Positions 1-64,000 of a stretch of DNA of 64,000 bases are shown here, in pieces; positions within the stretch are counted from its first letter, which is position 1; the number at the start of each line of letters is the position of its first letter. The position numbers and the translations under genes are program-made. Source of the stretch: Azospirillum baldaniorum (GTDB taxonomy: Bacteria > Pseudomonadota > Alphaproteobacteria > Azospirillales > Azospirillaceae); contig NZ_CP022253.1 of the NCBI RefSeq assembly GCF_003119195.2, forward strand, positions 1,258,001-1,322,000, read 5' to 3'. Under the pieces are notes generated by a model. It searched no databases. It was not told the origin of the DNA and saw only the letters and a list, made by a program, of their open reading frames with translations.

Positions 1-880
1 GGCCGTGGCGGTGCGGGGCGGTGACGGCGATCGCTTCCCCATCGAGGTGTCGGTGAGCGCGGTCGAGACGGGCGGGCGCCGCGTCTTCACCGGCATCATC
101 CGCGACATCACCGCCCGCAAGCGGAGCGAAAGCGACCTGATCGCGGCGAAGGAAGCCGCCGAGTCCGCGGACCGCGCCAAATCGACCTTCCTCCAGGTCA
201 TGAGCCACGAACTGCGGACCCCGCTGAACGCGGTCATCGGCTTCGCCCAGGTGATCGAGATGCGGCTGCTTGGGACGGGGGAAGTCGACCGTTACATCGA
301 CTATGCCGGGTCGATCCGTCAATCCGGCGAGCATCTGCTGGCGATCATCGACGACATCCTGGACATCACGACCATCGAGGCCGGCGGGCTGCGGCTGAAC
401 GAAACTCCCGTCGAGCCGTCCGCCCTGGTGGGGGAGGCGCTGAACCTCGTCGCCATCCAGTCGGGCAAGCGCGGCGTGCCGATCCGCATCGATCTGGAGG
501 ATGGCCTGCCGACGCTGTTCGGCGACGCGCTTCGCCTGCGGCAGGTGCTGGTGAACCTGCTGTCGAACGCGGTGAAATTCTCCAATCCCGGTGGGACCGC
601 CGTCGTCCGCGCGCGCTGCGGGAGCGACGGCGGGGTGGAACTGTCGGTGACGGACACCGGCATCGGCATCGCGGCGGAGGATCTGCCGACGGTGATGACG
701 CCCTTCGCCCAGGTCGACCAGTCGATGGCGCGGCGCTACGAGGGAATGGGACTTGGCCTGTCCATCTCGAAGCGGCTGGTCGAGGCGCATGGCGGCACGC
801 TGCGCATCGACAGCGCGCCGGGGCAGGGGACCACGGTGACCGTGGCCTTGCCGCCGAGCCGGGGAATGGACGATGCGTGA
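1..880 (+). CDS. Sensor histidine kinase, 5' end missing
   Basis: This is the C-terminal part of a two-component sensor kinase whose start lies left of the window; the reading frame enters at base 2. The first ~40 residues look like the end of a PAS/PAC sensor domain (GIIRDITARK). A HisKA dimerisation domain follows with the phospho-acceptor histidine in SHELRTPLNAVIGF, then a HATPase_c domain with N box (LLSNAVKF), G1 box (DTGIGI) and G2 box (GLGLSISKRLVEAHGG). No receiver domain follows, so it probably signals to a separate response regulator. The ligand and partner cannot be read from this fragment. A terminator-like hairpin lies 30 bp downstream. Confidence 0.93.
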   Translation, partial: AVAVRGGDGDRFPIEVSVSAVETGGRRVFTGIIRDITARKRSESDLIAAKEAAESADRAKSTFLQVMSHELRTPLNAVIGFAQVIEMRLLGTGEVDRYIDYAGSIRQSGEHLLAIIDDILDITTIEAGGLRLNETPVEPSALVGEALNLVAIQSGKRGVPIRIDLEDGLPTLFGDALRLRQVLVNLLSNAVKFSNPGGTAVVRARCGSDGGVELSVTDTGIGIAAEDLPTVMTPFAQVDQSMARRYEGMGLGLSISKRLVEAHGGTLRIDSAPGQGTTVTVALPPSRGMDDA

Positions 881-910
881 CGGGGGCGGCGACGGATCGC
901 TGCGAACGCA

Positions 911-941
911 AAAACGGCGCCCCGGTTTCCCGGGGCGCCTT
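911..941. terminator. Bidirectional terminator, kinase / hsp20
   Basis: A perfect 10-bp stem, GGCGCCCCGG with CCGGGGCGCC and a 4-nt loop, is flanked by AAAA on the left and TT on the right. It sits between the convergent kinase and hsp20 genes and can serve both; the longer T run faces hsp20. Confidence 0.75.
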
Positions 942-995
942 GTCGACGCGTGATGCGCTGGTGCGTGATGCCTTGCGGTTACGCAGCCTGCGCGG

Positions 996-1457
996 TTACG
1001 CAGCCTGCTGGGTCAGCGCGGGCTTCGCCGTACCGGTGGTGCCGATCTGAATGGTCCGCGGCTTCATCGTTTCCGGCACCTCGCGCACCAGATCGATATG
1101 GAGCAGCCCGTTCAGCAGATTGGCGTTGCCCACCTTGATGAAGTCGGCAAGCTGAAAGCGGCGCTCGAAAGCGCGGCCGGCAATACCCCGGTAGAGGAAT
1201 TGGCCGGTCTCCTGTTCCTTCTTAGCTTTCCCTGTGACCACCAAAGAGTTCTGCTGAGCGGTGATCTCCAGATCCTCCGGGCCAAAGCCGGCGACGGCCA
1301 TGGTGATCCGGTAAGCATCGTCGCCCGTCTTCTCGATGTTGTAGGGCGGGTAGGACGCGGCGGCCTCGTCGCCGGTCATCGCGTTCTCCAGGAGACGCGA
1401 GAGGCGGTCGAACCCGACGGTCGAACGGAACAGGGGCGAAAGGTCGTAGGAGCGCAT
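996..1457 (-). CDS. Small heat-shock protein (Hsp20/IbpA type)
   Basis: A 153-residue ATP-independent holdase chaperone of the alpha-crystallin family, acting in the cytoplasm on unfolding proteins. The N-terminal arm (SPLFRSTVGFDRL) and the alpha-crystallin domain (NIEKTGDDAYRITMAVAGF through GIAGRAFERRFQLADFI) match the IbpA-like class A proteins of alphaproteobacteria. The ATG at 1457 was chosen because a strong GGAGGA Shine-Dalgarno lies 6 bases upstream. A longer in-frame start at 1592 would add residues unlike the family. The leader looks like a ROSE thermometer (separate entry), which implies heat-induced translation. Confidence 0.93.
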   Translation of the reverse strand: MRSYDLSPLFRSTVGFDRLSRLLENAMTGDEAAASYPPYNIEKTGDDAYRITMAVAGFGPEDLEITAQQNSLVVTGKAKKEQETGQFLYRGIAGRAFERRFQLADFIKVGNANLLNGLLHIDLVREVPETMKPRTIQIGTTGTAKPALTQQAA

Positions 1458-1514
1458 GACATATCCTCCAAAAGAGCGATACAGCGATCGGGGACCACGA
1501 TCATCGTCGGTCCC
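1458..1514 (-). promoter_or_regulatory. ROSE-like RNA thermometer in hsp20 leader
   Basis: In the hsp20 transcript the Shine-Dalgarno GGAGGAU (around 1463-1469) can pair with AUCGCUC (1474-1480), leaving one bulged G and a U-rich loop. This contains the UYGCU core that defines ROSE elements of alpha- and gammaproteobacterial small heat-shock genes. A second, stronger hairpin (GGGACC/GGUCCC outer stem with an ACGA/UCGU inner stem) lies upstream at 1491-1514. The base pairing is read directly; assignment to ROSE is inference from the motif and the gene it precedes. Confidence 0.65.
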
Positions 1515-1733
1515 TCGGCTTGCGGATCCGGCGAACCCCAACTGGGCGTCCGCCGATACCGCGACAGATAAGCGAGCGTTCTTCCCGTTCAAGAGCGCGC
1601 TTTTCGAAATTCACCGGACCGCGCCGTCCCCGGCCATAGGGCGGAAGGCGGGGCTCCACATCCACAAACCGATTGTTAATCAGTTGCGGCGAGGCTCGGA
1701 ATCGGGCCATCCGGCCGCGGGAGGGGTACGGCC

Positions 1734-2144
1734 GTGATGGAAACACCGACCTTCTTCAACGGGACTTATGATGAGACGATGGCGCTGCTGATCGAGGCGC
1801 GCAATTACATCGCCTATCATGACGCCGCCAGCCATCGGGCGCTACCGCCCCATGTCCGGCTTCAGATCTCGTACGAATCGATGCGGGTGACCAGCCGGCT
1901 GACCCAGGTCATGGCTTGGCTGCTGGCGCAGAAGGCCGTCCATGCCGGGGAAATGACCCGCGAGCAGGCGGCGAGCGACGATTTCGCCCTGTCGGGAGGG
2001 GACATCTGCACCGATCCCTCCGGCCCCGACAACGAGCAGCTTCCGGAAGGCCTGCGCAGCCTTCTGGAGCGCAGCCACCGGCTCTACATGCGCGTCGCCC
2101 GGCTGGACGAGCGCGCCCGCGACGCGGTGGCTCTGGCCAGCTGA
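1734..2144 (+). CDS. rcdA: RcdA-type regulator of CtrA degradation (DUF1465)
   Basis: This protein of about 136 residues matches the DUF1465/RcdA family in length and helical pattern (YDETMALLIEARNYIAYHD; RLQISYESMRVTSRLTQVMAWLLAQKA). In Caulobacter RcdA is an adaptor that, with CpdR and PopA, delivers the master regulator CtrA and other substrates to the ClpXP protease at the G1-S transition. Overlapping starts GTG (1734) and ATG (1737) share one GGGAGGGG ribosome site, 7 or 10 bases upstream, so the N-terminus is uncertain by one residue. It is convergent with rpmE, with a shared terminator between them. Confidence 0.85.
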   Translation: MMETPTFFNGTYDETMALLIEARNYIAYHDAASHRALPPHVRLQISYESMRVTSRLTQVMAWLLAQKAVHAGEMTREQAASDDFALSGGDICTDPSGPDNEQLPEGLRSLLERSHRLYMRVARLDERARDAVALAS

Positions 2145-2172
2145 CGGTCGGCTTTCTCAAAAGCCGCAAACG

Positions 2173-2213
2173 CGAAAAGGGCGTCCGGCGAACCGGACGC
2201 CCCTTTTCGTTTT
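2173..2213. terminator. Bidirectional terminator, rcdA / rpmE
   Basis: A long hairpin: CGAAAAGGGCGTCCGG pairs with CCGGACGCCCCTTTTCG (one bulged C) around a CGAA loop, followed by TTTT. It lies between the convergent rcdA and rpmE stops. Confidence 0.8.
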
Positions 2214-2227
2214 GCGGACGAAGAAGA

Positions 2228-2452
2228 TTACTTCTTCAGGCCGAAGCTCGCGAAGCGCTTGTTGAACTTGGCGATCTGGCCGCCCGTGTCCAGCAGCTTC
2301 TGCACGCCGGTCCAAGCCGGGTGCGACTTCGGGTCGATGTCGAGGCGCAGCGTATCGCCCGGCTTGCCCATCGTGGAGCGGGTCTTGAACGTGCTGCCGT
2401 CGGTCATCACCACGTTGATCTCGTGGTAGTCGGGATGGATATCAGTCTTCAT
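2228..2452 (-). CDS. rpmE: 50S ribosomal protein L31
   Basis: A 74-residue ribosomal protein L31 of the large-subunit intersubunit bridge. [12 protein letters not shown], the central [12 protein letters not shown] and the C-terminal FNKRFASFG are typical. There is no cysteine at all, so it is the C-minus form that lacks the zinc ribbon found in many bacteria; this form is usual in alphaproteobacteria. The ATG at 2452 fits the family length; a longer open frame upstream has no homologous features. Confidence 0.96.
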
Positions 2453-2775
2453 GGCCGGGGTTCCTGCAAAGCGAGCGCGGTCTATAGCAAAGCATGCGGC
2501 ATGATGCAACCGCGTTCCTGCGCCGGAAAGGCGGGTGGTTCCAAACCACCGCCGCTTCGCTCTGCCACCCCCATCCTTCACCACGGAGACACCGGGGCAC
2601 AGAGGATTCGAGCGTTTTCGGAACGCGGCGGTCACGGCGGGTTCTCCACGTCTTTGTGACTGTATGGTTCAATCGGGTGGCCACACCATACCTTGTTCAT
2701 AGGCCCACCCCTTGCTATATGCCGGGTTTGCCCCCGTGCACCGCCTGCACATCGTCCTGCCGCTGGGGAGCCCCG
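2453..2775. other. Divergent intergenic region rpmE / ABC exporter
   Basis: No gene was recognised in these 323 bases. They hold the likely rpmE promoter (separate entry) and the unidentified promoter of the ABC exporter. A stretch at 2579-2612 (caccacggagacaccgggg and following) resembles the repetitive GGAGACAC-rich snippets found between genes in many genomes, but only one copy is visible here. Confidence 0.5.
2481..2509 (-). promoter_or_regulatory. Candidate sigma-70 promoter of rpmE
   Basis: On the minus strand TTGCAT, a 17-base spacer and TATAGA are found 29 bases before the rpmE start. The spacing is ideal. The -10 is good; the -35 keeps only TTG. Confidence 0.4.
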
Positions 2776-4608
2776 GTGTCCCGTCATTCGTCGAAATCCG
2801 ATCCGGTGTCCGAAGGGGCGCCTTCCTCCGCGTCGCGCCGGCGCAACCTGTCGCCGCTGCGCCGGCTGTTTCCTTTCCTGTGGCCATACCGGTTGCAGAT
2901 TCTGGGCGCCATGCTGGCCCTGACCGTTGCCGCCGGGACCGTGCTGGGGCTGGGGCAGGGGATGCGCGTCCTGGTGGACCAGGGCTTCGTCGCGGGCGAT
3001 TCGGCCCTGCTCGACCGGGCGCTCCTGGTTCTGCTGGTGGTCATCGTGCTGATGGCCGCCTCGACCTTCGGGCGCTTCTATCTGGTGAGCTGGATCGGCG
3101 AGCGGGTGGTGGCCGACATCCGCCGCGCCGTCTACAGCCATGTGGTGAAGCTCTCCCCCGGCTTCTTCGAGACCACCAAGACCGGCGAGATCCTGACGCG
3201 CCTGACCACCGACACCGAGGTGCTTCAGACCGTGGTCGGCTCCTCCGTCTCGATCGCGCTGCGCAACACGCTGATGTTCGTTGGCGGCACGGCGATGCTG
3301 TTGGTGACGTCGCCGAAGCTGGCGGGGCTGGTGTTCCTGGGCGTGCCGGTGGTCATCCTGCCGATCATCATCCTGGGGCGGCGGGTGCGCGCCCTGTCGC
3401 GGGCCAGCCAGGACAAGATCGCCGACCTCGGCTCCTTCGTGGAGGAGACGCTGGGCGCCATCCGCACGATGCAGGCCTACACGCATGAGACCATCGACCG
3501 CAGCCTGTTCGGGGCGCGGGTGGAGGACGCCTTCGCCACCGCCCGGCGGCGGGTGACGGTGCGCGCCATCATGACGATGATCGTCATCGTGCTGGTGTTC
3601 GGTTCGGTCGGCCTCATCCTGTGGATCGGCGGACATGACGTGCTGGCCGGGCGGTTGACCGTGGGGCAGCTCTCGGCCTTCGTCATCTATTCGGTGGTCG
3701 TCGCCGGTTCGGTCGGGGCGATCAGCGAGGTGGCCGGCGACCTTCAGCGCGCCGCCGGCGCCACGGAGCGGCTGTTCGACCTGCTGGACACCGAACCGGA
3801 AATCCGCGCCCCGGCCAACCCGCGCGCCCTGCCGGAACCGGCGCAGGGGGCACTGTCGTTCCGCGACGTGCGTTTCCATTACCCGTCGCGCCCGGACTGG
3901 GCGGCGCTGAAGGAATTCTCCCTGGAGATCGAGCCGGGCGAGACGGTGGCCCTGGTCGGCCCGTCGGGCTCCGGCAAATCCACGGTGTTCCAGCTTCTGC
4001 TGCGCTTCTACGATCCGCAGGCCGGAGCGGTCACCCTGGACGGGGTGGACGTCCGCGACGCCGATCCGGTGGAGGTGCGGCGGCGGCTCGGTCTCGTGGC
4101 GCAGGACCCGGTGGTCTTCTCCGCCAACGCCTGGGAGAACATCCGCTACGGGCGTCCGGACGCCAGCGACGCGGAGGTGCTCGCCGCCGCCGAGGCGGCC
4201 CACGCGCTGGAGTTCCTGCAGGCGTTGCCCGAGGGGCTGGACACGTTCCTGGGCGAGAAGGGCGTGCGGCTGTCGGGCGGCCAGCGCCAGCGCCTGTCCA
4301 TCGCGCGGGCCATCCTGCGCGACCCGCCGGTTCTGCTGCTCGACGAGGCGACCAGCGCGCTCGACGCGGAGAGCGAGCGCATGGTGCAGGACGCGCTGGA
4401 CAAGCTGATGACCCGGCGCACAACGATCATCATCGCCCACCGGCTGGCGACCGTCCTGAACGCCGACCGGATCGTGGTGATGGAGCAGGGGCGCGTCGTC
4501 GCCACCGGGCGCCATGCCGATCTGGTCCGCGAGGGCGGCCTCTACGCCCGCCTTGCGGCGCTCCAGTTCGACCGTGCGGCGGACGAGGCCGGGCTGGTCA
4601 GCGGGTAA
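2776..4608 (+). CDS. ABC exporter, fused membrane and ATPase domains
   Basis: A 610-residue half-size ABC exporter of the MsbA/ABCB class, working as a homodimer in the inner membrane. Residues ~30-320 form a six-helix transmembrane domain. The ATPase domain carries Walker A GPSGSGKST at 395-403, signature LSGGQRQR, Walker B VLLLDEATSALD and the H-loop IIAHRLATV. The GTG at 2776 follows a GGGGAG ribosome site by 6 bases and matches the usual N-terminal length; the frame stays open further upstream without homology. The substrate cannot be told from sequence (lipid, peptide or drug are all possible). Confidence 0.92.
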   Translation: MSRHSSKSDPVSEGAPSSASRRRNLSPLRRLFPFLWPYRLQILGAMLALTVAAGTVLGLGQGMRVLVDQGFVAGDSALLDRALLVLLVVIVLMAASTFGRFYLVSWIGERVVADIRRAVYSHVVKLSPGFFETTKTGEILTRLTTDTEVLQTVVGSSVSIALRNTLMFVGGTAMLLVTSPKLAGLVFLGVPVVILPIIILGRRVRALSRASQDKIADLGSFVEETLGAIRTMQAYTHETIDRSLFGARVEDAFATARRRVTVRAIMTMIVIVLVFGSVGLILWIGGHDVLAGRLTVGQLSAFVIYSVVVAGSVGAISEVAGDLQRAAGATERLFDLLDTEPEIRAPANPRALPEPAQGALSFRDVRFHYPSRPDWAALKEFSLEIEPGETVALVGPSGSGKSTVFQLLLRFYDPQAGAVTLDGVDVRDADPVEVRRRLGLVAQDPVVFSANAWENIRYGRPDASDAEVLAAAEAAHALEFLQALPEGLDTFLGEKGVRLSGGQRQRLSIARAILRDPPVLLLDEATSALDAESERMVQDALDKLMTRRTTIIIAHRLATVLNADRIVVMEQGRVVATGRHADLVREGGLYARLAALQFDRAADEAGLVSG

Positions 4609-4665
4609 GGAGCCCCTCGGGCGCCTCATCCGGAACCCGTCCGCGCTTGCGGCGGTTGTCCGGCC

Positions 4666-5463
4666 ATGTCCTCAGACACGACGCATTCTCCTTCACCGGC
4701 GCGGGCGGCCGCGGGGTTTCCCTGGGCAGGCTACCTGCTGGGCTTCGCGCTGGGCGGCTTCTTCGACGGAATCCTGCTGCATCAGGTGCTGCAGTGGCAT
4801 CACCTGCTGTCGGCGGTCGAGTCCTCCGCCGTCCAGGACATCCGCGTCCAGATCCTGGCGGACGGCCTGTTCCACGCCGCGATGTACGTCGTCGCGGCCG
4901 GCGGCCTGTGGCTGCTCTGGCGGAGCCGGCACCGCTTCGCCGAGCCCGGGGCGGACCGCCAGATGTTCGCCAACGCGCTGATCGGCTTCGGCGCCTGGCA
5001 CCTGATCGACGGCGTCCTGTCCCACTGGATTCTCGGCATCCACCGCATCCGCATGGATTCGGCGAACCCGCTGCTCTGGGACCTGCTGTGGTTCGTCGTC
5101 TTCGGCGTCGCCGTCGTCGCGGCGGGCTGGCGGCTGCGGCGTGGCGGGGGAGGAGGCAACGGTGGCCGCGCGGTGCCCGTCGTCCTGACGCTGGTGGTCC
5201 TGATCGCCGGGCCGGTCGCCGCTCTGCCGCCGCCGGGCGTGACGACGGTGATGGTGCTGTTCAAACCCGGCACGACGGCGCCGGACGTCTTCGCCGCCGT
5301 GGCGGCGGTGGACGGGCGGACGGTCTGGCAGGACCCTTCCGGCCAGCTCTGGGCCATCGACCTGGGCGAGGCCGGCAGCCCGACGGCGCTGTACCGGCAC
5401 GGCGCCCTGCTGGTCAGCAACACGTTGCTGCCGACCGGCTGCCTCGACTGGTTCCGGACCTGA
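4666..5463 (+). CDS. DUF2243 family multispanning membrane protein
   Basis: A 265-residue membrane protein. The first ~165 residues match the DUF2243 pattern: GYLLGFALGGFFDGILLHQVLQWHH with several conserved His and Asp residues, then HLIDGVLSHWILGIHRIR. There are about four hydrophobic segments. The histidines within membrane helices suggest metal or heme binding, but no function is established. The last ~100 residues are a further hydrophobic segment plus a soluble tail ending PTGCLDWFRT, which I do not recognise. It follows the ABC exporter by 57 bp on the same strand and may be co-transcribed. Confidence 0.8.
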   Translation: MSSDTTHSPSPARAAAGFPWAGYLLGFALGGFFDGILLHQVLQWHHLLSAVESSAVQDIRVQILADGLFHAAMYVVAAGGLWLLWRSRHRFAEPGADRQMFANALIGFGAWHLIDGVLSHWILGIHRIRMDSANPLLWDLLWFVVFGVAVVAAGWRLRRGGGGGNGGRAVPVVLTLVVLIAGPVAALPPPGVTTVMVLFKPGTTAPDVFAAVAAVDGRTVWQDPSGQLWAIDLGEAGSPTALYRHGALLVSNTLLPTGCLDWFRT

Positions 5464-5478
5464 CGCGCCGCCTCCCGG

Positions 5479-7005
5479 TTACGCCACGCCGAGGCGGCGC
5501 AGGGTGGGCAGGCGCAAGCGGGTGAAGCGGTCGAACCGGGCGCGCAGCTCCGCCAGATTCGCCTCCTCTCCGTCGAGCCGCGCGCCATCGCGCGACAGGA
5601 CGAGCCCATCGGCCGACAGCGCTTCCCAGGCGGTCGCCGCGGGGTCGGCGCCGCGGCGCCGGGCCAGCAGGAACAGCGCCTCCAGCCGCGACACCGCGAC
5701 GCCGGAGCCGAGAACGGGCGACGCCAGCGTGTCCAGCGTGTCGTCGCGGCGGTTGCGCTCCAGGATGGCTGCGTTGAAGCGGTCGCTCTGGAGCGCGCGC
5801 GCCACCTGACCGGCCTCGGGCAGGGCGGGCGCCGCCAGCGCCAGGCTGGTCAGGATCATCAGCGCGCGCAGCACGGCCTCCTCGCCATAGCGGGCCAGGG
5901 CGGGAAGGGCCGACAATTCGGCCAGCGTGGGCGTGCCGGCGGCCAGCGCCTCGGCCAGCGGGCCGTGGAGGTCCTGCGGCAGGGGCACGCGCCCGACCGG
6001 GGCCAGGATCACCTCCGGCAGATCGTCGGGTGGCACCAGAAGGGCGAAGCGGGTGGCGCGCAGCCGGTCCCGCCGTTCCGCCGCGGTCAGCCGCCCGGCG
6101 CCTTTCACAAACAGGTCGCGGCGGAAGGCGCGGTTGGTCAGCAGGTCGCGCAGCGTCTCGCGGTAGGCTGGGTCGCGCGCCTCGGCCAGCAGGGGCAGGG
6201 CATCCGGCGGCAGGGACAGCTCGTCCATCTGCTCCATCGGGACGGCGGGACCGGCGAAGTCCAGCTTGGCCGCCGCCAGTTCCCGCGCCACGTTGGCGTG
6301 GTAGAAGGCCGTCCAGTCGCGGTTCAGATATTCATGGGCGATGTAGTTGGGCGATTTGCGCTTCAGCGAGTCCAGCCGCGCCGGCAGCGCGTCGGCCTGG
6401 GCGAACCAGCCGGCGTTGAGGGCGGTCAGGCGGCTGGCGAAAGCCACGGCCTCCTCGATCCGCTCCGGCAGCGGGCCGGTGCGGTCGGCGCAATGCTCGA
6501 CCAGGACGCGGCGCAGCGGCATGTAGGCGAGCGTGCCGGGCAGGGCGTTGTAGCTGACGAAGGCCAGCCCGCCGGGCTTCAGCCGCCGCTTCAGCAGGTC
6601 CACCAGAATCGCCCGGTTCTCCGCGCTGACCCAGGACCAGACGCCGTGCAAAGTCACGATGTCCAGGTTCTTGGCCCCGCCTTCGGCGTATTCGGCGAAG
6701 CTCTCCTCCAGGAAGGCGGCGTTGCCCAGCCCGGCCTCGGCGGCGAGGCGCTGGGCGCCGGCGATGTGGCCGGGGTTGAAGTCCACCGCCTCGAACCGGG
6801 CGTCGGGATGGCAGCCGGCCAGGACGGCGCTGCTCACCCCCTGGCCGCAGCCGATCTCCGCGCAGGTGAAGGACCCGGCGAGGTCCATCGGCGACCGCCA
6901 GCCGCGCAGGGTCAGCGCGAAGGACAGCAGCGCCGGCGACAGTTCCCGATAGAAGGCGTGGATGTAGCCGATTCCGCCCACATAGCCCTCGGTCCAGCCC
7001 TGCAT
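5479..7005 (-). CDS. SAM-dependent methyltransferase with C-terminal regulatory domain
   Basis: A 508-residue class I methyltransferase. Motif I AEIGCGQG is at residues 49-55, followed by FEAVDFNPGHIAGA and an acidic motif region (LDIVTLHGVWSWV). Residues ~210-500 resemble the methyltransferase regulatory domain seen fused to this enzyme type in alphaproteobacteria. The substrate is unknown. The ATG at 7005 follows a GGAGGGAG ribosome site. Upstream in-frame codons would add about 46 unconserved residues. Confidence 0.85.
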   Translation of the reverse strand: MQGWTEGYVGGIGYIHAFYRELSPALLSFALTLRGWRSPMDLAGSFTCAEIGCGQGVSSAVLAGCHPDARFEAVDFNPGHIAGAQRLAAEAGLGNAAFLEESFAEYAEGGAKNLDIVTLHGVWSWVSAENRAILVDLLKRRLKPGGLAFVSYNALPGTLAYMPLRRVLVEHCADRTGPLPERIEEAVAFASRLTALNAGWFAQADALPARLDSLKRKSPNYIAHEYLNRDWTAFYHANVARELAAAKLDFAGPAVPMEQMDELSLPPDALPLLAEARDPAYRETLRDLLTNRAFRRDLFVKGAGRLTAAERRDRLRATRFALLVPPDDLPEVILAPVGRVPLPQDLHGPLAEALAAGTPTLAELSALPALARYGEEAVLRALMILTSLALAAPALPEAGQVARALQSDRFNAAILERNRRDDTLDTLASPVLGSGVAVSRLEALFLLARRRGADPAATAWEALSADGLVLSRDGARLDGEEANLAELRARFDRFTRLRLPTLRRLGVA

Positions 7006-7314
7006 CGTCTCCACTCCCTCCGTCCACCGGTCCTGCCGTCCGCTGGGGAAGGGTGATACCGCCGGGCTTGGCCGGCTGTCAAAGAAGGCGGCCGAAGAGG
7101 GCGGTTTTGAGGGGTGTGTGCGGAGCCGGAATGAGCCCCGCAAAAAAATGCGATCCTATCCATTTTGGTATCGACAAGCCTCGGACCCTTCGTTATAAAC
7201 CGCGCCACACCGGCCGGGACGACGGCTTGGCCGGACAGGAACCCTAGTCGATACGGTCAGGCACCCCCTGACGCAGAGACGAAGGCTCCGGTGCCGGTGT
7301 GAACGAGAAGTGAT
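7006..7314. other. Intergenic region before the tRNA-Lys pair
   Basis: No coding sequence was recognised in these 309 bases. They contain the start region of the minus-strand methyltransferase gene and a sigma-70-like promoter (7171-7199) pointing at the tRNA genes. Confidence 0.6.
7171..7199 (+). promoter_or_regulatory. Sigma-70 type promoter for tRNA-Lys genes
   Basis: TCGACA and TATAAA are separated by exactly 17 bases, close to the TTGACA/TATAAT consensus, 115 bases before the first tRNA-Lys. No other gene downstream could use it. Confidence 0.6.
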
Positions 7315-7390
<76 letters not shown>

Positions 7391-7464
7391 TCACTTTCCG
7401 GATCGAAAGGGATCGTTCCCAGGACTCCTTTCACGCCGCCGGATGCTTCGCTCCGGATGGGAAT

Positions 7465-7540
<76 letters not shown>

Positions 7541-7570
7541 TTCCCGAGACAACGGCACGACAGCGACGCA

Positions 7571-7602
7571 CACAAAAGGGCTGCCCTCGGGCGGCCCTTT
7601 GT
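7571..7602. terminator. Terminator after tRNA-Lys / maoC
   Basis: CACAAAAGGGC pairs with GCCCTTTGTG through a GC-rich inner stem, located between the convergent tRNA pair and the MaoC gene. It is likely used in both directions. Confidence 0.7.
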
Positions 7603-7626
7603 GCGTTTGGGGCTCTGCTTACGCTA

Positions 7627-8082
7627 TCAACCCTTATCGGTGCCGGGGCGGCGGGGGACGAGCAGGTTCGCGGTCATCTGCTGCACGGTCTCGCCGTCCT
7701 GGTTGAGGGTGATGGTGCGCACGCGGGCGATGCCGCGGTCGGGGCGCTTGGCCGACACGCGGACCTCCAGGATCTCGCTCTCGATGCGCAGAACGTCGCC
7801 GGGGCGGGTGGGCTTGGGCCAGCGGATGTCCTCCACCCCCATCCCGACGAAGCCGCCGGCGAGCGCGCCGTCTCCCGTGACGATCATCCGCATGGTCAGC
7901 CCGGCGGTGTGCCAGCCGCTCGCCGCCAGCCCGCCGAAGACGCTGTCCCGCGCCGCCTCGGGGTCGAGGTGGAAGGGCTGCGGGTCGAACTGCCGTGCGA
8001 AGGCGACGATGTCCTCCTCCGTCACGGTCACCGGGCCGCCGTTGAAGCGGTCACCGGGGGTCAGGTCGTCAAGATAGCGCAT
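7627..8082 (-). CDS. MaoC-like enoyl-CoA hydratase
   Basis: A 151-residue hot-dog-fold protein of the MaoC dehydratase family. The hydratase motif with catalytic Asp and His is visible (AFARQFDPQPFHLDPEAA), followed by GGLAASGWHTAGLTMRM. Such enzymes hydrate 2-enoyl-CoAs to (R)-3-hydroxyacyl-CoAs, feeding fatty-acid oxidation or polyhydroxyalkanoate synthesis; the true substrate is not shown. The ATG at 8082 (MRYLDDL) is the family start. The gene stands alone. Confidence 0.88.
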   Translation of the reverse strand: MRYLDDLTPGDRFNGGPVTVTEEDIVAFARQFDPQPFHLDPEAARDSVFGGLAASGWHTAGLTMRMIVTGDGALAGGFVGMGVEDIRWPKPTRPGDVLRIESEILEVRVSAKRPDRGIARVRTITLNQDGETVQQMTANLLVPRRPGTDKG

Positions 8083-8173
8083 CGGTCGGCGGACTCCCGT
8101 GGGTGGCGGCACCGTCGCTTTGCGTTAACCTTTGCGGGGCGGGAATGAAAGCGATACCTGCCACGTAAAAATT

Positions 8174-8240
8174 GCAAAGCAGCCGGGACGCAAAATGTCG
8201 GGGCGGAAAATGCCTGCCGACAAAGCGCCGGGACACAAAA
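8174..8240. repeat. Imperfect direct repeat upstream of maoC
   Basis: gcaaagcagccgggacgcaa (8174-8193) recurs as acaaagcgccgggacacaa at 8220-8238, both followed by AA, with a single-base gap and two substitutions. A looser GGCGGAAAATGCC lies between. It may be an operator or chance. Confidence 0.35.
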
Positions 8241-8268
8241 CAACGACGCCGCAGGGCGGGCCTGCGGC
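8236..8268 (-). terminator. Candidate terminator of sciP
   Basis: An 8-bp stem GCCGCAGG/CCTGCGGC, followed on the minus strand by a T-rich stretch (TTGTTTTG), 35 bases after the sciP stop. Confidence 0.5.
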
Positions 8269-8302
8269 GGTCTGGTCCGGTCGGACGGCGACCGAAAGTC
8301 GC

Positions 8303-8647
8303 TTATTCGGCGGCGGTGCTGGCCATGCGGCTGCGCACGGACGGTGGCGGCTGGTTCCCACGATAGTCCTGCAGCCGCGTGGCGCGCAGGCCCCGCATGC
8401 CGTGGCTGTCGATCAGCCGCTGCCAGGACAGGAATTCCTCCACGGACAGGGTGTAGCGGCGGCACGCCTCCTCGAGGCTGATCAGCCCCGAACGCACGCC
8501 GGCCACGACCTCCGCCTTGCGCCGCATGACCCAGCGCTTGGTGTCCGGAGGGGGAAGATCATTTTCTGTCATCGGCCGTCCTGCTGGACCGATGACCGAC
8601 GCTCCACTGGAGCCATCGTCGCTCATTTCAAGCTCGCGAGATGACAT
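8303..8647 (-). CDS. sciP: CtrA inhibitor SciP (DUF1153)
   Basis: A DUF1153 protein of ~114 residues with the SciP core PPPDTKRWVMRRKAEVVAGV, then GLISLEEACRRYTLSVEEFL and RATRLQDYR. In Caulobacter SciP is a helix-turn-helix protein that binds CtrA and DNA and blocks CtrA-driven transcription in G1. The ATG at 8647 was chosen because GGAG lies 9 bases upstream; in-frame ATGs at 8665 and 8626 are alternatives. The N-terminal ~25 residues and the Pro/Ser-rich tail are less conserved. It lies downstream of flgD beyond a terminator, with a CtrA-like site in front. Confidence 0.87.
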   Translation of the reverse strand: MSSRELEMSDDGSSGASVIGPAGRPMTENDLPPPDTKRWVMRRKAEVVAGVRSGLISLEEACRRYTLSVEEFLSWQRLIDSHGMRGLRATRLQDYRGNQPPPSVRSRMASTAAE

Positions 8648-8710
8648 GCGCGGACGCTCCACCATCAGCAGTGTATTCCACGATTTGGTGGTAACCTACC
8701 CCTTCTCCGC

Positions 8711-8725
8711 TTAACAAAAGCCTAA
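8711..8725. promoter_or_regulatory. Candidate CtrA-binding site before sciP
   Basis: On the plus strand TTAA-N7-CTAA, one base off the TTAA-N7-TTAA consensus, 64 bases before the chosen sciP start. A further GGGTTAATGTTTTAAGC lies next to it. CtrA control of sciP is known in Caulobacter; here it is inference. Confidence 0.45.
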
Positions 8726-8750
8726 ACGATAGGGTTAATGTTTTAAGCAT

Positions 8751-8797
8751 AAAAGGCATGGCGCATAGGCCCGTCCGGACCCATGCCCATGCCTTTT
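8751..8797. terminator. Terminator of the fliK-flgD operon
   Basis: AAAAGGCATGG pairs with CCATGCCTTTT around a GC-rich centre, giving a T tract on the minus strand, 44 bases beyond the flgD stop. Confidence 0.75.
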
Positions 8798-8840
8798 TCC
8801 AGGCGTTTGGACGACCCCTATGAGGGTGAGGGCGAGACCC

Positions 8841-9569
8841 TCAGTACACCTTGGAAAGCTTGGACAGCGGAACCTCGACGCTGCCGACGGAGACCACGGT
8901 TTCGCCGTCCTTGTTCGATCCGATGCCGTTGACCGTGCCGAAGGTGAAGGGGGTCGCCTTGATGATGTCGTCCTTCTTCTCGGACACCGGGGCGATGTTC
9001 AGGCGGTACTGGCCCGGCTGGACGGCGTTGCCGCCGTCGTCCCTGAAGTCCCAGTTCACGACATGCTTGGTGCCGGCGGTGGTCTCGCCGGTCATCGACC
9101 GGACGACGCGGTTCTTGCTGTCCAGGATGTCGACGCGCACCGACTTGGCGGACTTCTCCAGCTCGTAGGCCAGCGGGGCCGCCGTCATGCCCTGGGTGTA
9201 GTCGAAGCTGTCGCCCTCGAAGGTGACCGTGCGGCCCAGATAGGCGAGGTTGGTCGAGTTGGTCGAGGCGTTCTGCAGCTTCAGCAGCTTGTCCAGGCGG
9301 CTGTTGCTCCCGATGTTCTGCTCCACGTTCGCGAAATCGACCAGCTGCTTGGTCATGTCGTTCGTGTCCATGGGCTTCAGCGGGTCCTGGTTCTGCATCT
9401 GCGTGGTCAGCAGCTTCAGGAAATGCTCGAAGTTATCGCCCAGCCCCTTCACCGCGGTGTCGAGCTTCTGCTCGTCGGCGGTCTTGGTGGTCTTGGTGGA
9501 GGTGTCGGTCTTCGTCTTGGCCTGGTTCAGGTTCCAGCTGCTGCCGTAGTCGGTGTTGGTGGTGGCCAT
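8841..9569 (-). CDS. flgD: Flagellar hook cap protein FlgD
   Basis: A 242-residue hook-capping (basal-body rod modification) protein, exported to the tip of the growing hook where it guides FlgE assembly. The conserved N-terminal export region FEHFLKLLTTQMQNQDPLKPMDTNDMTKQLVDFANVEQ lies at ~48-87. It is followed by a FlgD tudor/Ig-like region (LGRTVTFEGD; YELEKSAKSVRVDILD; VNWDFRDDGGN). It lies 40 bp after fliK on the same strand, so both probably share the sigma-54-type promoter before fliK. It shows length and motifs of a complete protein. Confidence 0.96.
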   Translation of the reverse strand: MATTNTDYGSSWNLNQAKTKTDTSTKTTKTADEQKLDTAVKGLGDNFEHFLKLLTTQMQNQDPLKPMDTNDMTKQLVDFANVEQNIGSNSRLDKLLKLQNASTNSTNLAYLGRTVTFEGDSFDYTQGMTAAPLAYELEKSAKSVRVDILDSKNRVVRSMTGETTAGTKHVVNWDFRDDGGNAVQPGQYRLNIAPVSEKKDDIIKATPFTFGTVNGIGSNKDGETVVSVGSVEVPLSKLSKVY

Positions 9570-9609
9570 GGTCGTCGTCCTTCGCTGGAATGGCTGCGGC
9601 TGGTCTGAA

Positions 9610-11652
9610 TCAGGCTTGGATGTCGACGCGGCCCGGGGCCAGCGTCAGGGTGTAGGCAGCCTGAGCATCCTCCACTTCGCCCGTGCCGCCGCCGAGGCCG
9701 CGGCCCCGCCGGCCAGAGCCGCCTTGCCGTCCCGAGTCCTGGAACGATTGGCCGCCTTCGCCGCGCAGGCTGAAGTTGAGGCTGTTGCTGTCCGCCTTCA
9801 GCCCGGCATCTTGCAAGGCGCGTTCCAGATTGCGGCTGTCCCGCTGGAGCAGTTCGAGGGTTTGGGCCTTTTCCACGGCGACCGACGCGGTGACCCGTCC
9901 GTCCTGGCCGATTTCCAGCTTGATGTCGATGCGGCCCAGCTCGGCGGGGCGCAGGTTGATGGTGAAGTGGTCGTTGCCGTCCGACACGTTCTTGCTGATG
10001 TGGACGGCCACCTGATCCTGCACGCCCATCGGCAGGCCGGCGGACCCGCGGGACGGGCGAAGCTGGGCGGTGGTCAGCCCTGCCTCCACGCCGCTCGCCG
10101 TGTGCACCCCTTCGATCCCGGCGAAGACCGGGTGGGTCGGGGTCGCGGGGTGGGGCGTGCCGTCGGCCGGCGGCGGCGTGTCCGCGGCGGCCGCCGCAGC
10201 GGCGGCGGTCAGGAACGCGCTTTGCCCGGCAGGCTTTGCCGGGTCGGCAACCGGTGCCTGGGGGGCCGGCGGCTGCGCCAGGCCGGCGTTGCCGTTCGGG
10301 TCCGGGTTGCCGCGGTTGCCGGCGTTGGCCCCGGCATCGCCGTCCGCCCCGGTCCGGGTCGAGCCCTTGGCCTTGGCCGCGGCGAGATCGGTCAGGGATT
10401 GCGGCAGCGGCGCGCTGTCGTCGTTCGGCAAGTCGGCAACGGGGAGGGCGCCGGGGGACAGCGCGTCGGCGGCCTTCGCCGGCTTGTCCTTGGCGGCGGC
10501 GTCCTTGGCCTCGGCGTGGGGTGCGAGGATCTCGGTCTGCGGGCCGCCCGCCGGGCCGGCCGGTGCCGGCACGGCGTCCGCCATCGTCGGGGACGCTTCC
10601 GCGACCGGCTTGGCCGCCGCGGCGGCCTTCACGGATTCGTCGGAGGTGACCTTGACCTTGCCATCCTGATGAGGAGCGGCGGCGGTTGCCAAGGCGGCGG
10701 CCAAGGCTGCAGCGGTCTCGGCGGTCTCGGCGGTCTCGGCGGTCGGGGCGGCGGAAGGAGCATCCGCGTCGTCAGGAGTCGGAGCGCCGGGTGATGTGGC
10801 CTCGACCGCACCGTCTTCCGTCGTCGTGTTCGCCGCTTCGTCATCCGGCGTGCCGATGGCAAGCGGGGCGACGGCCAGCGACAGGGCGGCATCGATGCCG
10901 GTCAGGGTGGTGGACTGGTCGGCGGTCACCAGTTCCACGGTGGTCTCGGTTACGGTGACGGTCAGATCGAGGATCACAGCCTTGCCATTCCCGTCCTCCG
11001 CGGGCTGATTGCCGGCCCCATCCTGTGTGGTGCCGTCATCCATCGCGCCGTCGGTCTGGTCCAGCGAAACGTCCTCCGGCGTGTCGGCGCGGACGGTGGC
11101 ATCGGCGAGCGCCGGCTGTCCGGCGGTGTCGTCCCGTGCCGTCTTGGCGCCGGCGGCCTTCGCATCCTTGGCAGCGGCGTGGTTCGCGACGGCAGCCTCG
11201 CGCCGTTCGGTGCGCGCTGCGTGTGCGTCATCCCCGGCCTTGGCCGCGTCGGACGCGCGGGCGTCCTTGCGTTCGGCGGCGCGTTCGGCGGCGCGCTGTG
11301 CTGCGGCCTGGGTGGTGGCGTCGGGGGACTGGCGCGGCTTGGCGGGCTCCGCGCGGATGGGTTCGGGGCGGGGGGGCGGGCTCCGCTCCGTGGCCTTGCG
11401 CTCCGCGGCCCGGTTGGCGGCGTCCCGGTTGGCGGCGGCCTGTTCGGCGGCACCCGCCGCGACGTTGCGCCGTTCCTGGGCGGTGGCCTCCGCCTGGACC
11501 TGATCGCGCTTGCGGGTGGAGGCCTCGCTGATCAGCCGGTCCATCATCGAGGCGAACTTGTCGCTTCGCGGGGCCGTGTTCTGGCTGGAGGAGGTCTGGC
11601 CCCGGACCAGGCTTTCGAACGCGGAGGGCGCGGAGTTCGTTTGGATGGCCAT
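9610..11652 (-). CDS. fliK: Flagellar hook-length control protein FliK
   Basis: A 680-residue secreted molecular ruler that sets hook length and triggers FlhB specificity switching. The long Ala/Thr/Asp-rich middle is low complexity, as in other alphaproteobacterial FliKs. The conserved C-terminal Flg_hook domain is clear at ~545-655 (LRPAELGRIDIKLEIGQDG; LELLQRDSRNLERALQDAG; LNFSLRG). The ATG at 11652 begins MAIQTNSAPSAF. It is preceded only by a weak GGGGA site; a longer frame from 11688 would add 12 unconserved residues. It forms an operon with flgD. Confidence 0.92.
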   Translation of the reverse strand: MAIQTNSAPSAFESLVRGQTSSSQNTAPRSDKFASMMDRLISEASTRKRDQVQAEATAQERRNVAAGAAEQAAANRDAANRAAERKATERSPPPRPEPIRAEPAKPRQSPDATTQAAAQRAAERAAERKDARASDAAKAGDDAHAARTERREAAVANHAAAKDAKAAGAKTARDDTAGQPALADATVRADTPEDVSLDQTDGAMDDGTTQDGAGNQPAEDGNGKAVILDLTVTVTETTVELVTADQSTTLTGIDAALSLAVAPLAIGTPDDEAANTTTEDGAVEATSPGAPTPDDADAPSAAPTAETAETAETAAALAAALATAAAPHQDGKVKVTSDESVKAAAAAKPVAEASPTMADAVPAPAGPAGGPQTEILAPHAEAKDAAAKDKPAKAADALSPGALPVADLPNDDSAPLPQSLTDLAAAKAKGSTRTGADGDAGANAGNRGNPDPNGNAGLAQPPAPQAPVADPAKPAGQSAFLTAAAAAAAADTPPPADGTPHPATPTHPVFAGIEGVHTASGVEAGLTTAQLRPSRGSAGLPMGVQDQVAVHISKNVSDGNDHFTINLRPAELGRIDIKLEIGQDGRVTASVAVEKAQTLELLQRDSRNLERALQDAGLKADSNSLNFSLRGEGGQSFQDSGRQGGSGRRGRGLGGGTGEVEDAQAAYTLTLAPGRVDIQA

Positions 11653-11693
11653 GGAACGGTTTCCCCGAAGCGGACAGGTGCACCCCATCCGGA

Positions 11694-11709
11694 AGCAACT
11701 AACGGGCCA
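11694..11709 (-). promoter_or_regulatory. Sigma-54 promoter of fliK-flgD
   Basis: The minus strand reads TGGCCCGTTAGTTGCT: GG at -24 and GC at -12 are exactly 10 bases apart, with flanks close to TGGCAC-N5-TTGCW. It ends 42 bases before the fliK ATG. Strong motif match; use by RpoN is inferred. Confidence 0.7.
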
Positions 11710-11821
11710 GTCTCAGGCCGGCGCTGGCGGGTCCGATCGCGATCCCGCGCCCGGCAGTTCCGTCCGCCAGCCGGCAAAATCCGCCGGGTGGCCGGCGCTT
11801 CTTGCCGGACCCGGCAACGCC

Positions 11822-11847
11822 GAAGGGCCGCCCGGTCGGACGGCCCT
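11822..11847. terminator. Terminator after the flgI operon
   Basis: GAAGGGCCG and CGGCCCTTG arms (8-bp stem AAGGGCCG/CGGCCCTT) lie ~30 bases past the FlgN-like stop, separating it from the fliK promoter. Confidence 0.55.
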
Positions 11848-11876
11848 TGCGGCGGATTGCGGTGACGCCGGCGGCG

Positions 11877-12392
11877 TCAGAGCCGGGTGTTCAGGGTGGC
11901 GGAGGTGGACGGCCCGTGGCTTGGCGTGACGTAGGTCGCGCGGGGCGGAACCGGGGCGGTGCCATAGGCGGGGGTGGTGGTCTGCCGGGCGCGGTTGATG
12001 GCGCCGACCACGGTGTCCACCAGGATCTTCTGCGCCGCGCTGTTCCGCCGGAGCGCGTCGGCGTTGGCGGCGGACGCCTCGTACAGGCCGCGCGTGGCCT
12101 CGCGCAGCTGGGCCTTGGCCTCGTCGGGCAGGGCGGCCATGCCGTCGCGGTCCACGCGCAGCAGGCGCGACACCTCCTCGTAGACCAGCATCATCGGCTG
12201 CTTCTCGCGCCCCAGCCGGGCCAGCTCGGCGCTGGTGCAGTGCCGCATCACGGCTTCGGTCTCGCGCGCCAGATGGACGCTCAGCCGGTTCATCAGCTCG
12301 ACCAGAGCGGCGGCGCGTTCCTCCGCGTTCTTTGGCAGATTGGCGGCGGGAGCCTTCGACGGCTGCGGGAAACGGACGTCGACCTTATCCAT
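11877..12392 (-). CDS. FlgN-like flagellar chaperone
   Basis: A 171-residue mostly helical protein: LVELMNRLSVHLARETEAVMRH, LGREKQPMMLVYEEVSRLL, AKAQLREATRGLYEASAANADAL. The pattern of an N-terminal Leu/Glu helix, a K-x2-L-type segment and a long amphipathic helix resembles the FlgN/FlbY family, which are export chaperones for hook-filament junction proteins. It is the third gene of the flgI operon and its ATG overlaps the end of the rod-binding gene by 8 bp. The Pro/Thr-rich tail is not conserved. The family call is moderate. Confidence 0.7.
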   Translation of the reverse strand: MDKVDVRFPQPSKAPAANLPKNAEERAAALVELMNRLSVHLARETEAVMRHCTSAELARLGREKQPMMLVYEEVSRLLRVDRDGMAALPDEAKAQLREATRGLYEASAANADALRRNSAAQKILVDTVVGAINRARQTTTPAYGTAPVPPRATYVTPSHGPSTSATLNTRL

Positions 12393-12792
12393 GGTTGCCC
12401 TCCTGTGCGCGCAGAAGCTCGCGGTAAACCTGATCGGCGATGCCGAACCCGCCGCTGCGGGACACCTGCTTGCCGTATTCGTTGGTCAGCATGGAGCGGA
12501 ACATTTCCTCGGCATGGCCGCCGCCGAAGTTCTGGTCCACTTCGATCCCGTCGAACATGTGGCCCAGCATCTGGGAGACGAAGACGCTCTCGAACTCGTT
12601 CGCGGACTGGCGGATCTTGGCGCGGATCGCCGGGTCCACCTTGCTCTCCGCGCTTTTGGGATCGACCAGATCGGTGCGCACCGCCGTCCGGAAGCTCGCC
12701 TGGGCGCCGGACGGCCCGCCGTTCTGGACGCGCTCGGCGGCCGCGGGCAGGCGCGGGGGCGGAAGGCCGGGAAGGGAAAGCGTCGTATCCAT
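12385..12792 (-). CDS. flgJ: Rod-binding protein (FlgJ N-terminal domain only)
   Basis: A 135-residue protein matching the FlgJ rod-binding domain: ANEFESVFVSQMLGHMFDGIEVDQNFGGGHAEEMFRSMLTNEYGKQVSRSGGFGIADQVYREL. It acts as a rod assembly scaffold in the periplasm. It lacks the C-terminal glucosaminidase domain of enteric FlgJ, as usual in alphaproteobacteria, where it is sometimes named CheL; the muralytic enzyme must be elsewhere. Its start overlaps the flgI stop as TGATG. Confidence 0.9.
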   Translation of the reverse strand: MDTTLSLPGLPPPRLPAAAERVQNGGPSGAQASFRTAVRTDLVDPKSAESKVDPAIRAKIRQSANEFESVFVSQMLGHMFDGIEVDQNFGGGHAEEMFRSMLTNEYGKQVSRSGGFGIADQVYRELLRAQEGNHG

Positions 12793-13970
12793 CAGATCAC
12801 CTCGATCTCCGCCTGCAAGGCTCCGGCGGCCTTGATCGACTGAAGGATGGCGATCATGTCCCGGGGGCCCACGCCAAGCGCATTCAAGGACTGTACCAAC
12901 TCCTGGAGCGTCACCCCGGAATTCATCACGGCGAGGCGGTTGTTGGACTGGTCGTCCACCTGGATGTCGGTGCGCGGCACCACGGCGGTCTGCCCCTGGC
13001 TGAAGGGGCCGGGCTGGCTGACCTGCGGCGTCTCGGTGACGCGGATCGTCAGGTTGCCCTGGGCGATGGCGACGGTGGAGATGCGGACGTTCTCGCCCAT
13101 CACGATCACGCCAGACTTCTCGTCCACCACCACGCGGGCGACCTGATCGGGGGTGACGCGGAGCTGCTCGATCTCGGTGATCAGGCCGACGATGTCGCCG
13201 CGCCGGGCCTCCGGCACGCTCAGGAGGACCGAGGAGGGGTCGGTGGCCTGCGCCCGATTGCCGCGGAGCTGGATGTTGATGGCGGTCGCCACGCGCTGGG
13301 CGGTGGTGAAGTCCGGGTTGCGCAGCGACAGGCGCAGCACCGGCAGCTCGGCCAGCGAGAACTGGATCTCACGCTCGACGATGGCGCCCGAGGAGATGCG
13401 GCCCGAGGTGGGGACGCCGCGGGTCACGCTGGCGCCCTGGCCCTGGGCGGAAAAGCCGGACACCGCGATCGGCCCCTGGGCCACGGCGTAGACCTCGCCG
13501 TCGGCGCCCAGCAGCGGGGTGACCAGCAGCGTGCCGCCGAGCAAGCTCTTCGAATCGCCCATCGCCGACACGGTGGCGTCGATGCGCGTGCCCTGGGCGG
13601 AGTAGGGCGGCAGGGTCGCCGTCACCATCACCGCCGCCACGTTCTTGGTGCGCAGGTTGGTGCCGCGGGTGTTGACGCCCATCCGCTCCAGCATGCCCAC
13701 CAGGCTCTGCTCGGTGAAGGGCGAATTGTTGAGGCTGTCGCCCGTGCCGTTCAGGCCGACCACCAGGCCGTAGCCGATCAGCATGTTGTCGCGCACGCCC
13801 TCGACGTCCACCACGTCCTTGATCCGCGCCGAGGAGGCCGAGGCCGGCGCCGACAGCGCGAGCAGCGCCGCGGCCAGCGCGGCCAGCATCGCGACCGCGC
13901 GCAGCAGGACGGCGGCGCGGGGCATGGCGGCATGGCGCAGGGCGGCGCGGGGCAGGGCGGTGGCGGTCAT
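12792..13970 (-). CDS. flgI: Flagellar P-ring protein FlgI
   Basis: A 392-residue periplasmic P-ring protein of the basal body. An N-terminal signal peptide with a long Ala/Leu core ends near APASASSARIKDV. The hallmark VEGVRDNMLIGYGLVVGLNGTGDS and the C-terminal LNALGVGPRDMIAILQSIKAAGALQAEIEVI are present. The ATG at 13970 was chosen for a GAGGAG site 10 bases upstream; ATG 13925 has no ribosome site. First gene of flgI-flgJ-flgN-like, divergent from fliX. Confidence 0.96.
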   Translation of the reverse strand: MTATALPRAALRHAAMPRAAVLLRAVAMLAALAAALLALSAPASASSARIKDVVDVEGVRDNMLIGYGLVVGLNGTGDSLNNSPFTEQSLVGMLERMGVNTRGTNLRTKNVAAVMVTATLPPYSAQGTRIDATVSAMGDSKSLLGGTLLVTPLLGADGEVYAVAQGPIAVSGFSAQGQGASVTRGVPTSGRISSGAIVEREIQFSLAELPVLRLSLRNPDFTTAQRVATAINIQLRGNRAQATDPSSVLLSVPEARRGDIVGLITEIEQLRVTPDQVARVVVDEKSGVIVMGENVRISTVAIAQGNLTIRVTETPQVSQPGPFSQGQTAVVPRTDIQVDDQSNNRLAVMNSGVTLQELVQSLNALGVGPRDMIAILQSIKAAGALQAEIEVI

Positions 13971-14004
13971 GGCGGGGACACTCCTCAACGGCTGTCCCTT
14001 CCTA

Positions 14005-14020
14005 TACAAACGGCGTGCCA
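14005..14020 (-). promoter_or_regulatory. Candidate sigma-54 promoter of flgI
   Basis: The minus strand reads TGGCACGCCGTTTGTA, a perfect -24 element (TGGCACG), but the -12 element is TTGTA instead of TTGCA. It lies 35 bases before the flgI ATG. Confidence 0.5.
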
Positions 14021-14126
14021 GAGCCGCGGATGGCAGGCAAAGCGCAGGACCGGCAAGGGGAAGCGGCGACGCCGGATGAAAAGGCCGGAAATTGGCACCG
14101 CGCCCGACCGCTTTATGTCACGGAAG

Positions 14127-14142
14127 CGGGGCAATTTTTGCC
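14127..14142 (+). promoter_or_regulatory. Candidate sigma-54 promoter of fliX
   Basis: CGGGGCAATTTTTGCC has GG and GC exactly 10 bases apart with a good TTTTGC -12 element and a weak -24 element, 80 bases before the fliX ATG. Confidence 0.35.
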
Positions 14143-14222
14143 CGATTGCGGCAAACCTTGACCGGATGTTAAGGTGCTTCCATCTAGAGTATCGCGCTTT
14201 TCCGAAACCGGTTGCACGGAAC

Positions 14223-14639
14223 ATGAAAGTCGAAGGCCCCGGAAAACTTCGCGGCAGCAGCTCGGTCCGGCGCACGGGGAAGGCCGAAGGCTCGTCCGGT
14301 GCGTCCTTTTCCAAGCAGCTCGTCGGCGAGACCAACACCGCGCAGGGCGTCCACGCCGCGGCGCCGCTGGCCGGCATCGCCAGCGTGCTGGCGTTGCAGG
14401 AGGTGGACGACGCCACGGCCCGTGCGTCGCGTGGCAAGATGCGCGCCGAGGAGATGCTCGACAAGCTGGAGGAGATCCAGCACGGGCTTCTCGCCGGCAC
14501 GCTTCCGGCACAGAAGCTGATGGACCTCGTGAAGGTGGTGCAGTCGCGCCGCGTCCATGTGGACGATCCGCGGCTGGCCGACATTCTTGACCAGATCGAT
14601 CTGCGCGCCCAGGTCGAGCTTGCGAAGCTCACCCCCTGA
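14223..14639 (+). CDS. fliX: Flagellar assembly regulator FliX
   Basis: A 138-residue protein matching FliX of alphaproteobacteria (ATARASRGKMRAEEMLDKLEEIQHGLLAGTLPAQKLMDL; VHVDDPRLADILDQIDLRAQVELAKL). In Caulobacter FliX couples completion of the early flagellar structure to the sigma-54 activator FlbD, and so controls middle and late flagellar genes. It is divergent from flgI, the same arrangement as in Caulobacter. The ATG at 14223 has a modest GGAA site. No FlbD gene is in the window. Confidence 0.9.
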   Translation: MKVEGPGKLRGSSSVRRTGKAEGSSGASFSKQLVGETNTAQGVHAAAPLAGIASVLALQEVDDATARASRGKMRAEEMLDKLEEIQHGLLAGTLPAQKLMDLVKVVQSRRVHVDDPRLADILDQIDLRAQVELAKLTP

Positions 14640-14828
14640 GCGCGGTTTCCGGCCATAGGACCGGCTTTTCGGCATCGGCCGTACGGCCATCGCCGAACCT
14701 TTCACAAAACTTTGCTTCTCCAAGGGCTTGTTCGCGCTTCGATAGGCGAAGCGCAGGGTTGCGGTTGCCGATGCGCCTACCTATACTCCGCGCCGCCCGG
14801 ATCACCCTTTTGCGTTGGATGCTCTCGG

Positions 14829-15248
14829 ATGTCGTCTCCGCTTCTGCCTAAGAACTACACCCCGTCGGAAGACGAGGAGTTCATGAATCCCGTGATGCGG
14901 GAATATTTCCGCCAGAAGCTGCTGCGCTGGCGCGCGGAGCTGCTGGCCGAATCCAGCGAGACCCTGAGCAGCCTTCAGGAAGGCGGCATCCAGGAACCGG
15001 ACATCGCCGACCGCGCGTCGGCCGAGACCGACCGGGCGCTGGAACTCCGCACCCGCGACCGCGAGCGCAAGCTGATCTCCAAGATCGACGCGGCGCTGGA
15101 GCGGTTGCAGGATGGGTCCTACGGCTACTGCGAGGAAACGGGGGAGCCCATCTCCGTCCGCCGCCTCGACGCCCGCCCCATCGCGACGCTGAGCCTGGAA
15201 GCCCAGGAGCGGCACGAGCGCATGGAGCGCACCCAGCGCGACGACTGA
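14829..15248 (+). CDS. dksA: RNA polymerase-binding transcription factor DksA
   Basis: A 139-residue DksA/TraR protein that enters the RNA polymerase secondary channel and acts with ppGpp on rRNA and stress promoters. A coiled-coil (MREYFRQKLLRWRAELLAESSETLSSLQ), an acidic tip region (DIADRASAETDRALELRTRDRERKLISKI) and the C-terminal finger region (GYCEETGEPISVRRLDARP) are present. Only one of the four zinc-finger cysteines remains (YCEETGEPI), as in the single-Cys alphaproteobacterial form that probably needs no zinc. It follows fliX, an arrangement shared by related flagellar clusters. Confidence 0.93.
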   Translation: MSSPLLPKNYTPSEDEEFMNPVMREYFRQKLLRWRAELLAESSETLSSLQEGGIQEPDIADRASAETDRALELRTRDRERKLISKIDAALERLQDGSYGYCEETGEPISVRRLDARPIATLSLEAQERHERMERTQRDD

Positions 15249-15260
15249 CGCGGCGGCTAT

Positions 15261-15290
15261 CCTCGCTGTCTCGGGCCTCGCTGTCTCGGG
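15261..15290. repeat. Perfect 15-bp tandem duplication
   Basis: cctcgctgtctcggg occurs twice with no gap between the dksA stop and its terminator. It looks like a recent slippage duplication with no evident role. Confidence 0.9.
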
Positions 15291-15291
15291 C

Positions 15292-15320
15292 AAGCCCCCA
15301 CCGATCCCGGCGGGGGCTTT
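15292..15320. terminator. Terminator after dksA
   Basis: AAGCCCCC pairs with GGGGGCTT, followed by T, between the convergent dksA and the TPR fusion gene. Confidence 0.65.
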
Positions 15321-15326
15321 CGTCCG

Positions 15327-17945
15327 TCAGGAGGTGCCGTCGCGGCGGTGGATCACCGCCAGACCGGCCATGCGCTCCGCCCCGACCAGTTCGCTGAGGC
15401 TGTCGTACAGCTCCACGCGGCCCATCGCCGATTCGAGGGCGCGGCACTCCGCCGCCGCGATGTGCGGGCTGTCGATCCGGCCGTTTTCCATGAATCCGCG
15501 CAGGACATCGAGCGTCAGACGGTCCTCGGGGCGCTCGACGTCCGGGGGCTGCCAGTTCAGATCCTCGATGACGTAAACCCCGCCGGGGCGCAGCCGTCCG
15601 AACAGGGCAGCCAGCGTCATCTGCTGATGGCGCGAGGCGTGCGAGCCGTCGTCGATAACGATGTCGAAGGGGCCGTCCTCCTCGGCCAGACGCCGCAGGC
15701 CGGCGGCGTCGCCCTGATCGACGCGCCGGGTCGTCACCCGCCCGCCATCGAAGGCCGAAAAGTCCTCGATGTCCGCGCCGACGAGGGCGGCGTTCGGGAA
15801 ATAGCGCTCCCACATGCGCAGGCTCGGCACGTCGTCCTGCTTCCAGCCCTCGACCCGGCCGCGGCACAGGCCGATCTCCAGGATGCGCAGAGCCTCGAAC
15901 CGCCGCGGCGCGAACAGCGCGTCATAGACCCGTGTGTAGTGATGCCCCAGCCGCTCGCTGCCCAGGCGGGGCCCCTTGTCGGAATGAAAGCGCATGGCGA
16001 GGGCCGACAGGGAGGCGTCCGCGTCGTGCAGGGCGGCCAGCCGGCCCAGCACCGACTCCGCGTCGGCGTCCTCCGCCGGCGGTCCGCCGGGACCCCACAT
16101 GCCGTTCCACAAATGCACCCCGGCGACCCGCTCGTCCGACAACAGGGCCAGCGCCCGTCCGCCGGGTTCGGCCAGCCAGGAATGCTCCGTCCAGTCGACG
16201 GCGTTGAAGACCGTCGGGGGCAGCACGCGGTCCAGCAGGTCCCGGCCCGGCCCGGTCAGCACGTAGCGGCTGAGCAGCAGCGGGCCGACCGCGCCGAAGC
16301 GGCGGTCGCTGCCGCTCATCAGGATGCGCATCGACTCCTCGAACAGCCGGCGCATGTGGACCGAGCCCCGCGGCGCGCGGATGGCGTCGCCGACCAGGGC
16401 GTGGCCGGCGTCCAGGCCGTGCCATTGCGAGCAGAACAGGTGGCCGGTGCCGAAGCTCAGCGGCTTCAGCAGGACGACGTCGGTGTCCAGCCACCAGCCG
16501 CCGAAGGCGTGCAGGGCGGCATAGCGGAAGATGTCGCTGAAATAGCGGATCTCGGCGCTGCGGACGCACAGGTCGTAGACATGGTGCGGCACCACCGTTC
16601 CGGCGTCCTCCACCCGCACGCCATCCGGCACCCGGCCGAGCAGGGCGGGGTCGCCGTAGCTGTACAGATGCACCGGGTGCCCCTGCGCCACCATGGAGCG
16701 CAACGCCAGCCGTGCCCCGGCGTTCAGCGGCGCGCCCGACCAGAAGGTGGTGATGCGGTCACGGGTCTCGGTGTCGTGGTGGCGGACGCGCAGATGCGGG
16801 TTGAAACTCCGTGCCGCGGCGTTCCGCCGCTCCGGATGGGAGGCTTCGGCCAGGAAGGGCATGGCTTCGGCGGTCGCCCGGATCAGCGCGTCCAGATCAT
16901 CGTCGCCGGCCGGCGCGGAGCCGTTCGCCAAACGGCGCATCCGGCGGTGCAGAAGGCCGGCGGCGAACGGGTCGCCCCGCCGGCTCCGCAGGACGGACAG
17001 GGTGGCCAAAGCGCCCTCCGCCGCCGGGTCGAGCGCGAGGGCGCGCCGGCCGTCGGCTTCGGCCGACTCCGTGCCGCCGGCGTCCATGCGGCAGACCGCC
17101 CGCGCGCTCCAGCCCGCGGAGTCGGCGGGAGCGCGCTCCAGATGGGCGGTGTAGAGCGCGTCGGCCTCCGCAAGGCGTCCTTGGCGCAGGCGGGTGGCGG
17201 CGAGGTTGCACAGCGGCTCGGGCCGCTGCGGTTCGAGCGCCCGCGCCCAACCGAGCCGCCGGGCGGCTTCGTCGGGATCATCCCCGCTGTCCGGCGCGCG
17301 GGCCAGGATGCCGAAGAAGGCTGGGGACAGCGCCAGGGCGCGGCGTCGCGCGGCCTCGGCCCCGCGGACGTCTCCCGACCGTGCACGGGCGTCCGCCAGA
17401 TGGTACCAGGATTCCAGTGCGGTGGAGTCGGCCCGGACCGCGCCCTCCAGGACGATCGCGGCTTCCGCCGCGTCGCCGCCGGCCAGCAGCAACCGGCCGA
17501 GATGGGTGGCGGCGCGGGCGTCGCCGCCGTCGGATGCGCCGTCCGACGTCAGGGCCGTCCGGTAGGCCTCCCGCGCCTCCGCGTGGCGTCCAAGCCGTTC
17601 CAGCAGGATTCCGGCGTTGAGCGCGGCGTCGGTCAGCGCGGGGGCCAGGCGCGCGGCCTCCCGGTAGTCGGCGACCGCGCCCTCCAGGTCGCCGGCTTCC
17701 TGACGGGCCATGGCGCGGTGCCGGAGCAGGTCGGCTCCCGGCGCGCGGGCCAGCGCCTCGCCGAGCAGGGCCGCGGCTTCAGCGAAGAGCCCGGCCTGCG
17801 CGTGAATGATGCCCAGCAGATGCCAGGCGGTTGCCTGCTCCGGGTCGGCATCGAGGATGCGCCGGCACAGAATTTCCGCCTCCGCCGGGCGTCCAGCCTG
17901 GTGGTGGTCGAGCGCGATGGTCAGCGCTTCTTGAATGGTTGCCAT
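15327..17945 (-). CDS. TPR - glycosyltransferase - methyltransferase fusion
   Basis: An 872-residue three-part protein. Residues ~1-330 are tetratricopeptide-like repeats (AWHLLGIIHAQAGLFAEAAALLGEAL and similar). Residues ~375-620 form a DXD-type sugar-transferase domain with SDIFRYAALHAFGGWWLDTDVVL, the DTD metal site at 487-489. Residues ~660-872 form a class I methyltransferase-like domain (ILEIGLCRG at ~688, DIVIDDGSH near 762). All three look intact. The start at 17945 (MATIQEALTIALDHHQAGR) has no clear ribosome site; an in-frame start at 17969 is possible. Its place inside flagellar operons suggests protein or flagellin glycosylation, or surface polysaccharide decoration; this is inference. 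Confidence 0.85.
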   Translation of the reverse strand: MATIQEALTIALDHHQAGRPAEAEILCRRILDADPEQATAWHLLGIIHAQAGLFAEAAALLGEALARAPGADLLRHRAMARQEAGDLEGAVADYREAARLAPALTDAALNAGILLERLGRHAEAREAYRTALTSDGASDGGDARAATHLGRLLLAGGDAAEAAIVLEGAVRADSTALESWYHLADARARSGDVRGAEAARRRALALSPAFFGILARAPDSGDDPDEAARRLGWARALEPQRPEPLCNLAATRLRQGRLAEADALYTAHLERAPADSAGWSARAVCRMDAGGTESAEADGRRALALDPAAEGALATLSVLRSRRGDPFAAGLLHRRMRRLANGSAPAGDDDLDALIRATAEAMPFLAEASHPERRNAAARSFNPHLRVRHHDTETRDRITTFWSGAPLNAGARLALRSMVAQGHPVHLYSYGDPALLGRVPDGVRVEDAGTVVPHHVYDLCVRSAEIRYFSDIFRYAALHAFGGWWLDTDVVLLKPLSFGTGHLFCSQWHGLDAGHALVGDAIRAPRGSVHMRRLFEESMRILMSGSDRRFGAVGPLLLSRYVLTGPGRDLLDRVLPPTVFNAVDWTEHSWLAEPGGRALALLSDERVAGVHLWNGMWGPGGPPAEDADAESVLGRLAALHDADASLSALAMRFHSDKGPRLGSERLGHHYTRVYDALFAPRRFEALRILEIGLCRGRVEGWKQDDVPSLRMWERYFPNAALVGADIEDFSAFDGGRVTTRRVDQGDAAGLRRLAEEDGPFDIVIDDGSHASRHQQMTLAALFGRLRPGGVYVIEDLNWQPPDVERPEDRLTLDVLRGFMENGRIDSPHIAAAECRALESAMGRVELYDSLSELVGAERMAGLAVIHRRDGTS

Positions 17946-18311
17946 GACGCCAGTGGTCTTCAACCGCATGGCCTTGTCAACAGGAGAGTGGCGGGACGGA
18001 GGGGAGCCCGGAGCCGGCGCGTTCCGGTCATGGAATGAGAAATGGGCGGCCTGCCCCTCTGTCGGAGCTTGGTTCGCTCGGGCCGGCCGCGAGCCCGCTG
18101 CAAGGAGCCGTCAACCTACCGGCCCCGGCTGGTTCCGGCCAGCCGGGGAAACGGGCTGCCACTCCCTGTCGCTCCCCCTATCGAACGAAGGACGTCGTCC
18201 GATGGCCGCCTCGCCCTTCGGCGTGGCGCTTTCGCGCGTCTCGCCGCAAACCCGGCTCGGCCTCCGACAATCCCGTGGTGCAGGTTGTCAAAACGGCCTG
18301 TTGACGGTGAA
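17946..18311. other. Intergenic region, no gene seen
   Basis: These 366 bases carry the start region of the minus-strand fusion gene. Open frames cross the region but show no recognisable protein, no good ribosome sites and unlikely composition. No repeat or terminator was seen. Confidence 0.5.
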
Positions 18312-18497
18312 ATGGACATCCTGAAGCGGATCGAGACATTGCAGGCCCTGGTCCATGAGACGCAGGCACGCAGGAGGCGCCTCCTGGACCGATCCTATAA
18401 ACGCCTGTGTTCCGCTGAAAAGGCGTTGGAAGAGTCTCATCGCCTGTTGAAAGGAAAGCCCCATGGCCCAGGCACATCATCCGGTGAACCGCGCTGA
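18312..18497 (+). CDS. Possible small basic helical protein
   Basis: A 61-residue open frame (MDILKRIETLQALVHETQARRRR...) that is helical and basic. It overlaps the first 35 bases of the next gene in another frame. No clear Shine-Dalgarno was found (GACGGTGAA just before the ATG). I do not recognise the family. The amphipathic first half and the tight overlap with a coiled-coil gene suggest translational coupling, but it may be non-coding. Confidence 0.35.
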   Translation: MDILKRIETLQALVHETQARRRRLLDRSYKRLCSAEKALEESHRLLKGKPHGPGTSSGEPR

Positions 18498-18972
18498 GGC
18501 GCGGAATGCTGATGCGGAGGATTGGCGTCGCCGCAGCGAGGCTCGGCGCGGCAAGGCCGAAGAGGCCCGGGCCGGGGCGGAACGGCTGCGCGCGGAGGCC
18601 GAAGTGGAACGGTCCTCGAATTTCCAGCGCCATGCCGAGGCGGAGGGCGCACGACTCATGGCGGAGGAGGTGCGGATCACCGGCGAGACGCAGCGGCAGG
18701 AAGCCGAGGAAACGCGAGCGTTGGATGAGGAAGCGCGCCGATCCGCCGAGATGGCCAGGCTTGCGGCGGAGGACGCGCGGCGCGTCGGGGAGGAGGCGCG
18801 GCTGCTCCATGAAGCCACCCGGCGTTACGCCGAGGAAGCTCGGCTTCATGCCGAGCAAGCGCGTGCCGACGCGGAGCGCACGCGGGCGGTGAACGAGGAA
18901 CAGCGCCAGATCCTGGAGGAGATGCGGGACACCGTCCGGCGTTACGAGGCTCTTCTGGCCCGGAACGGGTGA
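18463..18972 (+). CDS. Coiled-coil protein rich in Ala, Glu and Arg
   Basis: A 169-residue protein that is almost entirely one charged helix with regularly spaced A-E-x-A-R-x2-A-E-E blocks (for example RAGAERLRAEAEVERSS, RRSAEMARLAAEDARR). It has no signal peptide or membrane segment. A good AAAGGAAAG ribosome site lies just upstream. The ~11-residue periodicity predicts a long, possibly oligomeric rod. I do not recognise a family. It stands between the glycosyltransferase fusion and flgH, so a structural role in the cell envelope or polar organisation is possible but unproven. Confidence 0.65.
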   Translation: MAQAHHPVNRAEARNADAEDWRRRSEARRGKAEEARAGAERLRAEAEVERSSNFQRHAEAEGARLMAEEVRITGETQRQEAEETRALDEEARRSAEMARLAAEDARRVGEEARLLHEATRRYAEEARLHAEQARADAERTRAVNEEQRQILEEMRDTVRRYEALLARNG

Positions 18973-19076
18973 CGGGGCACCAACGGAGGCAAGAAGGGAG
19001 CGGCAGATCCAGCCGGGCGGCAGAAACTTCCCGGCCAAGCGCGTGCGAGCCGGCTGCGGTTCCCCGCGACCGGCCA

Positions 19077-19098
19077 GAAGGGGGACGCTGCCCCCTTC
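19077..19098. terminator. Hairpin downstream of flgH
   Basis: GAAGGGGG and CCCCCTTC form an 8-bp stem with loop ACGCTG, 46 bases after the flgH stop. There is no T run, so termination is uncertain. Confidence 0.45.
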
Positions 19099-19143
19099 CG
19101 TGTTGGTCCCTGGCGCGTTTCGGTCCTGGTCCCCGAAACGTCC

Positions 19144-19929
19144 TTAGAAGGGCATGATGATGTCGAAGAGCTGCTGGCCGTAGCGCGGCTGCTGCACGTC
19201 GGTGATCTGTCCGCGTCCGCCGTAGGAGATGCGGGCCTCGGCGACCTTCTCGTAGCTGATGGTGTTCTGCGCGGTGATGTCCTCCGGCCGGATCACACCG
19301 GTGATGATCAGGTCGCGCACTTCGTAGTTCACCCGGACCTCCTGCCGGCCCTGGATGACCATGTTGCCGTTGGGCAGGGACTGGGTGACCAGGGCGGCCA
19401 CCTTCAGGGTGATCTGCTCCTTGCGGTTGATGGCGCCCTTGCCGTCGTTGGAGGTCGAGCTGTTGAGGTCCACGAGGCTGCCGGCGTTCACCCCGTCGGG
19501 CAGCGCGCGCTGGAGCGCCTTGCCTTCGAAGCCGAAGATGCTCGGCATGCCGGCCTTCTCGCTGTTGCCGCGGGTGCGGGTCGTCTGGTTGTTCATCTGC
19601 GCCTGATCGTTGATCTGGATGTCAACGGTCAGCAGATCGCCGACCTTGGCGGCGCGCTGGTCCTTGAAGAAGGCCTTGGCGCCGGTCCGCCACAGCGAGT
19701 TCGGGTTGCGCTCCGTCGGCAGGGGGGTGGGCATCGGCAGGCTGACCGGCTGGTAGCCGGGCTGGGCCTGCGGGTCCTTGATCTTGGTGAGTTCCGGAGC
19801 GGAGCCGATGTCCGCCACGCGCGACATGGCGTTGCAGGCGGGCAGGCCGGCGGCGACGGCGGCGAGCAGCGCGAAGCGGAACGCCATGCGGACCGTGTGC
19901 CTGGGGGCGGTCGTCTTGAGGGCGGGCAT
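19144..19929 (-). CDS. flgH: Flagellar L-ring lipoprotein FlgH
   Basis: A 261-residue outer-membrane L-ring protein. An N-terminal signal ends in the lipobox LPAC with the lipidated Cys32. The family signatures NSLWRTGAKAFFKDQRAAKVGDLLTVDI and the C-terminal RPEDITAQNTISYEKVAEARISYGGRGQITDVQQPRYGQQLFD are clear. It is the last gene of the flgF-flgG-flgA-flgH run, 13 bp after flgA. Complete length. Confidence 0.97.
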   Translation of the reverse strand: MPALKTTAPRHTVRMAFRFALLAAVAAGLPACNAMSRVADIGSAPELTKIKDPQAQPGYQPVSLPMPTPLPTERNPNSLWRTGAKAFFKDQRAAKVGDLLTVDIQINDQAQMNNQTTRTRGNSEKAGMPSIFGFEGKALQRALPDGVNAGSLVDLNSSTSNDGKGAINRKEQITLKVAALVTQSLPNGNMVIQGRQEVRVNYEVRDLIITGVIRPEDITAQNTISYEKVAEARISYGGRGQITDVQQPRYGQQLFDIIMPF

Positions 19930-19942
19930 GGGAGCTTTCTCC

Positions 19943-20722
19943 TTACTTCGCGGTGAGGCCGGGCTTTGCCACGGCGACGATGTTGGGGCCCGCGACCGTC
20001 GCTTCGAGGATGCGGTTCGATTGGGTGTTGATGACGCGGATCACGTCGCCCCGGCCGCCGTCCTGCAGGGCCTTGCCCTGGGCCGACAGGGTCAGGTTCT
20101 CGGTGGCCAGCGTGATGGTGACGAGCGAGCCCTTGTCCACGACCCGCGGCGACTGCAGGTCGCGCAGCCGGACCGGCTGGTTCACCGGGACGCCACGCCG
20201 CGGCGTTAGGCCGATGAGCTGGGCGTCGGTGGCGGCGATGTCGCTGCCGGCGAGGTCGGCGCGCACGTCCTGCCAATCCACGTCGCCGGGGCCGATCACG
20301 TCGCCGGGCGCGATGCGCCGCGACAGCACCGGCACCTGCACCACGCCATAGGCGCGGCCCGACACCGGGAGGCGCACGACCGGACGGGTGTCGGCCACGA
20401 TCATCTCCGCGGCGAAGCGGCCCTGCACCGGGTTGTAGTAGAGGTTCTCCACCGTCAGGCTGCCGGCGCCCGCCGGGGCGCGCAGCTCCACCGCCCGGTT
20501 GTCCAGCTCCATCTGCAGCCGGCCCGTGGTGATCTGGCGGGACAGCGCGTCGGACAGCACCGCCTCGACATGGGCCGGGCTGTAGACCACCGCCTGTGCC
20601 GCCACCGAGGCGCCGCCGTCCGTCGTCTGGGCAAAGGCCGTCTGGGCAAGGACCGTCTGGCCGCCGGCGAGGGCGGCGGCGAGAAGGGCGGTGCCGAGGA
20701 TGCGCAGGGCGGGGCGGGACAT
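19943..20722 (-). CDS. flgA: P-ring assembly chaperone FlgA
   Basis: A 259-residue periplasmic chaperone for FlgI. A signal peptide (ILGTALLAAALAGGQTVLAQ) is followed by the SAF domain (VPVLSRRIAPGDVIGPGDVDW; LIGLTPRRGVPVNQPVRLRDL) and the C-terminal thermostable FlgA region (VDKGSLVTITLATENLTLSAQGKALQDGGRGDVIRVINTQSNRIL). The ATG at 20722 (MSRPALRIL) follows GGAAT; an upstream ATG at 20740 is possible. It sits between flgG and flgH. Confidence 0.95.
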   Translation of the reverse strand: MSRPALRILGTALLAAALAGGQTVLAQTAFAQTTDGGASVAAQAVVYSPAHVEAVLSDALSRQITTGRLQMELDNRAVELRAPAGAGSLTVENLYYNPVQGRFAAEMIVADTRPVVRLPVSGRAYGVVQVPVLSRRIAPGDVIGPGDVDWQDVRADLAGSDIAATDAQLIGLTPRRGVPVNQPVRLRDLQSPRVVDKGSLVTITLATENLTLSAQGKALQDGGRGDVIRVINTQSNRILEATVAGPNIVAVAKPGLTAK

Positions 20723-20766
20723 GGCGGGGATTCCTTGCAAAGACGAGCCTTACGGCGGTGCCGTGA

Positions 20767-21552
20767 TCAGCGGAGCTGCGAAGCCTGCTGCATCATCTCG
20801 TCGGTGGTCTTGATGACCTTGGAGTTCATCTCGTAGGCGCGCTGGGCGGAGATCAGGGTGGTGATCTCCTGCACGATGTTGACGTTGGAGGTCTCCAGCG
20901 CGCCCTGCACCACGCGGCCGAAGCCGGGAGCGCCGGGGTTGCCGCCGACCGCCTCGCCAGACGCGCCGGTCTGCAGGAACAGGTTGTCGCCGACCGCTTC
21001 CAGGCCGGCCGCGTTGGCGAAGGTGGCGAGCTGGAGCTGGCCGACATTCTGCTGCGCCACCTGGCCGTCCAGCTTCACCATCACCTCGCCCGACGCGTTG
21101 ATGGCGACGTCGACCGCTTCCGCCGGGATGGTGATCGCCGGCTGCACCGGATAGCCGTCGGCGGTGACGATGATGCCCTCCGGCGACAGCTTGAAATTGC
21201 CGGCGCGGGTGTAGGCCGTGTCGCCGCTGGGAAGCTGCACCTGGAAATAGCCGGAGCCGTTGACGGCGACGTCCAGCTTGTTGTCGGTGACCGTCAGGTT
21301 GCCCTGCTCCAGCACGCGGGCCACCGCGGCGACGCGCACGCCGGCACCCACCTGCACGCCGGTCGGCACGATGGTGCCGGCGTCCGACGAGGTGGAGCCG
21401 ATGCGGCGGAAGTTCTGGTAGAGCAGGTCCTGGAACTCGGCCCGCTGCTTCTTGAAGCCGGTCGTCGTCGCGTTGGCGATGTTGTTCGAGATGGTTTCGA
21501 CGTTCAGCTGCTGGGCGATCATGCCGGTGGCGCCGATGGCGAGGCTGCGCAT
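20767..21552 (-). CDS. flgG: Distal rod protein FlgG
   Basis: A 261-residue distal rod subunit, exported by the flagellar type III system. The N-terminal rod motif MRSLAIGATGMIAQQLNVETISNNIANATTTGFKKQRAEFQDLLYQ and the C-terminal FVQGALETSNVNIVQEITTLISAQRAYEMNSKVIKTTDEMMQQASQL type helices are both intact. It starts 25 bp after flgF with an AAGGAG site. Confidence 0.97.
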   Translation of the reverse strand: MRSLAIGATGMIAQQLNVETISNNIANATTTGFKKQRAEFQDLLYQNFRRIGSTSSDAGTIVPTGVQVGAGVRVAAVARVLEQGNLTVTDNKLDVAVNGSGYFQVQLPSGDTAYTRAGNFKLSPEGIIVTADGYPVQPAITIPAEAVDVAINASGEVMVKLDGQVAQQNVGQLQLATFANAAGLEAVGDNLFLQTGASGEAVGGNPGAPGFGRVVQGALETSNVNIVQEITTLISAQRAYEMNSKVIKTTDEMMQQASQLR

Positions 21553-21577
21553 GGTTCTTGCTCCTTTACGCGGTCGA

Positions 21578-22300
21578 TCAGGCCGTGCGGCCCAGCTTCT
21601 GGATGGCGCTGCGGATGCGCTCGTGCTCGTTCTCGATCAGCTTCTGGTTCGACTGGTACTGGCGCTGGATCTCGATCAGCGCCGTCATCTCGACCACCGG
21701 CTTCACGTTCGAATTCTCTAGCATTCCCTGTGCCACCTTCGTGTCGGCGGGGGCCGCCTGCGGCTCCTCGTCGCTGACGTAGAGGCCGGCCCCGACCTCG
21801 GTCATCAACTGCTCGTTGCGGAAGGTGACGATGTTCAGCCGGCCGACCTGTCCCAGCTCGGTGGAGACGGTGCCGTCGCCGGACACCATGATGTCCTTGG
21901 TGCCGTTCGGGATGGCGAGCGGCTGGCCGTTGTCGCCCAGCACCGGCAGGCCGCCGCCGTCGACGATCTGGCGCTGATCGTTCAGGCGGAAGTTGCCGGC
22001 GCGGGTGTAGCGCGGGCCGCTCGCCGTATCGACCGTGAAGTAGCCGTGGCCGGTCAGCGCCATGTCCAGCGGGTTGCCGGTCTGCATCATCCCGCCGGCC
22101 GAGAGGTCGCGCACCACGGCGCGGTCCTGCACGAAGCTGATCTGCTCGTGCATGCCCGGACGCTCCAGGAACTCCGTGAACAGCATGCGCTGCTGCTTGA
22201 AGCCCGTGGTGTTCATGTTCGCGATGTTGTTCGAGATCACGTCCAACTGGCGGCGCAGGGTCATCTGGCGCGACAGGGACACGTAGATCGGGTTTTCCAT
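21578..22300 (-). CDS. flgF: Proximal rod protein FlgF
   Basis: A 240-residue proximal rod subunit. MENPIYVSLSRQMTLRRQLDVISNNIANMNTTGFKQQRMLF at the N-terminus and NSNVKPVVEMTALIEIQRQYQSNQKLIENEHERIRSAIQKLG at the C-terminus are diagnostic. The ATG at 22300 follows a GGAAAGAGG ribosome site; the frame is open for another 116 codons upstream, but that part is Pro/Arg/Ala-rich noise. First gene of the flgF-flgG-flgA-flgH operon, 56 bases after a strong sigma-54 motif. Confidence 0.96.
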   Translation of the reverse strand: MENPIYVSLSRQMTLRRQLDVISNNIANMNTTGFKQQRMLFTEFLERPGMHEQISFVQDRAVVRDLSAGGMMQTGNPLDMALTGHGYFTVDTASGPRYTRAGNFRLNDQRQIVDGGGLPVLGDNGQPLAIPNGTKDIMVSGDGTVSTELGQVGRLNIVTFRNEQLMTEVGAGLYVSDEEPQAAPADTKVAQGMLENSNVKPVVEMTALIEIQRQYQSNQKLIENEHERIRSAIQKLGRTA

Positions 22301-22787
22301 CGGCGGCCTCTTTCCATTCGGACCGGGGGAGCGTCCCGACCGGCGCAAATGGCAATGCACGGCGCGTGCCAGCGTCGAAAACGACCAGGATGATTGGAAT
22401 GGCCGCGGATGCCGCCGCCGGGGAAGCGCCTGCCGGGCAAGAACTGCCGGTGGGCTGGCAAGGGCTGCCGCCCGACGCCGGGCAAAAGCGTCCCGGTGCC
22501 GCGGCGCGGACGGCGCGCGGATCATGGCAGCTTCCTCCGCCGGAGGCGGCGGGCATGGGAAGGCGGGGCAGGGTGGTGCGGACGGGGATGGCGGGCGTGG
22601 TTCGGGCGTTCGCTCCTCGGTTGACGGGGATTTCCGGCGATGCCCCAATCAAGAACCGTGCCGCTGTCTGTGGTTGCGCTTCTGTCACAGCCCCGGACTG
22701 TGCCTGAAAGGCTTTGTTAACTATCCGAAAGATAGGGTTGCTGCGCTGGTAAGGCCACGCTCCGCCACCGCTCGCGCTTAGGATTCC
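22301..22787. other. Divergent promoter region flgF / fliL
   Basis: No gene was recognised in these 487 bases. The left part carries the sigma-54 motif of flgF. Near fliL, a CTATC-N5-GATAG inverted repeat (22722-22736) follows GGCTTTGTTAAC. I found no convincing sigma-54 or CtrA site for fliL. Confidence 0.55.
22356..22371 (-). promoter_or_regulatory. Sigma-54 promoter of flgFGAH
   Basis: The minus strand reads TGGCACGCGCCGTGCA: a perfect TGGCACG -24 element, invariant GG and GC 10 bases apart, and TGCA at -12. It lies 56 bases before the flgF ATG. Best RpoN-type site in the window. Confidence 0.78.
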
Positions 22788-23309
22788 ATGACCGCGCACG
22801 CTGAAGACGACGTTTCGACCGATGGCCTGCCGCGCAAGAAATTCAGCGGCAAGAAGCTGGTCCTGTTCGTCATCCTGCCGCTGGTGCTGCTGATCGGCGC
22901 CGGGGCGGGCGTGTATTTCAGCGGCCTGCTCGACTCGCTGCTCGGCAAGAAGGAGGAGCACGCGGAGGTGCCGGCGGAGCCGGCGCAGCCCGATCCGCAC
23001 GCGGCACCGGTCTTCTACGACCTGCCGGACATGCTGGTGAACCTGAACAGCAGCGGCAAGCGCCCGGCCTTCCTGAAGATCAAGATCTCGATCCAGCTTG
23101 CCAAGGGCGAGGACATCCCGGCGATCGAGCATGTGCTGCCGCGCATCATCGACAACTTCCAGGTCTATCTGCGCGAACTGCGGCTGGAGGACCTGAAGGG
23201 GTCGGCCGGCATGTACCGCCTGCGCCAGGAACTGCTGATGCGGATCACCGCGTCCGCCCATCCGGTGAAGGTCAAGGACGTTCTGTTCAAGGAAATGCTG
23301 GTCCAGTAG
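22788..23309 (+). CDS. fliL: Flagellar basal-body protein FliL
   Basis: A 173-residue inner-membrane protein surrounding stators and the MS ring. A basic cytoplasmic N-terminus (RKKFSGKKLVL), one membrane span (VLFVILPLVLLIGAGAGVYFSGLL, ~24-47) and a periplasmic stomatin-like domain (FYDLPDMLVNLNSSGKRPAFLKIKISIQL; VYLRELRLEDLKGSAGMYRLRQELLMRI) are present. First gene of fliL-fliM-DUF6468-motE, with fliM 18 bp downstream. Confidence 0.96.
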   Translation: MTAHAEDDVSTDGLPRKKFSGKKLVLFVILPLVLLIGAGAGVYFSGLLDSLLGKKEEHAEVPAEPAQPDPHAAPVFYDLPDMLVNLNSSGKRPAFLKIKISIQLAKGEDIPAIEHVLPRIIDNFQVYLRELRLEDLKGSAGMYRLRQELLMRITASAHPVKVKDVLFKEMLVQ

Positions 23310-23327
23310 GGGCGGCGGAAACGGGCC

Positions 23328-24410
23328 ATGAGCAACACCGAGGAACTGAGCGAAGAGGAACGCCTTGCCGCCGAATGGGCCGCCCTCGCCGAAGACGGCG
23401 GCGACATGGGCGAGATGGCGGACATGGGCGGTGGCGGCTCGACCCGCGTCCTGAACCAGGACGAGATCGACAGCCTGCTCGGCTTCGACCAGGGCGGGGC
23501 CGGGGACGGCGACAACTCCGGCATCATGGCGCTGGTCAACTCGGCGCTGGTCAACTACGAACGCCTGCCCATGCTGGAGGTGGTCTTCGACCGCCTCGTC
23601 CGCATGATGTCCACGTCCTTGCGCAACTTCACCTCCGACAACGTCGAGGTGAGCCTCGACCAGATTTCCTCGGTGCGCTTCGGCGACTATCTCAACTCCA
23701 TCCCGCTTCCGGCGATGCTGTCCGTCTTCAAGGCGGAGGAGTGGGACAACTACGGCCTGATGGTCGTGGACTCGGCGCTGATCTACTCCATCGTCGACGT
23801 GCTGCTGGGCGGGCGGCGCGGCACCGCGGCGATGCGCATCGAGGGCCGGCCTTACACGACCATCGAGCGCAACCTCGTCGAGCGCATGGTCCATGTGGTG
23901 CTGTCCGATCTGTCCGCCGCCTTCGACCCGCTGTCGCCCGTCACCTTCCGCTTCGACCGGTTGGAGACCAACCCGCGCTTCGCGACCATCGCGCGCCCGG
24001 CCAACGCGGCGGTGCTGGTCAAGCTGCGCATCGACATGGAGGATCGCGGCGGCCGCCTGGAGCTGATGATCCCCTACGCGACGCTGGAGCCGGTGCGCGA
24101 GCTTCTGCTCCAGATGTTCATGGGCGAGAAGTTCGGCCGCGACTCGATCTGGGAAACCCACCTCGCCTCGGAACTGCTGGTCACAGACGTGGACATCTCC
24201 GCGGTGCTGGACGAGGTGACGATGACCCTGCACGACGTGCTGAACTGGCGCGTCGGCACGCGAATCCTTCTGAACGCCACGCCGGATGGCACCATCGAGC
24301 TGCGCTGCGGCGACGTTTCCATGTTCCAAGGCCGCATGGGCCGCAAGGGCGGGCACATCGCCGTGCGGATCGAGCGGGAGCTGCCCAAGCAGGAGGTCAT
24401 GCGGCTATGA
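23328..24410 (+). CDS. fliM: Flagellar switch protein FliM
   Basis: A 360-residue C-ring switch protein that binds CheY-P and sets rotation direction. The N-terminal CheY-binding peptide VLNQDEIDSLLGFD is at 41-54, after an unusually long acidic/Gly leader. The middle domain (LRNFTSDNVEVSLDQISSVRFGDYLNSIPLPAMLSVFKAEEW; LVDSALIYSIVDVLLGGRRG type) and the C-terminal SpoA domain are present. The stop overlaps the next gene's ATG (ATGA). Complete. Confidence 0.96.
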   Translation: MSNTEELSEEERLAAEWAALAEDGGDMGEMADMGGGGSTRVLNQDEIDSLLGFDQGGAGDGDNSGIMALVNSALVNYERLPMLEVVFDRLVRMMSTSLRNFTSDNVEVSLDQISSVRFGDYLNSIPLPAMLSVFKAEEWDNYGLMVVDSALIYSIVDVLLGGRRGTAAMRIEGRPYTTIERNLVERMVHVVLSDLSAAFDPLSPVTFRFDRLETNPRFATIARPANAAVLVKLRIDMEDRGGRLELMIPYATLEPVRELLLQMFMGEKFGRDSIWETHLASELLVTDVDISAVLDEVTMTLHDVLNWRVGTRILLNATPDGTIELRCGDVSMFQGRMGRKGGHIAVRIERELPKQEVMRL

Positions 24411-25123
24411 GCCCGACCCTCACGCTCGTCCTCGATCTGGTGATGGTGGGGCTGCTCGCCGCGACCATCGCCTACGCGATCATCCTCAACCGGCAGATCA
24501 TCAAGCTGCGCGAGAGCCGCGGCGAGATGGCCGAGCTGGTGCGCGGCCTGAACGAGGCCATGTCGCGCGCCGAAACCGGCGTGCGTGGTCTGAAGAAGAC
24601 GGCCCACGACACCGGCGACGATCTGCAGCGCACGGTCGCCAAGGCGCAGACCCTGCGCGACGAGCTGGAATTCATGATCGAGGCCGCCGACGCCATGGCG
24701 AACCGGCTGGGCAACGTTGGCGGGGAGCGTCCGAAGCCGGGCCCGGCGGCGCGTCCGGCGGTACGCCCCGGCCTGTCCGCCCGTCCGCCCGTCGCGTCGC
24801 GCCCGGCCGTCGCCCCGCGCCCGATCGTCGAGGACGATCTCGGTCACGACGATCACGATCACGACGATCATGATCTCCACGGCCACGATCTCCACGACGG
24901 CGGTCACATCGATCACGACGATCTGCCGCCGCTGCGTTCCGCCGCCTTCCGGAACGAGCCGCTGCGCGCTGATCCGCTGCGGGCCGATCCGTTGCGGGCC
25001 GATCCATTGTCGCGCCGCCCGGCGCCGTCGTCCGATCCCATCCTGCGCGAGGGCGAAAGCCTGTCCCGCGCCGAACGTGAACTTCTGCAAGCCATCGAGA
25101 ACGCCGGCAAGGGGGTCGGATGA
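24407..25123 (+). CDS. DUF6468-type flagellar protein with His/Asp-rich segment
   Basis: A 238-residue protein. It has an N-terminal membrane helix (LTLVLDLVMVGLLAATIAYAIIL) and a coiled-coil (~25-100), matching the DUF6468 family found after fliM in Rhodospirillales. It then has a Pro/Arg linker, a striking His/Asp-rich stretch (~144-174, blocks such as GHDDHDHDDHD and HGHDLHDGGHIDHDD), and three or four LRADP repeats. The end LSRAERELLQAIENAG is helical. It overlaps fliM by 4 bp and motE by 4 bp, so it is translationally coupled in a motor operon. Function unknown; the His/Asp run may bind divalent metal. Confidence 0.8.
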   Translation: MSPTLTLVLDLVMVGLLAATIAYAIILNRQIIKLRESRGEMAELVRGLNEAMSRAETGVRGLKKTAHDTGDDLQRTVAKAQTLRDELEFMIEAADAMANRLGNVGGERPKPGPAARPAVRPGLSARPPVASRPAVAPRPIVEDDLGHDDHDHDDHDLHGHDLHDGGHIDHDDLPPLRSAAFRNEPLRADPLRADPLRADPLSRRPAPSSDPILREGESLSRAERELLQAIENAGKGVG

Positions 25124-26058
25124 GCGACGCCACCACCACGAAAGGCGCATCCGCTGCCGTCGGCGGCGGGGAGCCCAAGGTTGTGATCCGCCCGGCCGGG
25201 GCCACCCCGACCGGCGTCCGCACCATCCCGAGCGTTGCCGGCCAACCGCCGGCCCAGAACATGGCCCAGGCCGCTGCCAAAGCGAAGCCGAAGGCCAAGG
25301 TGAAGGCGAAGCGCAAGCCCGCCGTTCCGCGCCGCCCGCTGTCGGAGCGGATGCGCGAGAAGATGAAGGCGTGGCGGTTCCGCATTCTGCCGCTGACCAT
25401 CTTCGTCGCCGTCCTGATGCTGGGGGTGCGCGTCGGCGATCTGTGGCGGATCACCACGCGCGATGCCCGCCTGCCGGAGTTCCCGGCGACCCTGGCCCAA
25501 GGGCAGAGCGCCGTTCCGGCGCCACCCATGCAGCTGGCCGCCAACGGCGCCAAGCCCTCACCCGAACCGGCACCGGCCCAGGGCGGATCGAGCAACGGTG
25601 CACCGCCCAACCCGACGCCGCCGGACAACGCCGCCCTCGGCCCGGTGAAGAACGAGGAGCTTCTCCAGCATTTCGCCGAGCGGCGCGCCGAGATCGAGCG
25701 CCGCACCAAGGAGCTGGAGCAGCGCGAAGCCCTGCTGACCGCCGCCGAGAAGCGCATCGATCAGAAGGTGCAAGAGATGGACAAGGTCCGCTCCGACATC
25801 CAGAAGCTGATGCGCCAGGGCGATGAGAAGCAGGCCGCACAGCTCGAAAGCCTCGTGAAGATCTACGAGACGATGAAGCCCAAGGAAGCTGCACGCATCT
25901 TCGAGGAGCTGGACATGCCCGTCCTCCTGGGTGTGGTGGAGAAGATGAAGGAAACCAAGACGGCGCCGATCCTGGCCGCGATGGACCCGCTGAAGGCCAA
26001 GGAGCTGACCTCCGCCCTCATCGAGCGGCGCGGGGTGCCCGCGTCACCGAAGAACTGA
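25120..26058 (+). CDS. motE: MotE-like flagellar chaperone (MgtE N domain)
   Basis: A 312-residue membrane-anchored periplasmic protein. It has a basic Lys/Ala/Pro cytoplasmic region (~1-85), one membrane span (FRILPLTIFVAVLMLGVRVG), a Pro-rich linker, a coiled-coil (~175-255) and a C-terminal MgtE-N-like domain (MKPKEAARIFEELDMPVLLGVVEKMKETKTAPILAAMDPLKAKELTSAL). In rhizobia MotE is a chaperone for the stator-associated protein MotC. It overlaps the preceding gene as ATGA and is the last gene of the fliL operon. Confidence 0.85.
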   Translation: MSDATTTKGASAAVGGGEPKVVIRPAGATPTGVRTIPSVAGQPPAQNMAQAAAKAKPKAKVKAKRKPAVPRRPLSERMREKMKAWRFRILPLTIFVAVLMLGVRVGDLWRITTRDARLPEFPATLAQGQSAVPAPPMQLAANGAKPSPEPAPAQGGSSNGAPPNPTPPDNAALGPVKNEELLQHFAERRAEIERRTKELEQREALLTAAEKRIDQKVQEMDKVRSDIQKLMRQGDEKQAAQLESLVKIYETMKPKEAARIFEELDMPVLLGVVEKMKETKTAPILAAMDPLKAKELTSALIERRGVPASPKN

Positions 26059-26089
26059 ATACGCTCTTTGGTTGAGGTGACGGCAAGAC

Positions 26090-26117
26090 GGGTATGACCG
26101 TGCGGTTGGTCATACCC
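26090..26117. terminator. Perfect hairpin after motE
   Basis: GGGTATGACC and GGTCATACCC form a perfect 10-bp stem with an 8-base loop, 31 bases after the motE stop. There is no T run, so it may terminate poorly or stabilise the transcript end. Confidence 0.55.
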
Positions 26118-26260
26118 GCCGCCGGCGGCGCCTCTACTGAATATACGTACACGTACTGTCAGGATGGTAGAAGGCCTGCAACGGTCGGCTTCGGTTCATG
26201 TTGGCTCCGGCGTGTTCGGGCAGCGCAAGTTTGCCCAACAACAAGAAGGAAGGAGACAAG

Positions 26261-26599
26261 ATGAACGACCAGAACCAGGGCCGTAGCTCGGGCGGTCAGC
26301 ACTCCGGCGGCAACTTCAAGAACGATCCGGAGCGCGCGGCGGAAGCCGGCCACAAGGGCGGTCAGGTTTCCGGCGGCAACTTCAAGAACGACCCGGAGCG
26401 CGCCTCCGAAGCCGGCCACAAGGGCGGTCAGGTTTCCGGTGGCAACTTCAAGAACGATCCGGAGCGTGCGTCCGAAGCCGGCCACAAGGGTGGGCAGGCG
26501 TCCGGCGGCAACTTCAAGAACGATCCGGAACGCGCATCGGAAGCGGGCCGCAAGGGCGGCGAACACAGCCATGGCGGCGGGCGGGGCAGCGGCAGCTGA
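26261..26599 (+). CDS. KGG-repeat stress-response protein
   Basis: A 112-residue hydrophilic protein of four near-identical 22-residue units, SGGNFKNDPERASEAGHKGG, each with the KGG motif of general-stress proteins (E. coli YciG, fungal con-10). It is very rich in Gly, Asn, Lys and Glu with no hydrophobic core, and is probably disordered. A strong AAGGAGG site precedes the ATG at 26261; the frame upstream is not conserved. A monocistronic gene with its own terminator. Likely a desiccation or stationary-phase protein; the molecular role is unknown for the family. Confidence 0.9.
   Translation: MNDQNQGRSSGGQHSGGNFKNDPERAAEAGHKGGQVSGGNFKNDPERASEAGHKGGQVSGGNFKNDPERASEAGHKGGQASGGNFKNDPERASEAGRKGGEHSHGGGRGSGS
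26285..26580 (+). repeat. Four 66-bp tandem repeats inside the KGG gene
   Basis: Four 66-base units (core ggcggcaacttcaagaacga) encode the 22-residue KGG motif, differing only at a few mostly synonymous positions. Such arrays can expand or contract by slippage. Confidence 0.85.
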
Positions 26600-26689
26600 C
26601 CACCGGGACTGTCTTACCGGAATGTTTCACCCCTGACTGTTTCACTGGCGCACCAGCCTGACGAAACAGTCGCACGGCGCAACGGTGAA

Positions 26690-26717
26690 GAAGGGCCGCC
26701 CGCAAGGCGGCCCTTTG
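26690..26717 (+). terminator. Rho-independent terminator of the KGG gene
   Basis: AAGGGCCGCC and GGCGGCCCTT form a 10-bp stem with loop CGCAA, followed by TTG. Confidence 0.75.
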
Positions 26718-26876
26718 TCCGTTTGCGGACTTCGATTGAAACAAATTGCCGCAGCTTTCTTTAAAGTTCGACAGTGGCGAGCGTTGGTCGAAGGCGGACG
26801 GGCGCAGAACAACGCTTCCGCTTTCTTTCCAGCAGGGCGATTCCATGCCGTCTTTGCGTTGCGACGTTTCAGGCGC

Positions 26877-26892
26877 TTAACGGCGTGTTAAC
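26877..26892 (+). promoter_or_regulatory. Perfect CtrA-binding box upstream of cheZ
   Basis: TTAACGGCGTGTTAAC matches the full CtrA consensus TTAA-N7-TTAAC without mismatch, in an intergenic region 168 bases before the cheZ start. CtrA controls motility and chemotaxis genes in many alphaproteobacteria; binding here is inferred. Confidence 0.7.
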
Positions 26893-27060
26893 CGAGCGAA
26901 ATTAGGGTTGGAAAGGCTGACGAGGCTCCGAGTCGGCGGCGGCCGTGCGAGGACGCGAGGTCGGGTCGAACCCGCTTCGGGCGTCTGCGTCCGGGCCGGC
27001 CGACGCACCCGATCGCACGCAGGCCGGACAAGACCACGGAACGCTCACATCGGAACGCAC

Positions 27061-27777
27061 ATGGCCCCGCCCGTTTCCACCTCGCTCGCCGACCAGAAGC
27101 TCCTGCGCCAGCAGCTCGACGCCGCCCATGCCGAAGCGGCCCAGCCGCTGAGCCGCGAAGAGGTGACGGACATCGTCCGCTCCATCCTCGGCAGCATGGA
27201 CGGCGACATCTCCGCCACCGACCTGCGCCTCTACAAGGAGGTGGTCGACCTCGCCCGCTTCATCGAGAGCGCCAAGCAGGAACTGGCGGCGCTCCAGCCC
27301 GCGGAAATCCGCGACCAGCACATCCCCAACGCCACCGATGAGCTGGACGCCGTCGTCGGCGCGACGGAGCAGGCCACCTTCGCCATCTTCGACGCCTGCG
27401 ACGTCATCACCGGCATCTCGGGCCAGATCGACCCGGAGAATTCCGCGAAGCTGACCGAACAGGTGACCAAGATCTTCGAGGCCTGCAACTTCCAGGACAT
27501 CACCGGCCAGCGCATCTCCAAGGTCGTGCGCACGCTCAAGCACATCGAATCGAAGGTGGACATGATCGTCGCGGCCTTCGGCGACGAGGTGCGGCAGAAC
27601 CACACCCGCCCCGCCGCCGCGGTCGCCGCGGCCGATGTCCACACCGATCCGTCGCCGAACTTCGCCACCGACCGCCCGGCGGACGACCCGGAGGCCGGGC
27701 TGCTGCACGGGCCGCAGATGACCAGCGCCGCCATGGACCAGGACGAGATCGACCGCCTGCTGGCGAGCTTCGATTAA
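27061..27777 (+). CDS. cheZ: CheY-P phosphatase CheZ
   Basis: A 238-residue CheZ-type phosphatase that removes phosphate from CheY-P and so ends the chemotactic signal. The catalytic signature FQDITGQ is at 144-150 (acidic D146 and Q150, equivalent to the catalytic Asp/Gln of enteric CheZ). It sits in a long helical hairpin (FDACDVITGISGQIDPENSAKLTEQVTKIFEACN). A linker and a C-terminal CheY-docking peptide MDQDEIDRLLASFD (225-238) follow. The start at 27061 was chosen because codons upstream are not protein-like. First of four genes: the next one starts 4 bp after its stop. Confidence 0.9.
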   Translation: MAPPVSTSLADQKLLRQQLDAAHAEAAQPLSREEVTDIVRSILGSMDGDISATDLRLYKEVVDLARFIESAKQELAALQPAEIRDQHIPNATDELDAVVGATEQATFAIFDACDVITGISGQIDPENSAKLTEQVTKIFEACNFQDITGQRISKVVRTLKHIESKVDMIVAAFGDEVRQNHTRPAAAVAAADVHTDPSPNFATDRPADDPEAGLLHGPQMTSAAMDQDEIDRLLASFD

Positions 27778-27781
27778 TCCC

Positions 27782-28468
27782 ATGGCTGCGCCCGGCCACA
27801 GGAAGCCGGACCTGTCGGGCAGCCGGCCGAACCCGAACAACGGAAGCATCGTGCTTCTGCTGTCGCTGTTCCTGCTGCTGCTCGTCTTCTTCATCGTGCT
27901 GAACGCCCAGTCCGTGCAGACCGCCCAGCGGGTGCGCACGGTGCTGGTGTCGCTGGAGCGCAGCTTCCCCGCCTTCTACATCGACCCCCGCCTGCGCGAG
28001 CCGGCCGACCCGCTGGCCTCGCGCGCCGGCACCGTCTTCGCGGTGCAGCGGCTGGACGGCTTGGGCAACCTGTTCGCCACCGCCATCGCCGTGGCGAAGG
28101 TCGACAGCGTCACGCCGGGCCGCCTGCTGGAAGTGCGCCTGCCCGCCGACGAGCTGTTCCTGCCCGGCACCGCCGACCTGCGACCGGACCGCATCGGCCT
28201 GATCGACCGGGTGGCCGACGCGCTGTTGCAGAACCGGCCCGGCGAGCGGATCGAGCTGGACGCGCTGCTGTCCATCGGTGCCGCGGGCGGCCCCAGCCAG
28301 CCGCCCGGCCCGGTGGTGCGGGCCGGCGCGCTGGCCCGGCTGCTGATCGCCGACGGGGCGCCGGCGGACGCGGTGACGGTGGGCATCGAGCGCGGCGCGC
28401 CGGGAGCCGTCCGCCTGTTGTTCAGCCTGCGCGCCATGGACGATGCGCCGGGGGGAGGGCGCCGATGA
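27782..28468 (+). CDS. MotB-like membrane protein without membrane Asp
   Basis: A 228-residue protein with one N-terminal membrane span (SIVLLLSLFLLLLVFFIVLNAQS, 22-44) and a periplasmic domain with weak OmpA/MotB-like features (RLPADELFLPGTADLRPDRIGLIDRVADALLQNRPGERIELDALL). The span resembles MotB but lacks the proton-carrying aspartate, so it cannot be a standard stator subunit. It overlaps the next MotB-like gene by 4 bp. It may form a heteromer with it, or act as a structural motor component. Not recognised as a named gene. Confidence 0.75.
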   Translation: MAAPGHRKPDLSGSRPNPNNGSIVLLLSLFLLLLVFFIVLNAQSVQTAQRVRTVLVSLERSFPAFYIDPRLREPADPLASRAGTVFAVQRLDGLGNLFATAIAVAKVDSVTPGRLLEVRLPADELFLPGTADLRPDRIGLIDRVADALLQNRPGERIELDALLSIGAAGGPSQPPGPVVRAGALARLLIADGAPADAVTVGIERGAPGAVRLLFSLRAMDDAPGGGRR

Positions 28469-29202
28469 TCCGCCTCCCCAAACTGCCCAAGGCCGAGGAC
28501 AAGAGCGGCGGCCACAACCGGACGATCTGGCTGATCAGCTTCACCGACCTGATGTCGCTGCTGCTCGCCTTCTTCGTGCTGATGTACTCGATGAGCGAAC
28601 CGGAGGCCCAGCGTTGGACCGGGCTGGTCAAGTCGCTGTCGTCGGCCCGCTCGACCGCGGTGACGCCCTCCGCGACGCCGCCCGAGCCGAAGGCCGCCTT
28701 CAACGCCGCCACGGTGGAGTCATATTCGGCGATCAACCTGGATTATCTCAGCGCCCTGCTTCGTACCCAGACCGCGGCCAACGAGGATCTGGCGGCGGTG
28801 GAGGTGCGGCGGGAGGACGACCGTGTGGTGATCGGCCTGCCGGCCCATGTGATGTTCGACCCGACCGGCGGCAGCTTCACCGACCAGGGGCGGCGCGTGC
28901 TGTATCTGCTGGGTGCGGCGGTGGGCCGGATCGGCAACCGGATCGAGGTGGTCGGCCACGCCGAGCGGGAGGACCAGTCCGCGGGGCTGGCCTGGGAACG
29001 CGCCCTGACGCGCGCGGTTGCCGTTGCGGCGCTGCTGCGCGAAACGGGCTACAAGCGCGACCTCGTGGCGCGCAGCCTGATGAGCGAAGCGCCTGGCGTT
29101 GATCCGGTGCCCGGCGGTGCGCGGGTCGATGTGGTGGTGCGTGAGGAGACGGCGGGCCCGCCGGTGTCCGGGGCGGCCACCGATGCGGAGCCGGAGGAGT
29201 GA
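28465..29202 (+). CDS. MotB-like stator protein with membrane Asp
   Basis: A 245-residue protein with the MotB-type membrane segment ISFTDLMSLLLAFFVLMYSMS, keeping the conserved proton-binding aspartate (D28) at the start of the helix. A periplasmic OmpA-like domain follows (LPAHVMFDPTGGSFTDQGRRVLYLLGAAVGRIGNRIEVVGHAE; WERALTRAVAVAALLRETGY). No motA lies next to it. With the preceding Asp-less paralogue it makes a coupled pair; the stop overlaps the next gene. Likely an accessory or alternative stator/peptidoglycan anchor. Confidence 0.8.
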   Translation: MIRLPKLPKAEDKSGGHNRTIWLISFTDLMSLLLAFFVLMYSMSEPEAQRWTGLVKSLSSARSTAVTPSATPPEPKAAFNAATVESYSAINLDYLSALLRTQTAANEDLAAVEVRREDDRVVIGLPAHVMFDPTGGSFTDQGRRVLYLLGAAVGRIGNRIEVVGHAEREDQSAGLAWERALTRAVAVAALLRETGYKRDLVARSLMSEAPGVDPVPGGARVDVVVREETAGPPVSGAATDAEPEE

Positions 29203-29207
29203 AACGG

Positions 29208-32200
29208 ATGGGGCGGGGCAGGGCATACCGGCGCTGGCTGAGCGGCTTCGTGGCCGCCACGGCTCTGCTTGCCGCCCAGATCGCCGTCACCCCGTCTGCC
29301 TGGGCCGTCGACGTTCCGGTGCGCGCCGCCACCCACAAGACCTTCGGGCGCATGGTCTTCGACTGGCCGCGCCAAACCGGCTACAGCGCGTCGGTGGAGG
29401 GCAACACGCTGGTCGTCCGCTTCGACGAGCCGATCAACGCCGCGCTGGACCGCACCGTGGCGGCCTTGCCCGGCTATCTGTCCGGTGTGAGGATCGGCGG
29501 CGACGGCAAGACGGTGACATTCGACCTGAAGCGGCCGGTGACGCTGAAGAGCTTCCGCAACGGCAACGCCGTGGCGCTCGACCTGACCCCCGCCGTGGAG
29601 GCGCCGGTCCAGAGCCAGACCCAGACCCAGACGCCGGCCCAGGCTCCCGCTCCAGCGGCCAAGGCCGAGACAGCGGCCGCACCCGCTCCGGCGCGCTCCG
29701 CGGGACGGGTGACGGTCAGCGCGGCCGACACGCCGGAGCAGAGCCGCCTGTCCTTCACCTGGCCGGAGGGCGCCAACTACACGCTGCGCCGCGACGGCGC
29801 ATCGGCCACGCTGCTGTTCGACCGCAACGGCAATGCCGATCTGGCGCCGGTGACGAGGATGGCGCTGCGCAACATCCAGAACGTGGAGCAGTTCCGGCAG
29901 GCCAACGGCGCGCTGGCGGTGACCTTCGCGGTGCCGCAGGACGCCGAGATCAAGGACAGCAAGTCCGGCCGGTCCGTGGTGATCGACGTGCAGAACCCAG
30001 GCACGCGCGCCGGTCTGTCGGCGGGCGAGGCGGCGGGTGCGCCGCCGCCCGGCGCCACCACGACCACGGTGCGTCCACCCTCGGCCGAAGCCGCAGCCCC
30101 GCAACCCGCGACACCCCCGTCCGCCGCCGCAAGGCCGGTTGCGGCGCCTGCTCCGGCGAAGGAGGTCGCGGCGGTTTCTGTGCCCGCCAAAGCCGAAGCC
30201 GCCAAAACCGACCCCGCCAAACCCGATCCCGCCAAACCCGATCCCGCCAAACCCGATCCGGCGAAGGCCGAGCCGCAGGGGCCGACGCTGGTCTTCGACG
30301 CGGGTGGCCCGGCGTCCATCGCCGTCTACCCGCGCGCCGGTCATCTCTACATCGTGTTTGACAAGCCTCTGCCCATCGGCGCCGGAAAGGCCATCGGCGG
30401 GGCTGGGACGGTCGGCGCGATCGAGCCGGTCCCGGCCACCGGCGGCAGCGCCTTCCGCACCAAGATCGGGCCGCTGGTCTGGCCGAAGATCGAACGGCAG
30501 GGGACGAGCTGGAAGATCATGCCGTCCAGCCGCCTGACCGGCACGCCGCCCTTCGAGCTGAAGATTGATCCGGAACCGGATTTCCTGCTGGGCGCCCGTC
30601 TGCTGGTGCGCGCCGCGGACGCGGCGACCGTGGTGACGCTGTCCGACCCCGACGTCGGCGACCGCCTCCAGGTCGTTCCGCTGCCGGCTCCCGGCAACGC
30701 CATCCCCGAATCGCACCGCTACGCCGACCTGGAACTGCTGCCCAGCTACCAGGGCGTCGTCGTCCGGCCCATCGCCGACGCCATCACCGTGCGCCCGGTG
30801 AAGGAAGGGGTGGAGGTGACCGCGGCGGGTGGCCTTCACCTGTCGCCCATGGCCGACGCCGGAAACCGCCCGGCGGCATCGGCGCAGACGGCCTCGCTGC
30901 CGCCGAAGCCGTCCCCCGGCGGCGCGTCCAACACGCTGACTCCGCCCACAGACCCGAAGCCGGTTCCCTCCGGGCGCCGCCTGTTCGACCTGCCGGCCTG
31001 GAAGAAGGGCGACCTCGACCATTACACCGAGGCGCGGCAGAACCTTCAGCTCAACATCGTCAACGCGCCGGATTCCGAACGGCCCCGCGCCCAGCTCGAC
31101 CTCGCCCGCTTCTATCTGGCGAACGGCTTCGGGCAGGAGGCCATCGGCATGATGGATGTGCTGCAGGAGGCCCAGCCCGATCTGGAGGGCTGGCCGGAGT
31201 TCCGCGCCTTGCGCGGGGCCGCGCGTTTCCTGGCCGGAAACACCGACGCCGCGGCGGAGGATTTCGCCCATCCGAACCTCGCCAACAACGGCGAGGCCGC
31301 GCTGTGGCGCGCCGCCATCGCGGCGGACCGCAACGACTGGCCAGCGGCGCAGGCCGGTTTCAAGGCGGCGGCGCCGATCCTGAACTCCTACCCCGACCCG
31401 ATCCTGACGAAGCTGGCGACCCGCGCCGCCGAGGCTGCGCTGAAGACCGGCGACGCGCCGTTCGCCAAGCGGCTGCTCGACCGCATCGTCGAGCGCGGCG
31501 GCACGGACGCCGAGGAGCGGCCCGACGTCCAGTATCTCCGCGGCCTCTACTACGCCCAGACCAACGAGCCGGAGCGGGCGCTGGAGCAGCTGACCGCCTC
31601 CTACAACAGCCTCGACCGCTATTACCGGGCCAAGGCCGGGCTGGCGCTGATCAACCTGCAACTGGCGGAAGGCCGCATGTCGCCGCCCGCCGCGGCGGAG
31701 CGGCTGGCCGGGCTGACCTTCACGTGGCGCGGCGACGAGCTGGAGATGCAGATCCGCCAGCGCATGGGCGAGGTGCTGATCGCCGCCGGCCAGTACGCCG
31801 ACGGCTTCAACGCCATGAAGGAGACCGCCGCCCTGGTCGCCGACACGCCGCGGGCGGAGGAGATCACCCGCGAGATGTCGCGCATCTTCGCCGATCTTTA
31901 CAAGGACGGGGCGCAGAAGCTGCCGACCATCGAGGCGCTCCAGCTCTACGACCAGTTCCGCGAGCTGACCCCGGTGGGCGAGGCGGGCGACGAGGTCATC
32001 CGGCAGCTCGCCGAGCGGCTGATCTCGGTGGACCTGCTGAACCGGGCCGCCGACCTGCTGCAGCATCAGGTGGAGTACCGCCTGTCGGGCGAGGACAAGG
32101 CGCAAGTCGGCACCCGGCTCGCCTCCGTCCGCCTGCTCGACAACAAGCCGGAGGACGCCCTGCGCGCGCTGGAGCTGTCCAACGTGCCGAACCTGCCGGC

Positions 32201-32678
32201 GGATCTGGTGGGCGAGCGCCGCCTGATGCAGGCCAAGGCGCTGGCCGAACTGGGCCGCGGCGACGAGGCGCTGCTGCTGCTCTCCGAGGACGACAGCAAG
32301 CCGGCCAACTCGCTGCGGGTGGACATCGCGTGGCGCGCCCAGAAGTGGGAGGCCGCGGCCTTCGCCCTGAACAAGCTGATCGGCCCGCCGCCGCCGCCGA
32401 CCCAGCCGATCAACCCGGCGACCTCGCAACTCGTCCTGAACCGCGCGGTGGCCCTGGCCTTGGCCGGGGATGGTACGAACCTGAACCTGCTGCGCAAGGA
32501 GTTCGGCTCGGCGATGACCAACGGTCCCGACGTCGACGCCTTCCGCGTGCTGACCCGGCCGGAGCAGGCGCTGGGCCTGATCGACGTCAACACCGTGCGT
32601 TCCCGCGTCGCCGAGGTGGACGTGTTCCAGAAGTTCCTGAAGAACTACCGCGGCAAGCAGAGCGCGGCGATCAACTAG
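29208..32678 (+). CDS. Giant secreted TPR protein of the cheZ operon
   Basis: A 1156-residue protein. It has a signal peptide (RRWLSGFVAATALLAAQIAVTPSAWA), then AMIN-like beta regions (FGRMVFDWPRQTGYSASVEGNTLVVRFDEPI; RLSFTWPEGANYTLRRDGASATLLFDRNG). A Pro/Ala/Lys low-complexity hinge with PAKPD repeats (~335-350) follows, then a third beta region, and a long C-terminal tetratricopeptide domain (~600-1120). The ATG at 29208 has GGAGGA 9 bases upstream; the alternative GTG at 29199 abuts that site. It is the last gene of the cheZ operon and probably a periplasmic scaffold. Function unknown. Confidence 0.8.
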   Translation: MGRGRAYRRWLSGFVAATALLAAQIAVTPSAWAVDVPVRAATHKTFGRMVFDWPRQTGYSASVEGNTLVVRFDEPINAALDRTVAALPGYLSGVRIGGDGKTVTFDLKRPVTLKSFRNGNAVALDLTPAVEAPVQSQTQTQTPAQAPAPAAKAETAAAPAPARSAGRVTVSAADTPEQSRLSFTWPEGANYTLRRDGASATLLFDRNGNADLAPVTRMALRNIQNVEQFRQANGALAVTFAVPQDAEIKDSKSGRSVVIDVQNPGTRAGLSAGEAAGAPPPGATTTTVRPPSAEAAAPQPATPPSAAARPVAAPAPAKEVAAVSVPAKAEAAKTDPAKPDPAKPDPAKPDPAKAEPQGPTLVFDAGGPASIAVYPRAGHLYIVFDKPLPIGAGKAIGGAGTVGAIEPVPATGGSAFRTKIGPLVWPKIERQGTSWKIMPSSRLTGTPPFELKIDPEPDFLLGARLLVRAADAATVVTLSDPDVGDRLQVVPLPAPGNAIPESHRYADLELLPSYQGVVVRPIADAITVRPVKEGVEVTAAGGLHLSPMADAGNRPAASAQTASLPPKPSPGGASNTLTPPTDPKPVPSGRRLFDLPAWKKGDLDHYTEARQNLQLNIVNAPDSERPRAQLDLARFYLANGFGQEAIGMMDVLQEAQPDLEGWPEFRALRGAARFLAGNTDAAAEDFAHPNLANNGEAALWRAAIAADRNDWPAAQAGFKAAAPILNSYPDPILTKLATRAAEAALKTGDAPFAKRLLDRIVERGGTDAEERPDVQYLRGLYYAQTNEPERALEQLTASYNSLDRYYRAKAGLALINLQLAEGRMSPPAAAERLAGLTFTWRGDELEMQIRQRMGEVLIAAGQYADGFNAMKETAALVADTPRAEEITREMSRIFADLYKDGAQKLPTIEALQLYDQFRELTPVGEAGDEVIRQLAERLISVDLLNRAADLLQHQVEYRLSGEDKAQVGTRLASVRLLDNKPEDALRALELSNVPNLPADLVGERRLMQAKALAELGRGDEALLLLSEDDSKPANSLRVDIAWRAQKWEAAAFALNKLIGPPPPPTQPINPATSQLVLNRAVALALAGDGTNLNLLRKEFGSAMTNGPDVDAFRVLTRPEQALGLIDVNTVRSRVAEVDVFQKFLKNYRGKQSAAIN
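30213..30257 (+). repeat. Three 15-bp tandem repeats in the TPR gene
   Basis: cccgccaaacccgat occurs three times in tandem and encodes the PAKPD hinge repeats. It is in frame, so copy-number changes would not break the gene. Confidence 0.9.
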
Positions 32679-32757
32679 GTCCTTCTCCGTATTCAACCGG
32701 GGCGGGAAGTTGTGGTAGGTTTTGCATCGGAATGCATGCTTTCGAGGGGATTCGGTG

Positions 32758-32943
32758 ATGGATCGCGAATCGGAAATCCTGTCGAAGCTCGATCAGCTCA
32801 TCGATATGCAGCATGCGACGCAGGGCGACATCCGTGAACTGAAGGGGCAGATGTCCGTCATGCTGATGTGGCTGCAGTCCATGGATCAACGTTTTTCGGC
32901 GCTGATGGCGCCGGTCAATCCACCGCGCAAGCCGGCAGCCTGA
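32758..32943 (+). CDS. Small helical protein of unknown function
   Basis: A 61-residue protein (MDRESEILSKLDQLID...) that reads as one amphipathic helix with a Met-rich middle (MSVMLMWLQSMDQRF) and a Pro/Lys tail. GAGGGG lies 9 bases upstream of the ATG at 32758. It sits 79 bp after the TPR gene and is followed at once by a strong terminator, so it may end that transcript or be separate. Not recognised. Confidence 0.6.
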   Translation: MDRESEILSKLDQLIDMQHATQGDIRELKGQMSVMLMWLQSMDQRFSALMAPVNPPRKPAA

Positions 32944-32958
32944 CCTTGCTCTCTCGCG

Positions 32959-32991
32959 AAAAAGCCCCTCTCCATCGGAAAGGGGCTTTTT
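32959..32991. terminator. Bidirectional terminator, small protein / kup
   Basis: AAAAAGCCCCT pairs with AGGGGCTTTTT around a 10-11-base loop, between convergent genes. A-tract and T-tract serve both strands. Confidence 0.85.
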
Positions 32992-33027
32992 GATTGGCGC
33001 GGCGGCAAAGCGTCCGAGCGAGGCCCT

Positions 33028-34926
33028 TCAGAGCTGGACCTGGGTGCCCAGCTCGACCACGCGGTTTGGCGGGATCTTGAAGAAGTCGGTGGCGCTGACG
33101 GCAGTGCGCGACATCACGACGAACAGCTTCTCCCGCCACTGGGCCATCTGCGGGTTGATGCGGGGGATCAGCGTCTCCCGGCCGAGGAAGAAGGAGGTCG
33201 TCATTACGTCGAACTCCAGCCCGAACGCCTTGCACAGCCGCAGCGCCTTGGGGATGTTCGGCTCCTGCGAGAAGCCGTAGCGCACCGTCAGGCGGTAGAA
33301 GCCGTCGGCCAGCCCTTCAAGGACGACGCGCTCCTTGGCCGGGACGCGGGGCACGTCCTCGACCATCACGGTCAGGAAGACGATGCGCTCGTGCATCACC
33401 TGATTGTGCTTGAGGTTGTGCAGCAGGGCGATCGGCACCGTGTCGGCGCTGGAGGTCAGGAAGATCGCCGTGCCCTTCACCCGCTGGATGTCGGAGGACT
33501 TGGCGTGGCGCTTGACGAAGCCGTCCAGCGGCAGGGAATCCTCGGCCAGCCGGCGGTTCAGGACGGCACGGCCGCGGCGCCACGTCGACATCAGCCCCAG
33601 AGTCACCGCGGCGATGACCAGCGGCACCCAGCCGCCGTGCGGGATCTTCACCGCGTTGGCGAGGAACAGCGCCAAATCGACGCTGAGGAACAGCGCGCCC
33701 AGCGCCAGACAGGCCGGAAGGCTCCAGTTCCAGCGGCGGTGCGCCACGACCAGCGCCAGGATGGTGGTGATGACCATGTCGCCGGTCACCGCGATGCCGT
33801 AGGCGGTCGCCAGCCGGCTGGAGGATTCGAACCACAGGACCAGCCCGATGACCGCGAACAGCAGGCCCCAGTTGGCGCGCGGGATGTAGATCTGCCCGCC
33901 TTCCTCCTGCGAGGTGTGGCGGATGTCCAGCCGCGGGCACAGGCCGAGTTGCACCGCCTGCCGGGTCAGCGAGAAGACGCCGGAGATCACCGCCTGGCTG
34001 GCGATCACCGCCGCGCAGGTCGACAGCAGGATCATCGGATAGAGGCCCCATTCCGGCACCAGCAGGTAGAAGGGGCTGCGCACCGCCGTGGGATCGCTCA
34101 GCAGCAGGGCGCACTGGCCGAGATAATTCAGCAGCAGGGCGGGCAGCACCACGGCCAGCCACGCCACCTTGATGGGGCGGCGTCCGAAATGACCCATGTC
34201 GGCGTAGAGCGCCTCGCCCCCGGTGACGGCCAGAACGACGGCGCCCAGCACCAGGAAGCCGATCCAGCCGTTCGAGGCGAAGAAATGCACGGCGTGGCGC
34301 GGGTCGAGCGCGGCCAGGACCTGCGGCTCCTTGACCAGCTCGATCAGGCCGAGCAGGCCCAGTGTGGCGAACCAGGCGACCATGATCGGGCCGAACAGCC
34401 GGCCGACCTTCTCGGTGCCGCGGCTCTGGATTCCGAACAGGGCGATCAGGATGCCCACGGTCACCGGCACGACGACCCGCTCCAGCGCCGGCTGCGCCAC
34501 CTCCAGCCCTTCGACCGCGGAGAGGACGGAGATGGCCGGGGTGATCATGCCGTCGCCGTAGAACAGGGCGGCGCCGAACAGGCCCATCGCCATCAGGCCG
34601 GACAGCCGCCCGGTGGAATCGGGCCGGCTGTTGGTCGCCAGCGCCAGCAGGGCCAGGATGCCGCCCTCGCCCTTGTTGTCGGCGCGCATGACGAACAGCA
34701 CGTATTTCACCGTGACCACGAGCACCAGCGCCCAGAAGACCATGGACATGATGCCCAGGATGTTCTGCGGCGTGAGGGCGAGCCCATGCTCCGGCGAAAA
34801 GCATTCGCGCAGGGTGTAGAGCGGGCTGGTGCCGATGTCGCCGTAAACGACGCCAAGCGCACCGAGGGTGAGCGCGGCCAGCCTGCCCTTGTCGGGTGCC
34901 GCGGCTTTCAGGGTCGTGTCTGACAT
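33028..34926 (-). CDS. kup: Potassium uptake transporter Kup
   Basis: A 632-residue KUP/HAK/KT family potassium importer with about 12 membrane spans. The family hallmark LTLGALGVVYGDIGTSPLYTLRECF follows a short cytoplasmic N-terminus, and GDGMITPAISVLSAVEGLEV, GGEALYADMGHFGRRPI and the soluble C-terminal domain (TAIFLTSSADTVPIALLHNLKHNQVMHE) are intact. The ATG at 34926 was chosen for family length, though no Shine-Dalgarno is visible. It stands between motility operons with no obvious functional link. Confidence 0.95.
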   Translation of the reverse strand: MSDTTLKAAAPDKGRLAALTLGALGVVYGDIGTSPLYTLRECFSPEHGLALTPQNILGIMSMVFWALVLVVTVKYVLFVMRADNKGEGGILALLALATNSRPDSTGRLSGLMAMGLFGAALFYGDGMITPAISVLSAVEGLEVAQPALERVVVPVTVGILIALFGIQSRGTEKVGRLFGPIMVAWFATLGLLGLIELVKEPQVLAALDPRHAVHFFASNGWIGFLVLGAVVLAVTGGEALYADMGHFGRRPIKVAWLAVVLPALLLNYLGQCALLLSDPTAVRSPFYLLVPEWGLYPMILLSTCAAVIASQAVISGVFSLTRQAVQLGLCPRLDIRHTSQEEGGQIYIPRANWGLLFAVIGLVLWFESSSRLATAYGIAVTGDMVITTILALVVAHRRWNWSLPACLALGALFLSVDLALFLANAVKIPHGGWVPLVIAAVTLGLMSTWRRGRAVLNRRLAEDSLPLDGFVKRHAKSSDIQRVKGTAIFLTSSADTVPIALLHNLKHNQVMHERIVFLTVMVEDVPRVPAKERVVLEGLADGFYRLTVRYGFSQEPNIPKALRLCKAFGLEFDVMTTSFFLGRETLIPRINPQMAQWREKLFVVMSRTAVSATDFFKIPPNRVVELGTQVQL

Positions 34927-35148
34927 GTGGGACGTGGAGGGGGGTCCGTTGGGAGTCCGAGCGGGGGACGAAGAAGCCACAAGCTGCGGGTACGGCGGCG
35001 GTCGGTGCGCTCGCGCGGGCCGATCCTCTTACGCTCTTCCCGGATCCAATACTAGCGCAAGCCGATGCGCCCGTCCGCAGGCGGTTTCACCTGCGACGAT
35101 CTGTGCCGAAGGCGAAGGGCAACCTGCGGAACCCCGGACGAAAAGCGC

Positions 35149-35922
35149 CTACAGCGTGCCGAAGCTGCGGGCCAGCGATCCGGCGATCAGGTACCAGCCG
35201 TCCACCAGCACGAAGAAGATGATCTTGAACGGAATCGCTACCATGGTCGGCGGCAGCATCATCATGCCCATCGACATCAGGATCGACGACACCACCATGT
35301 CGATGATCAGGAAGGGCAGGAACAGCAGGAAGCCGATCTCGAAGGCTCGCTTGATCTCCGAGATCATGAAGGCGGGGACCAGCACGTGCAGCGGGGTCTG
35401 CTCGGCGTCCGCCACGTTCTCGATGCGCGCCATGTCCATGAACAGGCGCAGGTCCTTCTCGCTGGTGTGCTTCAGCATGAACTCGCGCAGCGGGGCGACC
35501 GTGCGGCGGAAGGCCTCCGTCTCGTCGATGTCCTGGTTGATCAGGGGCTGGATGCCCTGGTTGTAGGAACGCTCGAACACCGGCGCCATGACGAAGAAGG
35601 TCAGGAAAACCGCCAGAGACATCAGCACCGTGTTCGGCGGCACCTGCTGGATGCCCAGCGCCGAGCGCAGGAAGGACAGAACGATGACGATGCGGGTGAA
35701 GGCCGTCATCATGATGAGGATCGACGGCGCCAGCGACAGCACCGTGATCAGCGCGACCATCTGGACGATGCGCCCGGTGGTCGATCCCCCGGCGTCGCCC
35801 AGGTCGAAGGTCATGCTCTGCGCCAGCGCCGGCCCGGCGGCCAGCGCCCCGGCCACCCCGATCGCCAGCGCCAGCAGCCCGGCGAACGCCAGCCGTCTGG
35901 TCATGCCCATGCCGGCTTTCAT
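35149..35922 (-). CDS. fliP: Flagellar export gate protein FliP
   Basis: A 257-residue core subunit of the flagellar type III export gate. A cleavable-type N-terminus (LAFAGLLALAIGVAGALAAGPALAQ) precedes QMVALITVLSLAPSILIMMTAFTRIVIVLSFLRSALGIQQVPPN, the large loop, and FLIIDMVVSSILMSMGMMMLPPTMVAIPFKIIFFVLVDGWYL. ATGs at 35910 and 35904 are alternative starts. The start overlaps the end of fliO by 4 bp. The partner gate genes fliQ and fliR lie 3 kb away on the other strand. Confidence 0.96.
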   Translation of the reverse strand: MKAGMGMTRRLAFAGLLALAIGVAGALAAGPALAQSMTFDLGDAGGSTTGRIVQMVALITVLSLAPSILIMMTAFTRIVIVLSFLRSALGIQQVPPNTVLMSLAVFLTFFVMAPVFERSYNQGIQPLINQDIDETEAFRRTVAPLREFMLKHTSEKDLRLFMDMARIENVADAEQTPLHVLVPAFMISEIKRAFEIGFLLFLPFLIIDMVVSSILMSMGMMMLPPTMVAIPFKIIFFVLVDGWYLIAGSLARSFGTL

Positions 35923-36269
35923 GACCGGGCCCCGGCGGGGGGCAGGGCGGTGGACGGTGTGGTTGTGGACGGTGGGGCGGCGGCCTCGGCCAGCGCGCCC
36001 TGGAAGCCGCCGCGCGGCGTCTGGTCAACCACTTGGTCGCCGAAGGCGCTGAGCAGCAGCAGATGCTCGCGGTCGTCGCGGCGGACCAGCACCAGCCGAC
36101 GCTTGCCGTCGAGCGGCAGCACCTCGACGACGCCCAGCCGGCGCTGGCGCCCCGACGTGGCGGTCATGCCGCCGAAGCCGATGCGGCGCATCACCCAGGC
36201 CACCAGCACGATCAGCGCGATGACGAAGGCGAGGGCGAGAACGAATTGGATGTACTGGTCGAGGCCCAT
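35919..36269 (-). CDS. fliO: Flagellar export protein FliO
   Basis: A 116-residue bitopic membrane protein that helps FliP ring assembly. It has one membrane helix (QFVLALAFVIALIVLVAWVM) and a cytoplasmic FliO domain (GRQRRLGVVEVLPLDGKRRLVLVRRDDREHLLLLS), then a Pro/Thr/Ala tail. Short and divergent like all FliO proteins, but its place directly before fliP with a 4-bp overlap supports it. Confidence 0.88.
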   Translation of the reverse strand: MGLDQYIQFVLALAFVIALIVLVAWVMRRIGFGGMTATSGRQRRLGVVEVLPLDGKRRLVLVRRDDREHLLLLSAFGDQVVDQTPRGGFQGALAEAAAPPSTTTPSTALPPAGARS

Positions 36270-36277
36270 GGATCAGG

Positions 36278-36646
36278 TCAGCTCTGTCGGGACGGCGTGG
36301 CCGGCGGGTCGGACGGGAGGTCGGCGGGGGCGCTGCGGCCGTAAACGGCGCTGGCACGCTGGCGCGCCGAATGGGGATCGTGGCGTCCCTCGGCGGCGGC
36401 GGCCAGCGTTTCCCTCTGGCGGGTCAGCGCCGCGGCGACGGCGTCCAGCGTGGGGAGCAGGCGTTCCAGGGCGGCGGCCAGTTCGGCGTCACCGCGGGCG
36501 GACTGCGCCTCGGCGCACAGGGCGGCGACCCGGGTGTCGAGCCCGGTGAGGTCCGCCGTCAGTCCGGCCTCCATCTGGTCGCGGGTCTCCTCCAGCGCGG
36601 CGGCCAGAGCGTGGATGTCCCGGCGGAGCGTCGCGGTGTCTGTCAC
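36278..36646 (-). CDS. Unknown helical protein between FlhB-like gene and fliO
   Basis: A 122-residue helical protein (LRRDIHALAAALEETRDQMEAGLTADLTGLDTRVAALCAEAQ; LPTLDAVAAALTRQRETLAAAAE) with a disordered Pro/Ser tail. No signal peptide or membrane span. It overlaps the end of the upstream FlhB-like gene by 4 bp and lies 8 bp before fliO, so it belongs to the export-gate operon. Not recognised; a small cytoplasmic partner of the export apparatus is possible. Confidence 0.7.
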   Translation of the reverse strand: MTDTATLRRDIHALAAALEETRDQMEAGLTADLTGLDTRVAALCAEAQSARGDAELAAALERLLPTLDAVAAALTRQRETLAAAAEGRHDPHSARQRASAVYGRSAPADLPSDPPATPSRQS

Positions 36647-36969
36647 GGAGCCTCTCCGGTGGCCGGTTCCGCAGACGGCGGCAGCGTGCCGTTGGCGCGG
36701 TAGACGTAGGCGAGGATCTCGGCCACGGCGGCGATGGCCTCGATGGGGATTTCCGAGTCGATGTCCACCGCCGACAGGATCTGCACGAGGTCGGCGTCCT
36801 CGCGCACCTTCACGCCGTTGGCGAAGGCCAGCTCCAGGATCTGCTCGGCCACATGGCCCTTGCCGGTGGCGACGACGCGGGGCAGGGACTGGTCGCCCAG
36901 CTCATACTTCAGCGCGACCGCGACGGGCCGGTTGGGGAGAGGGCGGTGGTTGGGAGTCGGCTCGGACAA
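36643..36969 (-). CDS. Stand-alone FlhB C-terminal-like protein (FhlB/EscU family)
   Basis: A 108-residue soluble protein matching the cytoplasmic FlhB switch domain: RPVAVALKYELGDQSLPRVVATGKGHVAEQILELAFANGVKVREDADLVQILSAVDIDSEIPIEAIAAVAEILAYVYRANG. It lacks the membrane half and the NPTH autocleavage sequence, starting just after where NPTH would be. Such FhlB proteins can replace the FlhB-C fragment in some bacteria. A full flhB is also present in the window (39546-40622). Confidence 0.88.
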   Translation of the reverse strand: MSEPTPNHRPLPNRPVAVALKYELGDQSLPRVVATGKGHVAEQILELAFANGVKVREDADLVQILSAVDIDSEIPIEAIAAVAEILAYVYRANGTLPPSAEPATGEAP

Positions 36970-37021
36970 GGGGCTCCTGCCGGATGGCCTGTGTCGATGG
37001 GCGTATCCTGGCGGAACATGC

Positions 37022-37036
37022 TTAACGAAGCATGAA
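37022..37036. promoter_or_regulatory. Candidate CtrA site upstream of flgB
   Basis: TTAACGAAGCATGAA is TTAA-N7-TGAA, one base off consensus, 159 bases before flgB in the divergent region shared with the FlhB-like gene. Confidence 0.35.
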
Positions 37037-37194
37037 GCTCAAGCGTGGCGAGAAAGGGCGGAGCAATGCTAGGGGTGGGATTCACCTTTGATTAACTGAA
37101 ACGGCGGAAGATCGACATGCTGTGATGCATCCCGCCCGCCCTGGTGCGCGCCTTCGCGCGTCCGGGCGGCAGGCCCTCAGACCGGAACCCGGCG

Positions 37195-37599
37195 ATGAAT
37201 CTCGAGAATCTCGGCCTCTTCAAGCTGATGTCGCGCAAGATGGGCTGGCTGACCGAACGCCAGAACGTGATCGCGCAGAACATCGCGAACGCCGACACGC
37301 CGGATTACAAGGGCCGCGACCTGAAGCCCTTCACCTTCCGCGACGCCCTGTCCGACAGCCGCCGCCTTCAGCCCAACGCCACCAACGCCTCGCACCTCCA
37401 GGGGACGCGCGGCACGGGCGGGCTGAACCAGGAGCAGCGCCAGCGCAATCCCTACGAGACGGCGCCGGACGGCAACAACGTGGTCCTGGAAGAGCAGATG
37501 CTGAAGCAGGGCCAGACCGGCATGGACTTTCAGACGATCACGAACCTCTACAAGAAGCAGGTCAACCTGATCCGGTCCTCCATCCGCAGCGGCGGTTAA
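37195..37599 (+). CDS. flgB: Proximal rod protein FlgB
   Basis: A 134-residue proximal rod subunit. MNLENLGLFKLMSRKMGWLTERQNVIAQNIANADTPDYKGRDLKPF and the C-terminal LEEQMLKQGQTGMDFQTITNLYKKQVNLIRSSI are diagnostic. The ATG at 37195 fits the family; an upstream frame adds an Arg/Pro-rich stretch. First gene of flgB-flgC-fliE-fliQ-fliR-flhB-cckA on the plus strand. Confidence 0.95.
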   Translation: MNLENLGLFKLMSRKMGWLTERQNVIAQNIANADTPDYKGRDLKPFTFRDALSDSRRLQPNATNASHLQGTRGTGGLNQEQRQRNPYETAPDGNNVVLEEQMLKQGQTGMDFQTITNLYKKQVNLIRSSIRSGG

Positions 37600-37648
37600 G
37601 GAGCGGCGGGGTTCGGGGCGGCAGGGTTCGAGGAGAAGGAGGCGGAAC

Positions 37649-38059
37649 ATGGATCTCTACACGTCGATGGCGGTGTCCGCGTCCGGCATGAAGGCGCAGG
37701 GCACGCGCCTGAAGACCATTGCGGAAAATCTGGCCAACGCCAACACCACGGCGGAAACGCCGGGCGATCTGCCCTACCGGCGCAAGGTCGTGATGTTCCA
37801 GAACGCCCTGGACCGCCAGATGGGGGTCGATCTCGTCCGCGTCGCCAAGATCGACGTGGACAAGAAGGACTTCGAGCGGCGCTACGACCCTTCGCATCCC
37901 TCCGCGGACGCCGACGGCTACGTGCTGCTGCCCAACGTCAATTCGGTGGTCGAGGCGATGGACATGCGCGAGGCGCAGCGCTCCTACGAGGCCAACCTGT
38001 CGGCGGTGGACAGCGCCCGCCAGATGCTGACGCGCACCATCGACATCCTCCGCGCCTGA
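37649..38059 (+). CDS. flgC: Proximal rod protein FlgC
   Basis: A 136-residue rod subunit: MDLYTSMAVSASGMKAQGTRLKTIAENLANANTT at the N-terminus, and DADGYVLLPNVNSVVEAMDMREAQRSYEANLSAVDSARQMLTRTIDIL at the C-terminus. A strong AAGGAGG site lies just upstream. 49 bp after flgB. Confidence 0.97.
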   Translation: MDLYTSMAVSASGMKAQGTRLKTIAENLANANTTAETPGDLPYRRKVVMFQNALDRQMGVDLVRVAKIDVDKKDFERRYDPSHPSADADGYVLLPNVNSVVEAMDMREAQRSYEANLSAVDSARQMLTRTIDILRA

Positions 38060-38097
38060 CGCCGCGACGCTTTTTCTGAAGGAAGGACGCCCGTCCC

Positions 38098-38397
38098 ATG
38101 GTCAACCCGATCAACGCCGCCGCGGCCTACGCGAACACGGCCGCCTCCACGACCGGGCCGGGCATGGCCCCGCGCAACGGCGTCAGCTTCGGCGACGTTC
38201 TGGAGCAGACCGCCAAGGAGGTCATCGGCGACCTGAAGCAGGGCGAGACGATGACCGCCAAGGCCGCCGTCGGGCAGGCCGACCTGACCGACGTGGTCCA
38301 GGCCGTCACCAACGCCGAGGTGACGCTGCAGACCGTCACCGCCGTACGCGACAAGGTGCTGTCGGCCTATCAGGAAATCCTGCGCATGCCGATCTGA
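38098..38397 (+). CDS. fliE: Hook-basal body complex protein FliE
   Basis: A 99-residue adaptor joining the MS ring to the rod. The conserved C-terminal half GQADLTDVVQAVTNAEVTLQTVTAVRDKVLSAYQEILRMPI is clear; the N-terminal third is Ala/Gly-rich. A GAAGGAAGG ribosome site precedes the ATG. 38 bp after flgC. Confidence 0.95.
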   Translation: MVNPINAAAAYANTAASTTGPGMAPRNGVSFGDVLEQTAKEVIGDLKQGETMTAKAAVGQADLTDVVQAVTNAEVTLQTVTAVRDKVLSAYQEILRMPI

Positions 38398-38442
38398 CGG
38401 CGGCTTGCGGATCCTGAGCACACGTGCCCTGAGCGAAGCATC

Positions 38443-38763
38443 ATGAGCGAAACCGACGTCATCGAGATCTGCCGCACCTCCATCGTCACGCTGGTGTTCG
38501 TGGTGGCGCCGGTTCTGGTCGCCATGATGGTGGTCGGCACGATCATCTCGGTGTTCCAGGCCGTCACCCAGATCAGCGAGCAGACTCTGGCCATGGTGCC
38601 GAAGGTCCTGCTGGTCTTCGGCCTGTCGATCCTGCTGATGCCCTTCATGCTGGGCGAGTTGCGGTCCTTTTTCGAGCATGAGGTCGCCGACCGCATCGTC
38701 GCCATCGGCACCGGCGTGAACACGGTCCCCAACGCCGGAAACCTTCCCGGCGGCGGCGGATGA
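38443..38763 (+). CDS. fliQ: Flagellar export gate protein FliQ
   Basis: A 106-residue two-helix membrane protein of the export gate (TSIVTLVFVVAPVLVAMMVVGTIISVFQAVTQISEQTLAMVPKVLLVFGLSILLMPFMLGELRSF). The C-terminal ~20 residues (VNTVPNAGNLPGGGG) extend beyond the usual ~89-residue length. The stop overlaps the fliR ATG. Confidence 0.95.
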   Translation: MSETDVIEICRTSIVTLVFVVAPVLVAMMVVGTIISVFQAVTQISEQTLAMVPKVLLVFGLSILLMPFMLGELRSFFEHEVADRIVAIGTGVNTVPNAGNLPGGGG

Positions 38764-39530
38764 ACCTGCTTCAGCAGTTTCTGGGCGACCAGATCTTCCT
38801 CTGGTTGCTGGTCTTCGCGCGCGTCGGGACAGCCTTCAGCATCATGCCGACCATCGGCGACGCCTTCGTCTCCACCCGCACGCGCCTTCTCTTTTCCGTT
38901 GCGGTCAGCGTTCTGGTGGCGCCGGTGCTGGGCGACCGCATGCCGCCGATGCCCGACAACATCTTCCGCCTGTTCGTGCTGATCGCCGGGGAGGTGACCG
39001 TCGGCATCTTCATGGGCACCGTCGCCCGCCTGCTGATGGGCGCCTTGGAGGTGGCCGGGACGATCATCGCGCTTCAGTCCGGCCTGTCGAACGCCCAGAT
39101 GTTCAACCCGGCCATGGCGTCGCAAGGATCGCTGCCCGGCGCCCTGATGGGGTGGCTGGGGCTGCTGCTGATCTTCATCACGAACCTGCACCATCTGCTG
39201 ATCATGGCGGTGGTGGACAGCTATTCCACCTTCGCGCCGGGGGCGGCGATCCCCATCGACGACATGGCGAACGTGGTCGGGCAGCTGGTCGGCAAGTCCT
39301 TCATGCTGGGCGTGCAGATGGCGGCGCCGTTCCTGATCTCCGGCATGCTGTTCGCGCTGGCGCTGGGTCTGCTGAACAAGCTGGCGCCGCAGATCCAGGT
39401 GTTCTTCCTGTTCACCTCGCTCCAGGTCGCGCTGGGGCTGTTCATGTTCGCCCTGACGCTGGCCGCGATGATGATGTTCTGGCTGACCCATTTCGAGGCC
39501 GCCTTCGTCGATTTCCTGAGACCGGGCTGA
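38760..39530 (+). CDS. fliR: Flagellar export gate protein FliR
   Basis: A 256-residue multispanning export-gate subunit (QQFLGDQIFLWLLVFARVGTAFSIMPTIGDAFVSTRTRLLFSVAVSVLVAPVL; NAQMFNPAMASQGSLPGALMGWLGLLLIFITNLHHLLIMAVVDSY). Starts within the fliQ stop (ATGA), showing translational coupling. Complete. Confidence 0.96.
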   Translation: MNLLQQFLGDQIFLWLLVFARVGTAFSIMPTIGDAFVSTRTRLLFSVAVSVLVAPVLGDRMPPMPDNIFRLFVLIAGEVTVGIFMGTVARLLMGALEVAGTIIALQSGLSNAQMFNPAMASQGSLPGALMGWLGLLLIFITNLHHLLIMAVVDSYSTFAPGAAIPIDDMANVVGQLVGKSFMLGVQMAAPFLISGMLFALALGLLNKLAPQIQVFFLFTSLQVALGLFMFALTLAAMMMFWLTHFEAAFVDFLRPG

Positions 39531-39545
39531 GCGGGGAGAGATCCG

Positions 39546-40622
39546 GTGTCCGAAGACGCGGATGAATCATCCAAAACAGAAGAACCGACGCAAAAGAAGC
39601 TCGACGAGGCCCACAAGCAGGGCCAGTTCGCGATGACCCAGGAAATCGGCAACTGGCTGATGATCGCCGCGGCGCTGGTGATCCTGGTCACGACCCTGCC
39701 CGGAACGCTGAAGGGCATGGTGCCCCGCCTGAACTTCTTCTTCGAGCATCTGGACCAGATCCCCATGGACCAGGGCGGGGTCGGCGCGGTGCTGATGCGG
39801 GTGATGAAGGACATCCTGTGGGCGCTGTGGCTGCCGATCCTGTTCCTGCTGTTCGCCGGGGTGATCGGCACCATCGGGCAGAAGGGCTTCAACGTCTCCT
39901 GGGAGCTGATCGCGCCGAAATTCAGCAAGCTGAATCCGATCTCCGGCATCGCCAACATGTTCAGCGCCCAGAAGGGCGTCGATCTGCTGAAGAGCCTGGC
40001 CAAGGTCGCGGTGGTCGGCATCGTCGCCTACATCGCGCTCCAGCCGATGATGCTCACCATCGAGCATTTCATCGGCATCGACATGATGCTGCTGCTCCGC
40101 GAGATGGATGGCCTGACCTTCCGGCTGCTCGCCGGCGTTCTGGCCATCCTGACCCTGATCGCCGGGGCCGACCTGTTCTGGCAGCGCCACAGCTTCGACA
40201 AGAAAATGCGCATGACCAAGCAGGAGGTGAAGGACGAACACAAGCAGGCCGAAGGCGACCCGCACGTGAAGGGACGCATCCGCCAGTTGCGGTTCGAGCG
40301 GGCGCGCAAGCGCATGATGGCGGCGGTGCCCGGCGCCGACGTGGTGGTGACCAACCCGACCCACTTCGCCGTCGCGCTGAAATACGACTCCACCACCATG
40401 GGTGCCCCGATGGTGGTGGCGAAGGGCGCCGACGCCGTCGCCTTCAAGATCCGCGAGATCGCCGAGGAGAACGGCGTGCCGGTGATGGAGAATCCGCCCC
40501 TCGCCCGTGCGCTCTATGCCGCATGCGATATCGACGAGGAGGTTCCGTCCGAGCACTATCGCGCGGTGGCGGAAGTCATTACCTATGTCTTCAAGCTGAA
40601 AGGACGCGCGGTGCGGAACTGA
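39546..40622 (+). CDS. flhB: Flagellar export switch protein FlhB
   Basis: A 358-residue substrate-specificity switch of the export apparatus. KTEEPTQKKLDEAHKQGQFAMTQEIGNW at the N-terminus, four membrane spans, and the C-terminal domain with the self-cleavage motif NPTH at 270-273 (VVVTNPTHFAVALKYDSTTMGAP). A GTG start 15 bp after fliR follows a GGGGAGAG ribosome site. cckA follows by 50 bp. Confidence 0.96.
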   Translation: MSEDADESSKTEEPTQKKLDEAHKQGQFAMTQEIGNWLMIAAALVILVTTLPGTLKGMVPRLNFFFEHLDQIPMDQGGVGAVLMRVMKDILWALWLPILFLLFAGVIGTIGQKGFNVSWELIAPKFSKLNPISGIANMFSAQKGVDLLKSLAKVAVVGIVAYIALQPMMLTIEHFIGIDMMLLLREMDGLTFRLLAGVLAILTLIAGADLFWQRHSFDKKMRMTKQEVKDEHKQAEGDPHVKGRIRQLRFERARKRMMAAVPGADVVVTNPTHFAVALKYDSTTMGAPMVVAKGADAVAFKIREIAEENGVPVMENPPLARALYAACDIDEEVPSEHYRAVAEVITYVFKLKGRAVRN

Positions 40623-40672
40623 GGACCGTTCCCGGACCTTTCCTTGCGGCGAACGGCTGACCTGGAGTTCCG

Positions 40673-43198
40673 GTGGACGACACGACCTCTTCCTTTGCCG
40701 ACAGCGCTCCCGCCGGCCACCGCCCCGATGGTGCCGCGGGGGTGGGGGAACGGCCCGGCGGCGGCTTCGCCACCGCGGTTCTGGCGGCCCTTCTTCTGGC
40801 CGGGCTGGTCGCTGCGGGGGCTGGGGTGGTTCTGGACCGCGATCCTGTGGCATGGGCCGGCCTGACCACCGCGGGAGCTGGAGCCTTGGCTTTGGCGATC
40901 CGCATGGTCCGCGCGCGGCGGCGGGTGGCCCGCGTCGGTTCCCTGCTGGGCAGCGCGCTGGAGGGGCTTCCCTCCGGCCAGCTCGTCTGCGACGGCGCCG
41001 GGCATGTGGTCTTCGTCAACAGCACCTTCCGCTCGCTGACCGGCTGGAGCGAGGGCGAGCCGCCGCTGCGTGCGCTCGAACGCCAGTTCGCCGACGATGC
41101 GGACAGCGCCGACGCCTTCCGCCGCCTGTGCGAGCGGGTCAAGGGCGGCTATTCCGGCTCCATAGAGCTGGCGGTCCGCCAGCAGGGGCGCGCCGCCGAA
41201 TGGCGCCGCATCCAGGGCCAGCCCATCGACGGGCACGCCGGGGCGGTGATGTGGCGTGTCGAGGACATCACCGCGCGGCGCGAATTGGAACAGGTGACGC
41301 GGCGCGAGCAGACCCAGCTCGTCGATTTCATGGATCACGCGCCGATCGGCTTCTTCTCGGTGGACCAGGACGGGCACTTCCAGTTCGTCAACGCGACCCT
41401 GGCGAAGTGGCTGGGCTGCGCGCCGGAGGATCTGGTCGAGGGCGGGCGCCGCCTTCACGATGTGCTGGCCCATCCGCCCGCCTCCTCCGCTCCCTACGAC
41501 CTCCTGGAGGGCGGCGGATTGGAGCAGCGCGGCGAGATCGCCATGGACGGGCTCCAGGGCCGCCGCTTCCAGGCCTATGTCGCGCAGAGCGTGGTGAGGG
41601 GCGAGGACGGGCGGATTTCGCACACCCGCTCCGTCGTGCGCGACCTGACGCCGGAACGCGAGTGGCAGGAGGCCCTGCGCCTGTCCGAGCAGCGCTTCCA
41701 GCGCTTCTTCGAGGACGCGCCCATCGGCATCGCCCTGGTGGATGAGGTTGGGCGGCTGGCCGAGTGCAACCAGGCCTTCCTGGCGCTGATCGGCAGCGAG
41801 GCCGGCAACGTTCTCGGGCGGGGCATGGCCGACCTGATCGTCCCGGCGGAGCGCGCCATGGTGACCGAGCGGCTGACCGCCGTGCAGGGCGGCTCCGACC
41901 CCGCCGCCCCGCTGGAGGTGCGGCTGACCGGCGGGCGCGAGCTGGTGGCCCAGCTCTACGCGCGGCGGCTCGGCGGGGTGGGGCCGGAAGGGGCGGCGGG
42001 GCTGATCCTGCATTTCATCGACATGACCGAGCGCAAGGGGCTGGAGGCCCAGTTCGCCCAGTCTCAGAAGATGCAGGCGGTCGGCCAGCTGGCCGGCGGC
42101 GTCGCCCACGATTTCAACAACCTGCTGACCGCGATGATCGGCTTCTGCGATCTGCTGCTGCTGCGCCACAAGCCGGGCGACCAGTCCTTCAGCGACATCA
42201 TGCAGATCAAGCAGAACGCCAACCGCGCGGCCAACCTCGTGCGCCAGCTCCTGGCCTTCTCACGCCAGCAGACGCTGCAGCCGCGCATCCTCAGCGTGAC
42301 CGACGTGCTGGCCGAGCTTGGCAACCTGATGCGCCGGCTGATCGGCGAGAACATCGAGCTGAAGATGCTCCACGGCCGCGACATCGGCTATGTGAAGGTT
42401 GACCAGAACCAGCTGGAGCAGGTGATCATCAACCTCGTGGTCAACGCGCGCGACGCCATGGCCGGAGGCGGGCGGCTGACCATCGTCACCTCCAACCATG
42501 TGGTGGAGCAGGCGCAGCGCCGCGAGCACGAGACCATTCCGGCCGGCGACTACGTGTCCATCGAGGTGATCGACACCGGCTGCGGCATTCCCAAGGAAAA
42601 TCTCCAGCGCATCTTTGAACCCTTCTTCACCACCAAGGGCGTGGGGTCGGGCACCGGGCTGGGGCTGTCCACCGTCTACGGCATCGTTCGCCAGACCGGC
42701 GGATTCGTGCTGGTCGAATCGGAGAAGGGGGAGGGGACGACCTTTACCATCCTGCTGCCCCGCCACAAGGGCGAGGCCCGCCCCGACCAGGGCGAGCCGC
42801 GCGAGCGGCGCGGCAGCGACCTGACCGGCTCCGGCACCATCATGCTGGTGGAGGACGAGGACGCCGTGCGCGTCTTCTCCGCCCGCGCGCTGCGCAACAA
42901 GGGCTATCAGGTGCTGGAGGCCAAGAACGGCGAGGCGGCGCTGCAGCAGATCGGCACGGACGGCAGCCGCATCGACCTGCTGATCACCGACGTGGTGATG
43001 CCGCAGATGGACGGGCCGACCCTGGCCCGCCATGTTCGGCAGGTGCGGCCCGACATGCGGGTGATCTTCATCTCCGGCTACGCCGAGGACCGTCTGGGCG
43101 AGATCGACGGGGTCGAGGTCGCCCACTTCCTGCCCAAGCCCTTCTCCCTGAAGCAATTGGCTTCCAAGGTGAAGGAGGTCATCCGGGACGGCAAATAG
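40673..43198 (+). CDS. cckA: Hybrid histidine kinase CckA
   Basis: An 841-residue cell-cycle kinase/phosphatase that feeds the ChpT-CtrA/CpdR phosphorelay. It has two N-terminal membrane helices (~32-75) and three PAS-type domains (~90-200, 215-335, 345-465). The HisKA box is GGVAHDFNNLLTAMIGF with phospho-His H479; the HATPase domain (LVVNARDAMAGGG; DTGCGIP; GTGLGLSTVYGIV) and a C-terminal receiver with phospho-Asp D773 (LLITDVVMPQMDG) follow. The GVAHDFNNLLTA box is typical of CckA. Starts with GTG after GGAG. Its place directly after flhB is shared with related alphaproteobacteria. Confidence 0.93.
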   Translation: MDDTTSSFADSAPAGHRPDGAAGVGERPGGGFATAVLAALLLAGLVAAGAGVVLDRDPVAWAGLTTAGAGALALAIRMVRARRRVARVGSLLGSALEGLPSGQLVCDGAGHVVFVNSTFRSLTGWSEGEPPLRALERQFADDADSADAFRRLCERVKGGYSGSIELAVRQQGRAAEWRRIQGQPIDGHAGAVMWRVEDITARRELEQVTRREQTQLVDFMDHAPIGFFSVDQDGHFQFVNATLAKWLGCAPEDLVEGGRRLHDVLAHPPASSAPYDLLEGGGLEQRGEIAMDGLQGRRFQAYVAQSVVRGEDGRISHTRSVVRDLTPEREWQEALRLSEQRFQRFFEDAPIGIALVDEVGRLAECNQAFLALIGSEAGNVLGRGMADLIVPAERAMVTERLTAVQGGSDPAAPLEVRLTGGRELVAQLYARRLGGVGPEGAAGLILHFIDMTERKGLEAQFAQSQKMQAVGQLAGGVAHDFNNLLTAMIGFCDLLLLRHKPGDQSFSDIMQIKQNANRAANLVRQLLAFSRQQTLQPRILSVTDVLAELGNLMRRLIGENIELKMLHGRDIGYVKVDQNQLEQVIINLVVNARDAMAGGGRLTIVTSNHVVEQAQRREHETIPAGDYVSIEVIDTGCGIPKENLQRIFEPFFTTKGVGSGTGLGLSTVYGIVRQTGGFVLVESEKGEGTTFTILLPRHKGEARPDQGEPRERRGSDLTGSGTIMLVEDEDAVRVFSARALRNKGYQVLEAKNGEAALQQIGTDGSRIDLLITDVVMPQMDGPTLARHVRQVRPDMRVIFISGYAEDRLGEIDGVEVAHFLPKPFSLKQLASKVKEVIRDGK

Positions 43199-43225
43199 CG
43201 GCGGCCTGGGAGGCTGCGGCGCCGT

Positions 43226-43729
43226 CTAGCCGACGCGCCAGCCGTGATAGGCCCAGCGTTCGGTTCCCGGAACGTCGAGAGCCTCCCACCCGTGACGCCC
43301 GGCGCCGATCGGGCGGTCCGACAGGACGAGTGCGCCCTGCGCCAGGAAGGGTTCGATCAGCCCGCCGATCCACTGGCGGATGCCGTCCTCGTCGTCTTCC
43401 TGCGCGCTGCCGATGTCGGCATGGGCCAGCCGCACCGCACCGCGGAAGAGCTCGGCCGCGGCGGGCAGCGTGTCCCGGAAATCGCCGAGGAGCAGCCGGT
43501 CCTCGTCCGGGCGCAGGGCGGTGGGAACGCGCGCCCACATGTCGAAGACCAGGATGTCGCGCGGCGGGAACAGGCTGCGCAGATGGTCGTAGGTGCGGCC
43601 CTTGCCCAGACCGATCTCCATCACCAAACCAGGGGTTCCCGCAACGCAGCCGGCGGCCCAGCCGAGGGCGACGCGCTGGGTGATGAGGCGGTCGATCATG
43701 CGGTCGAGCGTCGAGTGGACGGTCGTCAT
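43226..43729 (-). CDS. SAM-dependent methyltransferase, divergent from recA
   Basis: A protein of ~167 residues with a class I methyltransferase fold: motif I LVMEIGLGKGRTYDHLRSLF, the acidic post-I strand (ILVFDMW), and LLLGDFRDTL and VRLAHADIGS. The substrate is unknown. The start is uncertain: ATG 43729 begins a sensible N-terminus (MTTVHSTLDRMIDRL) but lacks a ribosome site, and the frame stays open to 43921. It shares its upstream region, including the LexA box, with recA. Confidence 0.75.
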   Translation of the reverse strand: MTTVHSTLDRMIDRLITQRVALGWAAGCVAGTPGLVMEIGLGKGRTYDHLRSLFPPRDILVFDMWARVPTALRPDEDRLLLGDFRDTLPAAAELFRGAVRLAHADIGSAQEDDEDGIRQWIGGLIEPFLAQGALVLSDRPIGAGRHGWEALDVPGTERWAYHGWRVG

Positions 43730-43871
43730 GCGTGGCTTTTCGGGGTGTCGTTGGCGGAGCATCTCCTCATGAACGCAGCCGCTGGAATTCCGTTGCATCG
43801 CCCTCGGACGGTCATGGTGCCAGAGGCGAATGGTCATTGCACGGCGCCGGATCGTTCCTAACTTGCGATGA

Positions 43872-43886
43872 GAACATTCGCGGAAC
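43872..43886. promoter_or_regulatory. Alphaproteobacterial LexA (SOS) box
   Basis: GAACATTCGCGGAAC is GAAC-N7-GAAC, the complement of the GTTC-N7-GTTC LexA operator known in alphaproteobacteria. It lies 112 bases before recA. Confidence 0.85.
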
Positions 43887-43925
43887 TTAGGGCTTTGCGC
43901 AGGGGAACAAAGCTGGTACATTCCC

Positions 43926-43950
43926 TCTCACCGAATGACCGTTGGTGAGA
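43926..43950. other. Hairpin in the recA leader
   Basis: TCTCACC and GGTGAGA form a 7-bp stem with an 11-base loop between the LexA box and the recA start. It may shape the leader; no role is known. Confidence 0.4.
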
Positions 43951-43997
43951 TCGTTGGCCCTGGGGCCGCGGATGTGATCTAACAAGGGGAGACGGGC

Positions 43998-45077
43998 ATG
44001 TCGTCCGCACAGCTTCGTTTGGTCGAGAAGGATTCCATGGATAAGCAGAAGGCCCTGGATGCCGCTCTGGCGCAGATCGAGCGCGCCTTTGGCAAGGGCT
44101 CGATCATGAAGCTCGGCGCCCGCGAGAACACGGTCGAGACGGAGGTCGTTTCCACCGGCTCTCTCGGCCTCGATATCGCGCTGGGCATCGGCGGCCTGCC
44201 GCGCGGCCGCATCATCGAGATTTACGGGCCGGAAAGCTCGGGCAAGACGACGCTGGCGCTGCACGCCATTGCCCAGGCCCAGAAGGGCGGTGGCACCTGC
44301 GCCTTCGTGGACGCGGAGCACGCTCTGGACCCGTCCTACGCCCGCAAGCTGGGCGTGAATGTGGACGAGCTGCTGATCTCCCAGCCCGACGCCGGTGAGC
44401 AGGCGCTAGAGATCGCCGATACGCTGGTGCGCTCCGGCGCCGTCGACGTGCTGGTGGTCGACTCGGTGGCAGCCTTGGTGCCGCGCGCCGAACTGGAAGG
44501 CGAGATGGGCGACAGCCACGTCGGCCTGCACGCCCGCCTGATGAGCCAGGCGCTGCGCAAGCTGACCGGCTCCATCGCCAAGTCGAACTGCCTGGTGATC
44601 TTCATCAACCAGATCCGCCTGAAGATCGGCGTGATGTTCGGCAACCCGGAGACGACGACCGGCGGCAACGCGCTGAAGTTCTACGCCTCCGTCCGTCTGG
44701 ACATCCGCCGCATCGGCGCGATCAAGGACCGCGAGACGGTAGTGGGCAACCAGACCCGCGTGAAGGTGGTGAAGAACAAGATGGCACCGCCGTTCCGCGT
44801 GGTCGAGTTCGACATCATGTACGGCGAGGGCGTGTCGAAGGTGGGCGAGCTTCTCGACCTCGGCATCCAGGCCGGCGTGGTGGAGAAGTCGGGCGCTTGG
44901 TTCAGCTACGACGGCACCCGCATCGGCCAGGGCCGCGAGAACGCCAAGAACTACCTGCGCAACAACCCGGCCACGGCCGACGCCATCGAGGCGAAGATCC
45001 GCGGCAACGCCGGCCTCGTCGCCGACGCCATGATGGGCACCCCGGAGGCCGACGGCGAGGCCGCCACACCGGAGTGA
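43998..45077 (+). CDS. recA: Recombinase RecA
   Basis: A 359-residue DNA strand-exchange protein and SOS co-protease. Walker A GPESSGKT is at 77-84, followed by [18 protein letters not shown], Walker [27 protein letters not shown], loop 2 [26 protein letters not shown] and the C-terminal domain. The ATG at 43998 gives a slightly long N-terminus; ATG 44037 ([11 protein letters not shown]) is the alternative. LexA-controlled by the upstream box. Monocistronic with its own terminator; no recX follows. Confidence 0.98.
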
Positions 45078-45104
45078 TCCCGGACGGCAAGCCGGTTTCT
45101 CTGC

Positions 45105-45140
45105 GTGAAAGCCCCTCTCCGGTTTGCCGGGGAGGGGCTT
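45105..45140 (+). terminator. Terminator of recA
   Basis: GAAAGCCCCTCTCCGG pairs with CCGGGGAGGGGCTTTC (one mismatch) around TTTG, 27 bases after the recA stop. Confidence 0.85.
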
Positions 45141-45184
45141 TCGCCGTCTTGCCGGGCGGCTGGAAAGACCTTACATTCAGGCTG

Positions 45185-45214
45185 GGCGGACGGGTGTTCC
45201 AGCACCCGTCCGCC
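45185..45214. terminator. 12-bp hairpin downstream of the small ORF
   Basis: GGCGGACGGGTG and CACCCGTCCGCC form a perfect 12-bp stem with a 6-base loop, ten bases after the stop of the minus-strand peptide gene. There is no T run. Confidence 0.5.
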
Positions 45215-45223
45215 GGCCCGGTC

Positions 45224-45298
45224 CTAGCGGTTCAGGATCTCAAGCAGCAGCTTGAGCGCCCGCAACAGCAGGATCAGGAGTTCGAGGATCTTTCTCAT
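45224..45298 (-). CDS. Possible 24-residue leucine-rich hydrophobic peptide
   Basis: A short frame encodes MRKILELLILLLRALKLLLE followed by ILNR. About half the residues are Leu, with basic residues at regular intervals, so it predicts a membrane-binding amphipathic helix. Its ATG at 45298 has a perfect AAGGAGG Shine-Dalgarno 7 bases upstream, and a 12-bp hairpin follows the stop. It could be a membrane peptide of the type I toxin sort, a small regulatory membrane protein, or a leader. I do not recognise it. Confidence 0.5.
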   Translation of the reverse strand: MRKILELLILLLRALKLLLEILNR

Positions 45299-45524
45299 CC
45301 GTCGAGCCTCCTTGCTGGCGGCGGGGCGGTGGCCGATTCCACCGCCCGTCCGCGCCGACGATCATGCAAATGTGTGGCGCTCCGTCCACGCGGCCTGTCG
45401 CCGCGCAGGGGAGTGGCGGGCACTCGGTGGACAGCCACCGCAAGTCACGTTAAAAGCACGGTTCGGCCGCGAACAAGGCCGCGCCGCCGATTGTAGCCGA
45501 CCGTAGCCGGAGCCTGGACAGCTT

Positions 45525-48194
<2,670 letters not shown>

Positions 48195-48217
48195 CCAGCA
48201 CCGGCGAAGGTCGCCTC

Positions 48218-48616
48218 CTAACCGCGCCTGTCGTCCGAGCGCACCGGCTCCAACACGGGTGCGCTCGGCGGATGCTGGCGAATAACGAGGCTGGGGCGGT
48301 CGGGAATGCCGTAGCGCCGGTATTCCCGCGCCAGCTGTCCCGTCAGGGCCAGCCCGGCCATGCGGACGTCCGCGGCCAGCGAGGCCAGCGGCGCGTCCAG
48401 CGTCTTGGGACGGTTGCGCTCCACCAGGAAATGGCCCAGCCACGCCGCGCCGTAGCCGACCAGCGGCGCCGCCACGAGCGCCCGCCAGTCCCGGCGGGCC
48501 AGTCCCACCCCAAGCAGGGTCGCCGCCGACAGCGTGCCGGCGACGTGCAGTGCCCGGTTCGTCGGGTTGCGGTGCTGTTCCAGATAGTCGGGCCAAAAAT
48601 TAGGATCGGTCGCCAT
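48218..48616 (-). CDS. DUF962 / Mpo1-like membrane protein
   Basis: A 132-residue protein with the DUF962 pattern: FWPDYLEQHRNPTNRALHVAGTL, two hydrophobic stretches and GYGAAWLGHFLVERNRPKTLDAPLASLAADVRMAG. The conserved His residues match the yeast Mpo1 family, an iron-dependent dioxygenase of fatty-acid alpha-oxidation; the bacterial role is not established. The ATG at 48616 follows AAGGAG. Convergent with alaS. Confidence 0.85.
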   Translation of the reverse strand: MATDPNFWPDYLEQHRNPTNRALHVAGTLSAATLLGVGLARRDWRALVAAPLVGYGAAWLGHFLVERNRPKTLDAPLASLAADVRMAGLALTGQLAREYRRYGIPDRPSLVIRQHPPSAPVLEPVRSDDRRG

Positions 48617-48732
48617 GGCGGACTCCTTCCGCGGGGGAACGCCGGGCGGCTCGCGGCGGTTCCGTCTTGCATGATGCCCGCCGTGCTGGAAGGATGCGCG
48701 GGTCAACGAACGATACCGCGGAACCGACTGGC

Positions 48733-49578
48733 ATGCGCTTCACCGGCACCGACTCCTACGTCGCCACCGACGATCTGATGGTGGCCGTCAACGCCGCCAT
48801 CACGCTTGAGCGCCCGCTGCTGGTGAAGGGGGAGCCGGGCACCGGCAAGACCGTGCTGGCCCAGGAGGTCGCCCGCGCCCTGAACAAGCCGCTGCTCGCC
48901 TGGCACATCAAGTCCACCACCAAGGCGCAGCAGGGGCTCTACGAGTACGACGCTGTCAGCCGCCTGCGCGACAGCCAACTCGGCGAGGAGCGGGTGCACG
49001 ACATCGGCAATTACATCGTGCGCGGCAAGCTGTGGGAGGCGTTCGAGGCGCCGGAGCCCCCCGTGCTGCTGATCGACGAGATCGACAAGGCCGATATCGA
49101 GTTTCCCAACGACCTGCTGCTCGAACTCGACCGCATGGAGTTCCACGTCTACGAGACGCGGCAAACGGTCAAGGCGGCCCGGCGCCCCCTCGTCATCATC
49201 ACGTCGAACAACGAGAAGGAACTGCCGGACGCCTTCCTGCGCCGCTGCTTCTTCCATTACATCCGCTTCCCCGACCGCGACACCATGGAGCGGATCGTGG
49301 ACGTCCATTATCCCGGCCTGAAGCAGGACCTGCTGCGCGAGGCGATGTCGCTGTTCTACAGCCTGCGTGAGGTGCCGGGCCTCAAGAAGAAGCCGTCCAC
49401 CTCGGAACTGCTCGACTGGATCAAGCTGCTGATGGTCGAGGACGTGGACCCCGAGACCCTGCGCGCCAAGGACGCCCGCAGTCTGATTCCGCCGCTGTGC
49501 GGTGCGCTCCTGAAGAACGAGCAGGACGTTCACCTGCTGGAACGGTTGGCTTTTCTCGCCAAGCGGGAAGGGCGCTGA
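48733..49578 (+). CDS. MoxR-family AAA ATPase
   Basis: A 281-residue AAA+ ATPase: MRFTGTDSYVATDDLMVAVNAAI, Walker A GEPGTGKT at 33-40, Walker B VLLIDEIDKAD, and sensor ITSNNEKELPDAFLRRCFF. MoxR ATPases act with a VWA protein as chaperones for metal insertion or complex assembly. The likely partner, a CoxE-like VWA protein, is at 55259-56452, unusually far away. ATG 48733 is the family start; upstream ATGs (48667, 48694) are possible. Confidence 0.9.
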   Translation: MRFTGTDSYVATDDLMVAVNAAITLERPLLVKGEPGTGKTVLAQEVARALNKPLLAWHIKSTTKAQQGLYEYDAVSRLRDSQLGEERVHDIGNYIVRGKLWEAFEAPEPPVLLIDEIDKADIEFPNDLLLELDRMEFHVYETRQTVKAARRPLVIITSNNEKELPDAFLRRCFFHYIRFPDRDTMERIVDVHYPGLKQDLLREAMSLFYSLREVPGLKKKPSTSELLDWIKLLMVEDVDPETLRAKDARSLIPPLCGALLKNEQDVHLLERLAFLAKREGR

Positions 49579-49688
49579 AGCGAACTTCCGTTCGCTTTAG
49601 ACTCATATCGCCTCATTCGCCGGCAGGCTCCGGTCGCATGTGCGACCGGGACCGCCGGCGCGGTCCAAAGCGGATTGCAATCCGCTTT
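49578..49688. repeat. Cluster of four hairpins (REP-like element)
   Basis: Four inverted repeats lie almost end to end after moxR. AAGCGAAC/GTTCGCTT is at 49578-49597, CCGGTCGCA/TGCGACCGG at 49630-49649, GACCGC/GCGGTC at 49650-49665, and the 22-bp perfect palindrome AAAGCGGATTGCAATCCGCTTT at 49667-49688. The outer two both end in CGCTTTAG. This is the build of a repetitive extragenic palindrome or BIME; the first may also terminate moxR. Copies elsewhere cannot be tested here. Confidence 0.6.
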
Positions 49689-49733
49689 AGGACGGCGGGC
49701 CGGTTCTCCCAACCCACCGTCCTCCAGTGGCTC

Positions 49734-50429
49734 CTAAACCTCGTTCTCGGACACTACGGCGTCTCCCAGGGCGGAGGCCATCAGCGTGCCCTGAGGCAGG
49801 TCGGGCGACGTCACCGGCCAGCGGGCATCGAGGAGACGATTTCTGGCGATCCTGGCGATGCTGACGCTGTTGGACTGGTTCCCGCCAAGAACGTGGAAGG
49901 CGTCCTTGTCCATGCCGGCGCAGAAGCCCACATGCCCCTCCCATCCGGTCTTCGAGCCCCGCCAGAACACCAGAATCGCTCCCCAGGACGGGATGCAGGT
50001 CTTTCCGGCCTTGAGCCAATTGCGAGCGCCGAGCGGGTTGTTGGGAAGCGCCTCCAACGGAAGGGTGGCGCCGATGCAATGCGCGACGAACAGGCCGCAC
50101 CAGGGAACGTCGTCGTCCGGGTAGTGAAGGTCGAGGTCGTCGGCCCATTGCAGAATTTCCTTGTTCGATCCCCGGCCGGTCACTTCCCTGGTGCCCATCA
50201 GCCGCTTGGCTTCGTCCATCCAGACCAGCGTGTCGGTGACGCCGGGCGGGGCTGCGTTCATGAAGAGCGCCCGCGCCGTATGGGGACCGACCACACCGTC
50301 GGGGGCGAGCCCGCGCGCCTGTTGGAACGCGATGACCGCCGCGATGGTCTTGCGGCCCCAAACTCCATCCAGGGACCCGGGATCGAATCCCTGGGCCTGA
50401 AGCGCCGTCTGAACCGCGAGAACGTTCAT
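49734..50429 (-). CDS. Peptidoglycan-binding, NlpC/P60-type endolysin-like protein
   Basis: A 231-residue protein. Residues 1-57 are a peptidoglycan-binding domain (VQTALQAQGFDPGSLDGVWGRKTIAAVIAFQQARGL). Residues ~65-205 resemble the TIGR02594 cysteine peptidase family of phage and prophage lysins, with candidate catalytic C111 (PWCGLFVAHC) and H166 (GHVGFC). It has no signal peptide. The ATG at 50429 follows GGAGGGA. No holin or other phage gene is adjacent, so it is a stray lysin or an effector-like hydrolase. Confidence 0.82.
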   Translation of the reverse strand: MNVLAVQTALQAQGFDPGSLDGVWGRKTIAAVIAFQQARGLAPDGVVGPHTARALFMNAAPPGVTDTLVWMDEAKRLMGTREVTGRGSNKEILQWADDLDLHYPDDDVPWCGLFVAHCIGATLPLEALPNNPLGARNWLKAGKTCIPSWGAILVFWRGSKTGWEGHVGFCAGMDKDAFHVLGGNQSNSVSIARIARNRLLDARWPVTSPDLPQGTLMASALGDAVVSENEV

Positions 50430-51007
50430 CCCTTCCCTCCATGATTACTTTTGTGTGCAGATATCCTGGCGACCCCGTCGCGGGTGATGATGTTTAGCGG
50501 GGGAAATCAATTATCAGTCAGGCAAACTTACTTTGCCAAACGTGAAATTGACCCAAATGGTTGTAGTCATCGTCCTTCTTGACGAGGGAATCGCAGCCAC
50601 TGAGCTTTCGGTTGTGGGCCGATCGCTGCCATCAGGCGGGAAGGTGGGGCGGAAGGGCTTGACTGCGGTCGCCCTTCTGGGGCAGCCTCGACGCATGCAA
50701 TCGACCCCGCACCTGAACCGAATGCGAATTACCGCCCCGGCGCTCTGACAGAGGGCGCCGGACCGCGAGCGTTCGTTTTCGCAATCTGGTGTGGAGTGTG
50801 GCGTGTCCGTGCGCCCTGGGTCTTCCGGAACCCGCAATCCGGTTCATCACCGTTCCCTGATCCGTTGCTTCACGCGTGCGTTGCGCCAGCCGGCGGAGCG
50901 AATGCGGGGCTCCGCGCGAATTATCGTCCCGGTCCGCTGACGCGGGCCGGGTTTCGCGCCTTCCTTTTCCGCCCCCCGTTCGTTCCCTCCGCCCGAGGAC
51001 TCCCGCG
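50430..51007. other. Gene-poor, less GC-rich intergenic stretch
   Basis: No convincing gene in 578 bases. The first ~150 are AT-richer than the surroundings (for example gggaaatcaattatcagtca) and carry a GGCAAA/TTTGCC hairpin at 50521-50537. A 71-codon plus-strand frame at 50533 lacks a ribosome site and family features. Confidence 0.5.
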
Positions 51008-51973
51008 ATGCCGTCCGCGCACGCCACCCGTCTGCCTGCCGTTTCCTGTCGCCGCGACACCGAAGACCGTTTGCCGTCCTGGCTCCCCCTCTCCGCCATC
51101 GAGGACGCCGCCGAGCGTTTGAGCGGGCGGATCGTCCGCACGCCGCTGCTGCCGGCTCCGGTGCTGGGGCGTGACGTCTGGCTGAAGGCGGAGACCTTCC
51201 AGGCGACCGGCGCCTTCAAGGAGCGCGGCGCCCTGAACCGCCTGCTGCGTCTGACGGCGCTGGAGCGCGCGGCGGGCGTCGTCGCCATGTCGGCGGGCAA
51301 CCACGCCGCCGGACTGGCGCTGCACGCCCAGCGGCTCGGGGTGGCGGCGACCATCGTCATGCCGGTCACCGCTCCGCGCTGCAAGGTGGAGCGGACGGAG
51401 GCGCTGGGTGCCGAGGTCGTGCTGTCCGGGGCCAACGTGGGGGAGGCGAAGTCCCGCGCGCTGCAACTGGCGGCGGAGCGGCGGCTGACCTTCGTGCACC
51501 CCTACGACGATCCGGACGTGATCGCCGGGCAGGGCACGGTGGGGCTGGAGGTGCTGGCTGACCGCCCGGACCTCGACCGGCTGGTGGTGCCGGTGGGCGG
51601 CGGCGGTTTGCTGGCCGGGATGGCGGCGGCGGTGAAGGCGCGCAAGCCCTCCGTCACCGTGGTCGGGGTGCGGCTGGCGCGCCGGCGGGGGCCGACCTTG
51701 GCCGACGGGATCGCGGTGGACGCGCTGGGCAAGCTGCCGCAGGCCCTGCTGGCCGGCTTCGTGGACGCCCTGGTCGAGGTGGAGGAGGCGGAGGTCGCGG
51801 CGGCGATGCGGACCCTGCACGGCTCCTTCGGCATGGTGGCGGAAGGCGCCGGGGCCGCCGCGGTGGCGGCGCTGTTGGCCGGGAAGGTTCCGGCGGAGGG
51901 GCGGACCGTCGCCGTGCTGTCCGGCCGCAACGTGGATTCCGACACGCTGGTGCGGACGCTCGCCGCGGCTTGA
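51008..51973 (+). CDS. PLP-dependent threonine/serine dehydratase-like enzyme
   Basis: A 321-residue fold-type II PLP enzyme. The Schiff-base lysine is K71 (TGAFKERGALN), with SAGNHAAGLALHAQRLG, the phosphate-binding loop GGGGLLAGMA, and a C-terminal catalytic-domain end. It is the short, biodegradative type without the ACT regulatory domain of IlvA. It probably deaminates threonine or serine to 2-oxo acids; other beta-elimination substrates are possible. The ATG at 51008 follows GAGGA by 8 bases. Confidence 0.87.
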   Translation: MPSAHATRLPAVSCRRDTEDRLPSWLPLSAIEDAAERLSGRIVRTPLLPAPVLGRDVWLKAETFQATGAFKERGALNRLLRLTALERAAGVVAMSAGNHAAGLALHAQRLGVAATIVMPVTAPRCKVERTEALGAEVVLSGANVGEAKSRALQLAAERRLTFVHPYDDPDVIAGQGTVGLEVLADRPDLDRLVVPVGGGGLLAGMAAAVKARKPSVTVVGVRLARRRGPTLADGIAVDALGKLPQALLAGFVDALVEVEEAEVAAAMRTLHGSFGMVAEGAGAAAVAALLAGKVPAEGRTVAVLSGRNVDSDTLVRTLAAA

Positions 51974-52073
51974 TCGACATCAAAGACCGCGGGGCCGGGA
52001 CAGGCCCAGGATCATCCTGCGGGCACACCGTCCGGAAGACGGTGGCCTCGCAGGCAAAAGGCCGGTTGTCCCC

Positions 52074-52424
52074 GTGGCTCGTCTGGTGTCCCTCCTCGCG
52101 CTTGTGGTTCTGGCCGTCGGGCTTCTCGGCGGTGCCGCACCCATGCGCATGGCGGACCTCCCGGCGCCGCACTGCGAGTCCACCGCGGTGCAGGACGCCG
52201 CGGACTGCGACATCCACCACTCGACGGACAGTCCGCTTCCGGGAAAGACCCATGCACACGGCACCGCCGGGTGCCTGTGCCTGAGCGGGGCCTGCGACCT
52301 GACCGGCCTGCCGGCCCGGATCGGTGTGCCCTTCGGCCATCGCCTCGCGACCCTGCTTCCTGGTACGGACACCGAACCCGCCGCCACCGTCCACGCGCCG
52401 CCGCTGCCACCGCCGCGCGCCTGA
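52074..52424 (+). CDS. Small exported Cys/His-rich protein
   Basis: A 116-residue protein with an N-terminal signal or anchor (VSLLALVVLAVGLLGGAA) and a middle rich in Cys and His (PHCESTAVQDAADCDIHHSTD; KTHAHGTAGCLCLSGACD), then a Pro-rich tail. The Cys/His spacing suggests metal binding, perhaps copper, which would fit its place two genes before ccoG. Starts with GTG and has no strong ribosome site. Not a recognised family. Confidence 0.55.
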   Translation: MARLVSLLALVVLAVGLLGGAAPMRMADLPAPHCESTAVQDAADCDIHHSTDSPLPGKTHAHGTAGCLCLSGACDLTGLPARIGVPFGHRLATLLPGTDTEPAATVHAPPLPPPRA

Positions 52425-52523
52425 CTCCCGCCGTTCCGTCGCCTTTTCCCCGACCTGCGGACGTACCCGGTCTTACGCCGATCGAGGCACCGGCGCGCCC
52501 GCCGAACACGCGCGAGTCACCCC

Positions 52524-53021
52524 ATGACCATGACCCACTACATGGAACTGCTGGCCGTCAACCAGCCCTGGAACCTGCTGATCTTCATGGCGATTCCCGT
52601 CATCCTGGCCGAGACGGTGGCGATCAGCGAACTGTACCTGCTCTACACCCGTGACTATGACGGCCCGGTGCGGCGGCTGAACCGCTGGGCCGGCATCACT
52701 GTCGGCGTCTATTTCACGGGCGTCTTCATCCATCTGATTCAGAACGCCGTCGTTCCGCTGACCGTATCCGGCGGCTGGCGCGGGCCGGCGGACGTGCTGG
52801 CGGTGGGCTTCTACCTCGCCGGCATCGTCCCGCTCGGCGGCATCGCGCTCCTGGACCTTGGGCTGATCGGCCGGGGCCGCGGCGAGCAGGGCCGCATGGC
52901 GATCCACGCGGCCCTGGTCGGGCTATTCCTGATCGTCGCCCACATCGCCATGATCTTCGGAATGCTGGACCCGACGCTGCTCACCGGTGCCGCCGCGGCT
53001 GGCGGGCACACGATGCACTGA
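52524..53021 (+). CDS. Four-helix membrane protein (DUF6803-like)
   Basis: A 165-residue membrane protein with four hydrophobic segments (WNLLIFMAIPVILAETVAISELYLLY; WAGITVGVYFTGVFIHLIQNAVVPL; VLAVGFYLAGIVPLGGIALL; ALVGLFLIVAHIAMIFGMLDP). Its His and Met residues within helices and a C-terminal HTMH hint at metal handling. It follows the Cys/His-rich exported protein by 100 bp on the same strand and converges on ccoG. The family name is tentative. Confidence 0.65.
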   Translation: MTMTHYMELLAVNQPWNLLIFMAIPVILAETVAISELYLLYTRDYDGPVRRLNRWAGITVGVYFTGVFIHLIQNAVVPLTVSGGWRGPADVLAVGFYLAGIVPLGGIALLDLGLIGRGRGEQGRMAIHAALVGLFLIVAHIAMIFGMLDPTLLTGAAAAGGHTMH

Positions 53022-53034
53022 GCGGATGCGGACC

Positions 53035-53065
53035 GTCCCTCTCCCACCCCGGGAGAGGGACTTTT
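53035..53065. terminator. Terminator, membrane protein / ccoG
   Basis: GTCCCTCTCCC pairs perfectly with GGGAGAGGGAC, followed by TTTT. The T run shows use by the plus-strand gene; it touches the ccoG stop on the other strand. Confidence 0.85.
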
Positions 53066-54531
53066 CAGGGCGCCATGAACACGCTGCGGTGCCGGCCGAT
53101 CTCGCCGCTGGTCAGGTCGCGCGCCAGCACCGTCACGTCGGTGGACCCCGGCGTCGCGGCGCCCCGCGGCACGCGGACGAAGATGCGGTAGGTCGCCACC
53201 GAATCCGCTTCCGCAGCGAGCGTCAGCGAACTTCCCGACTGGGCGTCCACGCTGGCGACCGACAAGTCGGCGTTCGCCAAACCCTCCACCGACAGGCGGT
53301 AGGTCCGTGCTTCGTGGGTCTTGTTCAGAATCTTGATGGTGTAGGCGTTCTGCACGTCGCCGTTCGACTGCTGCACGTAGAGCGGCGCCCGGTCGCGCAG
53401 CACGCTGACGTCCAGCGTCGGGCGCAGCGCCAGGGAGATCGCCATGGCGCCGGCCACCACCAGAATGATGAGCGCGTAGATCACCGTGCGCGGGCGCAGC
53501 AGCCGCACCGGGGCGGCCTGACCGTCGGCCCTGGCGACTTGGTTGGAGCGGGTGTCGAACAGGATCAGGTCGCCGGGGCGCCCGACCTGGGCCATCACGT
53601 CGTTGCAGGCATCCACGCACAGGCCACAGCCGATGCAGGAGATCTGCTGGCCCTTGCGGATGTCGGTGCCGGTCGGGCAGACATGGACGCACAGCTTGCA
53701 GTCGATGCAGTCGCCCAGCCCCTCCGCCGTCCGCTCCTCCCAGCTCTGCGTCTTGCGCAGCGGCGCGCGCCCTTCGCCGCGCCAGTCCTGGTAGGTGACG
53801 ACGTAGGTGTCCTCATCGACCATCGCCGCCTGGAAGCTGCGCCACGGGCAGACGTAGATGCAGATCTGCTCGCGCGCCCAGCCGGCGAAGAAATAGGTGG
53901 TGGCGGTAAACAGCCCGGCGAAGGCCAGGACCTTCCACGACACCTCGCCCGTCGCGATCTCGCGCAGCAGGGTCGGGGCGTCGTTGAAGTAGAAGATCCA
54001 GGCGCCGCCGGTGACCAGGGAAATCATTAGCCAGATGGCGTGCTTCGACGCCTTCAGCCCCAGCTTGCGCGCCGACAGCGGTGCCTTGTCGAGCCGGATG
54101 CGCTCGGTGCGCGGGCCTTCCAGCTTGCGCTCCACCCACATGAACAGGTCGGTCCAGACCGTCTGCGGGCAGGCGTAGCCGCACCAGATGCGGCCGAGCA
54201 GGGTGGTGGCGAAGAAGATGCCGAAGGCGCCGATGATGAGCAGGCCAGTCAGGTAATAGACCTCCTGCGGCCAGATCTCGATCCAGAAGAAGTAGGCGCG
54301 CCGGCCCACCATATCGACCAGCACCGCCTGATCGGGAATTCCCGGCCCGCGATCCCAGCGCAGCCAGGGCGTGACGTAATAGACGCCGAGCAGGACCGCC
54401 AGCGCCAGCCATTTCAGCCGGCGGAAGCGGCCGTGGACATCGGCGGCGTAGACCTTGGGGCGATGCACGAACCAGCGCTCGCGCGGCTGGTCGGCGTCGT
54501 GGGCGGCGGGGGCCGGAGAGGAGAGGGACAT
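53065..54531 (-). CDS. ccoG: Cytochrome c oxidase accessory protein CcoG
   Basis: A 488-residue membrane ferredoxin (FixG/RdxA) needed for copper delivery to cbb3-type oxidase. Several membrane helices, the GRIWCGYACPQTVW motif, and two 4Fe-4S clusters at ~272-310 (CIDCKLCVHVCPTGTDI; CIGCGLCVDACND) are present, plus the periplasmic Ig-like C-terminal domain. No ccoNOP or ccoHIS genes are adjacent. An FNR-like site was looked for upstream and not convincingly found. Confidence 0.95.
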   Translation of the reverse strand: MSLSSPAPAAHDADQPRERWFVHRPKVYAADVHGRFRRLKWLALAVLLGVYYVTPWLRWDRGPGIPDQAVLVDMVGRRAYFFWIEIWPQEVYYLTGLLIIGAFGIFFATTLLGRIWCGYACPQTVWTDLFMWVERKLEGPRTERIRLDKAPLSARKLGLKASKHAIWLMISLVTGGAWIFYFNDAPTLLREIATGEVSWKVLAFAGLFTATTYFFAGWAREQICIYVCPWRSFQAAMVDEDTYVVTYQDWRGEGRAPLRKTQSWEERTAEGLGDCIDCKLCVHVCPTGTDIRKGQQISCIGCGLCVDACNDVMAQVGRPGDLILFDTRSNQVARADGQAAPVRLLRPRTVIYALIILVVAGAMAISLALRPTLDVSVLRDRAPLYVQQSNGDVQNAYTIKILNKTHEARTYRLSVEGLANADLSVASVDAQSGSSLTLAAEADSVATYRIFVRVPRGAATPGSTDVTVLARDLTSGEIGRHRSVFMAP

Positions 54532-54639
54532 GGCGTGCGACCTTGCTTTGACGCGGCGGTCAACCTAGCCCCTCTTTTATAAGCCTTCCGTGATGTAGTC
54601 ACACTGCGGTAAATCAGCCACCGCGGCGGCGAAAAGGGT

Positions 54640-55191
54640 CTAGACCGCCTCGCCGCGCAACTCGGCCAAGCCGTCCTCATAGGCGCGGTCGAACAGGGAT
54701 TCCAGCCGTGCGTCGGTGCCGCGCAGGCCGGCGACGACCGCGTGCGCCCATTCGAAATACTCGATCTTGCGCTCCAGCGGCCAGTCGGCGGGCGGGCTGT
54801 GCGCCATGGAGCGCAGGTTGGACACCTTGTCGGCCAGCTTCACCAGCTTGGCGCGCGAGGAGGCGGTGGGGGCGGCGTCGATCTGCCGTTGCTTGCGCTC
54901 CGCCTTGCGCAGGCGCTTGTCGTCGGTGGTCTCGGCCACGACGCCGGCGACCTCCGCCCCGAAATGCTGCTCGATCTCCTCGTAGGAGGCGTCGGTGTCC
55001 TCCAGCGTGTCGTGGAGCAGTGCGGCGATGACCACCACCGGGTCATTGCCCGCCGTCGCCTCGGCACAGAGGAACGCCACCTCCGACAGGTGGTTGAGGT
55101 AGGGCTCGGCGCGCACGCCCTTGCGGCGCTGGTCGATGTGCTTGTGCGCGGCGAACTCCAGCGCGCGGGCGAAGTCGAGAAGGGCTGTCAT
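54640..55191 (-). CDS. HD-domain phosphohydrolase (small ppGpp hydrolase-like)
   Basis: A 183-residue HD-domain protein: DFARALEFAAHKHIDQRRKGVRAEPYLNHL, the metal site LLHDTLEDTDASYEEIEQHFG, and LVKLADKVSNLRSM. This pattern matches the single-domain hydrolases of the SpoT/MESH1 type, which cleave ppGpp or NADPH. It has no synthetase domain. It is divergent from the VWA gene. Confidence 0.85.
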   Translation of the reverse strand: MTALLDFARALEFAAHKHIDQRRKGVRAEPYLNHLSEVAFLCAEATAGNDPVVVIAALLHDTLEDTDASYEEIEQHFGAEVAGVVAETTDDKRLRKAERKQRQIDAAPTASSRAKLVKLADKVSNLRSMAHSPPADWPLERKIEYFEWAHAVVAGLRGTDARLESLFDRAYEDGLAELRGEAV

Positions 55192-55258
55192 GGCGTTCCT
55201 GGCGGGTCGGCGCTACGATGAGGGCGGATGGGGACGAAACCCCACGGGGGGAAGCGGC

Positions 55259-56452
55259 ATGTTCACGGGATTCTTCTTCGAACTGCGCAAGGCGGGCGTG
55301 CCGGTCTCGCTGAATGAGTACCTGACGCTCATGGAGGCCATGAAGCGCGGCGTCGCCGACTTCCGCGTCGAAGACTTCTATTACCTCAGCCGGGCCTGTC
55401 TGGTGAAGGACGAGCGCAATCTCGACCGCTTCGATCGCGTGTTCGGGCAGGTCTTCAAGGGGCTGGAAGGGGCGGAGGGCGCCGGGGGCGACGAAATTCC
55501 TGTGGTCGATCTGCCGGAGGAATGGCTGCGCAAGCTCGCCGAACGCTTCCTGACCGACGAGGAGAAGGCGCAGATACAAGCCCTGGGCGGCTGGCAGAAA
55601 CTCATGGAGACGCTGGCGGAGCGGCTGGCCGAACAGAAGGGGCGGCATCAGGGCGGCTCCAAATGGATCGGCACCGCCGGAACCTCGCCCTTCGGCGCCT
55701 ACGGCTACAACCCGGAGGGCGTGCGCATCGGCCAGAAGGAATCCCGGCACCGCCGCGCCGTGAAGGTGTGGGACAAGCGGGAGTTCAAGAATCTGGACGA
55801 TCAGGTCGAGATCGGCACCCGCAACATCAAGGTGGCGCTGCGCCGCCTGCGCAAGTTCGCCCGCACCGGGGCGGCCAGCGAGTTGGACCTGCCCGGCACC
55901 ATCCGCGCCACCGCCAGCAACGCCGGCTGGCTGGACCTGAAGATGGTGCCGGAGCGGCACAACACGGTGAAGGTGCTGCTCTTCCTCGACATCGGCGGTT
56001 CGATGGACGACCACATCCGGCTGGTCGAGGAGCTGTTCTCCGCCGCGCGGGGCGAGTTCAAGCATCTGGAGCACTTCTACTTCCACAACTGCGTCTATGA
56101 GAGCGTGTGGCGCGACAACAAGCGCCGCCATGACGAGCGCACCCCGACCTGGGACGTGCTGCACACCTATCCCGCCGACTACAAGCTGGTCTTCGTCGGC
56201 GACGCGGCGATGAGCCCCTATGAGATCGCCTATGCCGGCGGCAGCGTCGAGCATTGGAACGAGGAGCCGGGGCAGGTCTGGCTGCAGCGGATGCTGTCCG
56301 TCTACAGCCGCGCCGTCTGGCTCAACCCCACGCCGGAATCGCGCTGGGGCTACACCGAGAGCACCCGCATGCTGCAGCGGCTTCTGGACGGGCGCATGTA
56401 CCCTCTGACCTTGCAGGGACTGGACGCCGCGATGCGCGAGCTGGTGCGGTAA
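55259..56452 (+). CDS. VWA-domain protein, CoxE-like
   Basis: A 397-residue cytoplasmic protein of the VWA/CoxE family. The N-terminal region is MFTGFFFELRKAGVPVSLNEYLTLMEAMKRG, and the VWA domain has the metal-ion-dependent adhesion motif DIGGSMDDH, with Asp244 in the D-x-G/S-x-S position. Such proteins work with MoxR ATPases on metal-enzyme maturation; the MoxR gene of this window is at 48733-49578. The ATG at 55259 has a purine-rich GGGGGGAAG ribosome site. Confidence 0.88.
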   Translation: MFTGFFFELRKAGVPVSLNEYLTLMEAMKRGVADFRVEDFYYLSRACLVKDERNLDRFDRVFGQVFKGLEGAEGAGGDEIPVVDLPEEWLRKLAERFLTDEEKAQIQALGGWQKLMETLAERLAEQKGRHQGGSKWIGTAGTSPFGAYGYNPEGVRIGQKESRHRRAVKVWDKREFKNLDDQVEIGTRNIKVALRRLRKFARTGAASELDLPGTIRATASNAGWLDLKMVPERHNTVKVLLFLDIGGSMDDHIRLVEELFSAARGEFKHLEHFYFHNCVYESVWRDNKRRHDERTPTWDVLHTYPADYKLVFVGDAAMSPYEIAYAGGSVEHWNEEPGQVWLQRMLSVYSRAVWLNPTPESRWGYTESTRMLQRLLDGRMYPLTLQGLDAAMRELVR

Positions 56453-56931
56453 CGGCGCTGTCCGGCACCGTCTTCGACAGTCGATTGGGTCGCGTGGAAA
56501 CGGACGGTGCGAAGCAGCGTCCGCCGACGCGATGCGTCACGCCAGTGATCGCTCTGTCGGGCAAAACGCCGAAGGGGGCAGCAGGCGGCTCCAGATTAAT
56601 TTGCAATTTTTGGCTGAGACTGTGTTGCGCGGATGCGCGTCTTCTTGCTGGACTGTCTCAGTAATTGAACGAATTTCTTTGCATTCCAGAAAACAAGATG
56701 CCCGAGTCGCAAAGTTAAGTATCTGAATAATCCTCCAATCGGTATCTCTATACGATACAAATGCGGTCAGGCTTTCGTTTGTTTTAAACATTGATCGTCA
56801 TTTTTGCGGCTTTCCGGCAACATTGAGCAGCAAACGGATATTGCGAATCATTCTACCTTGAATGCATACGATTGCATTCATGAACATGAATTTTCTTGTT
56901 CACAGCATGCAGTCGGTGAGGGTCAGGGAAA
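56453..56931. other. AT-rich leader region of the chemoreceptor gene
   Basis: No gene recognised in 479 bases. From ~56590 on, the composition is clearly AT-richer than the flanks (attgaacgaatttctttgca; gaatcattctaccttgaatg), and an inverted TGAGAC/GTCTCA lies at 56613-56661. It probably holds the receptor promoter and may be acquired DNA. Confidence 0.5.
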
Positions 56932-58623
56932 ATGGAGGGTCTTCTTGCGCGCATCAGCATCAGCGGCAAAATCTACAGCGTTGTCGCGATTCTGGGTGTG
57001 GTGGCTGCCATCATTGGTGGCGTCGGCTCGTTTGGAATGCAGACCTACGACGACAAGTTCGACCAGATTCAGAACTGGTCCCGGCGCGCCCTGATCAACG
57101 AACAGATCAACAGCCTAATTTACAAGGTCGTCATGGACAGCCGCGGCATCTACGCCGCGGATGGGACGGCGGACGCCACGCCCTACGCCAAGAACATCGT
57201 CGGCGCCACCGGCGAACTGGAAAAGCTCGTGGCCAAGCTCGAAACCCTGCTGCCTCCGGATAGCAAGGCCGCCTTCGGCGAGACGCAGCAAACGGCGCGC
57301 GCCTTTGTCCTGCACCGCAACGAGGTTGCCCGCCTTGGAATGGAGGTTGGCCCGGACAAGGCGCGTGAGCACGGCGACACCCCCGAGGCTCGCGCCCTGC
57401 GCAGCAAGCTGGGCCAGTTCCTGGAGAAGGCCTCCGAACGCAACATGCAGGGCATCGACAAGGCCAACGAGGAACTGACCGCCGTGAACAGCCTGATGAC
57501 GACGCTCATGATGGTCGTCGGCATCGGCGGTGGCCTCGGTGCGCTGGCGTTGAGCGTCCTGGTCGCGCGCATCGGCATCTCCCGCCCGATCGCCGGGATC
57601 ACCGACGTCATGGCCCGTCTGGCGACCGGCGACACCTCGGTGACGGTGCCGGGCCTCAGCCGTGGCGACGAGATCGGCGGCATGGCCAAGGCGGTGGCGG
57701 TCTTCAAGGACAACGCCGTGGACCGCGAGCGCATGAGGGTCGCCGAGGAGGCGGAGCGCCGGGCCAAGGAACGGCGCACCCACGCCGTCGAGGAACTGGT
57801 GCAGTCCTTTGACCGGAACGTCTCCGGCATCCTGCGCACCGTCGCCTCCGCCGCGACGGAACTGGAGGCCACGGCACAGAGCATGCTGACGACCGCCGAC
57901 CAGACCAAGGGGCAGGCGGCCAGCACGGCGGCCGCGGCCGAACAGGCCTCGGTCAACGTGCAGACCGTCGCCGCGGCGACCAACGAGCTGAGCGCGTCGA
58001 TCAACGAGATCAGCGGTCAGGTGACCCGCTCCACCAACATCGCCAGCCACGCGGTGGGCGAGGCGCAGCAGACCAACGAGCGCGTCCAGGGCCTCGTCGC
58101 GCAGGCGCAGCGGATCGGCGACGTGGTGAAGCTGATCACCGACATCGCCAGCCAGACCAACCTGCTGGCGCTGAACGCGACGATCGAGGCGGCGCGCGCC
58201 GGGGAGGCCGGCAAGGGCTTCGCCGTCGTGGCGTCGGAGGTGAAGAACCTCGCCAACCAGACCGCCAAGGCGACGGAGGAGATCGCCTCCCAGATCGCCT
58301 CCATGCAGGAGGCCACCGGCGGGGCGGCGGCGGCCATCAACGGGATCGGCGACACCATCGGCACGATCAGCGAGATCGCCACGATCATCGCCTCGGCGGT
58401 GGAGGAGCAGGGATCGGCGACCGGCGAGATCGCCCGCAACGTGCAGCAGGCCGCTCAGGGCACCCATCTGGTGACCACCAACATCACCGAGGTCAGCGAC
58501 GGCGCCACCCAGACCGGCTCCGCCGCCACCCAGGTGCTGGGCGCCGCCGGGGAGCTGTCCCGCCAGTCGGAGGTCCTGCGGACGGAGGTTGAGCGCTTCC
58601 TGGCCGGCATCCGCGCCGCGTAA
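56932..58623 (+). CDS. Methyl-accepting chemotaxis protein
   Basis: A 563-residue chemoreceptor. Membrane helix 1 is at ~14-35, with a ~150-residue helical periplasmic sensor. Helix 2 is at ~188-212, and a HAMP domain follows ([46 protein letters not shown]). The signalling domain has the hairpin tip [50 protein letters not shown]. It lacks a C-terminal CheR pentapeptide. The ligand is unknown. ATG 56932 follows AGGGAA. Confidence 0.95.
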
Positions 58624-58752
58624 GGATGGTTCGGGGGTGTGCGAGGAAGCGCACCCCCGCCCATTCTCATCCTGAACGGACCGAACGGCGTTTGCCGGAC
58701 CGAAATCCCGTTTTTATCGTCACGGCCATTCGCGTTCGAATGGAGGGGTACC

Positions 58753-59457
58753 GTGGCGAAATCCTATCTGGCGTCCTGGAAGAAGGCGAAGGACCGCTTC
58801 GAGAAGACGACGGGCAAGAAGAAGCCCGATCCCAAGAGCCGTTTTGGCAAGCTGTTCAGCAAGATCAGCTCGACCGGCCTGGAAGGCGCGCTGAAGAGCT
58901 ACGACGCCGCCACGACCGTGCAGGATGCGCAAAAGCACGCCCGTGCCTTCCAATCCGCGGCAGGCGGCTACATCCCCACGCTCGACGCGGCGGGCAAGGC
59001 GGCCAAACAGGACGGCGACGCGGTCTACGCCGAAGCCTGCGCCGACATGGTGGCGTCGTTGAACAAGATCGCCGGCAGCGTCGTGACGGATTTGGAACGG
59101 TTCGACGGCCTGCCGAAGACCATCGAAGGCTATTTCAAGTCGCCATACTGGTTCAAGCTTCTGCACAAGGTCGCCAAGCAGGAAATGTCGCTCGAAAATG
59201 TCGAGCTGTACGACAAGATCCTGAAAGGCAAGCTGTCGAAGGCGGAGCCTGCGGAAGAGGCATACAAGGAATACGTGGCCGTCCGCTCACCCAAGGAAGT
59301 GAACATCGGGTCGGGAACCCGGAGCGCCTGCAAGAAGTGCGCGGATCAGGGCGCTTGGACCGCTATGCCTTGGGACAAGGTGGCGAAGGACCTGGGCGTC
59401 AATCTGGCCGACACCATCGGACGCCTGCACAGCGCGCTGGCCAAGGGCGAGATCTGA
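58753..59457 (+). CDS. Unknown Lys-rich soluble protein after the chemoreceptor
   Basis: A 234-residue soluble, lysine-rich, mostly helical protein (YLASWKKAKDRFEKTTGKKKPDPKSRFGKLFSK; LEGALKSYDAATTVQDAQKHARAFQSAAGGYIPTLDAAGKAAKQ). It has one CKKC pair (ACKKCADQGAW). The GTG at 58753 follows GGAGGGG and starts a sensible N-terminus. Not recognised. It lies 129 bp after the chemoreceptor and may be its own unit. Confidence 0.7.
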   Translation: MAKSYLASWKKAKDRFEKTTGKKKPDPKSRFGKLFSKISSTGLEGALKSYDAATTVQDAQKHARAFQSAAGGYIPTLDAAGKAAKQDGDAVYAEACADMVASLNKIAGSVVTDLERFDGLPKTIEGYFKSPYWFKLLHKVAKQEMSLENVELYDKILKGKLSKAEPAEEAYKEYVAVRSPKEVNIGSGTRSACKKCADQGAWTAMPWDKVAKDLGVNLADTIGRLHSALAKGEI

Positions 59458-59581
59458 CGGCGGGAGGCTGGTTGACGCGGTCAGGTTGATGCGGTCAAGT
59501 TGACTGGGTGGGCCTCCGCCGTCACTTTGAGGATCAGCCCTTCAGGGGCGGCCCTTCAAAATGGTCTCGGGAGGCTCCGCC

Positions 59582-59902
59582 ATGTACATCGCCATGAACC
59601 GTTTCCGCGTGCGTCCGGACTCGGAGCAGGACTTCGAGGAGGTCTGGCTGAACCGCGAGGTCCATCTGAACACGGTTCCGGGCTTTGTGGAGTTCCACAT
59701 GCTGCGCGGCCCGCGTTACGAGGACCACCGCCTCTATTCCTCCCACACCGTCTGGGAGTCGGAGGCGCATTTCCAGGCCTGGACCCGCTCGGAGGAGTTC
59801 CGCGCCGCCCATCGCGGGGCGGGAGACCGCAAGCCGCTCTATCTCGGCCCGCCGCAGTTCGAGGGCTTCGAGGTCATCCAGACCGTGGGGCGCGAGGGCT
59901 GA
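59582..59902 (+). CDS. Antibiotic biosynthesis monooxygenase-like (ABM) protein
   Basis: A 106-residue ferredoxin-like fold protein: MYIAMNRFRVRPDSEQDFEEVWLNREVHLNTVPGFVEFHMLRGP and YSSHTVWESEAHFQAWTRSEEFRAAHRG. Similar to the HmoA/IsdG-like ABM family, which includes heme-degrading enzymes and quinol monooxygenases. The substrate is unknown. Confidence 0.85.
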   Translation: MYIAMNRFRVRPDSEQDFEEVWLNREVHLNTVPGFVEFHMLRGPRYEDHRLYSSHTVWESEAHFQAWTRSEEFRAAHRGAGDRKPLYLGPPQFEGFEVIQTVGREG

Positions 59903-59916
59903 GCTGCCAGAGGCGC

Positions 59917-60396
59917 TCAGCCTTTCAGAGCATCTTCGTCGCCGATCAGGCGGTGGGCGATGGCGACGGTGATGAGGCCGGCGAGGAGAAGGCCGTACTG
60001 CCACAGGCTGGACCAGTCGCCGGTCTGCACGTCGCCCGCCACCGCCTGGACCGGGCGCACGATCAGTTGCCGCAGCAGCGTGATCATCGCCACCTCCAGG
60101 AAGACCCGCAGGTGGAAGCGGTTGGTCCGGACGTAGTCGACCTCCGCGGAGATCAGCGCGGACAGCGTCCAGACGATGAACAGCACGCCGAGCGCGTGCA
60201 GGAAGCCGTGCGCCAGCTGGTCCTTCTGGAAGGCCGCCCAGGCCTCCACGAAGAACTCCCAGACCACCATGGCGCTCGCCGCGACCAGGGCGATCGCCAG
60301 GACGACGTGCAGCAGCCCGTTGAAGGACTTCAGGGCGCGGATCAGGCCCTGTTCGAGAAGCGAGTTGGACGGGGCGCGGGGGAGCGATTGCAGCAT
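59917..60396 (-). CDS. PsiE-like membrane protein
   Basis: A 159-residue membrane protein with about four spans and the PsiE pattern (GLLHVVLAIALVAASAMVVWEFFVEAW; HALGVLFIVWTLSALISAEVDYVRTNRFHLRVFLEVAMITLLRQLIV). PsiE is induced by phosphate starvation in E. coli; its function is unknown. ATG 60396 (MLQSLPRAPS) was chosen over a longer frame to 60513 that lacks family features. Confidence 0.82.
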   Translation of the reverse strand: MLQSLPRAPSNSLLEQGLIRALKSFNGLLHVVLAIALVAASAMVVWEFFVEAWAAFQKDQLAHGFLHALGVLFIVWTLSALISAEVDYVRTNRFHLRVFLEVAMITLLRQLIVRPVQAVAGDVQTGDWSSLWQYGLLLAGLITVAIAHRLIGDEDALKG

Positions 60397-60646
60397 CGTG
60401 GCGTGTCGCAAGGTCGAAGGGTGCGGGAAGATAGAAGCCCAACCCGGCGGACGCCCCCGCCGTTTTGCCATTGCCGCCATGGGGAAAACGCAAGCATTGC
60501 AGATCAGCGTCAAGTCGCCGCATCAATGGTCCCGGCTTTGCAGGTGGAAAAAAGCACCGGCCATTGAACTCCGGGCCTGATTTCGTCTAGGGTCGCCGCG
60601 GTCCCTCCGGCGTCGTTCCTTCGAGGGTTCCCCCAGGAGTGAATGG

Positions 60647-62092
60647 ATGCGCGAAACCACCCCCATCACGGTCGCCCGCGGCGACGGCATCGGTCCGGAG
60701 ATCACCGACGCGGTGCTTCACGTGATGGAGGCCGCCGGCGCCCGCCTGAAGGTGGAGGAGGTGCCGGCGGGCGAGCAGGTCTACCGCCGCGGCCATCTGG
60801 GCGGGCTGGACGCCGCCGGCTGGGGGTCGATCCGCCGCACCCGCGTCTTCCTGAAGGGGCCGATCACCACGCCCCAGGGCTATGGCAACAAGTCGCTGAA
60901 CGTCACCGCGCGGACCACGCTGGGGCTGTTCGCCAACGTGCGGCCCTGCGTGTCGCACCATCCCTACGTCCGCACGCGGCACCCGCGCATGGACGTGGTC
61001 ATCATCCGCGAGAACGAGGAGGACCTCTACGCCGGGATCGAGCACCGCCAGACCGACGACGTGATCCAGTCGGTCAAGCTGATCTCCCGGCCGGGGTCGG
61101 AGCGCATCGTGCGCTACGCCTTCGACTACGCCCGCGCCAACCATCGGCGCAAGGTGACGGCCTTCGTCAAGGACAACGTCATGAAGATGACGGACGGGCT
61201 GTTCCTGAAGATCTTCAACGAGATCGCCGCCGAATATCCGGAGATCAAGGCCGACCATCTGATCGTCGACATCGGCGCCGCCCGTCTGGCCGACCAGCCG
61301 GAACGCTTCGACGTGATCGTGACGCTGAACCTGTACGGCGACATCGTGTCGGACATCGCCGCCCAGATCACCGGCTCGGTCGGGCTGGCCGGCTCCGCCA
61401 ACATCGGCGACGCCTGCGCCATGTTCGAGGCGATCCACGGCTCGGCGCCGATGATCGCGGGGCAGGGGATCGCCAACCCGTCGGGCCTGCTGATGGCCGC
61501 GGTGATGATGCTGGTCCACATCGGGCAGGGCGACGTGGCGGCGCGCATCCACAACGCCTGGCTCAAGACCATCGAGGACGGCGTCCACACCGTGGACATC
61601 TTCAACCGCGGAGTCAGCCGCCAGCGCGTCGGCACCCACGCCTTCGCCGATGCGGTGGTGGAGCGGCTGGGCCAGATGCCGGTGACCCTGCCCACCGTCG
61701 GCTACGCCGTCACCGCGCGGCCCGCCTATGAGTCCGGGGTGCGGCTGTCGCCCCGCCGCAAGGCGGTGAAGGAACTGGTCGGGGTGGACGTGTTCCTGCA
61801 TTGGCCGGGCGGCAACCCGGACGAGCTGGCCGGGCTGGTCCTGCCGGTGGCCACTCCGGCGCTGCGGCTGTCGAGCATCTCCAACCGCTCGCAGAAGGTC
61901 TGGCCGGAGGGCAACATCGGCGTCTTCTGCACCGACCACTGGCGCTGCCGATTCCTGGCGCCGGAGGGCGTGGCAGTCGGCCACCCCGACATCGTCGAGC
62001 TTCTGTCGGGCCTTGCCCGCGCCGGGCTGGACTTCACCCAGACCGAGAATCTGTGCAACTTCGACGGCAAATCCGGCTTCTCGGCCACGTAA
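60647..62092 (+). CDS. icd: Isocitrate dehydrogenase, 481-residue alphaproteobacterial type
   Basis: A 481-residue beta-decarboxylating dehydrogenase: GDGIGPEITDAVLHVME, FLKGPITTPQGYGNKSLNVTARTTLGLFANVRPC (the Asn/Ser-Leu-Asn substrate region), IIRENEEDLYAGIEHR, and AIHGSAPMIAGQGIANPSGL. The extra C-terminal ~120 residues mark the long type seen in alphaproteobacteria and Thermus. It catalyses isocitrate to 2-oxoglutarate; NADP use is expected but not proven. A homoisocitrate/isopropylmalate role is less likely given the length. Confidence 0.88.
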   Translation: MRETTPITVARGDGIGPEITDAVLHVMEAAGARLKVEEVPAGEQVYRRGHLGGLDAAGWGSIRRTRVFLKGPITTPQGYGNKSLNVTARTTLGLFANVRPCVSHHPYVRTRHPRMDVVIIRENEEDLYAGIEHRQTDDVIQSVKLISRPGSERIVRYAFDYARANHRRKVTAFVKDNVMKMTDGLFLKIFNEIAAEYPEIKADHLIVDIGAARLADQPERFDVIVTLNLYGDIVSDIAAQITGSVGLAGSANIGDACAMFEAIHGSAPMIAGQGIANPSGLLMAAVMMLVHIGQGDVAARIHNAWLKTIEDGVHTVDIFNRGVSRQRVGTHAFADAVVERLGQMPVTLPTVGYAVTARPAYESGVRLSPRRKAVKELVGVDVFLHWPGGNPDELAGLVLPVATPALRLSSISNRSQKVWPEGNIGVFCTDHWRCRFLAPEGVAVGHPDIVELLSGLARAGLDFTQTENLCNFDGKSGFSAT

Positions 62093-62104
62093 GCCGCGAC
62101 GCGG

Positions 62105-62132
62105 GGGAATAATCCTCTCCGGCCGGGCGTCC
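62105..62132 (+). promoter_or_regulatory. Candidate ECF-type promoter of the sigma/anti-sigma pair
   Basis: GGGAATAA (-35 type) and CGTCC (-10 type) are 15 bases apart, 38 bases before the sigma gene. GGAA-type -35 and CGT-type -10 elements are typical of ECF promoters and suggest autoregulation. Confidence 0.45.
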
Positions 62133-62170
62133 AGACGGGCAGGACATCCTTCCAAGGGGAGCGCCGCCGC

Positions 62171-62749
62171 ATGCCTCTGCCAAAGCCGCCTCCCGACCCT
62201 CCTCCAGCGAACGGCCCAGCCAGTGGCCCCTCTGCCAATAGCCCGGTGGACGAGCGGGCCATCGCCGCGCAGGTGCCGCGGCTGCGCCGCTACGCCGCAG
62301 CGCTGGCCGGCAACCTGTCCGACGCCGACGACCTCGTGCAGGACTGCATCGAGAAGGCGCTGGCCAACCGGCACACGTTGCGGGACGTCACCCGGCTCGG
62401 CGGCTGGCTGCTGTCGATCCTGCACAACCTGCACGTTTCCGGCCTGCGCTGGCGCCGCCGCCGCGGGCCGGAGGTGCCGGTGGAGGATCTCGCCAACGAT
62501 CTGGCGCTCAGCGCCGCCCCCGCCGACCGGGCGGAGGTGCGGGATTTCGTGCGCGCCTTCAACCAGCTGTCGGAGGAGCACCGGGCCGTGCTTCTGCTGA
62601 CCGGGCTGGAGGGGCTGTCCTACCGCGAGGCGGCGGAAGTGCTGGGGGTTCCGGTGGGAACCGTCATGTCGCGGCTGGCCCGCGCCCGGGAACGGCTGCG
62701 CGTCCTGCTGGACGGCGGGACGGAGCAGGCGGTGAGGAGGATCAAGTGA
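62171..62749 (+). CDS. ECF-family RNA polymerase sigma factor
   Basis: A 192-residue sigma factor with regions 2 (LRRYAAALAGNLSDADDLVQDCIEKALANRHTLRDVTRLGGWLLSILHNLH) and 4 (LSEEHRAVLLLTGLEGLSYREAAEVLGVPVGTVMSRLARARERLRVLL) only, so it belongs to the ECF group. A Pro-rich N-terminal stretch of ~25 residues precedes. Its stop overlaps the anti-sigma ATG (ATGA), a standard sigma/anti-sigma pair. The signal is unknown. Confidence 0.92.
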   Translation: MPLPKPPPDPPPANGPASGPSANSPVDERAIAAQVPRLRRYAAALAGNLSDADDLVQDCIEKALANRHTLRDVTRLGGWLLSILHNLHVSGLRWRRRRGPEVPVEDLANDLALSAAPADRAEVRDFVRAFNQLSEEHRAVLLLTGLEGLSYREAAEVLGVPVGTVMSRLARARERLRVLLDGGTEQAVRRIK

Positions 62750-63540
62750 TGGACACCGAACCGGACGCTCCGGTGACCGAGGCCGAGTTGCACGCCTGGA
62801 TGGACGGCGAATTGCCGGAGGAACGGCGCGGCGAGGTCGAGCGCCATCTGGCGGGCAACCCCGATCTGGCCCGCCGCTTCGACCGCTACCGCGCCCAGCG
62901 GACCATGCTCCAGGGAACCTTTGGCCCGCTGATCGACCGGCCGTTGCCGGAGGCCCTGGTGCCGCCCTACGGCCGGGCGCCGGGCCGGCCGGCGGTGCGT
63001 CCGCGCCGATGGCTTCCGGCGCTGGCCGCGGCGGCGACCCTGCTGGTCTTCGTCGTCGGCGGGGCGGGGGGCTGGTGGCTGCGCGGCTGGTCGGGCGGGG
63101 TGGGTGGCGGTGGCGCGGCCTTCGTCGCCGATGCGGTGGCCGCGCATCGGGTCTTCGCGGTGGAGGTCCGCCATCCCGTCGAGGTCGGCGCCGACCAGGA
63201 AGCGCATCTCGTGGGTTGGCTGTCGAAGCGCCTGGGCAAGCCGCTGCAGGCGCCGCGGCTGGCCGACAAGGGCTATGATCTGGTGGGCGGGCGGTTGCTG
63301 TCCGACGCCCGGGGGCCGGCGGCCCAGCTCATGTACCAGGATGCGGCCGGTCGCCGCATCACCCTGTACATCCGTCCGGCCTCCGACGCGCCGGACACCT
63401 CCTTCCGGTTTGCCCAGGACGGCAACGTCCAGGCTTTCTACTGGCGGGACAACGGTTTGGCGTGGGCGGTAACGGGTGACCTCGACCGAGTGACCCTTTC
63501 GGCCATAGCCGAGGAGGTGTACGGCGCGTTGAACTCATAA
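62746..63540 (+). CDS. Membrane anti-sigma factor
   Basis: A 264-residue protein with an N-terminal anti-sigma region (EAELHAWMDGELPEERRGEVERHLAGNPDLARRFDRYRAQ), one membrane span (~89-112) and a periplasmic sensor domain. The zinc-binding HxxxCxxC of the classic ZAS domain is absent. Translationally coupled to the sigma factor, it presumably holds it inactive until an envelope signal acts. Confidence 0.85.
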   Translation: MMDTEPDAPVTEAELHAWMDGELPEERRGEVERHLAGNPDLARRFDRYRAQRTMLQGTFGPLIDRPLPEALVPPYGRAPGRPAVRPRRWLPALAAAATLLVFVVGGAGGWWLRGWSGGVGGGGAAFVADAVAAHRVFAVEVRHPVEVGADQEAHLVGWLSKRLGKPLQAPRLADKGYDLVGGRLLSDARGPAAQLMYQDAAGRRITLYIRPASDAPDTSFRFAQDGNVQAFYWRDNGLAWAVTGDLDRVTLSAIAEEVYGALNS

Positions 63541-63551
63541 CACCCACAGAC

Positions 63552-63560
63552 TTATGCACA
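63552..63560 (+). promoter_or_regulatory. Perfect DnaA box upstream of gcrA
   Basis: TTATGCACA matches the TTATNCACA consensus exactly, 155 bases before gcrA. In Caulobacter DnaA activates gcrA; here this is inference. Confidence 0.65.
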
Positions 63561-63671
63561 GGAATGTTGTTCGAGCCCCCTATCCCTCTATCCGGCCATC
63601 TGGTAGGTTGGCCGGCGTTGGGCACAAAATATTGCGCCTTATGGAAAACGGCCGTCTGGTCGGAAGGTATA

Positions 63672-63683
63672 TTGGTTAACCAA
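63672..63683. promoter_or_regulatory. 12-bp palindrome before gcrA
   Basis: TTGGTTAACCAA is a perfect palindrome 32 bases before the gcrA start, close to where an operator would overlap the promoter. It contains a TTAACC CtrA-like half-site. Binding protein unknown. Confidence 0.4.
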
Positions 63684-63715
63684 GTCACCGGTTACCGGAC
63701 CACGGGAGACAGGGG

Positions 63716-64000
63716 ATGAGTTGGACGGACGAACGGGTTCAGCAGCTTAAGGACCTCTGGGCCCAGGGGCTGAGCGCGAGTGAAATCGCGGACATCCTGG
63801 GCGACATCACCCGCAACGCGGTGATCGGAAAGGCGCACCGCCTCGGCTTGTCGGGACGCCCGTCGCCGATCAAGAAGAAGCCGACCCGCGGCGCGACGAT
63901 CCTCGCTTTGACCGAGCGCATGTGCAAATGGCCGGTCGGCGACCCGAAGCACCAGGACTTCCATTTCTGCGGCAAGCCCTCACTGCCCGGCCTGCCGTAT
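63716..64000 (+). CDS. gcrA: GcrA cell-cycle regulator, 3' end missing
   Basis: The first 95 residues of GcrA run to the window edge: the N-terminal DNA-binding domain SWTDERVQQLKDLWAQGLSASEIADILGDITRNAVIGKAHRLGLSGRPSP, a basic linker, and the start of the sigma-70-interacting part (CKWPVGDPKHQDFHFCGKP). GcrA acts with RNA polymerase sigma-70 at CcrM-methylated GANTC promoters in S phase. The ATG at 63716 follows GGGAGACAGGGG. Confidence 0.94.
   Translation, partial: MSWTDERVQQLKDLWAQGLSASEIADILGDITRNAVIGKAHRLGLSGRPSPIKKKPTRGATILALTERMCKWPVGDPKHQDFHFCGKPSLPGLPY

Follow-up and report, generated by a model that had tools for sequence, protein, structure and literature searches.

The 24-codon open reading frame (ORF) at 45224–45298, on the minus strand of the 64,000-nt stretch of Azospirillum baldaniorum DNA analyzed here (the window), is no lone ORF; by its sequence it belongs to a multicopy family, and at this chromosomal locus there is probably one of the family's type I toxin-antitoxin-like cassettes, controlled by a cis-antisense RNA. 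Since its mRNA is predicted to be folded and is faced by an opposing promoter, this leucine-rich (Leu-type) family points to a membrane-active toxin under cis-antisense control. Support for the original prediction, a type I toxin-like membrane peptide, comes from the family, the amphipathic helix, an mRNA that buries the Shine-Dalgarno (SD) sequence and the conserved antisense promoter; toxicity itself is predicted.

Azospirillum is a genus of root-associated nitrogen-fixing bacteria. If our reading is true, it carries a multicopy family of membrane peptides under antisense control that has apparently not been described before. Among the matches listed in open-access main texts (subscription papers and supplements lie outside this set) none deals with a type I system of Azospirillum, and the main text of an A. 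brasilense small-RNA paper (PMC7685610) contains no occurrence of recA, alanyl or toxin.

The leucine-rich peptide and its family

The ORF runs from ATG to TAG and encodes MRKILELLILLLRALKLLLEILNR, a putative toxin of 24 aa with 11 Leu and three Ile residues. It is predicted to form an amphipathic membrane helix, as had been proposed, with a helical hydrophobic moment significant at p = 0.003. Family peptides are 21–27 aa long, within the limit of about 60 aa for hydrophobic type I toxins with a membrane helix, and 67 of 72 distinct ones are predicted to be amphipathic at p < 0.05. An ideal AAGGAGG site does precede the ATG, at 45307–45313 (minus strand), but its spacer is 8 nt and not the 7 originally given. 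The predicted 12-bp hairpin after the stop codon is present at 45214–45185. Four Leu-rich peptides searched against Pfam and NCBIfam models had no match, the single Pfam match of five other peptides, to GYR, is at chance level (E = 4.8), and an Rfam search of 43800–45700 returned 10 weak matches, none at the gathering score.

Conservation in relatives, on which the original prediction could be checked, was found at both the peptide and the DNA level. A profile of 28 peptides matches 44 of 45 Azospirillum genomes, with 1–8 copies in each; across the order it matches 44 of 82 genomes, all Azospirillum, and across the class 2 of 385, both Azospirillum. One Azospirillum genome (G033) has no copy by the peptide profile or by the RNA model described below. 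The DNA from 45420 to 45170 matches 37 of 37 genus genomes at E ≤ 0.01, one to six times each, a count that includes weak matches without an ORF in G029 (L103) and G033 (L102); outside the genus there is a single 25-nt match among 24 genomes.

Of 130 loci collected (L001–L130), 117 have an intact ORF by script, and some of these are the same place collected more than once; distinct copies number 103. The 13 loci left out of the counts are decayed or doubtful: the stop codon is lost at three places (L022, L037, which is the same as L130, and L059), a frameshift has hit L061, L025 and L104 are degenerate, L093, read by eye, seems to shift frame within an A-run, and L102, L103, L106, L107 and L110 are weak DNA matches with no visible ORF. 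At a further locus, L202, neither the full ORF nor the antisense promoter is left.

The family consensus is M(E/K)(K/E)ILTLLILLLQxVKxxLDLLNR, with EIVKRLLDLLH as an alternative ending and in-frame variants of 21–27 codons. Among 52 distinct 24-codon ORFs, K16 is present in 51, D/E20 in all 52, and the N and the R of the NR end in 45 each; on the predicted helix K16, D/E20 and often R24 share one stripe. The hydrophobic core and this polar stripe are kept in the family, whose ORFs were pre-selected as intact; the simulation of stops and hydrophobic core is biased because its ORFs had been chosen both for being intact and for being LIV-rich. In the same 52 ORFs dN/dS is no better than moderate, 0.45–0.51, for close pairs and 0.85–1.10 for distant pairs, whose synonymous sites are also under RNA constraint, which bears on the latter value. 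The two shifted forward frames give pN/pS of 1.09 and 1.21.

There is little sign of phage origin or plasmid spread of the cassette. The start region, searched for as an exact DNA pattern, occurs in 60 stretches among 84,980 species genomes, 58 of them in Azospirillum records and two in ‘Roseomonas genomospecies 6’, and in none of the viral contigs; the best PHROGs match has an E-value of only 0.055. A distant blastn search with 45050–45540 found three records, all Azospirillum, comprising two cassettes and one alaS match. In many genus genomes two Leu-type copies lie about 27–33 kb apart in convergent orientation; in the window's genome these are G000:C1:956599 (+) and 988756 (−), and such pairs are likewise seen in G005, G008, G012, G013, G017, G019, G020, G031, G034, G036, G061, G062 and G068.

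RNA folds and the opposing promoter

The copies have a common anatomy: a 5′ hairpin, an SD buried by the start of the ORF, a hairpin within the ORF, a 3′ hairpin and a promoter on the opposite strand. Predicted folding of the sense RNA is very strong (z = −6.57; none of 200 shuffles folds as well), and so is that of the antisense strand (z = −6.70). On the minus strand the 9-bp 5′ leader hairpin lies at 45324–45347 (GGGCGGTGG-AATCGG-CCACCGCCC), and its pairing is kept across copies despite changes in the stem; GGGCGGTGG/CCACCGCCC, GCGATGGCGG/CCGCCATCGC and GCAGTGGCGG/CCGCCACTGC are paired throughout. The hairpin within the ORF (45239–45256, minus strand; CTCAAGC/GCTTGAG) spans codons 15–20 and covaries across codons: base 1 of codon 17 and base 3 of codon 18 form C-G in 23 of 41 copies and G-C in 15, and are unpaired in three. 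This is a clear case of RNA folding shaping a coding sequence, and the ORF also contains nucleotide blocks that are invariant across copies. The 3′ hairpin (45185–45214, minus strand) has a 12-bp stem, GGCGGACGGGTG/CACCCGTCCGCC, a 6-nt loop and no U-run; in the family alignment 10 of its 11 counted pairs show two-sided changes that keep the pairing. For the in-ORF and 3′ helices together, which the pair-count test covered (alignment of the 5′ hairpin needs shifts), 91.7% of cells pair compared with 76.5% in shuffles, and the covariation score is 0.445 compared with 0.178 when shuffled (0 of 500 reach 0.445) and at most 0.127 when slid.

The SD is predicted to pair with ACTCCT in codons 6–8. 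Its mean accessibility is 0.10, against 0.30 in synonymous recodings, and is the lower in 38 of 41 copies; the fold is stronger than that of the recodings in 41 of 41, with p-values for the fold and recoding tests that overstate independence because the copies are related. Accessibility of the start codon is lower than in the recodings in 27 of 41 copies, which is not significant (p = 0.10). These modeled folds indicate that codon choice hides the SD, so that the mRNA fold expected to restrain translation of a type I toxin would act here at the SD.

Past the 3′ hairpin, an alignment of the 103 copies shows CAAG and a second block that are constant, separated by a spacer of variable sequence. 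Read on the opposite strand these form a promoter, which in the window (plus strand, 45149–45177) has a −35 TTGCCG at 45149–45154, a 17-nt spacer and a −10 TACATT at 45172–45177. Defined by rule as TTG-N3, 16–18 nt and xAxxxT, with the −10 ending 44–51 nt past the stop codon, it is found in 101 of 103 distinct copies and in 39 of 41 less similar ones. Shuffles satisfy the rule in 5.95 ± 2.5 copies (maximum 14 in 200 runs) and the other strand in 4 of 103, figures whose significance is inexact because the rule was set after the alignment, the shuffles keep base composition only and the copies are related. Many divergent copies have a perfect TTGACA −35, and the two exceptions to the rule (L080 and L101) retain a TTATCT-like box.

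The predicted antisense RNA would extend from 45184 to 45360 (plus strand), its start and end being deduced from the promoter, and would span the 3′ hairpin, ORF, SD and 5′ hairpin. For the sense RNA a weak possible −10 box, CATGAT, lies at 45361–45366 (minus strand) and would place the start site near the 5′ hairpin; 36 of 101 copies have −10-like hexamers there, compared with 17.4 for shuffles. Terminators were found in the antisense direction in 21 of 102 copies and in the sense direction in 24 (shuffles, 5.3); with 21 against 24 there is no strand preference, and no strand-specific antisense terminator was found in the 102 copies. Two kinds of repeat lie upstream of some cassettes. At L172, L173, L175, L177, L180, L182 and L183, all in one sister genus, a long inverted repeat, AATAGGCGAGACGCC ... 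GCGTTCGCCTATT or a variant of it, stands ahead of the 5′ hairpin; several of these repeats end in an antisense-strand T-run and could be antisense terminators (read by eye). Many copies have the palindrome-like CACGCATGCGTG (L031) or variants (e.g., L035 and L109) roughly 50–70 nt ahead of the 5′ hairpin, at a distance that varies.

We envisage that a short minus-strand mRNA encodes the 24-aa amphipathic helix, which would insert into the inner membrane and, in excess, depolarize it. The mRNA would be kept near-silent in two ways, by its own fold, in which the first codons pair with the ribosome site, and by the cis-antisense RNA from the promoter past the 3′ hairpin, which would cover ORF and leader. 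The presumed duplex would block translation and undergo double-strand cleavage, and the toxin might be released under stress.

Different peptides in a similar RNA frame

We derived a covariance model (R1), whose E-values are rough, from 41 Leu-type copies. Within the order it matches 57 of 82 genomes, which represent 4 of 13 genera, and across the class 4 of 385. Outside the genus there are 20 matches at E ≤ 0.05 in 13 genomes. Among the 15 best (L172–L186), 14 have an SD and an ORF of 25–29 codons, L182 lacking an ATG, and a strict promoter rule finds the opposing promoter in 12 of these 14 (the exceptions are L181 and L185), with the −10 ending 40–46 nt past the stop. Four other matches in sister genera (L187–L190) show no cassette, and L191 overlaps L178 on the other strand. 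The 5′ hairpin of L172, GGCGGAUAGGCCACC, is near that of the Leu type in the alignment. The peptides, in contrast, differ: those of the sister genera include MLSENKQPRSVELVFKGFGISLRLVIRF, MFGLKQPSSFELEISFLGVKLRITIQF, MLIRAFFLHLRFRFLGMAVELKLGR, MPKMPFLLVLRLPIWRRRVIHIVVRLERA and MYKTIRKVLRKFRVLIEISIKIKYGN, so that a similar RNA frame in the sister genera and Azospirillum encloses quite different peptides of 24–29 aa.

The MPF-type peptide occurs in Azospirillum as well (L206, L207, L212 and L221), including the window's own genome (G000:C1:3038868-3038939), which has at least five cassettes, four Leu-type and one MPF-type. Across the class the MPF profile matches 7 of 385 genomes. L222 and L223, in genus genomes, are full cassettes; two further genomes of the taxonomic family have the peptide, but L225 has no promoter by the rule and L224 no stop in the length read; the matches in G190, G282 and G289 lack the cassette anatomy and look like chance. 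A weak R1 match in another family of the class (L230 in G058, E = 0.0016) has a GC leader hairpin, an SD and a 26-aa hydrophobic ORF, MKLQIIALILQIITVVALVANIVHHW, but the rule finds no promoter there; this match might represent a remote member of the family or be due to chance. For four non-Leu peptides the helical moment is not significant, and the MLIRAFF-type peptide has a strand-like moment at 160 degrees (p = 0.003); non-Leu peptides thus need not act like the Leu type.

The sequences make common descent of the RNA frames of the different cassettes likely, although the similar frames may instead be convergent hairpins. A further step, which we regard as evenly balanced, is that the Azospirillaceae have a modular type I system in which unrelated toxin peptides are exchanged within one inherited RNA frame. 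The proposed frame, on which we are equally divided, would consist of a GGCGGA-N2-GGCC leader hairpin, the SD, the 3′ hairpin and, at an almost constant distance, a promoter on the opposite strand; with the same reserve, the peptides exchanged would be Leu-rich helices, the W/R-rich cationic MPFxLVL type and at least three others. If the modular reading is true, what is conserved is the regulation, and it is the toxin that can be replaced. Finding different peptides in one RNA frame makes a general question testable, namely whether the toxin is exchanged and the antisense control retained as type I systems evolve.

Known systems, alternative readings and the recA neighborhood

In the E. coli TisB/IstR-1 system, as outlined in part of PMC8309996, TisB is an amphipathic helix of 29 aa in the inner membrane, its polar stripe bearing charges that alternate, and its mRNA has an inhibitory structure and an RNA antitoxin. 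The Azospirillum cassette resembles this outline in its short amphipathic helix, with a predicted polar stripe of the TisB kind (helical moment, with K16, D/E20 and R24 frequent), and its folded mRNA, and would also share an RNA antitoxin. It differs in lacking a LexA-type box (250 nt upstream, 117 copies), in having several copies per genome, in an antisense RNA that would overlap the whole ORF in cis, and in Leu-type peptides without a Pfam or NCBIfam match. DinQ of the E. coli DinQ/AgrB system is described in sections of PMC3567139 as a 27-aa single membrane-spanning peptide that depolarizes when overproduced and is subject to antisense RNA, mRNA processing and LexA control, the repressing RNA being a neighboring one with a 31-nt complementary stretch. 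As far as that description goes, a short membrane peptide and an antisense RNA (predicted in Azospirillum) are common to both, whereas the Azospirillum cassette lacks a LexA-type box, and the RNA from its opposing promoter would overlap the ORF.

Helicobacter pylori belongs to another phylum. Its AapA/IsoA systems, in the account given in part of PMC8309996, comprise several homologous loci with a cis-encoded antisense RNA, AapA1 having 30 aa, and a toxin mRNA that undergoes structural rearrangement. Likened by description, they are similar in their multiple loci, short peptide and cis antisense layout; in Azospirillum, unlike there, the start of the ORF itself hides the SD. Ldr/Rdl and Ibs/Sib are further short hydrophobic peptides with antisense RNAs, some of them multicopy. 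A review (PMC7472228, in part) describes the Fst/Ldr families in similar terms, as short hydrophobic peptides with antisense RNAs. The Leu-type peptides are set apart from Ldr/Rdl, Ibs/Sib and Fst by family models alone, having no Pfam or NCBIfam match.

The same anatomy would be expected if the membrane peptide were regulatory and not toxic, acting as the small partner of a membrane protein, with the antisense RNA tuning its dose. The family is kept over many species, and K16, D/E20 and the NR end could form a binding face; variable copy number, decayed copies and differing peptides in a similar frame suit a toxin better, and we consider this alternative rather unlikely. It is improbable that the conserved entity is a structured RNA on either strand with an incidental ORF. 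Very strong folds on both strands, invariant blocks in the ORF and a dN/dS near 1 for distant pairs fit such an RNA, but the SD and ATG are kept, as are the hydrophobic core and polar stripe (in ORFs pre-selected as intact), length varies in frame from 21 to 27 codons, and the other peptides have an SD and ATG at the same position in the frame.

That alaS lies downstream on the plus strand in the window, with its ATG 341 nt beyond the predicted antisense start and the promoter of this copy pointing toward it, would suit a long regulatory leader of alaS driven from this promoter. As a general role this is rejected: the promoter of L064 on a B510 plasmid (TTGACA-N17-CAATAT) faces the 3′ end of FtsK with no listed gene in its direction, and in a rough gene call of 57 loci (which contain near-duplicates, and of which L002–L005 were called wrongly) the neighbor lies 28 times in each orientation and is absent once. 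We hold the leader reading to be very unlikely. Hardly any likelihood attaches to a small mobile or repetitive (REP/MITE-like) element that happens to hold an ORF: several dispersed copies in most genus genomes are what it would produce, but the exact start pattern is absent from viral contigs and the recA–alaS position is common to 11 genomes.

The link to DNA damage that had been suggested from the proximity of recA is not supported. Exact GAAC-N7-GAAC or GTTC-N7-GTTC boxes occur within 250 nt upstream of none of the 117 copies, where 0.5 would be expected by chance. A LexA-type box, GAACATTCGCGGAAC, lies at 43872–43886 upstream of recA, where the window has its one GAAC-N7-GAAC; as 1.31 matches are expected in the window by chance, its place and not the count is the argument. 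With such a box at recA and none in the 117 cassette upstreams (exact alpha-type boxes were scored), SOS control was rejected, as was a partnership with recA, because the recA–alaS position is specific to one clade and other copies lie elsewhere. Of 30 alaS loci read in 45 genomes, 12 have recA in the flank, and the cassette is present in 11 of these and absent in G020; in G013 and G006 the cassette lies beside alaS and recA was not found within the fetched flank. Two annotated plasmid records place a paralogue between an FtsK gene and znuB and list no gene at that spot, an absence that is uncertain since the gene table of those records is incomplete. In G020 (L148) the recA–alaS gap is 1008 nt, and another coding-like stretch replaces the cassette. 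In the window an inverted repeat at 45108–45144 (read by eye), likely the recA terminator, separates recA from the cassette.
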